NCBI GenBank assembly: GCA_022711635.1
Contig: JAKLEQ010000005.1
Span: forward strand, 1 to 38,703
Direction: 5' to 3'
Source of the DNA: Methanoregula sp.
Lineage (GTDB): Archaea > Halobacteriota > Methanomicrobia > Methanomicrobiales > Methanospirillaceae
DNA: 38,703 bases
Shown one piece after another: positions 1 through 38,703 of the stretch; the stretch's first letter is position 1; every line of letters starts with the position of its first letter. The notes beneath the pieces were generated by a model. That model was not told where the DNA came from and did not search any database. It saw only the letters and a program-made list of their open reading frames with translations. The translations under genes were made by a program, and so were the position numbers.

Positions 1-77
1 GCGGCAGCCGCTGCGGAGGTTATCATCATCACGACCAAAAACACTGCAAAACCAACGGTTATTACCCTGTATCTCAT
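1..77 (-). CDS. 5' end of a secreted or membrane protein (partial)
   Basis: Only the first 25 codons are inside the window; the gene runs off the left edge. The reading starts MRYRVITVGF and continues with a hydrophobic core rich in V, F, M and I, then Thr-Ser and an alanine run, which is the pattern of a Sec signal peptide or a first membrane helix. A GAGGT Shine-Dalgarno lies about 9 nt before the ATG, which supports the start. The mature protein is not visible, so no function can be given. The next 845 bases upstream contain no convincing gene. Confidence 0.6.
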   Translation of the reverse strand, partial: MRYRVITVGFAVFLVVMMITSAAAA

Positions 78-923
78 CGTTCCCGACCTCTGGTATGAAG
101 AAAGACTACCGTGCCGGTGCCGGCACAGCGGCTCTGTTCCTTAAGAAGAGCGCTGAATGACCGGAATCCCTGGATTCCCGAATCCTGAAACCGCGTTCAG
201 AGCACGTGCAAATCTGTGGATGAGGACAAAAGCATATCGAAAGAGATCCAAAAAAATTCCGGAGATACGATAAAAGTTCGTCTGCACGCCGGTCGGCACC
301 GGGACAGGGCAGAAACAGGTTGTTTGCGCCGCGGATATGACGGGAAAACGTTGTGCAATAGCGGGATAAAATTCCGGAAAAACGTTCGCTGGCACTATCC
401 AATTATCCGGAAAACACCCACGAGTACCGCACATTCCCATCCTGCCGTTCCCGTCAGACAGGATCATCGCGCATACGGGCCGTTCAGAGGTGGACCGCCC
501 CGGGCCGGTCCGGGGAGGCAGACCGATCGCATCCTGCACGGCATACGTTTATCTCCCCATGGATGGATCTTCGGCTCACGGGTTGATCGTACCCCGCATC
601 GTTACCCGGATGAGAAACGCCATACGTCGCTGCAAAGCATACGTTCATCCCCCCTGCACCGGACAACACACGTAACCACCGGATTCTTTTGCCGATGGTT
701 ATCTGAGTCGCGCTGTTTACAAAAGGTTGGGTAAACAGACCGAATGTGGGGGTCGGGCTCCCCCCATATTCTCCCCCATGGTCACCGGCATCACCGGTCT
801 TTTGCATTGGCGGAAACACCCCTGGACCGTAACGGATCGTTCCTGCACGGTCTCTTCCGTCGCGGCACCGGGAGCATGGCACGGGCCCGCCCGTACTCCT
901 GTTTCCGCACCCCCGGCCCCGGA
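78..923. other. 846-bp gene-poor stretch
   Basis: No reading frame here looks like a protein: open frames overlap on both strands and are rich in Arg, Pro, Gly and His without domains. A degenerate direct repeat (GCATACGTTTATC near 541 and GCATACGTTCATC near 639, both followed by a C-run) and a GGGGG/CCCCC hairpin near 746-763 are the only structures seen. The latter could terminate transcription. It may be decayed coding sequence. Confidence 0.5.
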
Positions 924-1139
924 TCAGTTCTCCAATAATGAAAATTCACTCCTGGGCGCACCGCAGACCGGGCAGACCCAGTCCTCCGGCAGCGCCGCAA
1001 AGGGGGTGCCGGGCGGGATGATGCCGTCGGGATCGCCGATCGCGGGATCGTAGATCCAGCCGCAGACATTGCAGACGTATTTTTTCCCGGGCGCGTCCCC
1101 CGCCACTTCCTGCGAACCGGCCATCGTGCCGGGCGTCAT
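924..1139 (-). CDS. Rubredoxin
   Basis: A 71-residue one-iron electron carrier of the cytoplasm. The two rubredoxin knuckles are intact: C23-x2-C26 in [12 protein letters not shown] and C56-x2-C59 in WVCPVCGAP, with the usual Gly-Asp-Pro-Asp and PPGTPF stretch between them. The first ~18 residues are an extra tail before the conserved K-Y-V-C start. Its ATG overlaps the TGA of the upstream hemerythrin gene as ATGA (1136-1139), so the two are almost certainly translationally coupled. In anaerobes rubredoxin donates electrons to oxygen- or peroxide-reducing proteins; the partner here is presumably the hemerythrin-like protein or an unlinked oxidoreductase (inference). Confidence 0.95.
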
Positions 1140-1672
1140 GGCAGGCCCTCCAGGGACTCGATGACCTTTGCATACTTCTCGTGGATCATCTTCCGGTCGA
1201 ATGCAGAGAACTCTGCAAGCATCGCGTCCTGCTCCTGCCGCGTGAAGTAGTCGAGAATGGAAAAGAAGTGCCGGTCCTCTTTTTCTATGTGCTTTGGGTA
1301 GAATCCCGCCAGGGTTTCGAGCGAAGAAAGGACGCCGGCAAGCGAGGCCGCATCTCCCTGCAGGTACCGCTCCTTTGCTGCGACCAGGTCCCGGGTGACC
1401 GAGCGGGCATACCGGTGTTCGTCCATCAGTTCCGCGGTGACCCGGGCGTGCTCCGGGGAGAGCGCCTTTGTTGCGAGGGAACGGAACAGGATCTCCTCCT
1501 CCTTGCCATGGTGCGTCCGGTCCGCGTAGGTCCGGAAGAAATCGACGACCGTGCCGATGATGAATAAGTCAATCGTCTTCTCCTTCCGGATCCTCCGTAC
1601 CTGTGACGTAAGCACCGGGATGCACCGCTCGATGAGCCGATGCTCCCGCATCAGCGGGCCAATCGGTTTCAT
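1136..1672 (-). CDS. Hemerythrin-like cation-binding protein
   Basis: A 178-residue helical-bundle protein with a probable di-iron site. Candidate ligands fall in the hemerythrin order: H11 in MREHRLIE, H54-H55 and the E58-E60 cluster (HHGKEEE), H86 in MDEHRYAR, and H118-x3-E122 (KHIEKED). The start was set at 1672 because AGGGG lies before that ATG and the conserved domain begins at MKPIGPLM; an in-frame ATG at 1708 would add 12 residues. Members of this family bind O2 or NO or sense redox state. The 4-base overlap with the rubredoxin gene suggests the pair works together in oxygen or NO handling. There is no fused regulatory domain. Confidence 0.9.
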
Positions 1673-1768
1673 GACAATCCCCTGCAGTCCCCGGCGGGAC
1701 AGGTGCATCTATGGCAGCGGGGCAGGAAAAAATTATGCTTCCCGCCAGCAGGGCAGGGAACGAAGCAG

Positions 1769-2452
1769 CTACCGCGCCTCCCCGACCGGGATGTACGGGA
1801 GCATATCCAGGAGCTCCCGCTGCAGGGCTTCCATCCCGATCCGTTCCATGAACGGGCCGGTCCGCTCGCGGGGCTTTGCCCGGGTTTTGTAGTATTCGGC
1901 GAGCCGCTGCACGCAGTCAAGGGCTTCGCTGTCCGAAAGGTCGTGCGCCACGGTGTCGGCGAACCGCGGGGTCCTCCCGCCGTTGCCGCCGAAGAGGATC
2001 GTCCAGCCCCGGTTCGTGCCGATCAGGCCGATGTCCCGTATGGAGCTCGTGCTGCAGCAGCGCTCGCAGCCCGAGACCCCGATCTTGACCTTGGCGGGGA
2101 AGGTCTGGCCGGCGAACCGCCCCCCGATCGACCGGGCGAGGGCGATCGCGTCCTGCGTGCCGTACCGGCACATGGTCGTGCCGGGGCATGCCAGCACGTA
2201 CTTCACGCACGGGGTGTTTTCGGGCTGCGCGAGCGGGCCGAGGTCGTCGATCGCCTTCTGCACGTCGCCCGGTGCGAGGCCGGCGAGCAGGATCCTCTGG
2301 CCGCCCGTCAGCTTGACAAGCGGGACCCGGTACTCCCGGGCGACGCGGGCGATTGTCTCGAGGTCTTCCGGGCTGACGATGCCGGCCGGCATCCGGGTCA
2401 CGATTGCAAACGTCCCGTCCCGCTGCCGGGCTGCTCCTGTCGGGTCTGCCAT
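1769..2452 (-). CDS. Small siroheme/[4Fe-4S] sulfite or nitrite reductase-like protein (Dsr-LP type)
   Basis: A compact 227-residue protein with one ferredoxin-like half-domain (about 10-75) followed by the siroheme-[4Fe-4S] half. The cluster signature is complete: C89-x5-C95 (ACPGTTMC) and C129-x3-C133 (GCERCC). It is much shorter than assimilatory sulfite reductase (~500-600 aa) and lacks the duplicated halves, which matches the small Dsr-like proteins known from methanogens, whose substrate is mostly unproven (sulfite, nitrite or another). The start at 2452 follows AGGTGA with 5-nt spacing; ATG at 2485 or 2476 would extend it but lacks a Shine-Dalgarno. It lies 96 bp upstream of the hemerythrin gene on the same strand and could be cotranscribed with it. 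Confidence 0.85.
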   Translation of the reverse strand: MADPTGAARQRDGTFAIVTRMPAGIVSPEDLETIARVAREYRVPLVKLTGGQRILLAGLAPGDVQKAIDDLGPLAQPENTPCVKYVLACPGTTMCRYGTQDAIALARSIGGRFAGQTFPAKVKIGVSGCERCCSTSSIRDIGLIGTNRGWTILFGGNGGRTPRFADTVAHDLSDSEALDCVQRLAEYYKTRAKPRERTGPFMERIGMEALQRELLDMLPYIPVGEAR

Positions 2453-2544
2453 CTTTTTCACCTGTACGGTTCCCATCTGTGTCATCGGGTATCTTTATGG
2501 TATCCCCGTGCACAGGAACGGCTGAACACAGGAGGTCAAGCAGC

Positions 2545-3096
2545 ATGCCACCCCATTGCGACACCCGGGACGGCCCCGTCGTAAAAGCCGCGAAGAGAGC
2601 GCTGGAGACCGGAAATCTCAACCATGTCCTGATCTGGATTCCGGAAGAGTCGGAAAAGGAGCTGAAAGAGGTGTTTGCCCGTACCCTGCGGGCAAGGAAA
2701 GCCGGGAAGGATGCGCAGGAGGTCGCCGACGACTGGTTCTTCGAGACCGCGATCCGGCTCCACCGGGCCGGGGAGGGAGCCCCGTACACCGGCATGAAAC
2801 CGGCCGGGCTCAGTGAGGGGCCGGTCGTCCCGAAGGCGGAGAAGGCGATCGGGACCGGCGATCCCCGGGAGACCATCGGGTTCATCCTCAGGACGGTCGA
2901 GGAGGATCTCTCCCGCCGCTTCCACCACGTCATGGAGAAGAAGAAGTTTGACGTGGACGATGTCGCTGCCGGCCGAGAATACATCGCGGCATTCATCGGC
3001 TGGGTCGTGTACTCCCATCACCTCTACATGGGCATCGCCGGCGGCGACGGCCATGGCGGGCACGCGGCGGGAGGGCATGGCCCCGGCCACGGCTGA
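2545..3096 (+). CDS. HCDT/DGPVV-motif protein (DUF6448-like), histidine-rich tail
   Basis: A 183-residue protein beginning with the signature HCDTRDGPVV (residues 4-13), followed by ALETGN, FFETAIRLHRAGEGAPYTG and a second half that repeats the GTGDPRETI theme. I recall this combination as the DUF6448 family, whose function is unknown; the name is from memory. The C-terminus is a glycine/histidine tail (GGDGHGGHAAGGHGPGHG) that could bind metal. GGAGGT lies about 9 nt before the ATG, a strong start. It is transcribed divergently from the Dsr-like gene with about 90 bp between them, and ends in a T8 tract. A link to metal or redox stress is only an inference. Confidence 0.85.
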   Translation: MPPHCDTRDGPVVKAAKRALETGNLNHVLIWIPEESEKELKEVFARTLRARKAGKDAQEVADDWFFETAIRLHRAGEGAPYTGMKPAGLSEGPVVPKAEKAIGTGDPRETIGFILRTVEEDLSRRFHHVMEKKKFDVDDVAAGREYIAAFIGWVVYSHHLYMGIAGGDGHGGHAAGGHGPGHG

Positions 3097-3099
3097 TCG

Positions 3100-3107
3100 T
3101 TTTTTTT
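3100..3107 (+). terminator. Poly-T terminator after the HCDT-family gene
   Basis: A run of eight T begins four bases after the stop codon at 3096. Archaeal RNA polymerase terminates on such T-tracts without needing a hairpin. Confidence 0.6.
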
Positions 3108-3145
3108 GGAACTCCCCCGCCCGGGGCCGCGACGATCTCCCAACA

Positions 3146-3155
3146 GGTAATATAT
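3146..3155 (+). promoter_or_regulatory. TATA box placing a near-leaderless start for the AN1 gene
   Basis: The TATA element TAATATAT (3148-3155) is centred about 27 nt before the GTG at 3179, which puts the expected transcription start at or just before the start codon. No Shine-Dalgarno is present, as expected for a leaderless mRNA. Confidence 0.55.
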
Positions 3156-3178
3156 CCTGACCCGGATAATCCGGTAAT

Positions 3179-4306
3179 GTGCCACGATGCGATCACTGCG
3201 GCAAAGAGACCGCCCTTCCCTTCGACTGCTCGTACTGCGGCGGGTCCTTCTGCAGCGACCACCGCCTCCCCCCGTCGCACCACTGTATCAACGAGGAGAA
3301 ATGGAAGAACCGGGCACCTGCCCGGAGGAAGGCAGCGCCGGAGCAGGCTGCCGCTCCCCCGCCCTTAACCGCCTGCTCGTTTCCCGGCTGCGGGGCGAGG
3401 TCCCCCCGGACATTCTATTGCCCTGCCTGCGGGAACGATTACTGTGAGGAGCACCGGCTCCACAGCGTCCACGCCCCGGGAAGCTCCCCGGCCGGCCAGC
3501 CGCAGCCTGCCGGAGCTCCCCCCGCGGCACCGGCCCCGAAGGTCCCGATCGGCAGGTATGGCATCGCCCTTATCCTGATCGCACTCGTCATCATCGGGGG
3601 CGGCATTGTCATTGCCGGAAAACTTTTCCCGGGAGGGGCAGGGACGGCACCTGTCCCTACCCCCGCCGCATGCTGGACGCAGAGTACGGCCCGGACAACC
3701 GTAACCACAGCGCCGGCACCGCCTGCCGCCGCAACGACCCTGCAGTACGTCACGGTGGTCGTCCCGTTCCCCTCCCCCGCTGAATTCCGGACAGACGTGA
3801 CAACCTCGGCAGCACAAGGAACGACAACACCAACCGCTGCTCCGGTGACGACGGCTGCAGCACCGGCAACAACCACCGGCATCCGGCCGGCGACCGGGAA
3901 GATCGTCGCGGGAAAGAGCCTGTCCGGGGGACAGGGAGAGATGACGATTCAGAATGCCGGGGGGAGCACGGATGTCGTTGCCATCCTGACGCAGTATGGG
4001 CAGAAGAAGACCCTCGTCGCGGTCTATATCCGGAAGGGCGACTCCTTCTCCCTGGAGAAGATCGCTGACGGCAGGTACGACCTGTACGTCCATGCCGGGA
4101 GCGGCTGGGACCCGGAGGAGAAACGATTCACCAGGAGCCCCGATTACTGGAAATTCGAGGACCCGGTCCTGTTCACGACGTCGGAGAAGGTTGTCGGTTC
4201 CGTACGCTACCTGCAACCCACGCACTGGACGATGGTGATCTATCCCTCGGTTGCGGGAAATGCGGCATCGGAACCCGTTGCGGAAGAGAATTTCCCCGGG
4301 CTGTAG
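3179..4306 (+). CDS. Membrane-anchored AN1-type double zinc-finger protein with extracytoplasmic domain
   Basis: A 375-residue protein with an unusual layout. The first AN1 finger is complete (C4, C7, C17, C20, C25, H28, H34, C36). The second (C66, C71, C81, C84, C89, H92, H98) lacks the last cysteine, where P100 stands. One transmembrane helix follows (about 125-148, rich in I, L and V), then a low-complexity Thr/Ala/Pro stretch (about 155-235), then a globular C-terminal domain (about 237-375) with VAILTQYG, DGRYDLYVHAG and VIYP motifs. That domain recurs in the lipoprotein just downstream. With fingers inside and the Thr-rich arm outside, it could pass a signal across the membrane, but no function is known. 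The start is GTG. Confidence 0.85.
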   Translation: MPRCDHCGKETALPFDCSYCGGSFCSDHRLPPSHHCINEEKWKNRAPARRKAAPEQAAAPPPLTACSFPGCGARSPRTFYCPACGNDYCEEHRLHSVHAPGSSPAGQPQPAGAPPAAPAPKVPIGRYGIALILIALVIIGGGIVIAGKLFPGGAGTAPVPTPAACWTQSTARTTVTTAPAPPAAATTLQYVTVVVPFPSPAEFRTDVTTSAAQGTTTPTAAPVTTAAAPATTTGIRPATGKIVAGKSLSGGQGEMTIQNAGGSTDVVAILTQYGQKKTLVAVYIRKGDSFSLEKIADGRYDLYVHAGSGWDPEEKRFTRSPDYWKFEDPVLFTTSEKVVGSVRYLQPTHWTMVIYPSVAGNAASEPVAEENFPGL

Positions 4307-4455
4307 AACGGGATACCCCCCCCTTCCGAATCCTTAACATCCTCCGTCAACCATCCGGTAGTATGGCAGAACGGGATTACGGCGGGAGGCGCAGCGGCCT
4401 GCGGCAGCATCGCACCCCGTCTCCGGCTCTCTCACCGCGGGACGGGGGCACATGG

Positions 4456-5124
4456 ATGGTGACCGTCCGCCCATCCGCCCTCATCCTCCTCCTCGCCTGC
4501 GTCATCCTTGCGACCGGCTGCACCGTCCAGGAGGCGCCCCCGGAGCTTCCCGCGGCAACGGGAATTCCGGCGGAGACTACCGCACAGCCCGCCTCCCCAG
4601 AGACGCTAACAACGGTCGCGACCCCGGCACCGCAGGCGACCCTCACGACCATCGCCACCCGGGCGACGACCGCACGGCCGACCTCCACAAAGACGGCGAC
4701 CACGGTCACGACCCCGGCAAAGACCTACCCGCGGCCCGCGACCGGGGCCCTGATCGCGGGAAAGCGGATCCTCGGGGGGTACGGGAGACTGAAGATCGAT
4801 AACGTGAACGGGACAAAAGACAGCGTGGCGATCCTGACCCGGTGGCACAGCACAACGCCACTCCTCGGGGTCTTTATCCGGCACGGGGACGCCCACACGA
4901 ACGAGAACATCCCGGACGGGATGTACGACCTGTACATCCTCTCGGGGGAGAACTGGGATAATGAGCGGGAACAGTTCGATGACAGCGTGGACTACCTGCT
5001 GTTCGACACCCCGCTGACGTTTAAATCATCGGAGAAATGGGTCGTGATCCTGTACCCGATGGAGGACGAGGACGCGGAAGGGGAGCTCGTGCCGGTCCCG
5101 CAGAAAGACTTCCCGGACCTGTAA
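4456..5124 (+). CDS. Lipoprotein sharing the C-terminal domain of the AN1 protein
   Basis: A 222-residue lipoprotein. The signal peptide runs from MVTVRPSALI to the lipobox LATGC with C22 as the lipidated cysteine. A Thr/Pro/Ala-rich linker (about 25-95) leads to a domain of about 130 residues that closely parallels the end of the preceding gene: RPATGALIAGK, VAILTRWHS, FIRHGD, DGMYDLYILSG, SEKW and VILYP, ending FPDL against FPGL. The ATG at 4456 was chosen because it places the signal peptide at the N-terminus; an in-frame ATG at 4363 would add an Arg-rich 31-residue leader. It lies 149 bp after the AN1 gene and is probably a duplicate of its outer domain. Confidence 0.8.
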   Translation: MVTVRPSALILLLACVILATGCTVQEAPPELPAATGIPAETTAQPASPETLTTVATPAPQATLTTIATRATTARPTSTKTATTVTTPAKTYPRPATGALIAGKRILGGYGRLKIDNVNGTKDSVAILTRWHSTTPLLGVFIRHGDAHTNENIPDGMYDLYILSGENWDNEREQFDDSVDYLLFDTPLTFKSSEKWVVILYPMEDEDAEGELVPVPQKDFPDL

Positions 5125-5142
5125 CAACAGGAGGCAGAACGG

Positions 5143-5526
5143 ATGAGAGAACAGACCATGGACACCGATGCGTATATTGCGTCGTTCCCACCCCGGGTAC
5201 AGGACCGGCTCCGGGAGATCCGGGCCGCAATCCGCAACGCCGTGCCGGACGCGGGGGAGGCGATCCGGTACGGGATCCCCACCTTCCGGCTGGACGGTGC
5301 AAACCTTGTCCATTTTGCGGCGTTCTCCGACCACATCGGTTTCTTCCCGACGCCGTCCGGCATCCAAAGGTTCCGGGACGAGCTGTCAGCATACTCCCTG
5401 AGCAAAGGCACCGTCCGGATCCCCCCGGAGGTGCCGGTGCCGGCCGATCTCATCGGGCGTATCGCGAAGTTCCGTGCCGGAGAAGTCCGGCAGAAGGGGA
5501 AGAAGGGAAAGAAAAAGAACGTCTGA
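5143..5526 (+). CDS. DUF1801 (YdhG-like) protein
   Basis: A 127-residue cytosolic protein of the DUF1801/YdhG family, which shares a fold with frataxin-like iron-binding proteins but has no settled role. Visible family marks are DAYIASFPPRVQDRLREIR, AGEAIRYGIPTF, NLVHFAAFSDHIGFFP and the phrase LSAYSLSKGTVRIPP, with a lysine-rich C-terminal tail (KGKKGKKKNV). An AGGAGG Shine-Dalgarno lies 8-9 nt before the ATG at 5143. The gene follows the lipoprotein by 18 bp, so the two may be cotranscribed, and it converges with the methyltransferase gene. Confidence 0.9.
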   Translation: MREQTMDTDAYIASFPPRVQDRLREIRAAIRNAVPDAGEAIRYGIPTFRLDGANLVHFAAFSDHIGFFPTPSGIQRFRDELSAYSLSKGTVRIPPEVPVPADLIGRIAKFRAGEVRQKGKKGKKKNV

Positions 5527-5541
5527 TCGGGTGTTCGCCGG

Positions 5542-6120
5542 TTACGTCCTCGTCACCTTCGCGAGCCACGCTTTGATCCCCTCCCCCCGCGTCCGGCTCT
5601 CGAAGACCGCCGGCCGGATGAAATTAACCTCCCACCCGTCCCTGAAGGTCGCCCGGATCTCTTCCTGCGCAATCCTCCGCGGGCCGTAGCCGGGAGGCTC
5701 GAGGTCGGAGAAGCAGAGCATGAAGTACCTGCCGCCCGGGGCAAGGACCGCCGCGAGGTTCTCTGCAAAGACCGGGCGGTCGGCATCGGAGAGGGTGTGG
5801 AAGAGCCCGGAGTCGGTGGCGGTAGCGAACGTCCGGCCAAGGCTTTTCAGGTCAAGGACATCGTGGACCAGAAAACGCACGGCAAGTCCCCGTGCGGAAG
5901 CCTTCTCTTCTGCTTTTTGGATCGCGAGCGGGGAGGAGTCGACGCCCCACGCCTCGTACCCTTCCGCGGCGAAGAAGAGGGCGTGCTCCCCGGTCCCGCA
6001 CCCGATGTCGAGGATAGGGGCCGTGATCTCTCCTTTTCGGACGAGAGCCACAAACTCCTTCTGGGGCCTTCCGATCTCCCACGGGGGTGTGCCCTGGTAT
6101 GCTGCATCAAAGAAATCCAT
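5542..6120 (-). CDS. Class I SAM-dependent methyltransferase
   Basis: A 192-residue Rossmann-fold methyltransferase. Motif I is DIGCGTGEH (38-46), the acidic motif II residue is in WGVDSSPLA, and the later VHDVLDL, ATDSGLFHTLSD and LAPGGRYFMLCFSD segments match the core fold. The N-terminus (FDAAYQGTPPWEIGRPQ) resembles small-molecule methyltransferases of the TPMT/TehB-like group, which detoxify thiols or metalloids; the exact substrate cannot be read from the sequence. It lies 33 bp downstream of the flavodoxin gene on the same strand, so the two are probably one transcript. It converges on the DUF1801 gene with only 15 bp between stops. Confidence 0.9.
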   Translation of the reverse strand: MDFFDAAYQGTPPWEIGRPQKEFVALVRKGEITAPILDIGCGTGEHALFFAAEGYEAWGVDSSPLAIQKAEEKASARGLAVRFLVHDVLDLKSLGRTFATATDSGLFHTLSDADRPVFAENLAAVLAPGGRYFMLCFSDLEPPGYGPRRIAQEEIRATFRDGWEVNFIRPAVFESRTRGEGIKAWLAKVTRT

Positions 6121-6153
6121 CGTCAGCCACCGTTGACCCGGTCCCCCGCAGCG

Positions 6154-6576
6154 TCAGCGCGACGCAGCCATCTCCCGGGCGAACTTCCGTGCCCCCGCAA
6201 GGTCCTCCTCGTTCGGCCGGCCCCAGTTGAGCAGCAGGAACTGCCCCCGGGAGTGCCAGCTCCCGATCACGGTTGCCCCCTTCTTCTCCAGCGCTTCCGC
6301 CATCACGGCGATCATCTTCACGCTCCCGTCGTCGCCTCCCGAGGTGCCGAACAGGGCGACATTCCGGCCCGCGAACGACCCGGCCGCAATGAACTTCATC
6401 ATCCCCGCGCCCGGCGCACTGCCGTAGGTCCCGCTCCCGAGGAAGAGGAGCCGTGCATCGCCCGGCAGCGGTGCCGCGATATCCCCCACCACAATCCCCA
6501 GCTCCTCCGCGATGGCGTCGGCCACTCTTCTCGTATTTCCTCCCCGTGAATCCACGAATACTGCCACACCGGCCAT
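6154..6576 (-). CDS. Flavodoxin family protein
   Basis: A 140-residue FMN-binding electron carrier or small flavoprotein. The phosphate-binding loop is DSRGGNTRR (about 9-17), a variant of the usual (S/T)xTGNT, followed by VADAIAEELG, a GSGTYGSAPG loop and a FGTSGGDDGS loop that would contact the isoalloxazine ring. The start at 6576 places AGGA 5-6 nt upstream and removes an unlikely 16-residue leader. A TATA-like CACTTTATCC at about 6601-6610 on this strand would give a short leader. It probably heads a two-gene unit with the methyltransferase. The partner reaction is unknown. Confidence 0.88.
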   Translation of the reverse strand: MAGVAVFVDSRGGNTRRVADAIAEELGIVVGDIAAPLPGDARLLFLGSGTYGSAPGAGMMKFIAAGSFAGRNVALFGTSGGDDGSVKMIAVMAEALEKKGATVIGSWHSRGQFLLLNWGRPNEEDLAGARKFAREMAASR

Positions 6577-6629
6577 AGTTCCTGATAAGGGGGTACTGCG
6601 GGATAAAGTGTCCTGCCGTGCCACCTCAT

Positions 6630-6651
6630 CGCGGTATGACCGCGGTATGAC
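6630..6651. repeat. Two perfect tandem copies of an 11-bp unit
   Basis: CGCGGTATGAC occurs twice in a row between the OsmC gene and the flavodoxin gene, about 55-75 bp upstream of the flavodoxin start. It could be an operator-like repeat or simple slippage. Confidence 0.6.
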
Positions 6652-6714
6652 GATCCGTTCCCTCAGGGAAGACCGGGCTCCGGTTCAGCAGCGACCGGAA
6701 CGCCAAATGAATCG

Positions 6715-7185
6715 CTATCCGGGCGAGGAACGGATGATGTGGTGTTCTGCAGTAACGTTGCCGACCTCCGCAAACATCGCCGCGATCGGGCAAAGCCGGG
6801 CGAGCGTCTCCTCGATGATGTTTGCAACCATGGCGTCATCGGCATCGGCCTGGAGCGTGACGGTCAGGTGAACATGGTCGAAGAACGCCGGCATGGTCGT
6901 TCTCCGGGTCCCGTGGATCCCGATCGTCATCCCGGCCGGAACAATGCCGTTGTCGCCAAGGGCAAGCAGGATCTTCACGCCGACGCAGCCCCCGAGAGAA
7001 CCGACCAGGTACTGGATGGGGTTGGGGAGCGTGCCCTGACCGCCCATCCCGACCGGGGCCTGCATCGGGAATGTAAGACCGGACGGCACGCGTGCCAGGA
7101 ACTCCCCGTCCCCGCGGTACGTGACGGTCATGTCGACCGGTTTCCACTCTTTCCGTGACGCGTCCCAGGGGATCTCGGTGCTCAT
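6715..7185 (-). CDS. OsmC/YhfA-family protein
   Basis: A 156-residue protein of the OsmC/Ohr fold. The two conserved cysteines of the family are present: C67 in SLGGCVGVKIL and C132 in RLCPIAAMF, and HVHLTVTLQ plus a long helix (DDAMVANIIEETLA) match the fold. Classical OsmC and Ohr use these cysteines to reduce organic peroxides; YhfA-like relatives have no proven activity. It is transcribed from its own start at 7185. It stands 138 bp upstream of the flavodoxin gene on the same strand, and the surrounding redox genes fit a role in oxidant defence (inference). Confidence 0.9.
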   Translation of the reverse strand: MSTEIPWDASRKEWKPVDMTVTYRGDGEFLARVPSGLTFPMQAPVGMGGQGTLPNPIQYLVGSLGGCVGVKILLALGDNGIVPAGMTIGIHGTRRTTMPAFFDHVHLTVTLQADADDAMVANIIEETLARLCPIAAMFAEVGNVTAEHHIIRSSPG

Positions 7186-7300
7186 GGACTACCGGTTGTC
7201 ACCGGGTGGTTAAGAAATAATGGTCGCGGGTGCGCCTATTATCAAGGGTAATGGTATTGGTAAGAAAACCAGGGACGGAGAATAACGCCAGTAAAACCGG

Positions 7301-7846
7301 TTAAACGGTGAAGTCCCCCTGCTCCACCGGCACCGGGTCCGCGTGCTCCGCGTCGGCGGGCGGGGACGGGCTGGCGGTGAGACGGGGGACCGCAGGGACC
7401 GGGTTGAGTGGCCGGCGCTCGGGTCCCGGCTGCAGCCGGGCCGGTTCCCGGCCACCGAGCTGCCGGAACCGGTTCAGCGGGTACACCGGGCTGAGGAGGG
7501 CCGTCCAGGATTTGGACGGCGGGCTTCCGGCCGGGGGTTTCTTCTCCGCGCCGGTCCCCGGCCCTGCCGCCAGCCGCTGGACGAGAGCGGGAATTTTTGA
7601 AAGGATCACGATGATATTCAGGAAGGCCAGCACAGCCGTCCGATAACCCTGCTGCAGGTACCGTTTGAGGTTATGGAAGTACATAAAAAGCGGCTGGAAA
7701 AACCGGAGGGCCCGCACGAAAACTGTATTCAGGAACGGTATTTTCGGGAGGATGTTCTGGGTAATTTCCCGGTGGAAGGGGATGAAGGGAATGATCATAG
7801 CCACTATCATGAATCCGACGAGTTGCAGGGCTTCTATATCATTCAT
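7301..7846 (-). CDS. Unknown membrane protein with Pro-rich tail
   Basis: I do not recognise this 181-residue protein. It has a hydrophobic helix near the N-terminus (about 8-27, LVGFMIVAMIIPFIPF), an amphipathic middle (about 28-70), a second hydrophobic helix (about 70-90, TAVLAFLNIIVILSKI), and then about 90 residues of low complexity rich in Pro, Arg, Ala and Gly. The start at 7846 follows AAGGGA; an in-frame start at 7903 is possible but poorer. The hydrophobic half looks genuine; the tail could be read-through of non-coding GC-rich sequence, so the true end is uncertain. No neighbour gives a clear hint of function. Confidence 0.6.
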   Translation of the reverse strand: MNDIEALQLVGFMIVAMIIPFIPFHREITQNILPKIPFLNTVFVRALRFFQPLFMYFHNLKRYLQQGYRTAVLAFLNIIVILSKIPALVQRLAAGPGTGAEKKPPAGSPPSKSWTALLSPVYPLNRFRQLGGREPARLQPGPERRPLNPVPAVPRLTASPSPPADAEHADPVPVEQGDFTV

Positions 7847-8062
7847 ACAATAATTCCCTTCTTTTGCGGTCACCCTTAGGGGTATTAAACTATTGCAAAG
7901 CACCGAGCGAAAGCCGGTTCTCCCGGGACAGGCGGATCCGGTCCTGGATGCTCCGCGCCGGGTTCACGATCCCGGCGTACCCGGACTGGATGTCCGATAC
8001 GGATATCCCGCTGCCCGCCTGCCCCGGGTGAACTGCCGGACTGCGCTCGGAGGGCAGAAAGG

Positions 8063-8093
8063 TATTGAATATCTTTTAAGGAATTATTCAATA
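8063..8093. promoter_or_regulatory. Palindromic promoter/operator candidate
   Basis: A perfect 8-bp inverted repeat, TATTGAAT (8063-8070) and ATTCAATA (8086-8093), encloses an AT-rich spacer containing CTTTTAAG that can serve as a TATA box. It lies 27-57 bp before the ATG at 8120, the right place for a promoter with a dimeric repressor or activator site overlapping it. Confidence 0.45.
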
Positions 8094-8119
8094 ACGGGAA
8101 TACTCCCGTCCGGAATACT

Positions 8120-8530
8120 ATGGCACCGTTGGTGAATGGCGTAACGGCCGGTGAAGAACCGGCATATTTCATCGGGAAAGGACTCTCGGAACTGCTGGAG
8201 GACCATCTCGATGCGGCTCTCGATATCCTGATGCAGGGGTACCGGAAATACCCGGAGAACCTGGAGATCCAGTTCTTCCTCATCCGGGCGACCGGCACGG
8301 CAGCACGGGTACGGAACAACCCGGGTCTCATGAGCGAGATCATCGCCATGTGGGACCGGTTCATTGCTGCGCATCCTTCTGAGAAGTTCTCGGTCTCGCG
8401 CAGCACGGCGCATGCTTACGTCGAGCGGGGGATCCTCAAGCAGGCGCTCGGGAACCACGGCGGGGCGGAGGAGGACTTCACCCGGGCGCGGGCGATGGAC
8501 CGGGATGTCCTCGTACCGCAGGGTACCTGA
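8120..8530 (+). CDS. TPR-like small protein
   Basis: A 136-residue, probably cytosolic helical protein. The helices LLEDHLDAALDILMQGYRKYPENLEIQFFLI and GILKQALGNHGGAEEDFTRARAMD have the spacing of tetratricopeptide repeats, though only the first and last are close to consensus; the middle is diverged. No catalytic motif is seen, so a protein-binding role is the most that can be said. Its promoter region carries a palindrome around a TATA-like core. The start at 8120 has no good Shine-Dalgarno. A second TPR protein lies downstream on the other strand. Confidence 0.75.
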   Translation: MAPLVNGVTAGEEPAYFIGKGLSELLEDHLDAALDILMQGYRKYPENLEIQFFLIRATGTAARVRNNPGLMSEIIAMWDRFIAAHPSEKFSVSRSTAHAYVERGILKQALGNHGGAEEDFTRARAMDRDVLVPQGT

Positions 8531-9120
8531 CGCGGGTTTTCACCGGAACCTGTTCCGCTCTCTTCGATATTTTCAAAAGTCAGCAAGATGGTCATCCCCT
8601 CAGGCTGCCAGGGATTTTTTTGAGGGTACCGTACTTGGTTAACCGCAGGATTATTCTTCTCATCCGACGGTAAAAAACCAGAAATTCGCATTAATCTGAT
8701 GTCCTGGAGAAAAAGGATACTTTTTTTGGGGAGCGCTCCTGGGGGTTCGGCCAACGGCCTCACCCCCGCCGCGCGGGCGTCCCCTTTTGCGATATTCCCC
8801 CGGATGTTGAAAACAGATACGTCAGAAAATCGGATCGACCGAATCTGCGGATAGAGCATGCAGGGGATGCTTCCATCGCCGCAGGCATGGCGGTTCTGAA
8901 GAGGGTTTACTGCCCCTCTTCGAATGTTTCAGCGACGGGGGTGAAATTCACGTGGTTCAGGAAAAGTCCGGGATTGAGAAGGATGTGCTGGCATTCTTCG
9001 AGGCAAAAGACGGGGCCACCAAGAGCGATTTATTGATTGAAGATATGTCACTGAAACGAGGGTACACCCTTTATTAATCCCCGGATCCCTGCAGCCAAAG
9101 GAGGACGCCGGCGGTCGGCT
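8531..9120. other. 590-bp stretch between convergent TPR genes
   Basis: No convincing gene is seen. It holds two T7 tracts (about 8612-8618 and 8721-8727) that could end transcription of the upstream gene, and a strongly structured element at 8728-8784. The rest contains short open frames on both strands without recognisable domains. Confidence 0.5.
8728..8784. other. Two-tier GC hairpin flanked by T-tracts
   Basis: GGGGAGCGC (8728-8736) can pair with GCGTCCCC (8777-8784, one bulged base); inside it GGGGGT (8741-8746) pairs with ACCCCC (8762-8767), and inside that GGCC (8749-8752) pairs with GGCC (8756-8759) around AAC. T7 precedes and T4 follows. It may be a bidirectional terminator, a REP-like element or a small structured RNA. 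Confidence 0.45.
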
Positions 9121-10206
9121 TCAGGCGCCCGCGTACTTCGGGTCGAGGGCGGCTGCCCGGTCATGCGCAGCCCGTGCTTCCTCCTCCCTGCCGAGACGCC
9201 GCAGGGCGTTCCCGCGGGAGTACCACGCGGAGGCATCGTCCGGGCTTGCGGCAATCGCCCGGTCAAACGAGGCGACCGCATCGTCATCCCGCCCGAGCGC
9301 CGCAAGGGAGAGCCCGCGGTTGTACCATGCTTCGGCATACGCCGGCCGGAGGCCGGTCGCGGTATCGTACGCGGCGACCGCATCCCCGTGCCGGCCGAGT
9401 TCGCTGAGTGCGGAGCCGGAATTGTACCACGCCTCGGCATAGTCCGGGCGGGCGGAGACTGCCCGGGCGTACGATGCGGCCGCATCCGCCGGACGCCCCA
9501 GGGCCATGCAGCTGTTCCCCCGGTTGTTCCACGCCTCCGCGTAGTCCGGTGCACCGGCGACCGCCTGGTCATAGGCATCCAGTGCATCGTCATGCCGGTC
9601 CAGGGCCGCGAGCATATTCGCCCGGTTGAACCATGCACCCGCAATGCCCGGGTCGATTTCGATGATCCGGTCGTACGAGCGGAGTGCCTCCTCGTGCTGC
9701 CCGCAGGCAGCGAGCACGTTGCCCTGCATGTTCCACGCCTCCACGTCCTCCGGGCTGAGGCGTGTCGCCGTATCGCAGGATTCGAGCGCCTCCGGGTACC
9801 GGCCGAGAGCGGCAAGGACCCACCCCCGGAGAGACCAGGCCTCGGCAAACTCCGGCAGGAGGCGGACCGCCCGGTCAAGGGACTCCAGCGCCTCCGCATT
9901 CCGGCCGAGATACCCCAGCACCCACCCGCGGTTGCTCCACGCCTTGTACGCGCCGGGGTCGAGGCCAACGGCGGTATCGCAGGATTCGAGGGCTTCAGAA
10001 AACCGCCCCAGGTTCCCGAGTACCGCCCCGCGGCCGTTCCACGCCCGGGAGGAGCCCGGGTCAAGGGCGATTGCCCGGTCGAACAGGTCGAGTGCCTCGG
10101 AATTCCTGCCCTGCCGGAACCGGCTGACGGCTTCTTCAAGGACCTGCTCCGCGGTTTCGGCAGCATCGTACCGGTCCTCTGCCGGGGGATCGCCGAAGTC
10201 ATCCAT
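9121..10206 (-). CDS. Protein of ten tandem TPR repeats
   Basis: A 361-residue protein made almost entirely of ten consecutive 34-residue tetratricopeptide repeats (from about residue 20), each close to AEAWYNRGxxLAALGRxxEA followed by xxSYDRAxxLxPxY. No signal peptide, membrane helix or enzymatic domain is present, so it is a soluble scaffold or adaptor for protein assembly, partner unknown. The repeats are highly regular in sequence, which suggests recent internal duplication or strong structural constraint. The gene is divergent from clpB with 289 bp between them; a shared stress role is possible but not shown. The ATG at 10206 has no clear Shine-Dalgarno. Confidence 0.92.
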   Translation of the reverse strand: MDDFGDPPAEDRYDAAETAEQVLEEAVSRFRQGRNSEALDLFDRAIALDPGSSRAWNGRGAVLGNLGRFSEALESCDTAVGLDPGAYKAWSNRGWVLGYLGRNAEALESLDRAVRLLPEFAEAWSLRGWVLAALGRYPEALESCDTATRLSPEDVEAWNMQGNVLAACGQHEEALRSYDRIIEIDPGIAGAWFNRANMLAALDRHDDALDAYDQAVAGAPDYAEAWNNRGNSCMALGRPADAAASYARAVSARPDYAEAWYNSGSALSELGRHGDAVAAYDTATGLRPAYAEAWYNRGLSLAALGRDDDAVASFDRAIAASPDDASAWYSRGNALRRLGREEEARAAHDRAAALDPKYAGA

Positions 10207-10438
10207 GGCAGTTCAACGATTGGCATCCCGCGATAAAAGGATGCAGGATCCGATGCCGGGCCTGCCGGCTCACCCTTCTTTCGGGCAGTATCCCGCGGCA
10301 CGTTTTCCGGCACCTCCGGTTTCCTGCTGCAGGGGTGTGTCCGATACTTCATCGGATACCTGCACATCCCAAAACGGGGGTCCCCGCTTTCGCAGCGTCC
10401 TGCCGGCAACTCTGCCGATGCACTTGCCCCCACGGCAA

Positions 10439-10447
10439 CCTTAAAGT
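10439..10447 (+). promoter_or_regulatory. Candidate TATA box of clpB
   Basis: CCTTAAAGT lies 49-57 nt before the clpB ATG at 10496 and would give a leader of roughly 28 nt. GGCAGG sits 7-8 nt before the ATG as a weak Shine-Dalgarno. Confidence 0.35.
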
Positions 10448-10495
10448 TCCGGAAAATAGTTAGTACACACAGAACAAAGGCAGGGCAGGCCCGAT

Positions 10496-13084
10496 ATGAA
10501 CTTCAACAACTTCACCATCAAGTCGCAGGAAGCCGTGCAGAAGGCGACGGAGATTGCGGCGGGAAAGCAGAACCAGGCCGTGGAACCGTCGCACATCCTG
10601 AAAGGGATGATCTCGGTCGACGAGAACGTGACCCCGTATCTCCTCCGGAAGCTGAACGTTGACCCCGCGGCGCTCGCCCCGGCGCTCGACCGGATAATCG
10701 ACGCGTACCCGAAGGTCTCGGGCGGGGAGCAGTTCCTCTCGGGCGGCGCGAACAAGGCCCTGCAGAAAGCGGTCGCCCTTGCGCAGGAGTCGCACGACGA
10801 GTTCGTCTCGATCGAGCACGTGCTTTTGGGGATCCTCGCGGCGGGGGACCCGGTTTCAAGGCTGCTGAAGGACTACGGGGTGACGGAGAAGGACTTAAGA
10901 GCCGCGATCGCCCAGCTTCGGAAGGGCTCGCCGGCCAAAAGCCCGACCGCGGAGGACACCTACCAGGCGCTGGAGCGGTTCGCCCGGAACCTGAACGAAC
11001 TTGCGAGGAGCGGCAAGCTCGACCCGGTCATCGGCCGGAACGAGGAGATCCGAAGGGTGCTGCAGATCCTCTCCCGGCGGACCAAGAACAACCCGATCCT
11101 GATCGGGGAGCCGGGGGTGGGCAAGACCGCGATCGCCGAGGGCCTCGCCCACCGGATCATCGACGGGGACGTGCCGGAGAACCTGAAAGAGAAACAGATC
11201 TACTCCCTCGACATGGGAGCGCTGATCGCCGGGGCAAAGTTCAAGGGGGAGTTTGAGGAAAGGCTCAAGAGCGTGATCAAGGAGGTCATCTCCGCGAACG
11301 GGGAGATCATCCTCTTCATCGACGAGATCCACACGCTGGTCGGGGCCGGCGCGAGCGAGGGCGCGATGGACGCGGCCAATATCCTGAAACCCGCTCTCTC
11401 CCGGGGCGAGCTGCACGTGATCGGCGCAACGACCCTGAAAGAGTACCAGAAGTACTTCGAGAAGGACAAGGCGCTCGAGCGCCGGTTCCAGCCGGTGATG
11501 GTTGCCGAGCCGGACACCCTTGACGCCATCTCCATCCTCCGGGGGATCAAGGAGAAGTACGAGACCCACCACCACGTCAGGATCAAGGACGAGGCGATCA
11601 TCGCCGCCGTCGAGCTCTCGCAGCGCTACATCTCCGATCGGTTCCTCCCCGACAAGGCCATCGACCTCATCGACGAGGCTGCCGCAAAACTCCGGCTCGA
11701 GATCAACTCCGTGCCCGAGGAACTGGAGACGATCGAACGGAAGATCCGGCAGCTGGAGATCGAGCGGGAGGCCATCAAGCGCGAGAAAGACCAGGGAAAA
11801 CTCAAGATCCTCAACGAGGAGATCGGGAACTTAACCGAGGAGCGGAACCGGCTCAAGGCCAAGTGGCAGTCGGAGAAGGACCTCGTCGAGCAGATCCAGG
11901 CAAAGAAGAACGAGATCGAGGACTTAAAGTTCGAGGCCGAACGGGCCGAACGGGGCGGCGACCTCGGGAAGGTTGCGGAGATCCGGTACGGCCGGATCCC
12001 CACCGCCGAGAAGACGATCGCGGGGCTGAAGGAGAAGCTGACCGTGCTGCAGAAGGACGCCGCGATGGTGAACGAGGAGGTGGACGCCGAGGAGATCGCC
12101 GAGGCGGTTGCGCGCTGGACCGGCATCCCCGTCTCCCGGATGCTCCAGAGCGAGAAGCAGAAGCTCCTCGGTCTCGAGGCCGAGCTCCACAAGCGGGTCG
12201 TCGGCCAGGACGAGGCGATCACGGCGGTTGCAGACGCGATCCGCCGGAGCCGGGCCGGGCTGCAGGACGCGAAGCGCCCGATCGGCTCCTTCATCTTCCT
12301 CGGGACGACCGGCGTCGGGAAGACCGAGCTTGCAAAAGCCCTCGCCGAGGTCCTCTTCAACAACGAGAACGCCATGGTCCGGATCGACATGTCGGAGTAT
12401 CAGGAACGGCACACCGTCTCCCGGATGGTCGGGGCTCCCCCGGGCTACGTGGGCTACGAGGAGAGCGGGCAGCTGACCGAGGCCGTGAGGCGGAAACCCT
12501 ACTCTGTTGTACTCCTGGACGAGATCGAGAAGGCGCATCCCGACGTCTTCAACATCCTCCTGCAGGTCCTCGACGACGGCCGCCTGACCGACAACAAGGG
12601 CAGGACGGTCGACTTCAAGAACACCATCGTGATCATGACCTCGAACATCGGGTCGCACCTCATCCAGGAGGCCCTCGGGCATGCCACCGACAAGGACCGG
12701 GACGCGATCTACGACAAGACGAGGGAGCAGGTCTTCGAGCTCTTAAAGAAGACCATCCGGCCCGAGTTCCTCAACCGTGTCGACGAGATCATCATGTTCC
12801 GGCCGCTCACCAGGGACGAGATCCAAAAGGTCGTCGCCCTCCAGATCGGGGTGGTGCAGAAGATGCTCGCAAAGTCCGAGATCCGGATCCGGGCAACCGA
12901 GAAGGCCGTACGGTTCATTGCCGATACGGGCTTCGACCCGCAGTTCGGCGCCCGGCCGATCAAACGGGTGATCCAGCGGAACCTGTTGAATGAACTCTCG
13001 AAGATGATCCTCGACGGGAAGGTCAACAAGGAGAAGGAGATCGTCGTCGACGAGAAAGGAGGGGCGCTGGTCTTCTCGAATTAG
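10496..13084 (+). CDS. clpB: ClpB/Hsp104 disaggregase
   Basis: A full-length 862-residue ATP-dependent disaggregase, the normal size for ClpB. The N-terminal double repeat (1-145), first AAA+ domain (Walker A GEPGVGKT 204-211, Walker B D276-E277 in LFIDEIH), coiled-coil M domain (about 400-525, rich in Glu/Lys) and second AAA+ domain (GTTGVGKT 603-610, D675-E676 in [10 protein letters not shown]) are all present, as are GYVGYEE and the sensor-2 motif GARPIKR. The second Walker A reads GTTGVGKT where bacterial ClpB usually has GPTGVGKT. ClpB pulls aggregated proteins apart, usually with DnaK; no dnaK is nearby. In archaea the gene is patchy and thought to come from bacteria. Confidence 0.98.
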
Positions 13085-13101
13085 AACGGGGCTGGGGATT
13101 C

Positions 13102-13119
13102 TTTTTTCCCGGGCTTTTT
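13102..13119 (+). terminator. Terminator after clpB
   Basis: Two T-tracts (T6 at 13102-13107 and T5 at 13115-13119) separated by CCCGGG follow the clpB stop codon by about 18 bp. Confidence 0.55.
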
Positions 13120-13204
13120 GGCACTGCGGAATCCAGTGTCAACGTTGCACCGGGTATCAGTACCCTTCCGTCCCAGTCACGGGGAATGATCCCGGGTTTT
13201 TTTA

Positions 13205-13449
13205 GGCTCTGTAGAAATCATCGTGTTGCGTACTCAGCGGAATTTATGAATGTGACCCCCTCTCTCCCCCAGAGGGGGAGGCGGCCCAAGGGGGCAAGCC
13301 CCCTTGACCCCCAATTTCTTGATTGAATTAATCTCATGGATTTTTTATCGACGACCATAACTCCACGGGGCGAGCCCCGATGAGGCGGCGAGCGCCCGTG
13401 GCTCCCTCGCAATTCAATCTATGATTTCAGTTACCTTTTCTACAGAGCC
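13205..13449. mobile_element. 245-bp MITE-like element with inverted ends and 8-bp target duplication
   Basis: The element begins GGCTCTGTAGAAA and ends TTTCTACAGAGCC, a perfect 13-bp terminal inverted repeat. It is flanked on both sides by TTTTTTTA (13197-13204 and 13450-13457), an 8-bp target duplication. The inside has no transposase; it holds GC hairpins such as CAAGGGGG/CCCCCTTG at 13287-13306 and CGGGGC/GCCCCG near 13357-13380. GGCTCTGT ends with 8-bp duplications resemble IS6-family insertion sequences, so it is probably a non-autonomous derivative moved by such a transposase in trans (inference). It landed between clpB and the M41-like gene without breaking either. Confidence 0.8.
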
Positions 13450-13598
13450 TTTTTTTAGGAGAAAAGGTACCCCCCCTGGCAGGTGTAGCAGGGAATCCGC
13501 TCTCCCTCGCGGGGTGGTTGCTCGGAACGGGCAGCGGCCATCCCCTTCCCAAAGCTTCATACAATCAGCGCCGGTATTGAACGATCTGACAGACGAGC

Positions 13599-14075
13599 AT
13601 GAACGAACCCCGCGATCCCCAGACCGAGGACTGGATCACCAGCCTGCACGAGGCGGCGCATGTTGTCTTTGCGGTGCTGGCCGGCCGCCGGGTGCAATGG
13701 GTGACCATCGATGCAGTCGTCGTTACCACCCCCGGCGGGGGCCTCGGGGTCTGCCTCGGGCGCTGGGATACCGCGGACAGCCGGCCGGCGGCCGGGTGGG
13801 GGACCGGAGAATGGCACCGGCACATCCAGGTACTTATCGCCGGGTACCTGATGGAATACCTGGTGACCGGGGAAAAGAACGGCATGGATGACGAAACGGC
13901 CGCCCTCCGCTGCTGCACGGAGGCCGGGCTCGACCTTGCCGCCATCGAACGGGAAACCATCGCCCTGATCGGGGAACGGACGGACCGGATTTACCGGTTG
14001 GCACGGATGCTGCGGGAACACCGGACCCTGGACGAGGCCCGGATCCTGGAGGCGGTAGTCCCGCAACCGTCATAA
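13599..14075 (+). CDS. Stand-alone M41/FtsH-like zinc peptidase domain
   Basis: A 158-residue protein that looks like an FtsH protease domain without the AAA+ or membrane parts. The zinc motif HEAAH (residues 17-21) sits in a helix SLHEAAHVVFAVLAG, as in the FtsH HEAGH helix; a VTIDAVVVTTPGGGLGVCLG strand and then LIAGYLMEYLVTGEKNGMDDETAALRC follow. The acidic MDDE would supply the third zinc ligand that FtsH provides from its downstream aspartate. Such small M41-like proteins are widespread and uncharacterised; they may be proteases or inactive. A hairpin terminator follows directly. The start has only a weak Shine-Dalgarno. Confidence 0.75.
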   Translation: MNEPRDPQTEDWITSLHEAAHVVFAVLAGRRVQWVTIDAVVVTTPGGGLGVCLGRWDTADSRPAAGWGTGEWHRHIQVLIAGYLMEYLVTGEKNGMDDETAALRCCTEAGLDLAAIERETIALIGERTDRIYRLARMLREHRTLDEARILEAVVPQPS

Positions 14076-14106
14076 TCCCCGGGCCGGGGATCCCCCAGCG
14101 GTTTTT
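14075..14106 (+). terminator. Hairpin terminator of the M41-like gene
   Basis: ATCCCCG and CGGGGAT (14075-14091) form a tight stem starting at the stop codon, followed by T5 at 14102-14106. Confidence 0.5.
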
Positions 14107-14176
14107 CCGGCGAATTTTCCCCGGGTCTGCGGCCGCTGCCCGCGTTCAAAAAGCGGCTGCCGGCACCGGCCGGTAT

Positions 14177-15736
14177 TCAGCAGCCGTCGCCGAACCGGTA
14201 TCCTCCTTTCGGCACGCGGATCGCGAAACGGACCCCCTCCCCCATCGTCCCGGTCTCCCGGATCGTGATATCGGTCGTCTCCAGGATCTCCCGTGCGAGG
14301 AAGAGTCCCATCGATCGGTCTTTCTGGAAATCCGGCGAAAAGATCGTATCCTTGTCGGCAGGAGGGATGCCGCCACCATTGTCGGCATAGAGAATGGTGA
14401 GGGATTCATCGGGTTGCTTCACGTACTCCAGGGTGACCCGTGTCCCGGGGGTATTCCGGGCAAGCGTGTTTTCTGCAAGGACGTAAAAGACGTTCTCCAG
14501 CAGGGGGTCGGCAAAAATCTCGAGGTCCCTGACCGTGACCGTCCGCTGGATCTTCTCGAAGGAAAGGTGGGAAATCGCGAGAAGGAAGACCTGGTTGACA
14601 TTCTGCCATCGCGCCGGTTTAAACCCGAGGTCCTGGTAGGTCTGGGAGAATTTCAGGGAATCGGAGATCTTCTGCAGGACGCAGTTCTCCTTCTCGATCA
14701 GCTCTTTTGCCCGAACTGACCCGTCATTCGTCAATTCCGCCCCGGCCAGCTGCAGGTACCCGAGCGCGGTAAAAACCTGGTTCCGGATGTCCGTACTCGT
14801 CAGGCGGTTCAGGAAACTGAGTTTCTCCTTGGCGCGGTTGAGCGCCTTCTGCGTCTTCTTGTACTCGGTGATATCGATGGCCGTAAAGACGATGCCCGCT
14901 GCCGGGTCCGCGGGATCGATCGATGTCCCGTTGAGGAGAATGTCCTGGACGGCACCGTCTTTCCGCCGCCACCGCGTCTCTGTCGCCGACGGAGATCCTT
15001 CCAGGCGGGCATATTCCTGGTCGTCCAGGAAGAGGAACCGGGCGTTCTTTCCGGTGAGTTCTTCCTGGGAATATCCGGTGATTTCGCAGAGCCGGTCGTT
15101 GATTCGGATCAGGGCCTGGTCCGACACAAACGCTATCCCTATCGGTGCAACGCGGAAGATGCCCGAGATCGAGGCCTCGTTCTTGCAGATCCGCTGGGTA
15201 TTCCGTTCCAGTTCGTCGTACTGCTGCTGCAGGACCCCTTCCGCGGCTGCAATCTGCTGGTAGGCGGCCCAGAGCTCTTCCTCGGCAAGCTTGGTCTCGG
15301 TGATATCGATGACAACCCCGATCAGGCGGCGGGGCCGCCCGGACGCGTCCCGCTCCACCGCCCTGCCACGGGTGCGGTACCATTTCCAGGCCTCTTTGGC
15401 CGTCCGGATCCGCACAACCGTCTCAAAAACCTCTGATGCGCCTTCGAGATAGTGCCGGAGGTTCGCCATAAGGAGCACCATATCGTCGGGATGGACGAAC
15501 GCGGCGAGTGCCATCAGGGTTGCGGGTCTTTTCTCCGGGGGGTACCCCAGGAGGGCGATGAACCGGTCGCCGAAATGAAAACCGCCGGTCTCGAGATCGG
15601 CCTCCCAGACATCCGCCTTCGCTTCCTCGAGAGCAATGGCGAGCTGCTGGTTGGTGAGCTCCAGAAAATTTTCCCAGTCCTCCTTGCTGTCGGCGGAGGG
15701 GATGAGAGCTTCCGGGGCCAGGACCTCACCGGTCAT
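14177..15736 (-). CDS. PAS-domain sensor kinase without phospho-acceptor histidine
   Basis: A 519-residue soluble sensor protein: PAS domain 1 (about 30-150, GFHFGDRFIALLGYPPEKR and IDITETK), a coiled coil (about 148-185), PAS domain 2 (about 188-300) and a kinase-like core. Where related kinases have TRHDI, this one has T313-S314-T315-D316, so the phosphorylated histidine is replaced by T315. The ATPase part keeps DNGGGIP (G1) and MGLFLAREIL (G2), while the N box reads ENTLARN. It can probably bind ATP but not autophosphorylate on the usual residue. The start at 15736 follows GGGGTG; GTG at 15745 is the alternative. It is divergent from a similar gene at 16140, with no response regulator beside it. 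Confidence 0.9.
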   Translation of the reverse strand: MTGEVLAPEALIPSADSKEDWENFLELTNQQLAIALEEAKADVWEADLETGGFHFGDRFIALLGYPPEKRPATLMALAAFVHPDDMVLLMANLRHYLEGASEVFETVVRIRTAKEAWKWYRTRGRAVERDASGRPRRLIGVVIDITETKLAEEELWAAYQQIAAAEGVLQQQYDELERNTQRICKNEASISGIFRVAPIGIAFVSDQALIRINDRLCEITGYSQEELTGKNARFLFLDDQEYARLEGSPSATETRWRRKDGAVQDILLNGTSIDPADPAAGIVFTAIDITEYKKTQKALNRAKEKLSFLNRLTSTDIRNQVFTALGYLQLAGAELTNDGSVRAKELIEKENCVLQKISDSLKFSQTYQDLGFKPARWQNVNQVFLLAISHLSFEKIQRTVTVRDLEIFADPLLENVFYVLAENTLARNTPGTRVTLEYVKQPDESLTILYADNGGGIPPADKDTIFSPDFQKDRSMGLFLAREILETTDITIRETGTMGEGVRFAIRVPKGGYRFGDGC

Positions 15737-16139
15737 ACCCGGCACCCCGCAGCATCAGAAAGATTTGCATGGCTCTCCGTAGACGGTACAAGACGTTTTT
15801 TCCCCTTAAAAAGGAACGGACACGCCTTGCAGATATGGCATGCAAACGGCGCCCGGGATGTTTCCCGTCCCCCCTTTTCTCCCGCACCGCATCCTCCCGG
15901 CGTCCGGCAGGTGCAAAGACGTGGAAAAAATGCGCGGACCGGCAGGGTTGACGGACGCAGCCGGGTACATCACGCGCGGGGAAAAACACAGGAGACCGTG
16001 GAAACGATCCCTCCTGACCAGAGAAGCAAGGGGGAACATCCAAAAGAATAATAAATCAGGCACGATACCACTCAACAACCTGAACGGGTGCCGTGGTGCC
16101 CCGGACTGCCGGGAAGGATCCCGGGTCAGGAGTATGGTT
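15737..16139. promoter_or_regulatory. Shared intergenic region of the two divergent kinase-like genes
   Basis: About 400 bp with no convincing gene. CTTTTTAAG on the minus strand (15805-15813) can be the TATA box of the left gene, with a leader of about 50 nt. GAATAATAAAT (16046-16056) can be the TATA box of the right gene, with a leader of about 60 nt. Confidence 0.45.
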
Positions 16140-18209
16140 ATGATCGTGCCAGCCGGGAAGGACAACCGGGAACTGTATCTGAAGGGGGCCCTTCTCGTTC
16201 TCATTATCGCGATCCTTTTCACCGGGCTCTGTTCTCCCGCCGCAGCAGACCGGGACGTACGAGTCGCCCTCACCGATCTCAAGCCTACCCTGTACACGGA
16301 TGATACAGGAAAACCGGCGGGGTTTTTCGTCGACATCATCAACGATGTCGCTGCCCGGCAGGGCTGGAATGTCACCTGGGTCCGCGGATCGCTCGCCGAG
16401 AGCTGGGACCGCCTCAAGACCGGCGAGATCGACCTCCTGCCCGGTGTCGCCAGCACACCGGAGCGCCAGAGCCTCTATGATTTCAGCAACGAGTCGGCGC
16501 TCGCCGTCTGGTCGCAGGTGTACGCCCGCCCCGGGTCCGGCATCAGCACGATCCTTGACCTCGACGGTAAACGGGTGGCATCTGTTAAGGGGGCGCAGAG
16601 CGGGATCGGATTCCGGGATTATGCGCAAAAGTTCGGTGTCAACATCACGCTGATCGAAAAAGATACTCCGGCCGCCATGTTCTCTGCAACGGCGTCCGGG
16701 GAGGCGGATGCCCTGGTGGTGTACAACACGGCAGCCCAGGCGGATGCCCGGACGTACGGCCTTGCAGCGACGCCCGTAATGTTCAATCCCACCCAGTTCG
16801 GGTTTGCCGTGCCGAAAGGAAAGAACCACGACCTCATCGCACCTCTCGACCAGTACGTCGCCGAAGGGAAGGCAGACCCCTCCTCGACCTACAGCCGGGC
16901 GATGCAGACATGGTTCGGGGTCCAGGCAAACCCGGTCATCCCGTCATGGATTGCCTGGGGCCTTGCCGGGGCAGCGTGCGTTGCCCTCCTCTTTGTTGCG
17001 ATGAGTTTGATCCTCCGGCGGGAGGTCCGCAGGAAGACCACGGAACTGTCGCGCCGGAACGAAGAACTGCAGTCCGAGATTGCCCACCGGAAACGGGCGG
17101 AGGACGAGCTCGCCGATGAGATGTCCCGGCGCGAGGTCCTCATCGACCAGTCGCGGGACGGGATTGTCATCCTGGACCAGGAGGGGCAGGTCTACGATAC
17201 CAACCGGAAGTTTGCGGAGATGCTCGGGTACTCCCGCGAAGAGATGCAGCAGCTGCATGTCTGGGACTGGGATGTCCAATTCGACCGGGAACAGCTGCAG
17301 GAGATGATCCGCACCATCGATGCAGAGGGAGCGTTTTTCGCGTCCCGCCACCGCAGGAAGGACGGGAGCATCATAGACGTTGAGATCAGCACCAATGCCG
17401 CGGTATTCTCCCGCGAGAAGCTGATATTCTGTGTCACCCGGGATACCAGCGAACGGAAGAAGGCGGAAGAGCAGCTCAGGACCATGAATGCCAGCCTGCA
17501 GACAGAGGTAGCGAGCCGCATTCGGGCCGAGCAGGAACTGCGGAAGAGCGAGCAGGCTCTCCTCCAGGCACGGAAGAAACTGAACCTTCTGAACACCCTC
17601 ACGTTCCAGGACATCCAGAGCGGGATCTTCACCCTGGCAAGTTACCTCCAGATCGCCGAAACAGCCGGCTGCAGCGACGCGGCACGGGCAAGCCTGGAGA
17701 AAGGGGAGGCCGTCCTCCACTCCGTCGGAAAATCCCTGGACCTGGCGAAAAAGTACCAGGGCCTGGGCATGAACCCGCCCCGCTGGCAGAACGTCAATAT
17801 GGTGCTGCTCAATGCCCTCTCCCACATCGATTATTCCGGGATCACCCGGATCGGCTCCTTTGACACCCTCGAGATCTTCGCCGACCCCCTGCTCGAGGAC
17901 GCCTTCCGGACCATCATGGAATACCTCCTGGTGCTGGGAGGAGGGAAGACGGCGGTCAGGTTCGAATACCGGGAGGTGGATGACCGCATCATCCTTGTTA
18001 TCGAGGATACGGGCCCGGGTATTCCGGTGCCGGAGAAAGAAGGGATATTCACGAGGGAATCCGCGGGAACGGACCGGGCAAGCCTCTTCCTGGTGCGGGA
18101 GATCCTCTCGATTACGGGCATGACGATCCGGGAGACCGGCACCCCGGGTACGGGGACCCGGTTTGAGATTACGGTGCCAAAAGAGGAATACCGGTTCAGG
18201 GATAACTGA
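16140..18209 (+). CDS. Membrane sensor: solute-binding domain + PAS + degenerate histidine kinase core
   Basis: A 689-residue transmembrane sensor. A signal/anchor helix (about 13-37) precedes an outside solute-binding domain of the SBP_bac_3 type (about 38-262: VALTDLKPTLYTDD, GEIDLLPGVASTPER, GEADALVVYN), then a membrane helix (about 270-293), coiled coil, PAS domain (about 328-438) and a kinase-like core. The histidine of the usual TRHDI is Q490 (LTFQDI). The N box has lost its asparagine (MEYLLVLGG) and the G2 box reads RASLFLVREIL without the glycine, so this core is more decayed than its neighbour. Signalling by autophosphorylation is unlikely. ATG 16140 follows AGGAG with 7-nt spacing; ATG 16134 is too close. 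Confidence 0.9.
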   Translation: MIVPAGKDNRELYLKGALLVLIIAILFTGLCSPAAADRDVRVALTDLKPTLYTDDTGKPAGFFVDIINDVAARQGWNVTWVRGSLAESWDRLKTGEIDLLPGVASTPERQSLYDFSNESALAVWSQVYARPGSGISTILDLDGKRVASVKGAQSGIGFRDYAQKFGVNITLIEKDTPAAMFSATASGEADALVVYNTAAQADARTYGLAATPVMFNPTQFGFAVPKGKNHDLIAPLDQYVAEGKADPSSTYSRAMQTWFGVQANPVIPSWIAWGLAGAACVALLFVAMSLILRREVRRKTTELSRRNEELQSEIAHRKRAEDELADEMSRREVLIDQSRDGIVILDQEGQVYDTNRKFAEMLGYSREEMQQLHVWDWDVQFDREQLQEMIRTIDAEGAFFASRHRRKDGSIIDVEISTNAAVFSREKLIFCVTRDTSERKKAEEQLRTMNASLQTEVASRIRAEQELRKSEQALLQARKKLNLLNTLTFQDIQSGIFTLASYLQIAETAGCSDAARASLEKGEAVLHSVGKSLDLAKKYQGLGMNPPRWQNVNMVLLNALSHIDYSGITRIGSFDTLEIFADPLLEDAFRTIMEYLLVLGGGKTAVRFEYREVDDRIILVIEDTGPGIPVPEKEGIFTRESAGTDRASLFLVREILSITGMTIRETGTPGTGTRFEITVPKEEYRFRDN

Positions 18210-18355
18210 AAGACGATGCAGAAAAAGGGTGTTTTCTTCATCACGCCGGGAAGGATGTCATAATTCCCGGGAAAATGCCGAAAAACCCGGGGGATCATTT
18301 CAGTGATAGGTTTTTTGAAAAACACCTCCTTTTCCTGTGCCACCCCCGGACCTAG

Positions 18356-18368
18356 TATAAATAGATAT
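18356..18368 (+). promoter_or_regulatory. TATA-like element in AT-rich leader region
   Basis: TATAAATAGATAT is a good archaeal TATA box but lies about 120 bp before the lipoprotein ATG; it may drive a long leader, a small RNA, or be an upstream promoter. Confidence 0.35.
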
Positions 18369-18452
18369 GGAAAGTAATGACCATATATCAACTTTGTGAA
18401 ATGTATTTATGCAATACCAGTATTTTGCGACAAAGTCCCGGTGAAAACAGCA

Positions 18453-18462
18453 ACCTTTATGC
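18453..18462 (+). promoter_or_regulatory. Proximal TATA box of the lipoprotein gene
   Basis: ACCTTTATGC is centred about 30 nt before the ATG at 18487, giving a very short leader; no Shine-Dalgarno is seen. Confidence 0.4.
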
Positions 18463-18486
18463 AGGGTCTGGCATGATACCAACACT

Positions 18487-19020
18487 ATGCAGTTACGATC
18501 CCTTCTTCCCCTGACCATGTTGTTCATCGCCTGCCTCCTCCTGCCGGGCTGTACCGGCACGGGCGGGGGCCAGCAGACCACGGTCCCCACGACCACCCTT
18601 GCGCCGGTCACCTCTGAGCCCACGACCCTTCCGGCAACGACGGCGACAACCGAACCGGTGCCGGTTACAACACTGACGCCCACGCCGACCGTGGACCCGG
18701 ATGCCGCGTTCAACGCAGCGGCAGAACGCTGTTTCAACGAGACGCCGGAGGTCGGCAACCTGACGACCGAGGTCGCCCTGACGGTGTGTTTCCAGAAGAC
18801 CCCGCGGCCCTCCAGCGTCTGCGCCCGGGCATACCGGGAGAACCTCCTGAAGTATGCAGAAGATGATACGACGACGGCAGGGTTCAACCGGATCAACCAC
18901 AACGTCCAGCTGCTCCGGAAGATGTACTACGACGGGCTGCGCTACGACGCAACCGTGCTTGGCTGGGTCTCCTGCGAGGGCGGGTTCGTTGTCGGGACGT
19001 ACGAGATGAAACACGGGTAA
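18487..19020 (+). CDS. Small lipoprotein of unknown function
   Basis: A 177-residue exported lipoprotein. The signal peptide MQLRSLLPLT to LLLPGC has a clear lipobox with C22. A Thr/Pro/Val-rich linker (about 30-70) tethers a small domain (about 75-177) with three cysteines (C79, C99 in VCFQKTP and C160 in WVSCEGG; an additional C in SSVCARAY), which could form disulfides outside the cell. I do not recognise the domain. The linker style matches the other two lipoproteins in the window. It follows the sensor gene on the same strand with a 277-bp gap and has its own TATA boxes; a T8 tract follows the stop. Confidence 0.8.
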   Translation: MQLRSLLPLTMLFIACLLLPGCTGTGGGQQTTVPTTTLAPVTSEPTTLPATTATTEPVPVTTLTPTPTVDPDAAFNAAAERCFNETPEVGNLTTEVALTVCFQKTPRPSSVCARAYRENLLKYAEDDTTTAGFNRINHNVQLLRKMYYDGLRYDATVLGWVSCEGGFVVGTYEMKHG

Positions 19021-19027
19021 GACGATC

Positions 19028-19035
19028 TTTTTTTT
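19028..19035 (+). terminator. Poly-T terminator after the lipoprotein gene
   Basis: Eight T residues begin eight bases after the stop codon. Confidence 0.55.
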
Positions 19036-19109
19036 CACCGGGTATCGGTTTCCCCCCCGGATGGACGTCCCGCATATTCATTGGGAGTCGGAAAACGGTC
19101 CGGGAAACC

Positions 19110-19245
19110 CGAGAGTTTTCCGGATTCTTCCCAGCATTCCCGGTTCTTCCAAGGTTTTTCCGGGATACTTCCGGATTCCTCTGGTCATCCCCGGTTTTAC
19201 CGGTATTTCCGGCTGCCGGACATTCCCGGTTTTTCCCGGCGATCT
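19110..19245. repeat. Degenerate short repeat of TTCCGG/ATTCCCGGTT type
   Basis: Variants of CATTCCCGGTTTT, TTTTCCGGGATA and CTTCCGGATTC follow one another with irregular spacing of about 12-25 bp, giving a strand-biased, pyrimidine-rich block. Confidence 0.5.
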
Positions 19246-19570
19246 GCAGAGCGCATCCCCGCGACGGAAAAAAACCCGCCGCGATCGCCGGAACGATCGC
19301 ACCGGAAACCCTGAGAGAAACACTTTGTACGATCGGGTTCAACGCACCAGCACAGAAAAAAGAGACAGGGCACGGGCACGTTCCCAGACACCCGGACGAG
19401 GTTACAAAGGGCCTGTACCCGGGCAGGGAGTGGAGAGTATCGCCCGCCTGCTGATCGGGCTTTCGGGGGCGCTGAACCCGCTGCTTCCCGCATCCGGGTG
19501 ACTCCCCGTTCCCGGAGATCGCCGGCCCGGGACGGGCCCGGATCCGGAGACGGTATCCTGCCGGTATCGT

Positions 19571-19579
19571 CTTTTAAAA
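19571..19579 (+). promoter_or_regulatory. TATA box of kup
   Basis: CTTTTAAAA lies about 75 bp before the kup ATG and predicts a leader of about 50 nt. Confidence 0.45.
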
Positions 19580-19648
19580 AAAACCGGAAGAGATGAGATC
19601 GCTTCGAATCGACGCAGAAGGTGCATCTGAGTTCAGGGAGTCTTAACC

Positions 19649-21466
19649 ATGGCAGGTACCGCTCATTCCCCGCAGGCCGTCATCAGGTCCCTCGGGATTG
19701 TTTTCGGCGACATCGGCACCAGCCCGATCTACACGATCGGTGCGATCCTCCTCTTCATCCTGCCGGCTGCCGGCAATATCCTCGGGGTCCTCTCCCTCAT
19801 CGTCTGGTCGCTCGCCATCGTGATCACCGTGCAGTACGCGTACCTCGCCATGTCGCTCGGGAGCCGGGGGGAGGGAGGGACGATCGTGTTAAAAGAGCTC
19901 CTGGCTCCCCGGCTGAAGAGCCCGTGGGCGGTCACGTTTGTCTCCGGTCTCACCATCATCGGGGTTGCCCTGTTCATCGGCGACGGCGTGATCACCCCGG
20001 CGATCAGCATCCTGTCTGCGGTCGAAGGCATCCGGTTCATCCCGGGATTTCACGGGATCTGGGGCGGGTGGATCCTGGCAACGGGCATCTGCATCGCCAT
20101 TGCCCTGTTTGCCATCCAGAGGAAAGGGACCGGGCGGATCGCATGGGCATTCGGGCCGGTGATGCTGGTCTGGTTCGTCTCCCTTGCGGTCACCGGGCTT
20201 GTCTCGATCGCTTCCGCGCCGCAGGTGCTCCTTGCCTTAAGCCCCACCTACGCCCTCGGGTTTCTCCTGGAGAACGGGGTTGCGTCCTTCATCGTCCTCT
20301 CGGCTGTCCTCCTCTGCGTCACGGGCGGAGAGGCGCTCTACGCCGACATGGGACACCTCGGGAGGGAGCCGATCGTCAGGGCCTGGTACTGCATCTTCCC
20401 GGCACTCGTGCTCTGCTACCTCGGCCAGGGGGCATATGTCCTCAACAACCCAGAGGTCCGTTCCGCGGTCCTCTTCTCCATGGTGCAGGGACAGGCTCCC
20501 TTCCTCTACGTCCCGTTCCTTTTGCTCAGTATCGGTGCGACCGTGATCGCGTCGCAGGCGATGATCTCGGGCATGTTCTCGATCGTCTACCAGGGCATGA
20601 TGATCCGGATCATCCCGAAGATGAAGGTCGAGTTCACGTCGCCGGAACTCCGGTCCCAGATCTATATCGAGGCCGTCAACTGGATGCTGCTTTTATCCGT
20701 CGTCATCGTGATGCTGGAGTTCGAGACCTCCGAGAACCTCGCATCCGCCTACGGCCTTGCCGTCGCGGGCACCATGACAATTTCCGCGGTCCTGATTGCG
20801 ATGATCTCGGCGCTGCAGAAGGACGCGGTCAAGACCGCACTCTCCGGCGCCCTGATCGTTGTCGATGCAATCTTTTTGCTCTCGGCATTCACCAAGATCC
20901 CCCATGGCGCGTACTGGTCATTCCTCATCGCCGCGGTTCCGCTCGTCATCATCGTAACCTTCATCCGGGGGCAGGACCAGCTCCACCGGATGATGCGGCC
21001 AAAGAGCCTGGAGGAGTTCCTCGCGGAATACCGGCAGAAGTACGGGGAGCTCCCCCGGGTCCGCGGGACGGCGCTCTTCTTTACCGCAGACAAGAACAGC
21101 ATCTCCCCCTACATCTCCCGGGTGATGAACGACGACGGGATCCTGTACGAGGACAATATCCTCGTCTCCATCAGGATCACCGACAAGCCGTTCGGGATCC
21201 AGACGAATTACGACCGCAACCTTGCGCCGGGACTCCATGCCTTCACCATCATCGCGGGCTACATGGAGTTCGTGGACGTCATCGGGCTCCTCCACGACGA
21301 CAACATCCACGAGAAGACGATCTTTTACGGGGTGGAGAACATCGTCAGCGACAAATTCTTCTGGAAGATCTACGCGATCATCAAGAAAGTTTCCCCGGCG
21401 TTCGTGCAGTTCTACGAGCTGCCGGCCGACAAGGTCCATGGCGTGGTGACCCGGGTCGTGATGTGA
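19649..21466 (+). CDS. kup: Kup-family potassium uptake permease
   Basis: A 605-residue KUP/HAK/KT transporter that brings K+ into the cell, probably with protons. The family hallmark GDIGTSPIYT is at residues 20-29, followed by EGGTIVLKELL, IGDGVITPAISILSAVEG, GGEALYADMGHLG and SQAMISGMFSIVYQG. About twelve hydrophobic helices fill residues 10-440; the last 150 residues are a soluble C-terminal domain as usual in the family. Length is normal for Kup. In methanogens K+ is the main intracellular cation, and the CPA2 antiporter and the KamA-type enzyme further along fit an osmotic theme, though they are not in one operon. Confidence 0.97.
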   Translation: MAGTAHSPQAVIRSLGIVFGDIGTSPIYTIGAILLFILPAAGNILGVLSLIVWSLAIVITVQYAYLAMSLGSRGEGGTIVLKELLAPRLKSPWAVTFVSGLTIIGVALFIGDGVITPAISILSAVEGIRFIPGFHGIWGGWILATGICIAIALFAIQRKGTGRIAWAFGPVMLVWFVSLAVTGLVSIASAPQVLLALSPTYALGFLLENGVASFIVLSAVLLCVTGGEALYADMGHLGREPIVRAWYCIFPALVLCYLGQGAYVLNNPEVRSAVLFSMVQGQAPFLYVPFLLLSIGATVIASQAMISGMFSIVYQGMMIRIIPKMKVEFTSPELRSQIYIEAVNWMLLLSVVIVMLEFETSENLASAYGLAVAGTMTISAVLIAMISALQKDAVKTALSGALIVVDAIFLLSAFTKIPHGAYWSFLIAAVPLVIIVTFIRGQDQLHRMMRPKSLEEFLAEYRQKYGELPRVRGTALFFTADKNSISPYISRVMNDDGILYEDNILVSIRITDKPFGIQTNYDRNLAPGLHAFTIIAGYMEFVDVIGLLHDDNIHEKTIFYGVENIVSDKFFWKIYAIIKKVSPAFVQFYELPADKVHGVVTRVVM

Positions 21467-21825
21467 ACCCTCTCCCAAAAATGACCGGCAGGGAACCGGG
21501 ATCCAGGTCCGCCCGGGGAGGAGACCGGGTGAATCCCATCAGTTGCGAAAACCGTTCTTTTTCCGTACCGAAGAAACGGCACTCCGAATGAAAAATCCTT
21601 TATGAGGGAGTTGCATAGCCGGTTCCCATGCCTGAACCGCGACGTTTATTCCGAAGTATTCCGGCCATGATCCCCGACTCCTGTTTTCCCAGCATGATGG
21701 AGGATCCTGGCAGAGATCAGGGAATGTACCGGCCAGGAAAAAACGGGAGACGGAACGGAAATTGCATCCGGGGATCGGCTGCCCGGCCCAGGAGGCACAA
21801 ACCGCGAACCGGCAGGACGGGAAGA
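21467..21825. other. 359-bp gap between convergent kup and SpoIIAA-like genes
   Basis: No gene is recognised. A weak hairpin (CCGTT...AACGG around 21551-21578) may help to end kup transcription. CCTTTATGAGG near 21597 resembles a TATA box, but no real frame follows it. Confidence 0.4.
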
Positions 21826-22191
21826 TCACACCTTTTCGAGCCAGTCCCATGCCTCTTCCATCCGGCCGGTACGGAAAAACCTGACCGGGACGCGGGTGAA
21901 GATGCTGAAGATCTTCACAGCCCAGGTCATCCACTCGTCCCACGAATCGTCTGCGACAACTGCCATCCGTTCGATCTTCGAAAAGAGCGGCCAGTTATGG
22001 AACTCCTCCCACATACCCCCCTTTTTCCATCCGCCGAAATATTCGACACGGAGGAGCAGCCGGATCGTCTTGTAATCTTCAAGAGCCCTCTCAAGTTCGG
22101 GGATAAGGTTCGCAGTGTAATCCTCTTCGCTGAGTTTTCCACTTAAGCCAAACGCGAGGATATTCCCCCGGGATGCAAGTTTCTGTATCAT
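21826..22191 (-). CDS. SpoIIAA-like (STAS/SEC14-type) protein
   Basis: A 121-residue protein with the features of the SpoIIAA-like family: FGLSGKLSEEDYTANLIPELERALE, a strand LLLRVEYFGGW, then SKIERMAVVADDSWDEWMTW and a C-terminal VRFFRTGRMEEAWDWL. These small proteins are found beside membrane and stress genes in bacteria and archaea and are thought to bind lipophilic ligands or act as anti-sigma-like modules; no role is proven. The ATG at 22191 is preceded by GAGGG with 7-nt spacing, better than the GTG at 22209. It stands 284 bp downstream of the thermosome gene on the same strand. Confidence 0.85.
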   Translation of the reverse strand: MIQKLASRGNILAFGLSGKLSEEDYTANLIPELERALEDYKTIRLLLRVEYFGGWKKGGMWEEFHNWPLFSKIERMAVVADDSWDEWMTWAVKIFSIFTRVPVRFFRTGRMEEAWDWLEKV

Positions 22192-22475
22192 GGGTGGTCC
22201 CTCTTCCACGAAGGTAATAATGGTATCTTTCCGGCCACCGGTACCTGATGTTCCGGCACAGCGTATGGACCGGAATTCGGCAGCATTGCACCCATCTCTC
22301 CGTCCGTTTGAAGCGGAAGGCCAGATTCACGGAACGCCCGGTGGAGGTAAAGGAGATCGCGATCGCAAACCGCTACCCTCTCGGTCATGCTCACCCGGCC
22401 GCCGGCAAAAATGACGCCGTGACGGGAGGCATCCCCCCTGCCGGGCTCCCTGCGCAACGCCCGGCGCTCACAGGG

Positions 22476-24122
22476 TCAGTATTCGCCCATGCCGGGGGGC
22501 ATTCCGCCCATCCCCCCCATGCCACCGGGGGGCACGGCCGGGCCCGGTGCCTTCGAGGAGGCAATCATGTCGTCGATTCGCAGGATCATAACGGCTGCCT
22601 CCGTCGCGCTGGCAACCGCCTGTTTCTTGACCCGGAGCGGTTCGAGGACCCCGGCCGTCGGCATGTCAGCGGGTTTTCCGGTCCTGACGTCAAGCCCTGC
22701 ATTGGCCTCTCCCCGCTCGTGGGCAGCCTTGAGGGCGACAACCGCATCGATGGGGTCGAGGCCCGAGTTCTCCGCGATGGTCCGGGGGATGACCGTAAAG
22801 GCCGCGGCGAATGCCTCGATCACCGGCTGCCGGCGGCCTCCCTGCGTCAGGGCATAGTCGCGCAGCCGGAGGGCGATCTCCACCTCGGGGGCCCCGCCGC
22901 CCGCGACCATCCTGCCGTCCTCGAGCACGTCTTTGATGACCATGAGCCCGTCATGGACCGACCGTTCGAGCTCGTCGATCACATGCTGGGACCCGCCCCG
23001 GATGAGGATCGTGACAGCCCGGGGGTTCCTGCAGCCGGAGACGGCGATCATCTCTTCGCCGGCAACCTTCTTCTCGGCAACAAGGCCGGCGCCCCCGATA
23101 TCCCCGGCTGCGATGGCTTCGGGGCTGCTGACAACCGTTGCGCCGGTCGCCCGGGCAAGGTTCTCCATATCGCTCTTCTTCACCCGGCGCACGGCAAGGA
23201 TTCCGGCTTTCGCCAGGTACTGGGCCACGGTATCGTCGATCCCCTTCTGGCAGAAGAGGACGGTTGCCCCGGATGCTATGACCGTGTCCGCCATGGCGCG
23301 GACCATGTGCGCTTCCTTGTCGAGGAACGCCTGCGCCTGCTGTGTGCCGGTGATCGTGATCTTTGCATTCACCTCCGTCTTCCGGAACTCGAGGGCCGCG
23401 TTTAAGAGAAGGACCTTTGCGTCCTTTACAACCCTGGGCATCGAGGGGTGCAGCCGCTCCTTGTCAACGACGACCCCGTCGACCATGACGGAGTCCTCCA
23501 CCGCGCCCCCGGCCTTTTTGACAACCGTGATATGTCCGATGTCAACCTTCCCGTCCGGGTCAGCGACCATGGCCGCCGCTTTGACCATGAACCCGCAGAA
23601 CGTCTCCTTGGCCGGTTCCGACAGACGGCTCGTAAACGCGGTCCCTGCGATCTTCCGGAGCACGTCCTCGTCGCCGGGCCGGGCGCGAAGGGCGATAGCA
23701 GCAAGGACCTCCTGCGCCTGCCCTGCCGCCTGCCGGTACCCTTCGGCGATGACCGTCGGGTGGATCTTCTTTGCGATCAGCCCTTCAGCCGCCTTTAACA
23801 GTTCCCCGGCGAGCACGACTGCCGTCGTCGTCCCGTCCCCGGTTTCGTCGTCCTGGGTCTTTGCCACCTCGACGATCATCTTTGCGGCCGGGTGCTCGAT
23901 GTCCAGCTCTTTGAGGATCGTCGCGCCATCGTTGGTGATAACGACATCCCCGAGGCTGTCAACGAGCATCTTGTCCATCCCGTGCGGTCCCAGCGTTGAG
24001 CGGACGGCGCCGGCGATCGCCTTTGCCGCTGCAAAATTCGATGACCGCGCCTCCTCGTCCCTGCTCCGTTTCGCCCCTTCCCGCAGGATCAGGACCGGCT
24101 GTCCTCCCAGTTGCTGTGCCAT
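22476..24122 (-). CDS. Thermosome subunit (group II chaperonin)
   Basis: A 548-residue subunit of the archaeal chaperonin, the two-ring ATP-driven folding chamber of the cytoplasm. The nucleotide motifs are intact: LGPHGMDKM (44-52), NDGATIL (64-70), GDGTTT (95-100) and GGGAPEVEIALRL in the second equatorial half. The apical part carries VVDKERLHPSMP. It ends in the Gly/Met-rich tail GGMGGMGGMPPGMGEY typical of thermosomes. The start at 24122 follows AAGGGG. Archaeal genomes usually have one to five such subunits; whether this is the main or a secondary one cannot be told here. It is divergent from the DUF389 gene. Confidence 0.97.
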   Translation of the reverse strand: MAQQLGGQPVLILREGAKRSRDEEARSSNFAAAKAIAGAVRSTLGPHGMDKMLVDSLGDVVITNDGATILKELDIEHPAAKMIVEVAKTQDDETGDGTTTAVVLAGELLKAAEGLIAKKIHPTVIAEGYRQAAGQAQEVLAAIALRARPGDEDVLRKIAGTAFTSRLSEPAKETFCGFMVKAAAMVADPDGKVDIGHITVVKKAGGAVEDSVMVDGVVVDKERLHPSMPRVVKDAKVLLLNAALEFRKTEVNAKITITGTQQAQAFLDKEAHMVRAMADTVIASGATVLFCQKGIDDTVAQYLAKAGILAVRRVKKSDMENLARATGATVVSSPEAIAAGDIGGAGLVAEKKVAGEEMIAVSGCRNPRAVTILIRGGSQHVIDELERSVHDGLMVIKDVLEDGRMVAGGGAPEVEIALRLRDYALTQGGRRQPVIEAFAAAFTVIPRTIAENSGLDPIDAVVALKAAHERGEANAGLDVRTGKPADMPTAGVLEPLRVKKQAVASATEAAVMILRIDDMIASSKAPGPAVPPGGMGGMGGMPPGMGEY

Positions 24123-24297
24123 CTGACGCCCCTTTTCTTTTGGAGATATGGGTGCAATCGGCAGCAGGGATAATAAAAGTAGGTGCCGGTGCACCGGGCG
24201 GGAACGGGGGCCCGGATCGGCCGGATGCAACGGAAGACCGCGATCGGGTCCTTCCGGGGGAGTGGATGGCCGAAATACCCGGCTCGCAGGATCAACA

Positions 24298-24305
24298 GTT
24301 TTATC
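24298..24305 (+). promoter_or_regulatory. TATA box of the DUF389 gene
   Basis: GTTTTATC lies about 45 nt before the ATG at 24346, giving a leader of about 20 nt with GGAG 8-9 nt before the start. Confidence 0.4.
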
Positions 24306-24345
24306 ACGCTCATCTCCATACCTCCCCGGGACCGGAGCTGACCGG

Positions 24346-25386
24346 ATGAAAAAAGTCGTGATCGAGGTACCGAAAGAGAGGGCTGAGACGATCCGGTCGA
24401 AATTTCCGGACGCGATCTATTCCGCAACCGAAGGGGAGCGGTCGGCCCGGTTCGTCCTCTACGTGCCGGACGAGATGCTCGACGATCTCATCCACCAGAC
24501 CAATGGGTCCATCCGTGAGCATACCAGCTCCCGGCCGTTCTGGACGGGGATCATCACGGGATACGACGAGATTGTCAAAGAGGACGACCGGATCACGCTC
24601 ATCGAGGTCTCGACGCCGGATTTCGTCATCTCCCCGTTCGTCGACCGGCTGAAGGAACGCTACGGGCTCATGGAGAAGAAGCCGGAGCGTCCCCCCATCG
24701 AGAAGATCGTTGCCGAGACCCAGGCATACACGGAGCTCGACCGGGACAGGTTCATCCTCGCTGCGATCGCCGGCATCGTGGCACTGATCGGGCTGTTCCT
24801 CAACAATGTCGGGATCATCATCGGGGCGATGCTCCTTTCGCCGCTGCTGGGGCCGATCTATGCCCTCGCGGTCACGGTCGCGATTGGCGATCTCAGAACG
24901 ACGCTGCGCTGCGTCGGGATCGTCGGGCTGATGGTCGCCATGCTGGTCATGATCGCCGCGGCTGCCTCATTTGCCCTGTCCTTTGTCACCGACCTGCCCC
25001 TGACGACGGAGATCCTCGCCCGGATGGACGCGAACGCCGTCTACCTCTTCATGGCGGTCCTCCTGGGATTTGCGACCATCATCGCCCTCTCCGAAGGCAT
25101 CCCGGAAGGCATCGCGGGGGTCGCGATCGCCGCCGCGCTCCTCCCGCCCGCGGTGGTGACCGGAATAGCGGTCGTTCTTTTCCCCGAAGGGGCGATCAGG
25201 GCCCTCATCCTCACGCTCCAGAACGTTGTCGGCCTTGTTGCGGGGAGCATCATCGGGGTTGTCTTCCTCCACATCGGGCCGCGGGATCTCTTTGCCCAGG
25301 TCCAGTCACGGCAGGTCATCATCCGTGTCGCATGGTTCCTCGCGGTGATCATCGTGTTTCTCTTCCTTGTGTCGTTTCTTGTCTAG
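24346..25386 (+). CDS. DUF389 membrane protein
   Basis: A 346-residue integral membrane protein of the DUF389 (TIGR00341) family. The soluble N-terminal part (1-130) is a duplicated ferredoxin-like region starting MKKVVIEVPKERAE. From about residue 137 follow six or so hydrophobic helices with the family signature NNVGIIIGAMLLSPLLGPI and the helix pair EGIAGVAIAAALLPPAVVTG. Its transport substrate is not known; the repeated membrane unit suggests a channel or carrier. ATG 24346 has GGAG in place. It is divergent from the thermosome gene, with about 220 bp between starts, and converges with the Cys-cluster gene. Confidence 0.93.
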   Translation: MKKVVIEVPKERAETIRSKFPDAIYSATEGERSARFVLYVPDEMLDDLIHQTNGSIREHTSSRPFWTGIITGYDEIVKEDDRITLIEVSTPDFVISPFVDRLKERYGLMEKKPERPPIEKIVAETQAYTELDRDRFILAAIAGIVALIGLFLNNVGIIIGAMLLSPLLGPIYALAVTVAIGDLRTTLRCVGIVGLMVAMLVMIAAAASFALSFVTDLPLTTEILARMDANAVYLFMAVLLGFATIIALSEGIPEGIAGVAIAAALLPPAVVTGIAVVLFPEGAIRALILTLQNVVGLVAGSIIGVVFLHIGPRDLFAQVQSRQVIIRVAWFLAVIIVFLFLVSFLV

Positions 25387-25458
25387 CGTCGTTTCAAATC
25401 AAGGGAGTTCCACGGGATCGGGCAGGGTTCACGATCGCCGAAGAGATCCCGGGTTCGT

Positions 25459-26205
25459 TCACGATGAGCCGGTGCACTGCCACACCGCGGCCATGGATTT
25501 TTCCGGTATCGTAATCCGGTGCTTCTCCAGCTCACCGGCGCACCAGACCATGATGTCGACCGGCTCCCCGCGGCGGTACCGCCGGCTCTGGCGGGCATAC
25601 ATCTCCCGGTCATGCCGGAGGCCCTCGACGGAGAAGTATTCGTGCAGGGTCTCGAGAAACGCGATCTGCTGCGTGAGGAATGCATGTTCGTATTCGAGAA
25701 TCCCGCGGGCAAGAGTCTGGACCTCGCTCTCCGGTATCCCCCGGTCATATTCGCCGTGCTCGCCCCGTCGTGCAAACTGCTGCCACCTGACCTCTCCCGC
25801 CGCACCGTGCACCGGGCGGTGCATGTACGGGTAGATACGGCAGACCGAGAATCTCTGTTCGTAGATCCGGCACCGGGTCCCGTCCAGGAACCAGCAGGAT
25901 CCCGCCGGATCGTCCTTCATCCTCACCGCGTATCCCGAGACGTAGAGCATCCCCGCCGGGTCGCAGAACTCCGGGCCGGGAGCGGGTTCGAGAGCCTGGG
26001 GATCGATCTCCCGCGCAACCGCCACATCCCGGTCGAGCAGGAAGATATGGTCATTGATCCTGCGCGTGCAGCACCTGCCGCACCGCGTGCAGCGGAACCC
26101 GTATCCCCGGATCATGGCTTCGAGATCTCCCGGGGAGCAGGCAAAGAGGCGGTTGCGCTCCTGGATGAGGGCGATAATGCGGCAGGGAAGGGAGATATCG
26201 GGCAT
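25459..26205 (-). CDS. YkgJ-type CxxCxxCC cysteine-cluster protein
   Basis: A 248-residue protein of the zinc/iron-chelating Cys-cluster family. The signature C39-x2-C42-x2-C45-C46 (CTRCGRCC) is followed by DPAGSCWFLDGTRCRIYEQRFSVCRIYPY, which supplies the remaining cysteines. Family members bind a metal or Fe-S cluster, but their function is unknown. The C-terminal 100 residues are helical with a run of charged residues. AGGTGA with 6-nt spacing before the ATG at 26205 makes the start firm. It is 102 bp downstream of the KamA-type gene on the same strand and may be part of that operon, which would be a hint to a metal- or cluster-related helper role (inference). Confidence 0.9.
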   Translation of the reverse strand: MPDISLPCRIIALIQERNRLFACSPGDLEAMIRGYGFRCTRCGRCCTRRINDHIFLLDRDVAVAREIDPQALEPAPGPEFCDPAGMLYVSGYAVRMKDDPAGSCWFLDGTRCRIYEQRFSVCRIYPYMHRPVHGAAGEVRWQQFARRGEHGEYDRGIPESEVQTLARGILEYEHAFLTQQIAFLETLHEYFSVEGLRHDREMYARQSRRYRRGEPVDIMVWCAGELEKHRITIPEKSMAAVWQCTGSS

Positions 26206-26307
26206 CGTCGTTCACCTGCCCGCGTGGCGCCGTGGGGGCTGAGGGGATCTCCGTCGATCCCCGGATCTGCCGGGAGGGCCTGAGGGCACGATCACGGGTA
26301 TCCCCCC

Positions 26308-27456
26308 TCAGAACAGCCAGTGCATCTTCGGTATCCCGAACGGCAGCAGGGTATCCCCTGCGTGGACCGCGTGGTGCCGGTAATCATCGAACCACCGCGC
26401 CAGCGGATTGCTCGGAAAGACCAGCATCTTCCCGATGTCGGCCGTATCTGCAGCTTGGTGGTACCGCATAAAGACGTGATTCGCCGTCTTCCCGACAATC
26501 TCGATCTTGCCGGTCGCGTGCGACATGACAAACCTTGCCCGTTTGGCAAGGCCGGAACAGGCCTGCCAGGCATGCTGGATGATCTCGTACGACCGCTCGA
26601 CCGGGGTCTGGAAGAACCGGTTGCCCATCGATGGCCGGCACTGGAAGACATAGTAGGGGGAGACGCCGGCGAACGAGAGTTTACGGAAGAGCTGGGTAAA
26701 GACCGCCGGGTCGCTGTTGACCTCGTTTAAGACCGGCGTCTGGTTGACGACGATCACTCCCGCCCGCTGGAGCTGTTCGACTGCCTGCATCGAGACGTCT
26801 GTCATCTCCTTCGGATGGTTGTAATGTGCCATGAGGTAGATTCGCTTCGCAGGCGTACTGTACCGGGCGAGGACATCCGCAAGGGAAGGATCGTTGAGGA
26901 TCCGGTACGGGTTGTAGGCCGGCATCTTGCTGCCGATCCGGATGATGTTGACGTGGTCGATCTCCCTAAGCTCCTTCAGGACTGCCTCCAGCCGTCTCGT
27001 CTCCAGCGTGAGCGGGTCCCCTCCCGTCAGGAGGACGTTGGTGATTTCGGGGTGGGAATGGATGTACTCGAGTCCGGCAGAAACGTCCCTGATCGTCTCG
27101 CGTTCGCAGCCGATAAAAAGGCGTTTCCGGAAGCAGAACCGGCAGATCCCGCCGCAGACATCGGAGAGGAGAAGCAGGCCGGTCTGGTCATACTTATGCT
27201 GGAGGCCGGGGAGTTTGGTAAAATTGTTCTCGCAGGAAGGGTCCGGGCATCCCCCGCCCTTGAGCTCGCGGGGATCGGGGACCACGATCCGCCGGAGGGG
27301 GTCGTGCAGGTTTTTCCAGTCGATCAGCGACAGGTAGTATTCGTTTGCACGGAAGGGAAAGGTCTTTGTGACCAGCTCCATCTCCTCCCGTTCTTTCGGC
27401 ATGAGCCCGACAAGGTTGTCGAGTTCGTCAATGGAATGCAAATACCGTGGATTCAT
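26308..27456 (-). CDS. KamA-family radical SAM aminomutase (substrate probably not lysine)
   Basis: A 382-residue radical SAM/PLP enzyme of the lysine 2,3-aminomutase family. C101-x3-C105-x2-C108 (CGGICRFC) binds the [4Fe-4S] cluster; VLLTGGDPLT, HYNHPKEMT and PYYVFQCRPSMG follow the family order; K317 (SHATGK) is the likely PLP lysine. Lysine aminomutase has an aspartate after QC in that block (Asp293 of the clostridial enzyme) to hold the lysine side chain; here R274 stands there, and the second aspartate is also missing. Glutamate 2,3-aminomutase is known to carry a basic residue at this place. No ablB acetyltransferase is adjacent. GAGGTG precedes the ATG at 27456. Confidence 0.88.
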   Translation of the reverse strand: MNPRYLHSIDELDNLVGLMPKEREEMELVTKTFPFRANEYYLSLIDWKNLHDPLRRIVVPDPRELKGGGCPDPSCENNFTKLPGLQHKYDQTGLLLLSDVCGGICRFCFRKRLFIGCERETIRDVSAGLEYIHSHPEITNVLLTGGDPLTLETRRLEAVLKELREIDHVNIIRIGSKMPAYNPYRILNDPSLADVLARYSTPAKRIYLMAHYNHPKEMTDVSMQAVEQLQRAGVIVVNQTPVLNEVNSDPAVFTQLFRKLSFAGVSPYYVFQCRPSMGNRFFQTPVERSYEIIQHAWQACSGLAKRARFVMSHATGKIEIVGKTANHVFMRYHQAADTADIGKMLVFPSNPLARWFDDYRHHAVHAGDTLLPFGIPKMHWLF

Positions 27457-27759
27457 GGGTACACCTCGTTGTGGGGTATTCCTGCCCGTTACGGTGGGAC
27501 AGGTGGGTGCTGCACAAGGTTGGATGAAATACAGGTGATAGTATGCTGTGGCTGCAGCACCCGGCAAACGTTTCTTTAGGGCTTATGTTTTAAACCCTTT
27601 TTGATCCGGGACACTATAGGAAAGCCCGGTTCCCGGACCGGGGGATCTCTTTCGGAACCGGGGATTTCCCAACGATGCGATCACAATGATTTTTTACATT
27701 CCGGGGAAATTTTATTGTACAAGGTACCGATCAATCCCCGCAACAAGTCCGGATACACC
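27457..27759. other. 303-bp divergent intergenic region
   Basis: It holds the promoters of the aminomutase gene (TTTAAAACATA on the minus strand near 27585-27595, implying a leader of about 100 nt) and of the small membrane protein (AATTTTATTG near 27708-27717). No gene is seen inside. Confidence 0.4.
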
Positions 27760-28143
27760 ATGCAGACGACAAAACGCCGCAACCGGTCCCCCCTGGTCCG
27801 GCTGCTCACTTCCCTTGCATCAGACATCGGCCTCGCAATTACCATCACCCTGGTCCTTCTGGCCGTCTACCTGATCGACACCGTTACTCCCCTGGGAGAA
27901 CCGGTCTGGCTCCTCTATTTCATTCCCCTCGTCCTGTCGTTCTGGTCGGAACGGTACTATGCCATTCCGACGGTCTGCATCGTTACCCTGCTCTTCCTGG
28001 TCGGCGGGTTTCTCGTCTCCCCGCAGGGAATTGCGATCCCCCATGCGATCCTTCTCCGGTCTGCATTCTTCCTTGTTTTCATCATCGTATCCCTAACGCT
28101 CTGGGCGATACGCAGGCGACAGCTGCGGGAAGACCGGTTGTAG
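27760..28143 (+). CDS. Orphan three-to-four-helix membrane sensor module
   Basis: A 127-residue membrane protein with hydrophobic helices at about 22-42, 52-66, 70-92 and 98-118. The text VWLLYFIPLVLSFWSERY and the following GGFLVSPQGIAIPHAILLRS match the membrane input domain found at the N-terminus of many PAS histidine kinases in methanogens and bacteria, but here the protein stops right after the last helix (WAIRRRQLREDRL) with no kinase. It may be a remnant of a truncated kinase or a free-standing partner protein. The ATG at 27760 has a TATA box about 45 bp upstream but no good Shine-Dalgarno. Confidence 0.75.
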   Translation: MQTTKRRNRSPLVRLLTSLASDIGLAITITLVLLAVYLIDTVTPLGEPVWLLYFIPLVLSFWSERYYAIPTVCIVTLLFLVGGFLVSPQGIAIPHAILLRSAFFLVFIIVSLTLWAIRRRQLREDRL

Positions 28144-28370
28144 CGGCCAGGGACAACGTGCGTACACCGCCCCCGATACACAAAATCGTCCATCCCGGCC
28201 AAAAACATCGTATCCCCGGAACCCTGTTCACCATCTCCCCCCCGAAAGAGGAACAGAAGATTCTGCGATTACCGTGAGCGCTTGAGAAATAGTTCGACCC
28301 CCTGTTTTTCGCATACCTTATGAACCCATCCTGAAAATGCGGGGGATCTTTCAGGTATGATGGGGGATGT

Positions 28371-28877
28371 TCAGGTATCCCCGGGTATCGGTTCCTCTGT
28401 CGCCTCGTTCGTCTCCTCCCAAAGCCACACCATCCGGTCGAGGAACCAGAGTTTCCCGGCATAGACGAGTGCCATACCAAACATGGCTGGCCAAAAGTCG
28501 AACGCAAAAACCCCCCAGAAGACAAACAGCATGCCGGTACCGGAGACGAGGGAAAGGATGATCGGGACGGTCCGGTGGTGAACCGGTATGGCCACGACAT
28601 CCCGGTTCAGCCAGACCCGTTCTCCGAGCACTGCCTTCGATGCCCAGTGATCGAACGACGCCGGTGGCGGAAAGATGCGGGGATTGTACCATGTCCAGAG
28701 GAGGGCAAGAGCAACCGGGACAAGGGCGTACCAATGCAGCCAGAGCCGGCTCCAGAACGCGAGGACAAGGATGGGCAGCACGGTCGTGCGCAGGATCACG
28801 CTCCACGGGTTGGCATGGCGCAGCCACGTTGTGTCGTCGAGCGAAAAGGCCCGGGCAATCGTCCGCTCCAGGGTCAT
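28371..28877 (-). CDS. DUF6653-like membrane protein
   Basis: A 168-residue membrane protein of a family I recall as DUF6653 (name from memory). It opens MTLERTIARAFSLDDTTW, continues RHANPWSVILR, then helices rich in L, V and W (about 30-63), the conserved block ERVWLNRDVVAIPVHHRTVP, and two more helices ending KLWFLDRMVWLWEE. Four hydrophobic segments are likely. Function is unknown. The ATG at 28877 was preferred to 28892 because a TATA-like TACTATTAAG (28901-28910 on this strand) predicts transcription starting just before it. It converges with the sensor-module gene. Confidence 0.85.
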   Translation of the reverse strand: MTLERTIARAFSLDDTTWLRHANPWSVILRTTVLPILVLAFWSRLWLHWYALVPVALALLWTWYNPRIFPPPASFDHWASKAVLGERVWLNRDVVAIPVHHRTVPIILSLVSGTGMLFVFWGVFAFDFWPAMFGMALVYAGKLWFLDRMVWLWEETNEATEEPIPGDT

Positions 28878-28956
28878 TGAGTACCGGTGCATTTTATTCG
28901 CTTAATAGTATCATGGTAGGAAGACGGCATCGTCGGCAACGGTAAGCCACAAGACA

Positions 28957-29124
28957 TCACGCAGGGTATGCCATGCCCTGCTGGACCGCCCATTGCGTCT
29001 CCGACGGCCCGGGGGGACCGGGATCGGCGCGATTACCGTAACCGGAATCTTCGACCTGGTCGGGGTAGCCCGCCGGGATGGACCGGCCGGCAGCCATTCT
29101 CTCCTTCATCCCCGCCGGCGTCAT
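28957..29124 (-). CDS. Possible small Gly/Pro-rich protein (55 aa)
   Basis: A short frame starting MTPAGMKERMAAGRSIP and continuing with Gly, Pro, Asp and Tyr, ending AVQQGMAYPA. AGGA lies 5 nt before the ATG and third codon positions are mostly G or C like the neighbours, which is why it is listed. It has no domain, helix or cysteine. It may equally be a chance frame in GC-rich DNA. Confidence 0.3.
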   Translation of the reverse strand: MTPAGMKERMAAGRSIPAGYPDQVEDSGYGNRADPGPPGPSETQWAVQQGMAYPA

Positions 29125-29235
29125 CGTATCCTGACCGGGCTCTCCGCTGGCGGACTCTCCCCGTTCACCCGCAAATCCTGGTGGGGATCGGTCTCCCGAT
29201 GATGGGATTTCCCCAATTTCCCGGACCAAAAAAGG

Positions 29236-29242
29236 TTTTATT
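29236..29242 (+). promoter_or_regulatory. TATA box giving a leaderless antiporter mRNA
   Basis: TTTTATT is centred 25 nt before the ATG at 29264, so transcription should start at or next to the start codon. Confidence 0.5.
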
Positions 29243-29263
29243 GTCTCTTTCCCATGAGATACG

Positions 29264-30478
29264 ATGGAATCCCTTGCCACCTCGGTCGAGTTCCAGATGA
29301 GCCTGCTGCTGTTCGTCGCCCTCGGCGGCTACCTGATTGCATCGCGCATCAACCAGTCCGCGGTCATCGGCCTCATCCTCGTCGGCCTCCTTGTCGGCCC
29401 GAGTGTGCTGGGATGGATCACGTACACGGACTTTGTCAGGGCGCTTGCCCATCTCGGCGCGGTTATCCTCCTGTTCGTGATCGGATTCGAGTTCAACATC
29501 AGGGATATTATCCACCCGCGCAACTTTGCCATCGCCCTTCTCGGGGTCATCATCCCCTGGGTTGGCGGGTGGTGGCTTGCAACCGGGTTCGGGTTCGATT
29601 CTGCCAGTGCGATCTTTGTCGGTACTGCCTGTACGGCAACGAGCATCGCGATCACGGCCAATGTCCTGAAAGAACTGGGCAAGCTCCAGACGGAGGCCGC
29701 CAAGGCAATCATCGGCGCAGCCGTCATCGATGACGTCCTTGCCCTGCTGGCCCTCGCAATCAGCACGGATGTGGTGGGGGGATCGTTCTCGTATATCAGC
29801 GTCGCCATCGTAACCGTCAAGGCGGTATCCTTCATCGTGATCGCCGCAGCAATCGGGATTTTCGGGGTCAGCCGGTTCCTCGTGAGACTGGATGCGACAC
29901 CGTTTGTCCGGAAGTACCCGGAGTTTATCTTCATCTTCGCGATGATGCTCGCGTTCCTCTACGCGATGGGTGCGGAAGCGGTCGGGCTCTCGGCGATTGT
30001 GGGGGCGTTCATTGCCGGTGTCTCGTTCAAGGATGTCGAACTGCACCAGAGCAGGAGCCTCAAGGAGGGCGCCGAGTACCTGCAGATCATCTTTGCCGCG
30101 ATCTTCTTCGTCTCGCTCGGGATCATCGCCGACCTCCACGCGGTCACATCCGAAATCCTGTTCTTCCTCCTGGCCCTCACCCTCGTTGCGATCGTCACCA
30201 AGGTGATCGGCTGCGGGGTCCCGGCGAAACTCGCCGGCCTGTGCACGAAGGATTCGCTCATCGTGGGTTTCGGGATGGCGCCGAGGGGGGAAGTGGCGAT
30301 GATCGTCGCCCTCATCGGGCTTGAGGCGGGAGTCATCGACCAGGGGATCTACGTTGCCCTCGTGCTCATGAGCCTGCTGACAACGATTATCACCCCGATC
30401 GTCTACCGGAACTGGTTCTACCGGGGGGAATACTGCACGTACGATGCTTCCGCAACGTGTTCCGATGCGGGGAAGTAA
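29264..30478 (+). CDS. CPA2-family cation:proton antiporter
   Basis: A 404-residue membrane carrier with about twelve helices that exchanges Na+ or K+ for H+. The CPA2 core is clear: GLILVGLLVGPSVLG in helix 2, TACTATSIAI (121-130) and the paired aspartates D156-D157 in GAAVIDDVLAL that carry ion and proton. There is no C-terminal TrkA-N nucleotide-binding domain, so it belongs with the short NapA/archaeal type rather than KefB. The last ~20 residues are polar with two cysteines. The message looks leaderless. It converges with the Usp gene and may share stress functions with it, but they are on opposite strands. Confidence 0.95.
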   Translation: MESLATSVEFQMSLLLFVALGGYLIASRINQSAVIGLILVGLLVGPSVLGWITYTDFVRALAHLGAVILLFVIGFEFNIRDIIHPRNFAIALLGVIIPWVGGWWLATGFGFDSASAIFVGTACTATSIAITANVLKELGKLQTEAAKAIIGAAVIDDVLALLALAISTDVVGGSFSYISVAIVTVKAVSFIVIAAAIGIFGVSRFLVRLDATPFVRKYPEFIFIFAMMLAFLYAMGAEAVGLSAIVGAFIAGVSFKDVELHQSRSLKEGAEYLQIIFAAIFFVSLGIIADLHAVTSEILFFLLALTLVAIVTKVIGCGVPAKLAGLCTKDSLIVGFGMAPRGEVAMIVALIGLEAGVIDQGIYVALVLMSLLTTIITPIVYRNWFYRGEYCTYDASATCSDAGK

Positions 30479-30682
30479 CCGGTGTTCCTGGTCCCTTCCC
30501 TGAAGGTATCCTGCATTTCCCCGCACCTTCCCTGCCGCCGTCCTCGCGGGGGATGCGTACCCTCACGCCCGGCCCTCCCGGGAGGACCCGGGGAAGGGGC
30601 TTCGCCTGCGCCATCCCTCATCCTCCATCCCTCATCCTGAGACCACCAGGTGACCGGAGTGCCGCATCCCCAACACGGTGGT

Positions 30683-31570
30683 TCAGGAATCGGGGGATAG
30701 ACCGGTCCGGATCACGAGGATGGGCCTGCGTGTCCTCCGCACGATGGTAAAGGTCGTGCTCCCGAGCAGCATCTCCCGGACCCGGCCGGTCCCGAACGCG
30801 CTGATCGCGATTAAGGATACGTCATCCTCTTCTGCGACCGCGAGCGCCATCTCGGTGGGGTCGCCGACGCGGACGCGGATTGTTGCCGGGATCCCGGATG
30901 CCCCGCACTCCTCTTTCATGGCGGTAAGCTTCATCTTCGCATCCAGGACAGCCGTTTCGATCTCCTCCTTCGATTCTCCCTTGTCAACGACGTTGAGGAG
31001 GATCATCTCATCGATCCCGGGGATGGATCGCACAAAGGAAAACGTATCCTCCGCCGGTCGGGAGAAATCGGTCGGGACCAGTACTCTGGAGAAGAGCGGC
31101 GTATCAGGCGGGCAGGCCGGTCCCGCCCCCTCACCCGGCGCCGGGCGGAAGTGCAGGACAAGCACGCTTGTCCCCGCGTGCCGGAGAACCGAGGACGAGA
31201 CACTGCCGAGCAGCAGTTCCTGGATCGGGTTGATGCCCCGCGCCCCCATGACAATCAGGGATACGGAATGGGCCTCCGCTGCATCGAGAATCGCCTGCGG
31301 GACCGTTCCCTGGGTGATTACGTTCACGATCACGTCGACGGAGATATAGACGGTCAGGCCGAGACGCTCGAGCGCCTCCTTCTTCTCGGCCATGCGGAGC
31401 TTTGCGTTCTCGATGTACGGTTCGTGCGTCCATCCCAGTTTCGATGGGTGCGTGGCATCCACGACATGGATGAGCACGACGTCACGAACGCCGGGGATCT
31501 CCCCGATGCAGTCGAAGATCTTCTGGGAGTACGCGGAGAAATCAAGGGCGACCAGTATCTTTTCGAACAT
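30683..31570 (-). CDS. Tandem UspA universal stress protein
   Basis: A 295-residue protein of two Usp domains in a row (about 1-140 and 160-295). The first has the full ATP-binding signature G109-x2-G112-x9-G122-S123 (GARGINPIQELLLGS). In the second the first glycine is replaced (SAFGTGRVREMLLGS), so it may bind nucleotide poorly. Each domain begins with the usual strand, EKILVALDFS and SRVLVPTDFS. The ATG at 31570 follows AGGTG by about 9 nt; ATG 31576 and GTG 31582 are closer and less likely. Usp proteins are cytosolic and help cells to survive energy or osmotic stress; the target here is unknown. Confidence 0.95.
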   Translation of the reverse strand: MFEKILVALDFSAYSQKIFDCIGEIPGVRDVVLIHVVDATHPSKLGWTHEPYIENAKLRMAEKKEALERLGLTVYISVDVIVNVITQGTVPQAILDAAEAHSVSLIVMGARGINPIQELLLGSVSSSVLRHAGTSVLVLHFRPAPGEGAGPACPPDTPLFSRVLVPTDFSRPAEDTFSFVRSIPGIDEMILLNVVDKGESKEEIETAVLDAKMKLTAMKEECGASGIPATIRVRVGDPTEMALAVAEEDDVSLIAISAFGTGRVREMLLGSTTFTIVRRTRRPILVIRTGLSPDS

Positions 31571-32098
31571 TTCCATCCCCACCTACCACTACTACTGCAG
31601 GCGGGTATAAAAAAGTCACATCTGCTGCAGGCAGGGGATTTCAGCCGGGCAGGAGGAGGAGGGCCCGGCCCCCCTGCGGGATCGCAGGGGAGGGTAGCCT
31701 GTGAGCATTATCCGGTATCCCCGACAATGGACCCGGGAAAAAACACGACACATCGACCTTCGTCGCCCCATTTTTTTGTTTTTATGATTTCGGGAATGAA
31801 CGGGGGTTTGGAGTCTTTTCCGGCACGAGGTATGGGACGATACCCGGTCCCGCAGGAAAAGGGTGCCGGTCAAAAGGGGATGCTGGTTGAAGAGACGCTG
31901 GTCAAAAAGGGAATGAGGATTGCTGGGGGAAGGCGGTTATCATGAGGAGATGCAGGTCACGCGGGGATGGTGGTAAAAAAAAGGGATATCGGTTGAGGAG
32001 ATCCCGGTAAAAAAAGGGGATGCAGTTTCCCGAGGGAATGCGGGTCTTTGAAAGAAGATGCAGGTTACAAGGAGATGCGGGGAAAAAGAGGATGCCGG
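31571..32098. other. 528-bp gap between the Usp gene and the 41-aa gene
   Basis: The first half holds nothing recognisable apart from a T-run at about 31770-31783. The second half is a degenerate tandem repeat. No frame looks like a protein. Confidence 0.45.
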
Positions 32099-32106
32099 TT
32101 AAAAGG
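31861..32106. repeat. Degenerate tandem repeat, core GGGATGCxGGTTAAAA
   Basis: About 14-15 diverged units of 15-21 bp follow one another, each a variant of GGGATGCNGGTT plus an A-rich or GAA-rich spacer (for example GGGATGCTGGTT near 31877, GGGATGCAGTT near 32017, GATGCCGGTTAAAA near 32091). The last unit supplies the TAA stop codon of the minus-strand 41-aa gene. No spacer of constant length or sequence diversity pattern suggests CRISPR. Confidence 0.7.
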
Positions 32107-32224
32107 GAGATAATCCTGCATTGATAATCGCGATCGCGATGATCATGCACAAGACAATGACCATGATGGTGAAGACCATGTCTTCGATCTCCCTCATCTT
32201 ATCCTGGTGGTCGATGGTTCCCAT
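32099..32224 (-). CDS. 41-aa single-helix membrane protein
   Basis: A small gene below usual length limits. The peptide begins MGTIDHQDKMREIEDM, a charged, probably cytosolic helix, followed by one transmembrane helix made of V, I, M, A, C and L (about 17-35) and a short end INAGLSPF. Support comes from the promoter: GTATAAATA lies 27-35 nt before the ATG in an AT-rich context, placing the transcription start within a few bases of the start codon. No other frame competes here. Single-helix proteins of this size often modulate a larger membrane complex, but the partner is unknown. Its 3' end is embedded in the tandem repeat. Confidence 0.7.
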   Translation of the reverse strand: MGTIDHQDKMREIEDMVFTIMVIVLCMIIAIAIINAGLSPF

Positions 32225-32747
32225 GCTTATCTCTCATATGCACGTAGTATTATTTATACATTTTTAAGTCATTAATAAAAAATGAAACCGTTTCATGTGA
32301 AATTCCGGTCAAATTGTGGGTAAATGGGGCCATGCGCGCCGAACGCCCACCATCATCCTGCAGCCGGTATCCCCGTTCCCGGTCTTTCCGGTGCGAACGC
32401 GGATCGGTTTCTACCAAGGGTCCCGGCAGGCCGGCAGGACGCTGCGGGATCCCGCCTGCTGGTACCATCCAAAACGTTCCATTTCCGCCCCAGGATGCAC
32501 GGCAGCCATCCATCAATGCAAAACTCCTGACGATACGGTGACCGTCGCGGTGCGGAGGCCGGCTGGTACCCGGCAGTGGGCAAACTCCCGATCCAGCGGC
32601 TCACCTGCCGGAATAGTCCGGCGGCGTTTTCCGGCACCCCGGTAACCGCCTCCCCGCGGCCACGTACAGTTTCACCGCGCCCACCGGCTCTTTATTAAAA
32701 CATCTCCCGGACTGTTGTACCGGAACGAAAAAGGAGTCGGACCGGCA
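32225..32747. other. 523-bp gap between the 41-aa gene and the nuclease gene
   Basis: The left 60 bases are the AT-rich promoter of the 41-aa gene. The right end has TTTATTAAAACA (32690-32701), a TATA box for the nuclease gene. The GC-rich middle has overlapping frames on both strands without domains. Confidence 0.45.
32251..32259 (-). promoter_or_regulatory. Strong TATA box of the 41-aa gene
   Basis: On the minus strand the sequence reads GTATAAATA, preceded by an A/T-rich stretch; spacing to the ATG at 32224 predicts a near-leaderless message. Confidence 0.55.
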
Positions 32748-33305
32748 TTGCCCGTGCACAACGATCCCGTACCAGGAACAACCTACCCCGTAACCTTCGA
32801 GACGATCGGCAGTACCGGGGAGCTTGAGTGCGTTGCGGAAGGATCCGTCTGGCAGAATTTCGAGAGGCTGGCAGGATTCATCTTCGAGAAGAATGACTTC
32901 CGGGTTGCCGTCAACACGGTCAAGACCCACCAGAAGAAACGGCGGCAGTACGATGTCATCGCGATAAAAGGCGACCGGACCGTCCTCGCGGAGTGCAAAC
33001 GGTGGTCGGGGAACCGCTACCGGTTGTCGGCGTTGAAGAGGGCTGTCGTGCAGCACAAGGAGAGGACGGCGTTTTACGAGACGATCACGAACGGGGATGC
33101 GGTCCCGGTCATCGTCACCCTCGTTGAAGAGGAGATCCGTATCTTCGACGGCGTCCCCCTCGTCCCCGTGCTGCGGCTCGACGCATTTCTCTGCGAGCTG
33201 GATACGTTTGCTGACGGCACCTTTCTCCGCACGTTCGAAGAGGAAGTGCCGTCGCCTGATGGGGTAGAGACGCCGTACGGCGAATGGTTCGCGACGGGCG
33301 GATGA
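32748..33305 (+). CDS. Mrr-like PD-(D/E)xK endonuclease
   Basis: A 185-residue nuclease-fold protein. E39 in the first helix (NFERLAGFIFEKNDF), D69 in QYDVIAIKGD and E82-x-K84 in VLAECKRW make the catalytic pattern of Mrr/RecB-like restriction endonucleases. There is no DNA-binding winged helix or partner methylase beside it, so it may be a repair nuclease, a restriction remnant or part of a defence set elsewhere. The TTG at 32748 was chosen since AAGGAG sits 11 nt upstream and the predicted transcription start (about 32719) lies after the other TTG at 32715; GTG 32754 is also possible. Start confidence is low, the domain call good. Confidence 0.78.
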   Translation: MPVHNDPVPGTTYPVTFETIGSTGELECVAEGSVWQNFERLAGFIFEKNDFRVAVNTVKTHQKKRRQYDVIAIKGDRTVLAECKRWSGNRYRLSALKRAVVQHKERTAFYETITNGDAVPVIVTLVEEEIRIFDGVPLVPVLRLDAFLCELDTFADGTFLRTFEEEVPSPDGVETPYGEWFATGG

Positions 33306-33646
33306 GCAGGGACGATTCCTACGTGGACCCCGTCCAGGGGGAAACGGGAGCACTTCATCCACCCGCCAGATATGGTGCAGCCAGCCCGCGGGGAAAGACC
33401 GATCGGGACATTCCCCTTCGGGACCCGTGAGGGGACGCACAACGACGCCTTTTTTCAGGACGCCCGTGAGATCCGCCACCAGCCGCCGTTTACCCTCCGG
33501 TACCATGATAAAAAAACCGCCATGGATCAGAAAGCCGCCATGGCAGGGGATGCTTCACGGGGGATATTTTTCAACAAAGAACAGGAGAACGACGGGCAGC
33601 TCCGGGGGATTTTCCGATAAAATTTTTCGCCGGCATCTGCCGGAGT
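33306..33646. other. 341-bp gap between convergent genes
   Basis: No gene is seen. Two close copies of AAxCCGCCATGG (near 33512-33533) and a G-rich palindromic stretch near 33560-33615 are present; nothing functional can be assigned. Confidence 0.4.
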
Positions 33647-33997
33647 TCAGGGATTTTTGCGGCGCAGGATCCGCCGGAGGAAATGCCCGTTGGAAAGAAT
33701 ACTCGATGCAAGACGGTCAAGGATGCTGTTCCTGACCATCTCCTTCTCTTTTTTATCCGGGAGTGTCCCGATCTTTTTATACTCGGTATAGAGTTCGAAA
33801 ATCTCCCGGTCCGGAAGCGTCATGACGCGTTCATCAAAATTTTCCATCTTCACTTCTTTGATGTGGCTGAACGAAGGTGCCGTCGTTACGCGTTCGATAA
33901 ACGGCGTTTTGAGTTCTTTGATTAACAGCGTCCGCATGTGGGCGATTTCAGATTTTCCTGTCATCGGGAGATCGGTTTTTTTATGATTGTTTTGCAT
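33647..33997 (-). CDS. Unknown small charged protein
   Basis: I do not recognise this 116-residue protein. It is charged and predicted helical, with MENFDERVMTLPDREIFELY, TEYKKIGTLPDKKEKEMV and a basic end FLRRILRRKNP. There is no signal peptide, membrane helix or cysteine motif. Starts at 33997 (AGGGA close before it) and 33964 are both possible; a longer one at 34063 is less likely. The upstream 34040-34125 is strongly AT-rich and has several TATA-like stretches. Codon use is less GC-biased than in most neighbours, which fits recent arrival together with the nuclease and the 41-aa gene (inference). Confidence 0.6.
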   Translation of the reverse strand: MQNNHKKTDLPMTGKSEIAHMRTLLIKELKTPFIERVTTAPSFSHIKEVKMENFDERVMTLPDREIFELYTEYKKIGTLPDKKEKEMVRNSILDRLASSILSNGHFLRRILRRKNP

Positions 33998-34039
33998 CGT
34001 CCCTGATGAGTGCGGTCCATCGCGTAACGGCGGAGACTC

Positions 34040-34125
34040 TCCTTTTTTCCCCATGCATTTCAATACAATAAAATACTATACATATTTTTCCATAAAAGCA
34101 GTAAAAAATATAATACGTGCGCCCG
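34040..34125 (-). promoter_or_regulatory. AT-rich promoter region
   Basis: The minus strand contains TATATTTTTTACTG, GGAAAAATATG and TATAGTATTTTATTG in a row, several of which could be TATA boxes for the gene at 33997. This is the most AT-rich block of the window. Confidence 0.4.
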
Positions 34126-34211
34126 ACGGAATAACCGGGAGTCCGGACCAAAAGAACGGGTACCGGGCAACTATGCCGCTGATGGCGACAGCCGGATGCC
34201 TTCCGGGGGGA

Positions 34212-34571
34212 TTATCCGTACGCCTGCCGCCCGGGGAACTCTTTTAACGCGACGGCGTTGTTATGGGCTTCGTCGTGTGCTGAGAAGACAAAGGTTACCT
34301 TCCGGTTCTCTGCGAGGATCTCCCGGAGCCGGGCGATGACGTCAGGCTTTGCTGCCATCTCTTCAAAATACTTCGAACGGAACGCCTCCCATCTCACCGG
34401 GTCATGGGCAAACCATTGCCGGAGCTTTGTGCTGGCACCCGCATCCTTCAGCCAGAGGGCGATCTTCGCCTTCTCTTTCGTGATACCCCGGGGCCAGAGC
34501 CTCTCCACGAGCACCCGGTACCCGTCATCGCCGGATACCGGTTCCGTTACGCGTTTAACGATAATGGCCAT
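34212..34571 (-). CDS. DUF488 (YeaO-like) protein
   Basis: A 119-residue cytosolic protein of the DUF488 family. Signature blocks are IIVKRVTEPVSGDDGYRVLVERLWPRG at the N-terminus, ALWLKDAGASTKLRQWFAHDP in the middle and VTFVFSAHDEAHNNAVAL near the end. The family is widespread and lacks a proven reaction; the conserved Arg, Trp and His residues suggest an anion- or nucleotide-binding site. The ATG at 34571 follows GGAG with 8-nt spacing. It is 116 bp downstream of the DUF2769 gene on the same strand. Confidence 0.9.
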   Translation of the reverse strand: MAIIVKRVTEPVSGDDGYRVLVERLWPRGITKEKAKIALWLKDAGASTKLRQWFAHDPVRWEAFRSKYFEEMAAKPDVIARLREILAENRKVTFVFSAHDEAHNNAVALKEFPGRQAYG

Positions 34572-34687
34572 GAGGTCATCTCCATGGATTATCCGGTGAC
34601 CACGGATCGCAGACCGGGCGGGGGTATCCACCGGCCGCATGCAGCAGGCCCCCGCTGTCGTCCCTCCGTCGACCGGGGAAAAGACAC

Positions 34688-34915
34688 CTACTTCGTGCAG
34701 AAGTAATCGCCGGTGAGCTTGTACCGTTTATGGACGCCGCAACCGGGACAATTGCACCCGACCATCTTCTCACCCTTGCCCTTATCGGAATTCCCCTTTG
34801 CGCAGAATAACAGGCGGGGTTTGCCGTTGTTCAGGGAATTTTCCCTGTACGTCGGGCACGATCCGCAGAACCGCCCGCAGATATCGAGATTCGCAACAGA
34901 CTCATCGACCTTCAT
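34688..34915 (-). CDS. DUF2769 cysteine-rich small protein
   Basis: A 75-residue cysteine-rich protein matching what I know as DUF2769, common in methanogens. Two similar halves are visible: CGRFCGSCPTYRENSLN with LLFCAKG, and CNCPGCGVHKRYKLTGDYFC, so the eight or so cysteines probably bind zinc or an Fe-S cluster twice. Function is unknown. ATG 34915 follows GGAG by 8 nt; ATG 34957 with AAAGGA before it is a real alternative and would add 14 residues. A 15-G run lies about 40 bp before the longer start and could affect expression. Confidence 0.82.
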   Translation of the reverse strand: MKVDESVANLDICGRFCGSCPTYRENSLNNGKPRLLFCAKGNSDKGKGEKMVGCNCPGCGVHKRYKLTGDYFCTK

Positions 34916-34994
34916 ACCGGTGACTCCCGATGCCTGAACATGGATTCCGGAGTTCATAAAATGTCCTTTCCGGCCACAATCGCACGGGAACGAC

Positions 34995-35009
34995 GGGGGG
35001 GGGGGGGGG
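34995..35009. repeat. Homopolymer of 15 G
   Basis: An uninterrupted run of fifteen G on the plus strand lies in the 130-bp gap between the cupredoxin and DUF2769 genes, 38 bp before the longer possible DUF2769 start. Such tracts are prone to slippage and to sequencing error. Confidence 0.85.
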
Positions 35010-35087
35010 ATTATGGATCATGACGGGCCAGGCATGGCCTCCCCGGAAGGACCGTGCGGGAAAAAACCGGAATACGGATTAATCCCG

Positions 35088-35594
35088 CTACGTCACCACG
35101 AACGATCCGGTCATGGTTGTCGGGTGGACATCGCACCGGAAGAAATACGTCTTTGGTATCATGGGAGCGTTGAACCGGTAGGTCGTCGTTTCAGGCCCTG
35201 TGATGAGCCCCCCGCCATAGACCTTCTGTCGTGCGGTAGAGTCCGTATAGAGGGCAAAATTATGCGGTACGCCGGAGTCCTTGTTGTCAAACGTCATCAC
35301 CACGGTGGCGCCGGCCGGGACCGTGATGGTCGATTTGTCAAATGCAAAGCCCTCCGCCACGAGAGTGAGGGTAACCTTCCGGTCGGCTGCGGAAGGATCG
35401 CCCGTCGTCGCCGGTACCGTGATCGCAGCAGTCGGTGTCGCCGAAATACTGGTCGCTGTGACCATCCCCGGCGTCGATGGCGCAGCCGGAGTTGCCGTGG
35501 TTGTCGCCGTGGCGGGTGGGGAGGTGGAAGAGCAGCCGGCGATCGCCACACAGGCTGTCACCAGGAAGAGCAGGAGTACAACAGCAGGTTTCAT
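35088..35594 (-). CDS. Blue-copper (cupredoxin) lipoprotein
   Basis: A 168-residue exported lipoprotein. The lipobox AIAGC gives C21 as anchor; a Thr/Ala/Pro linker (about 22-70) leads to a plastocyanin-like domain (about 73-168). The type 1 copper ligands are all in place: H111 (GVPHNFALY), C154, H157 and M161 (FFRCDVHPTTM). Such proteins carry one electron outside the membrane or sense or buffer copper. In a presumed strict anaerobe the acceptor is not obvious. ATG 35594 starts the signal peptide MKPAVVLLLF directly. It is 121 bp downstream of the CoiA-like gene on the same strand. Confidence 0.93.
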   Translation of the reverse strand: MKPAVVLLLFLVTACVAIAGCSSTSPPATATTTATPAAPSTPGMVTATSISATPTAAITVPATTGDPSAADRKVTLTLVAEGFAFDKSTITVPAGATVVMTFDNKDSGVPHNFALYTDSTARQKVYGGGLITGPETTTYRFNAPMIPKTYFFRCDVHPTTMTGSFVVT

Positions 35595-35715
35595 GGGCGA
35601 GTTTTGAATACCCCGGCATGAAAGAGATTTCCGGATTTTCCACTTTTTGAAACATGGCCGGCCGGATTGTTTCAGGATTTGTTACAAAAACAGCCGGTGA
35701 ACGGTAACCCGGGGA

Positions 35716-36858
35716 TTATCCATTACCCGGGGAAGATCCCCGCTCCAGCGTGCGGAGGGCATCCTCAAACGACGCTTCCCAGCGGTCCATCGTTGCGACA
35801 CCGTCCTGGATTTTTTTCACGTTCGATGCCGGTTCAAGCCGGAAATACAGGAGCGGCCTGTCCTGCGCCGCCACCTTCTTCCACGTGAACAGCCCGGAGC
35901 TCTCTGACACGTACGAACGGTACTCCTTCCCGACCCAGTCAATCTCGGCAGAGAGGGTGCGGACCATTTTCTGCAGTGCCGGGTCGTCCCTGGATGGGCC
36001 CGCTCTGAACCTGCGCTCGGCGCGCCCTGCCCTCTCCTGGTATGTCCCGTGGCGGATGATCGTTTCGTAGAATTCCCGGAACCGTATGAGCGCCGGGGCT
36101 GCAAGGGTCACGAGTTGTCGCTTCCGGTGGAACGCATCGGCGCCCGCCTCGAGATATCGCTGGTAATTCCCCTTCAGGACCTCCCGGACCCAGACCGGCA
36201 GGGAGAGCGACGGGTTATTCGTCGTAAAGAGCGTCCGGCTCTTTGCAGAGAGGCCGACACTCCGGATCCCCCGGGGGATGAAGATGTGGTTCTCCGGACC
36301 TGTCGAAAAAAGCGACGGGTCAATGTACGGGACCGATGCCGGAGACCGGCCGTCTTCTCCCGCAAGGAAGGAATCGTACCATGCGGTAAAATCCCTCGAT
36401 TTCCCCAGGAAATTATCCAGCAGCCAGTACGATTCGATCCCGAGAACCCGGTATTTCCTGTCCCTTTCTTCCAGCTCCTCCGGGGTGATGGCGCTTACCT
36501 GGACCTCGAAGACAACCTTCCTGCCGTCACGGACCGCGTACACGTCCGAGATCCAGGCCCGGTCCGGGGAGGGAAATTCGACGGAGGTCTCCCAGTTTTC
36601 TGACTGGCAGGTCTGGTAGATCTTGTATTTGATCTCCAGGTGCTCTTTCGACTCCTCTGCATAACGGCACCCGGAATCAGGTGCATGATAGAAGTGCCGC
36701 GTCCCTTTTCCAGAGGTCCGCAGGTGTCCCGGTGCCCCGCAGCAGGCCATCGTTACCGTGAGTCCTTTCTTGTGACGCAGCTGCAGGCCTGCCCATTCCT
36801 CATCGGAGAGGTCAGGGGCAATGACCGTCTCCCCGTCAACAACTGCCTTCAGGGGCAA
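35716..36858 (-). CDS. CoiA-like nuclease protein
   Basis: A 380-residue protein whose first 150 residues match the CoiA-like family: an opening MPLKAVVDGE, a zinc-knuckle-like CCGAPGHLRTSGKGTRHFYH (39-58) and then a PD-(D/E)xK-type core with EESKEHLEIK (68-77), D105 in WISDVYAV and E118-x-Q120 in FEVQVS, followed by DRKYRVLGIESYWLLD. The C-terminal 200 residues are helical and unrecognised. CoiA acts in bacterial competence; archaeal homologues are unstudied. AGGAGG stands exactly 7 nt before TTG at 36858, the best start; ATG 36915 has no such signal. The TTG lies 23 nt inside recQ, so the two are coupled. Confidence 0.85.
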   Translation of the reverse strand: MPLKAVVDGETVIAPDLSDEEWAGLQLRHKKGLTVTMACCGAPGHLRTSGKGTRHFYHAPDSGCRYAEESKEHLEIKYKIYQTCQSENWETSVEFPSPDRAWISDVYAVRDGRKVVFEVQVSAITPEELEERDRKYRVLGIESYWLLDNFLGKSRDFTAWYDSFLAGEDGRSPASVPYIDPSLFSTGPENHIFIPRGIRSVGLSAKSRTLFTTNNPSLSLPVWVREVLKGNYQRYLEAGADAFHRKRQLVTLAAPALIRFREFYETIIRHGTYQERAGRAERRFRAGPSRDDPALQKMVRTLSAEIDWVGKEYRSYVSESSGLFTWKKVAAQDRPLLYFRLEPASNVKKIQDGVATMDRWEASFEDALRTLERGSSPGNG

Positions 36859-38703
36859 AAGGGATCCTCCTGGGGGTACCGGTATACTCCTGACCGGAAT
36901 TTTTTCCGCCTGCATGGAACATGCCGCCGGAACAGGATGCATCCCCGCCCCCCCTGCCCTTGGACCAGGCCCGGATTGCATTGGTAAAGACCGGCCCGTA
37001 CTTCTCCCGCTTGAACGCACCGACACCGGCGATCGTACCGAAGCCCTCCAGGTCACACGGAAGGGCCCGGGCCATCTCCCGCAGGCTCTTGTCCGGGAAG
37101 ATGACGTACGGGGGGACATTGTTTTGGTCTGCGATGGTTTTGCGCAGGGCGCGAAGGCGGAGGAACATCGCCTCTTCTCCGCTGGTTGTGCCGGCAGGTC
37201 CCGCGGCCGGGGTACGCTTCGGTGCATTTCCCTCCGGTACCGAAAGCATGACCCGGGTCGTGCCGTCAAGGACGCTCCTGCCCTTTTCGGTGAGCCGGAT
37301 GACCGGGTACCGGTCCCCCGCCCGTTCCAGGAAGCCCTGCCGGACCAGCTCGTTCACCCATGTCCGGCACTGCTGCTTCGTGATGCCACCGCCGGCATTG
37401 AATGACGGGAGGGAGGGAAAGCCGTACCTCCGGACCTTCAGGGTCTTTGCGCCGGTCAGGACGTCGGTGATCAGCCCGGTCCCGAACTCCGACGGCAGGT
37501 CCTGTACGCAGCGGAGGATCGCCTTTGCGATCTCGGTCCCGTCGGCACGTTCCCGGGGGTTGTCGCAGTTGTCGCAGGAGGCGCAGTTCCCGCCGGGATA
37601 CTCCTCGCCGAAATACCCGAGCAGGAACCTCCTCCGGCAGGCCGCGGATTCGCAGTACTCCGCCATCCCGTTGAGCTTCTTTACCGCGAGGCGCACGCTG
37701 CGTTCGTCCGAACCGTCGCTCGTGAGAAGGGACCTGACCCTGAACACATCCATCCGGCTGTAGAAGAGGATGCACTCGGACGGCTGGCCGTCCCGCCCTG
37801 CCCGGCCCGTCTCCTGGTAGTAGGACTCGATGGATTTGGGGATATCGAAGTGGATGACGTACCGGACATCGGGCTTGTCGATGCCCATGCCGAACGCCAC
37901 CGTTGCGCAGACGACCTTCACGGTGTCATGGATGAAGTCGTCCTGCACCTTCTCCCGGACAGGCTTCGAGAGCCCGGCATGGTAGGCGAGCGCGGAGAAC
38001 CCCCGCGCCCGCAGGTCAGCGGCGATCTCTTCGGTCTCCTTCTTGCTGAGGCAGTAGACGATCCCGGCATCGTTCCGGTGCTGCCCGATATAGCCGGCAA
38101 GCATCACCGCGGGGTTCTTCTTCTGCACGACCCGGTAGGTGAGGTTCTTCCGGTTGAAGCTCCCGACGAACTCCCGGGCCGTGGAAAGCCCGAGCTGCTC
38201 CCGGATATCCCGCCGCACCGCAGGGACCGCCGTTGCCGTCAGGGCAATGACCGGGACGGCGGGAAAATTCTTCTTCAGGACAGCAAGCGACCGGTATTCC
38301 GGCCGGAAGTCATGGCCCCACTCGGAGATGCAGTGAGCCTCGTCGATAGCGATGAGCCGGACCGGGAGCGTTCCGAGGGTTGCGAGGAACGGTGCCTGCA
38401 TGCACTTCTCCGGTGAAACGAACAGGAGACGGAGGGTGCCGTTCGTAAGACTCTTCTCAATCATCTCCCGCTCGCGGTATTCCAGCGAACTGTTGTACGC
38501 CGCTGCCGGGATCCCCCGGGCGTTCAGGTCGTCGACCTGGTCCTTCATCAGCGAGATGAGGGGCGATATTACGAGCGTGAGTCCGCCGAGGCAGAGCGCG
38601 GGCAGCTGGTAACAGAGCGATTTTCCCCCGCCGGTTGCCATGATGGCGACCACATCCTGCCCCGAGAGGACGGATTCGATGATCGCTCGCTGGTGGGGCA
38701 GAA
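36836..38703 (-). CDS. recQ: RecQ DNA helicase (5' end outside window)
   Basis: An ATP-dependent 3'-5' DNA helicase, 622 codons visible; the first part is beyond the right edge, where the frame remains open (PHQRAIIESVLSGQ). Walker A TGGGKSLCYQ, the DEAH box IAIDEAHCISEWGHDFRPEY, the helicase C-terminal motif QETGRAGRDGQPS, the zinc-binding cysteines (CESAACRRRF and CASCDNC), the RQC winged helix (about VRRYGFPSLPSF to RLTEKG) and an HRDC domain (LRALRKTIADQNN to FGTIAGVGAFK) are all present, so this is a complete RecQ type rather than a short paralogue. The last 40 residues are Gly/Ser-rich. It is followed by, and overlaps, the CoiA-like gene. Confidence 0.96.
   Translation of the reverse strand, partial: LPHQRAIIESVLSGQDVVAIMATGGGKSLCYQLPALCLGGLTLVISPLISLMKDQVDDLNARGIPAAAYNSSLEYREREMIEKSLTNGTLRLLFVSPEKCMQAPFLATLGTLPVRLIAIDEAHCISEWGHDFRPEYRSLAVLKKNFPAVPVIALTATAVPAVRRDIREQLGLSTAREFVGSFNRKNLTYRVVQKKNPAVMLAGYIGQHRNDAGIVYCLSKKETEEIAADLRARGFSALAYHAGLSKPVREKVQDDFIHDTVKVVCATVAFGMGIDKPDVRYVIHFDIPKSIESYYQETGRAGRDGQPSECILFYSRMDVFRVRSLLTSDGSDERSVRLAVKKLNGMAEYCESAACRRRFLLGYFGEEYPGGNCASCDNCDNPRERADGTEIAKAILRCVQDLPSEFGTGLITDVLTGAKTLKVRRYGFPSLPSFNAGGGITKQQCRTWVNELVRQGFLERAGDRYPVIRLTEKGRSVLDGTTRVMLSVPEGNAPKRTPAAGPAGTTSGEEAMFLRLRALRKTIADQNNVPPYVIFPDKSLREMARALPCDLEGFGTIAGVGAFKREKYGPVFTNAIRAWSKGRGGGDASCSGGMFHAGGKNSGQEYTGTPRRIPFAPEGSC

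Follow-up and report, generated by a model that had tools for sequence, protein, structure and literature searches.

The two divergently oriented sensor genes analysed here belong to a lineage-specific family of transmitters, derived from HisKA/HATPase kinases in the Methanomicrobiales, in which the phospho-acceptor histidine is nearly always replaced. They lie within a 38,703-nucleotide stretch of a Methanoregula contig (the window), and we name the family FSH for the phenylalanine seven positions beyond the acceptor site (site+7) and a Ser-His dyad. Both proteins carry these residues, have a non-histidine acceptor site and are placed within the clade. The family is old and maintained, with conserved residues of its own, and we found no description of it in the open-access literature.

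Both open reading frames are intact (Table 1); the left one starts with ATG, and the right one has ATG codons at 16140 and 16146, for a length of 689–691 residues. A DHp helical hairpin is followed by HATPase_c in each (Pfam E 6.6e-9 in the right protein), as in HisKA/HATPase kinases, and the DHp-CA fold in the AlphaFold2 model of the left core matches those of HK853, ZraS and CpxA. Over 223 aa the cores share 44% identity, and Pfam and alignment with paralogues bear out the proposal of the initial annotation that they share a methanogen HisKA/HATPase core. It was also right that neither keeps the acceptor histidine, with Thr and Gln occupying the alignment columns at which His-bearing paralogues read TRHD(I/V). 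A conserved histidine displaced elsewhere in the dimerisation helix was looked for and found in neither protein: the left one has no His across a 110-residue stretch covering the dimerisation helices, and the sole His in the matching right-protein stretch, H527, is away from the acceptor site. The ATP sites had been described correctly in part. The left protein does keep the N-box Asn and G1, but its G2 box is not intact, reading DRSMGLFL where His-bearing kinases have TGxGLFL, with loss of the first glycine; the right protein has indeed lost the N-box Asn, but both G2 glycines are gone (DRASLFL) rather than one, and G1 (DxGxG) is intact. The SBP_bac_3 domain of the right protein keeps the Arg that in amino-acid SBPs binds the ligand carboxylate.

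Table 1. Features of the two FSH genes, in window coordinates (Q490 follows the numbering of the initial annotation).
Feature	Positions	Strand	Support
Left protein, 519 aa; cytosolic PAS-PAS-HisKA-like DHp-HATPase with Thr for the acceptor His	14177..15736	-	
PAS_3, left	15311..15568	-	Pfam E 1.6e-22
PAS_9, left	14864..15139	-	Pfam E 7.6e-11
Transmitter core (DHp + CA), left	14186..14875	-	AlphaFold2 pLDDT 87.7, pTM 0.80
T315 (codon ACG), Thr at the phospho-acceptor position, left	14792..14794	-	alignment + translation
Asn at site+4, left (position HisKA kinases need for phosphatase activity)	14780..14782	-	
Phe at site+7, clade-specific, left	14771..14773	-	
Ser-His dyad, left, just past the first CA helix; invariant in the His-less clade	14567..14572	-	
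HATPase_c, left; N-box Asn and G1 DxGxG present, first Gly of G2 gone	14207..14500	-	Pfam E 3.5e-9
Right protein, ~690 aa, signal/TM-SBP_bac_3-TM-PAS-HisKA-like DHp-HATPase with Gln for the acceptor His	16140..18209	+	
SBP_bac_3, extracellular solute-binding domain, right	16272..16919	+	Pfam E 4.6e-18
Transmembrane helix predicted downstream of SBP_bac_3, right	16959..17015	+	hydropathy
PAS_9, right	17157..17453	+	Pfam E 7.4e-11
Transmitter core (DHp + CA), right	17532..18203	+	
Q490 (codon CAG), Gln at the phospho-acceptor position, right	17607..17609	+	
Ser at site+4, right	17619..17621	+	
Phe at site+7, clade-specific, right	17628..17630	+	
Invariant Ser-His dyad, right	17820..17825	+	
N-box Asn replaced by Tyr, right	17922..17924	+	

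In the tree both genes fall within a single clade (SH-aLRT 90) whose 85 cores all lack the acceptor histidine, and the earlier reading of separate, independent losses in the two genes is therefore rejected. The acceptor site itself varies within the clade (47 Gln, 13 Thr, 9 Asn, 5 Asp and 4 Glu), and because Gln recurs in 47 of the 85 members the residues seen here are not attributable to chance or sequencing error. Site+1 is Asp or Glu in 84 of the 85, site+4 is Asn (56), Ser (17) or Thr (12) in every one, and the Phe at site+7 and the Ser-His dyad are each present in all 85. The wider FSH clade of about 100 sampled cores is 98% His-less, and among the pooled cores Phe and dyad occur together in 100 His-less and two His-bearing cores, with 104 His-bearing cores having neither. 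The dyad is missing from 106 of 108 His-bearing cores and was seen again in 13 of 13 further relatives. Both the N-box Asn and DxGxG are kept in 73 of the 85 clade cores, whereas 12 of 85 have the ATP-lid Thr, against 97 of 108 His-bearing cores, and the G2 glycines are eroded.

Of 232 Methanomicrobiales genomes, at least 70 carry the wider FSH clade, mainly those of Methanoregula, Methanolinea and Methanospirillum. A class-level search took in the same order, and a phylum search gave no match outside the order that scored as most FSH members do; the best out-of-order match has E 6e-70, at a threshold that admits His-bearing cores too, and the out-of-order matches may be of either type. Six of the 34 full-length cores in this genome are FSH and 25 are TRHDI-site PAS histidine kinases, and in three surveyed genomes SBP_bac_3 solute receptors with this core type occur only on His-less cores. 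Purifying selection (dN/dS ~0.25–0.28, right protein against L068 and L067) together with the fixed residues of the family indicates a specialised family and not mere decay, and this replaces loss of kinase function, the emphasis of the initial annotation, as the main point.

The pairing of the two genes is not a conserved feature. No left-like gene adjoins L067, L068 or L072, the nearest relatives of the right protein, and in two close relatives of the left protein (L133 and L102) a REC-PAS-FSH gene lies in line with, and overlaps, a TRHDI kinase gene and is not opposite an SBP protein, so that the supposed divergent unit is rejected: relatives of both proteins retain the non-His acceptor site, in all 85 clade cores, but not the adjacency. 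It is possible, as first suggested, that the proteins act by binding each other or a third kinase, and the third partner is favoured since relatives are linked to His-bearing kinases and receiver genes.

We tentatively prefer, at somewhat below even probability, a model in which FSH sensors act on shared response regulators, by dephosphorylating or by docking them. The DHp hairpin would still dock receiver domains, and a ligand, whether an extracellular solute bearing a carboxylate or an intracellular PAS signal, would set the strength of dephosphorylation or sequestration of regulators charged by His-bearing paralogues; in this way FSH proteins would serve to erase or tune a shared pool of phosphorylation. 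HisKA kinases need the site+4 residue for phosphatase activity and the His can be dispensable, as in CrdS, for which the half-life of the phosphorylated regulator is 2.6 min with the His mutant and 0.7 min with wild type, compared with 47.6 min with the Asn mutant and 53.5 min without kinase (PMC3510030). With Asn at site+4 and most ATP-site residues kept, the left protein is the better candidate, and its sequence makes a phosphatase role plausible. The right protein, with its broken ATP site and Ser at site+4, is more like Caulobacter DivL and, judged from these residues, may bind a phosphorylated regulator or contact a kinase.

The regulator-docking residues of EnvZ (T250, L254 and A255; PMC2991266) correspond to positions +7, +11 and +12, and these are more uniform in FSH than in His-bearing paralogues, although this comparison followed our noticing Phe+7, used five positions partly picked by hand, and is not a clean test; the conserved positions could instead serve dimer or CA contacts. 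The neighbourhoods of relatives also speak for shared regulators: 34 of 67 FSH loci (those of 6 kb or more, with the window left out) have a further core or a receiver gene no more than 3 kb away, including kinase - receiver - REC-PAS-FSH operons at L099 and L114, a similar arrangement in L122, and the REC-PAS-FSH genes that overlap a TRHDI kinase gene at L133 and L102. Several observations count against phosphatase activity. The site+1 acid is kept, though CrdS requires it for kinase activity only; Ser at site+4 (17 of 85, the right protein included) is outside the CrdS mutant set; the His is necessary for PleC phosphatase activity (PMC3510030), and the His-less DivL can be without any (PMC4211667). 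A further point against it is the lack of a response regulator nearby, on which the initial annotation was also correct: no receiver domain was found within the window.

A second model, quite possible but of lower probability, proposes that FSH proteins are pseudokinases, neither kinase nor phosphatase, that act allosterically by binding a phosphorylated regulator or altering a His-bearing kinase. There are published precedents: DivL, which has neither activity, binds DivK~P (PMC4211667), RocA of group A Streptococcus works through CovS (PMC7380576), and the laboratory-evolved ChrS pseudokinase forms heterodimers with HrrS (PMC9491836). Some members, the right protein among them, have lost ATP-site residues, which is in keeping with such a role, as is the finding that 26 of those 67 FSH loci have a second core gene no more than 3 kb away, with overlap in several cases. 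In two reference genomes 9 of 67 cores have a neighbouring core, against 27 of 69 FSH loci (Fisher p ~0.001), but the counts were made by hand under slightly different distance rules (26 of 67 without the window), and the enrichment is only suggestive. Most members nevertheless keep ATP-site residues and Asn, Ser or Thr at site+4, for which a pure scaffold has no need.

The precedents themselves are imperfect matches. DivL resembles both window proteins in having its acceptor replaced (Tyr550) in an otherwise HisKA-like transmitter, and shares with FSH the HisKA/HATPase fold with PAS and the retained DHp docking face, but it is reported to have no phosphatase activity and only weak affinity for ATP (PMC4211667), whereas FSH has over 100 sampled archaeal members, with their own F/S-H signature, ATP-site residues that are intact for the most part and, in many cases, an SBP ectodomain. 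RocA and ChrS likewise derive from kinases and act on a paralogous active kinase, but are single bacterial genes with known partners, unlike a large lineage-wide family. The archaeal 'HisKA, no HATPase' proteins, non-enzymatic and histidine kinase-like, are found in Methanomicrobia with a suggested phosphatase activity (Galperin et al. 2018; PMC5847659) and are the opposite case, keeping the His and lacking the HATPase that the window proteins retain. The TRHDI kinases of the same genome have the same core and DHp-CA order (~30–38% identity to the right protein) but keep the His, N-box, G2 and ATP-lid Thr, and lack Phe at +7 and the dyad. Plant ethylene receptors of subfamily II are also histidine-kinase-like transmitters without the canonical His that work with His-bearing relatives, although they are eukaryotic with an unrelated ectodomain, and the likeness is one of description.

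We consider it unlikely that FSH proteins are kinase subunits acting in trans, with the ATP-bound CA domain of the His-less partner phosphorylating the His of a His-bearing subunit in a mixed dimer. The N-box Asn and DxGxG of most clade cores would suit this, as would operonic linkage to TRHDI kinases at several loci. However, the ATP-lid Thr has mostly been lost and the G2 glycines are eroded, the right protein is without the N-box Asn, and most members have no adjacent kinase. It is very improbable that the dyad His, for all its presence in the 100 sampled His-less FSH cores and 13 later relatives and the near-absence of the dyad from His-bearing cores, marks a new kind of transmitter, as a relocated phospho-site or a catalytic residue; it sits in the CA domain of the AlphaFold2 model and not in the receiver-docking DHp helix, is shared by two His-bearing members, and accompanies degraded ATP-lid residues. 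Least probable of all are relaxed, decaying paralogues without function, for although several motifs are missing together from a few His-less members in other parts of the tree (e.g. L201), the reading frames here are intact, selection on the right protein is purifying, and the signature residues are fixed across genera in a family of this spread.

Methanomicrobia are rich in histidine kinases, and one Methanospirillum has as many as 133 two-component proteins (PMC5847659). Because a conserved His-less family lies within the set, counts and annotations of kinases overstate the number of phosphate donors. If FSH receptors are phosphatases, extracellular signals would be read by removal of phosphate and not by its addition, a reversal of the textbook scheme.

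The two genes that the initial annotation described as sensor kinases without a phospho-acceptor histidine are both intact, with the coordinates first assigned to them, in the draft genome of a methanogen (1.86 Mb, 77% complete). Their C-terminal cores (the DHp and HATPase transmitter region, about 225 aa) are 44% identical, and the histidine is indeed absent from both: at the column occupied by the His of TRHDI in sister kinases (the site), the left protein has Thr315 (ACG) and the right protein has Gln490 (CAG). The left ATP site has the pattern of its clade with G2 partly eroded, and in the right one the N-box Asn and the two G2 glycines are gone. Chaperone genes of two types flank the pair at a distance, with no evident functional link, and the short ORF adjoining the left gene has only a below-cut-off match (E 6e-4).

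Features of the window, with the domains or similarities recognized in each
Feature	Position	Strand	Domains or similarity
Left protein	14177-15736	minus	two PAS domains, HATPase_c
Right protein	16140-18209	plus	signal/TM segment, SBP_bac_3, second TM, PAS, HATPase_c
ClpB-type AAA+ chaperone	10496-13084
Short ORF	13599-14075		weak Peptidase_M50B-like match
Thermosome	22476-24230		TCP-1/cpn60
DUF6653 protein	28371-28892		DUF6653
CoiA-nuclease-like protein	35716-37269
RecQ helicase-like ORF	36836-38653

The genome encodes about 36 cores of this type, and among the 34 that span the site 25 have His and nine do not, so the H-less state is recurrent in the genome and not peculiar to this pair; three further SBP_bac_3 proteins (C138, C132, and C146) are likewise H-less. 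We assembled 216 distinct cores from this genome, 40 relatives, a GTDB contig scan (which named the relatives as Methanoregula, Methanolinea, Methanospirillum, and one Methanoculleus), and two additional genomes whose sets were nearly complete. We then built a maximum-likelihood tree with the site column left out and rooted it by midpoint. The smallest clade to contain both window proteins numbers 85 cores, every one of them H-less (SH-aLRT 90). The nodes next outward bring in further H-less members that share its signature, and a 101-member node with a long stem (SH-aLRT 93) holds 99 H-less and two His-bearing cores.

The signature, from which we name the family FSH, is a Phe at site+7 (85/85 clade members; Thr in 61/108 His-bearing cores) and a Ser-His dyad at core positions 97–98 (85/85; scattered residues in His-bearing cores). 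The site itself is variable (Q47 T13 N9 D5 E4 and others); 84/85 members have D/E at site+1, and all 85 have N/S/T at site+4. Across the 216 cores, a sample enriched for the clade through its queries, 100 H-less cores have both F and SH and eight have neither, and the His-bearing cores divide into 104 with neither, two with both, and two with F only. The same holds in three broadly surveyed genomes (95 cores), with SH in 10/17 H-less and 0/78 His-bearing cores. A later search with the left core gave thirteen relatives, every one H-less and with Ser-His, and at least two of them depart from Phe at +7. We note that two cores with the FSH signature have His at the site (TSHDIQN and TRHDINN, at L046:1495-3171 and L143:4224-5984), having either kept the ancestral residue or regained it from Gln/Asn by a single-base change.

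A second, small H-less lineage (L016:8516-9565, which is C134 of the window's own genome, L092:7803-9005, and L188:283-2178; three genomes, SH-aLRT 99) has the site motif TYQDIQNK or AYQDIQNK and neither Phe+7 nor the dyad, and is a separate loss of the acceptor. Cores with SADH(L/I) (L176:1015-2883, L202:739-2664, and L219:3-1193) have Asp at the site and His one residue on, and may represent either a further loss or a shift of the acceptor.

Within the 85-member clade the ATP site is largely retained, with the N-box Asn in 76/85, the G1 Asp in 78/85 and its glycines in 84–85/85, and the G2 Gly in 70/85, and most members lack the ATP-lid Thr that His-bearing kinases have. Comparison of the right protein with L068, its top full-length match at 63% identity, gives dN 0.27 and dS 1.07 (dN 0.31 and dS 1.09 with L067), and dN/dS is about 0.1–0.35 for close pairs within the clade; by these substitution patterns, the genes are maintained. 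A profile built from 14 FSH cores matches 70/232 genomes and 18/40 genera of the order at E 1e-76, with up to eight copies each and mostly in the window's own family; a phylum search found no match outside the order that scored in the range of most FSH members (best E there 6e-70), although the threshold of the phylum search also admits His-bearing cores.

An SBP_bac_3 ectodomain is present on 29/100 H-less FSH cores versus 1/108 His-bearing cores (a short partial match), and the SBP-bearing cores of the three surveyed genomes are H-less in 6/6. Relatives of the domain are amino-acid binding proteins, whose Arg and Asp we take to bind the carboxylate and the amino group respectively. The Arg-equivalent is kept in 29/30 SBP domains (the remaining one is a gap), and F/Y replaces the usual Asp in 19/30, with Tyr in the right protein.

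The window contains no receiver and the left protein no REC domain. Of the right protein's relatives L067, L068, and L072, none has a left-like neighbor. Among 67 other FSH loci of 6 kb or more, another core or receiver gene lies within 3 kb in 34, and in 13 such a gene is on the same strand and no more than 100 bp away. Two Methanolinea loci (L099:2802-6678 and L114:2792-6675) have an operon of kinase, receiver, and REC-PAS-FSH genes, with a similar order in Methanoculleus FWC-SCC1 (L122:2484-6663); the first product is HATPase-bearing and kinase-like, the REC-PAS-FSH protein is H-less, and the operon is a good system for tests of function. At L133 and L102, two of the left protein's closest relatives, the REC-PAS-FSH gene overlaps His-bearing kinases.

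Bacterial histidine-kinase-like proteins that are H-less or otherwise inactive are known one by one (DivL, RocA, and evolved ChrS), and the HisKA proteins without HATPase that Galperin et al. describe in their census of archaea (PMC5847659) have the opposite defect; we found no published account of the FSH family in the open-access papers searched. The phosphatase activity of Myxococcus CrdS hardly depends on the acceptor His (CrdA~P half-life 2.6 min with the His mutant, 0.7 with wild type, and 53.5 without kinase), whereas it requires the Asn at site+4 (47.6 min for the Asn mutant; PMC3510030). The FSH clade matches this pattern, in that the acceptor is gone and site+4 is retained as N/S/T. 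The positions equivalent to EnvZ T250, L254, and A255, which determine regulator choice (PMC2991266), are also more uniform in FSH than in His-bearing paralogues, which would follow if FSH proteins act on a single regulator class. From these two features we propose that a ligand may control dephosphorylation or docking of shared regulators by FSH proteins, although the acid at site+1 is retained with no evident need for it in a putative phosphatase. The right protein, whose +4 residue is Ser and whose ATP site is broken, would better suit a role like that of DivL, which has neither kinase nor phosphatase activity and binds DivK~P (PMC4211667). The left protein would be the best fit to the proposed control by ligand of regulator dephosphorylation or docking.
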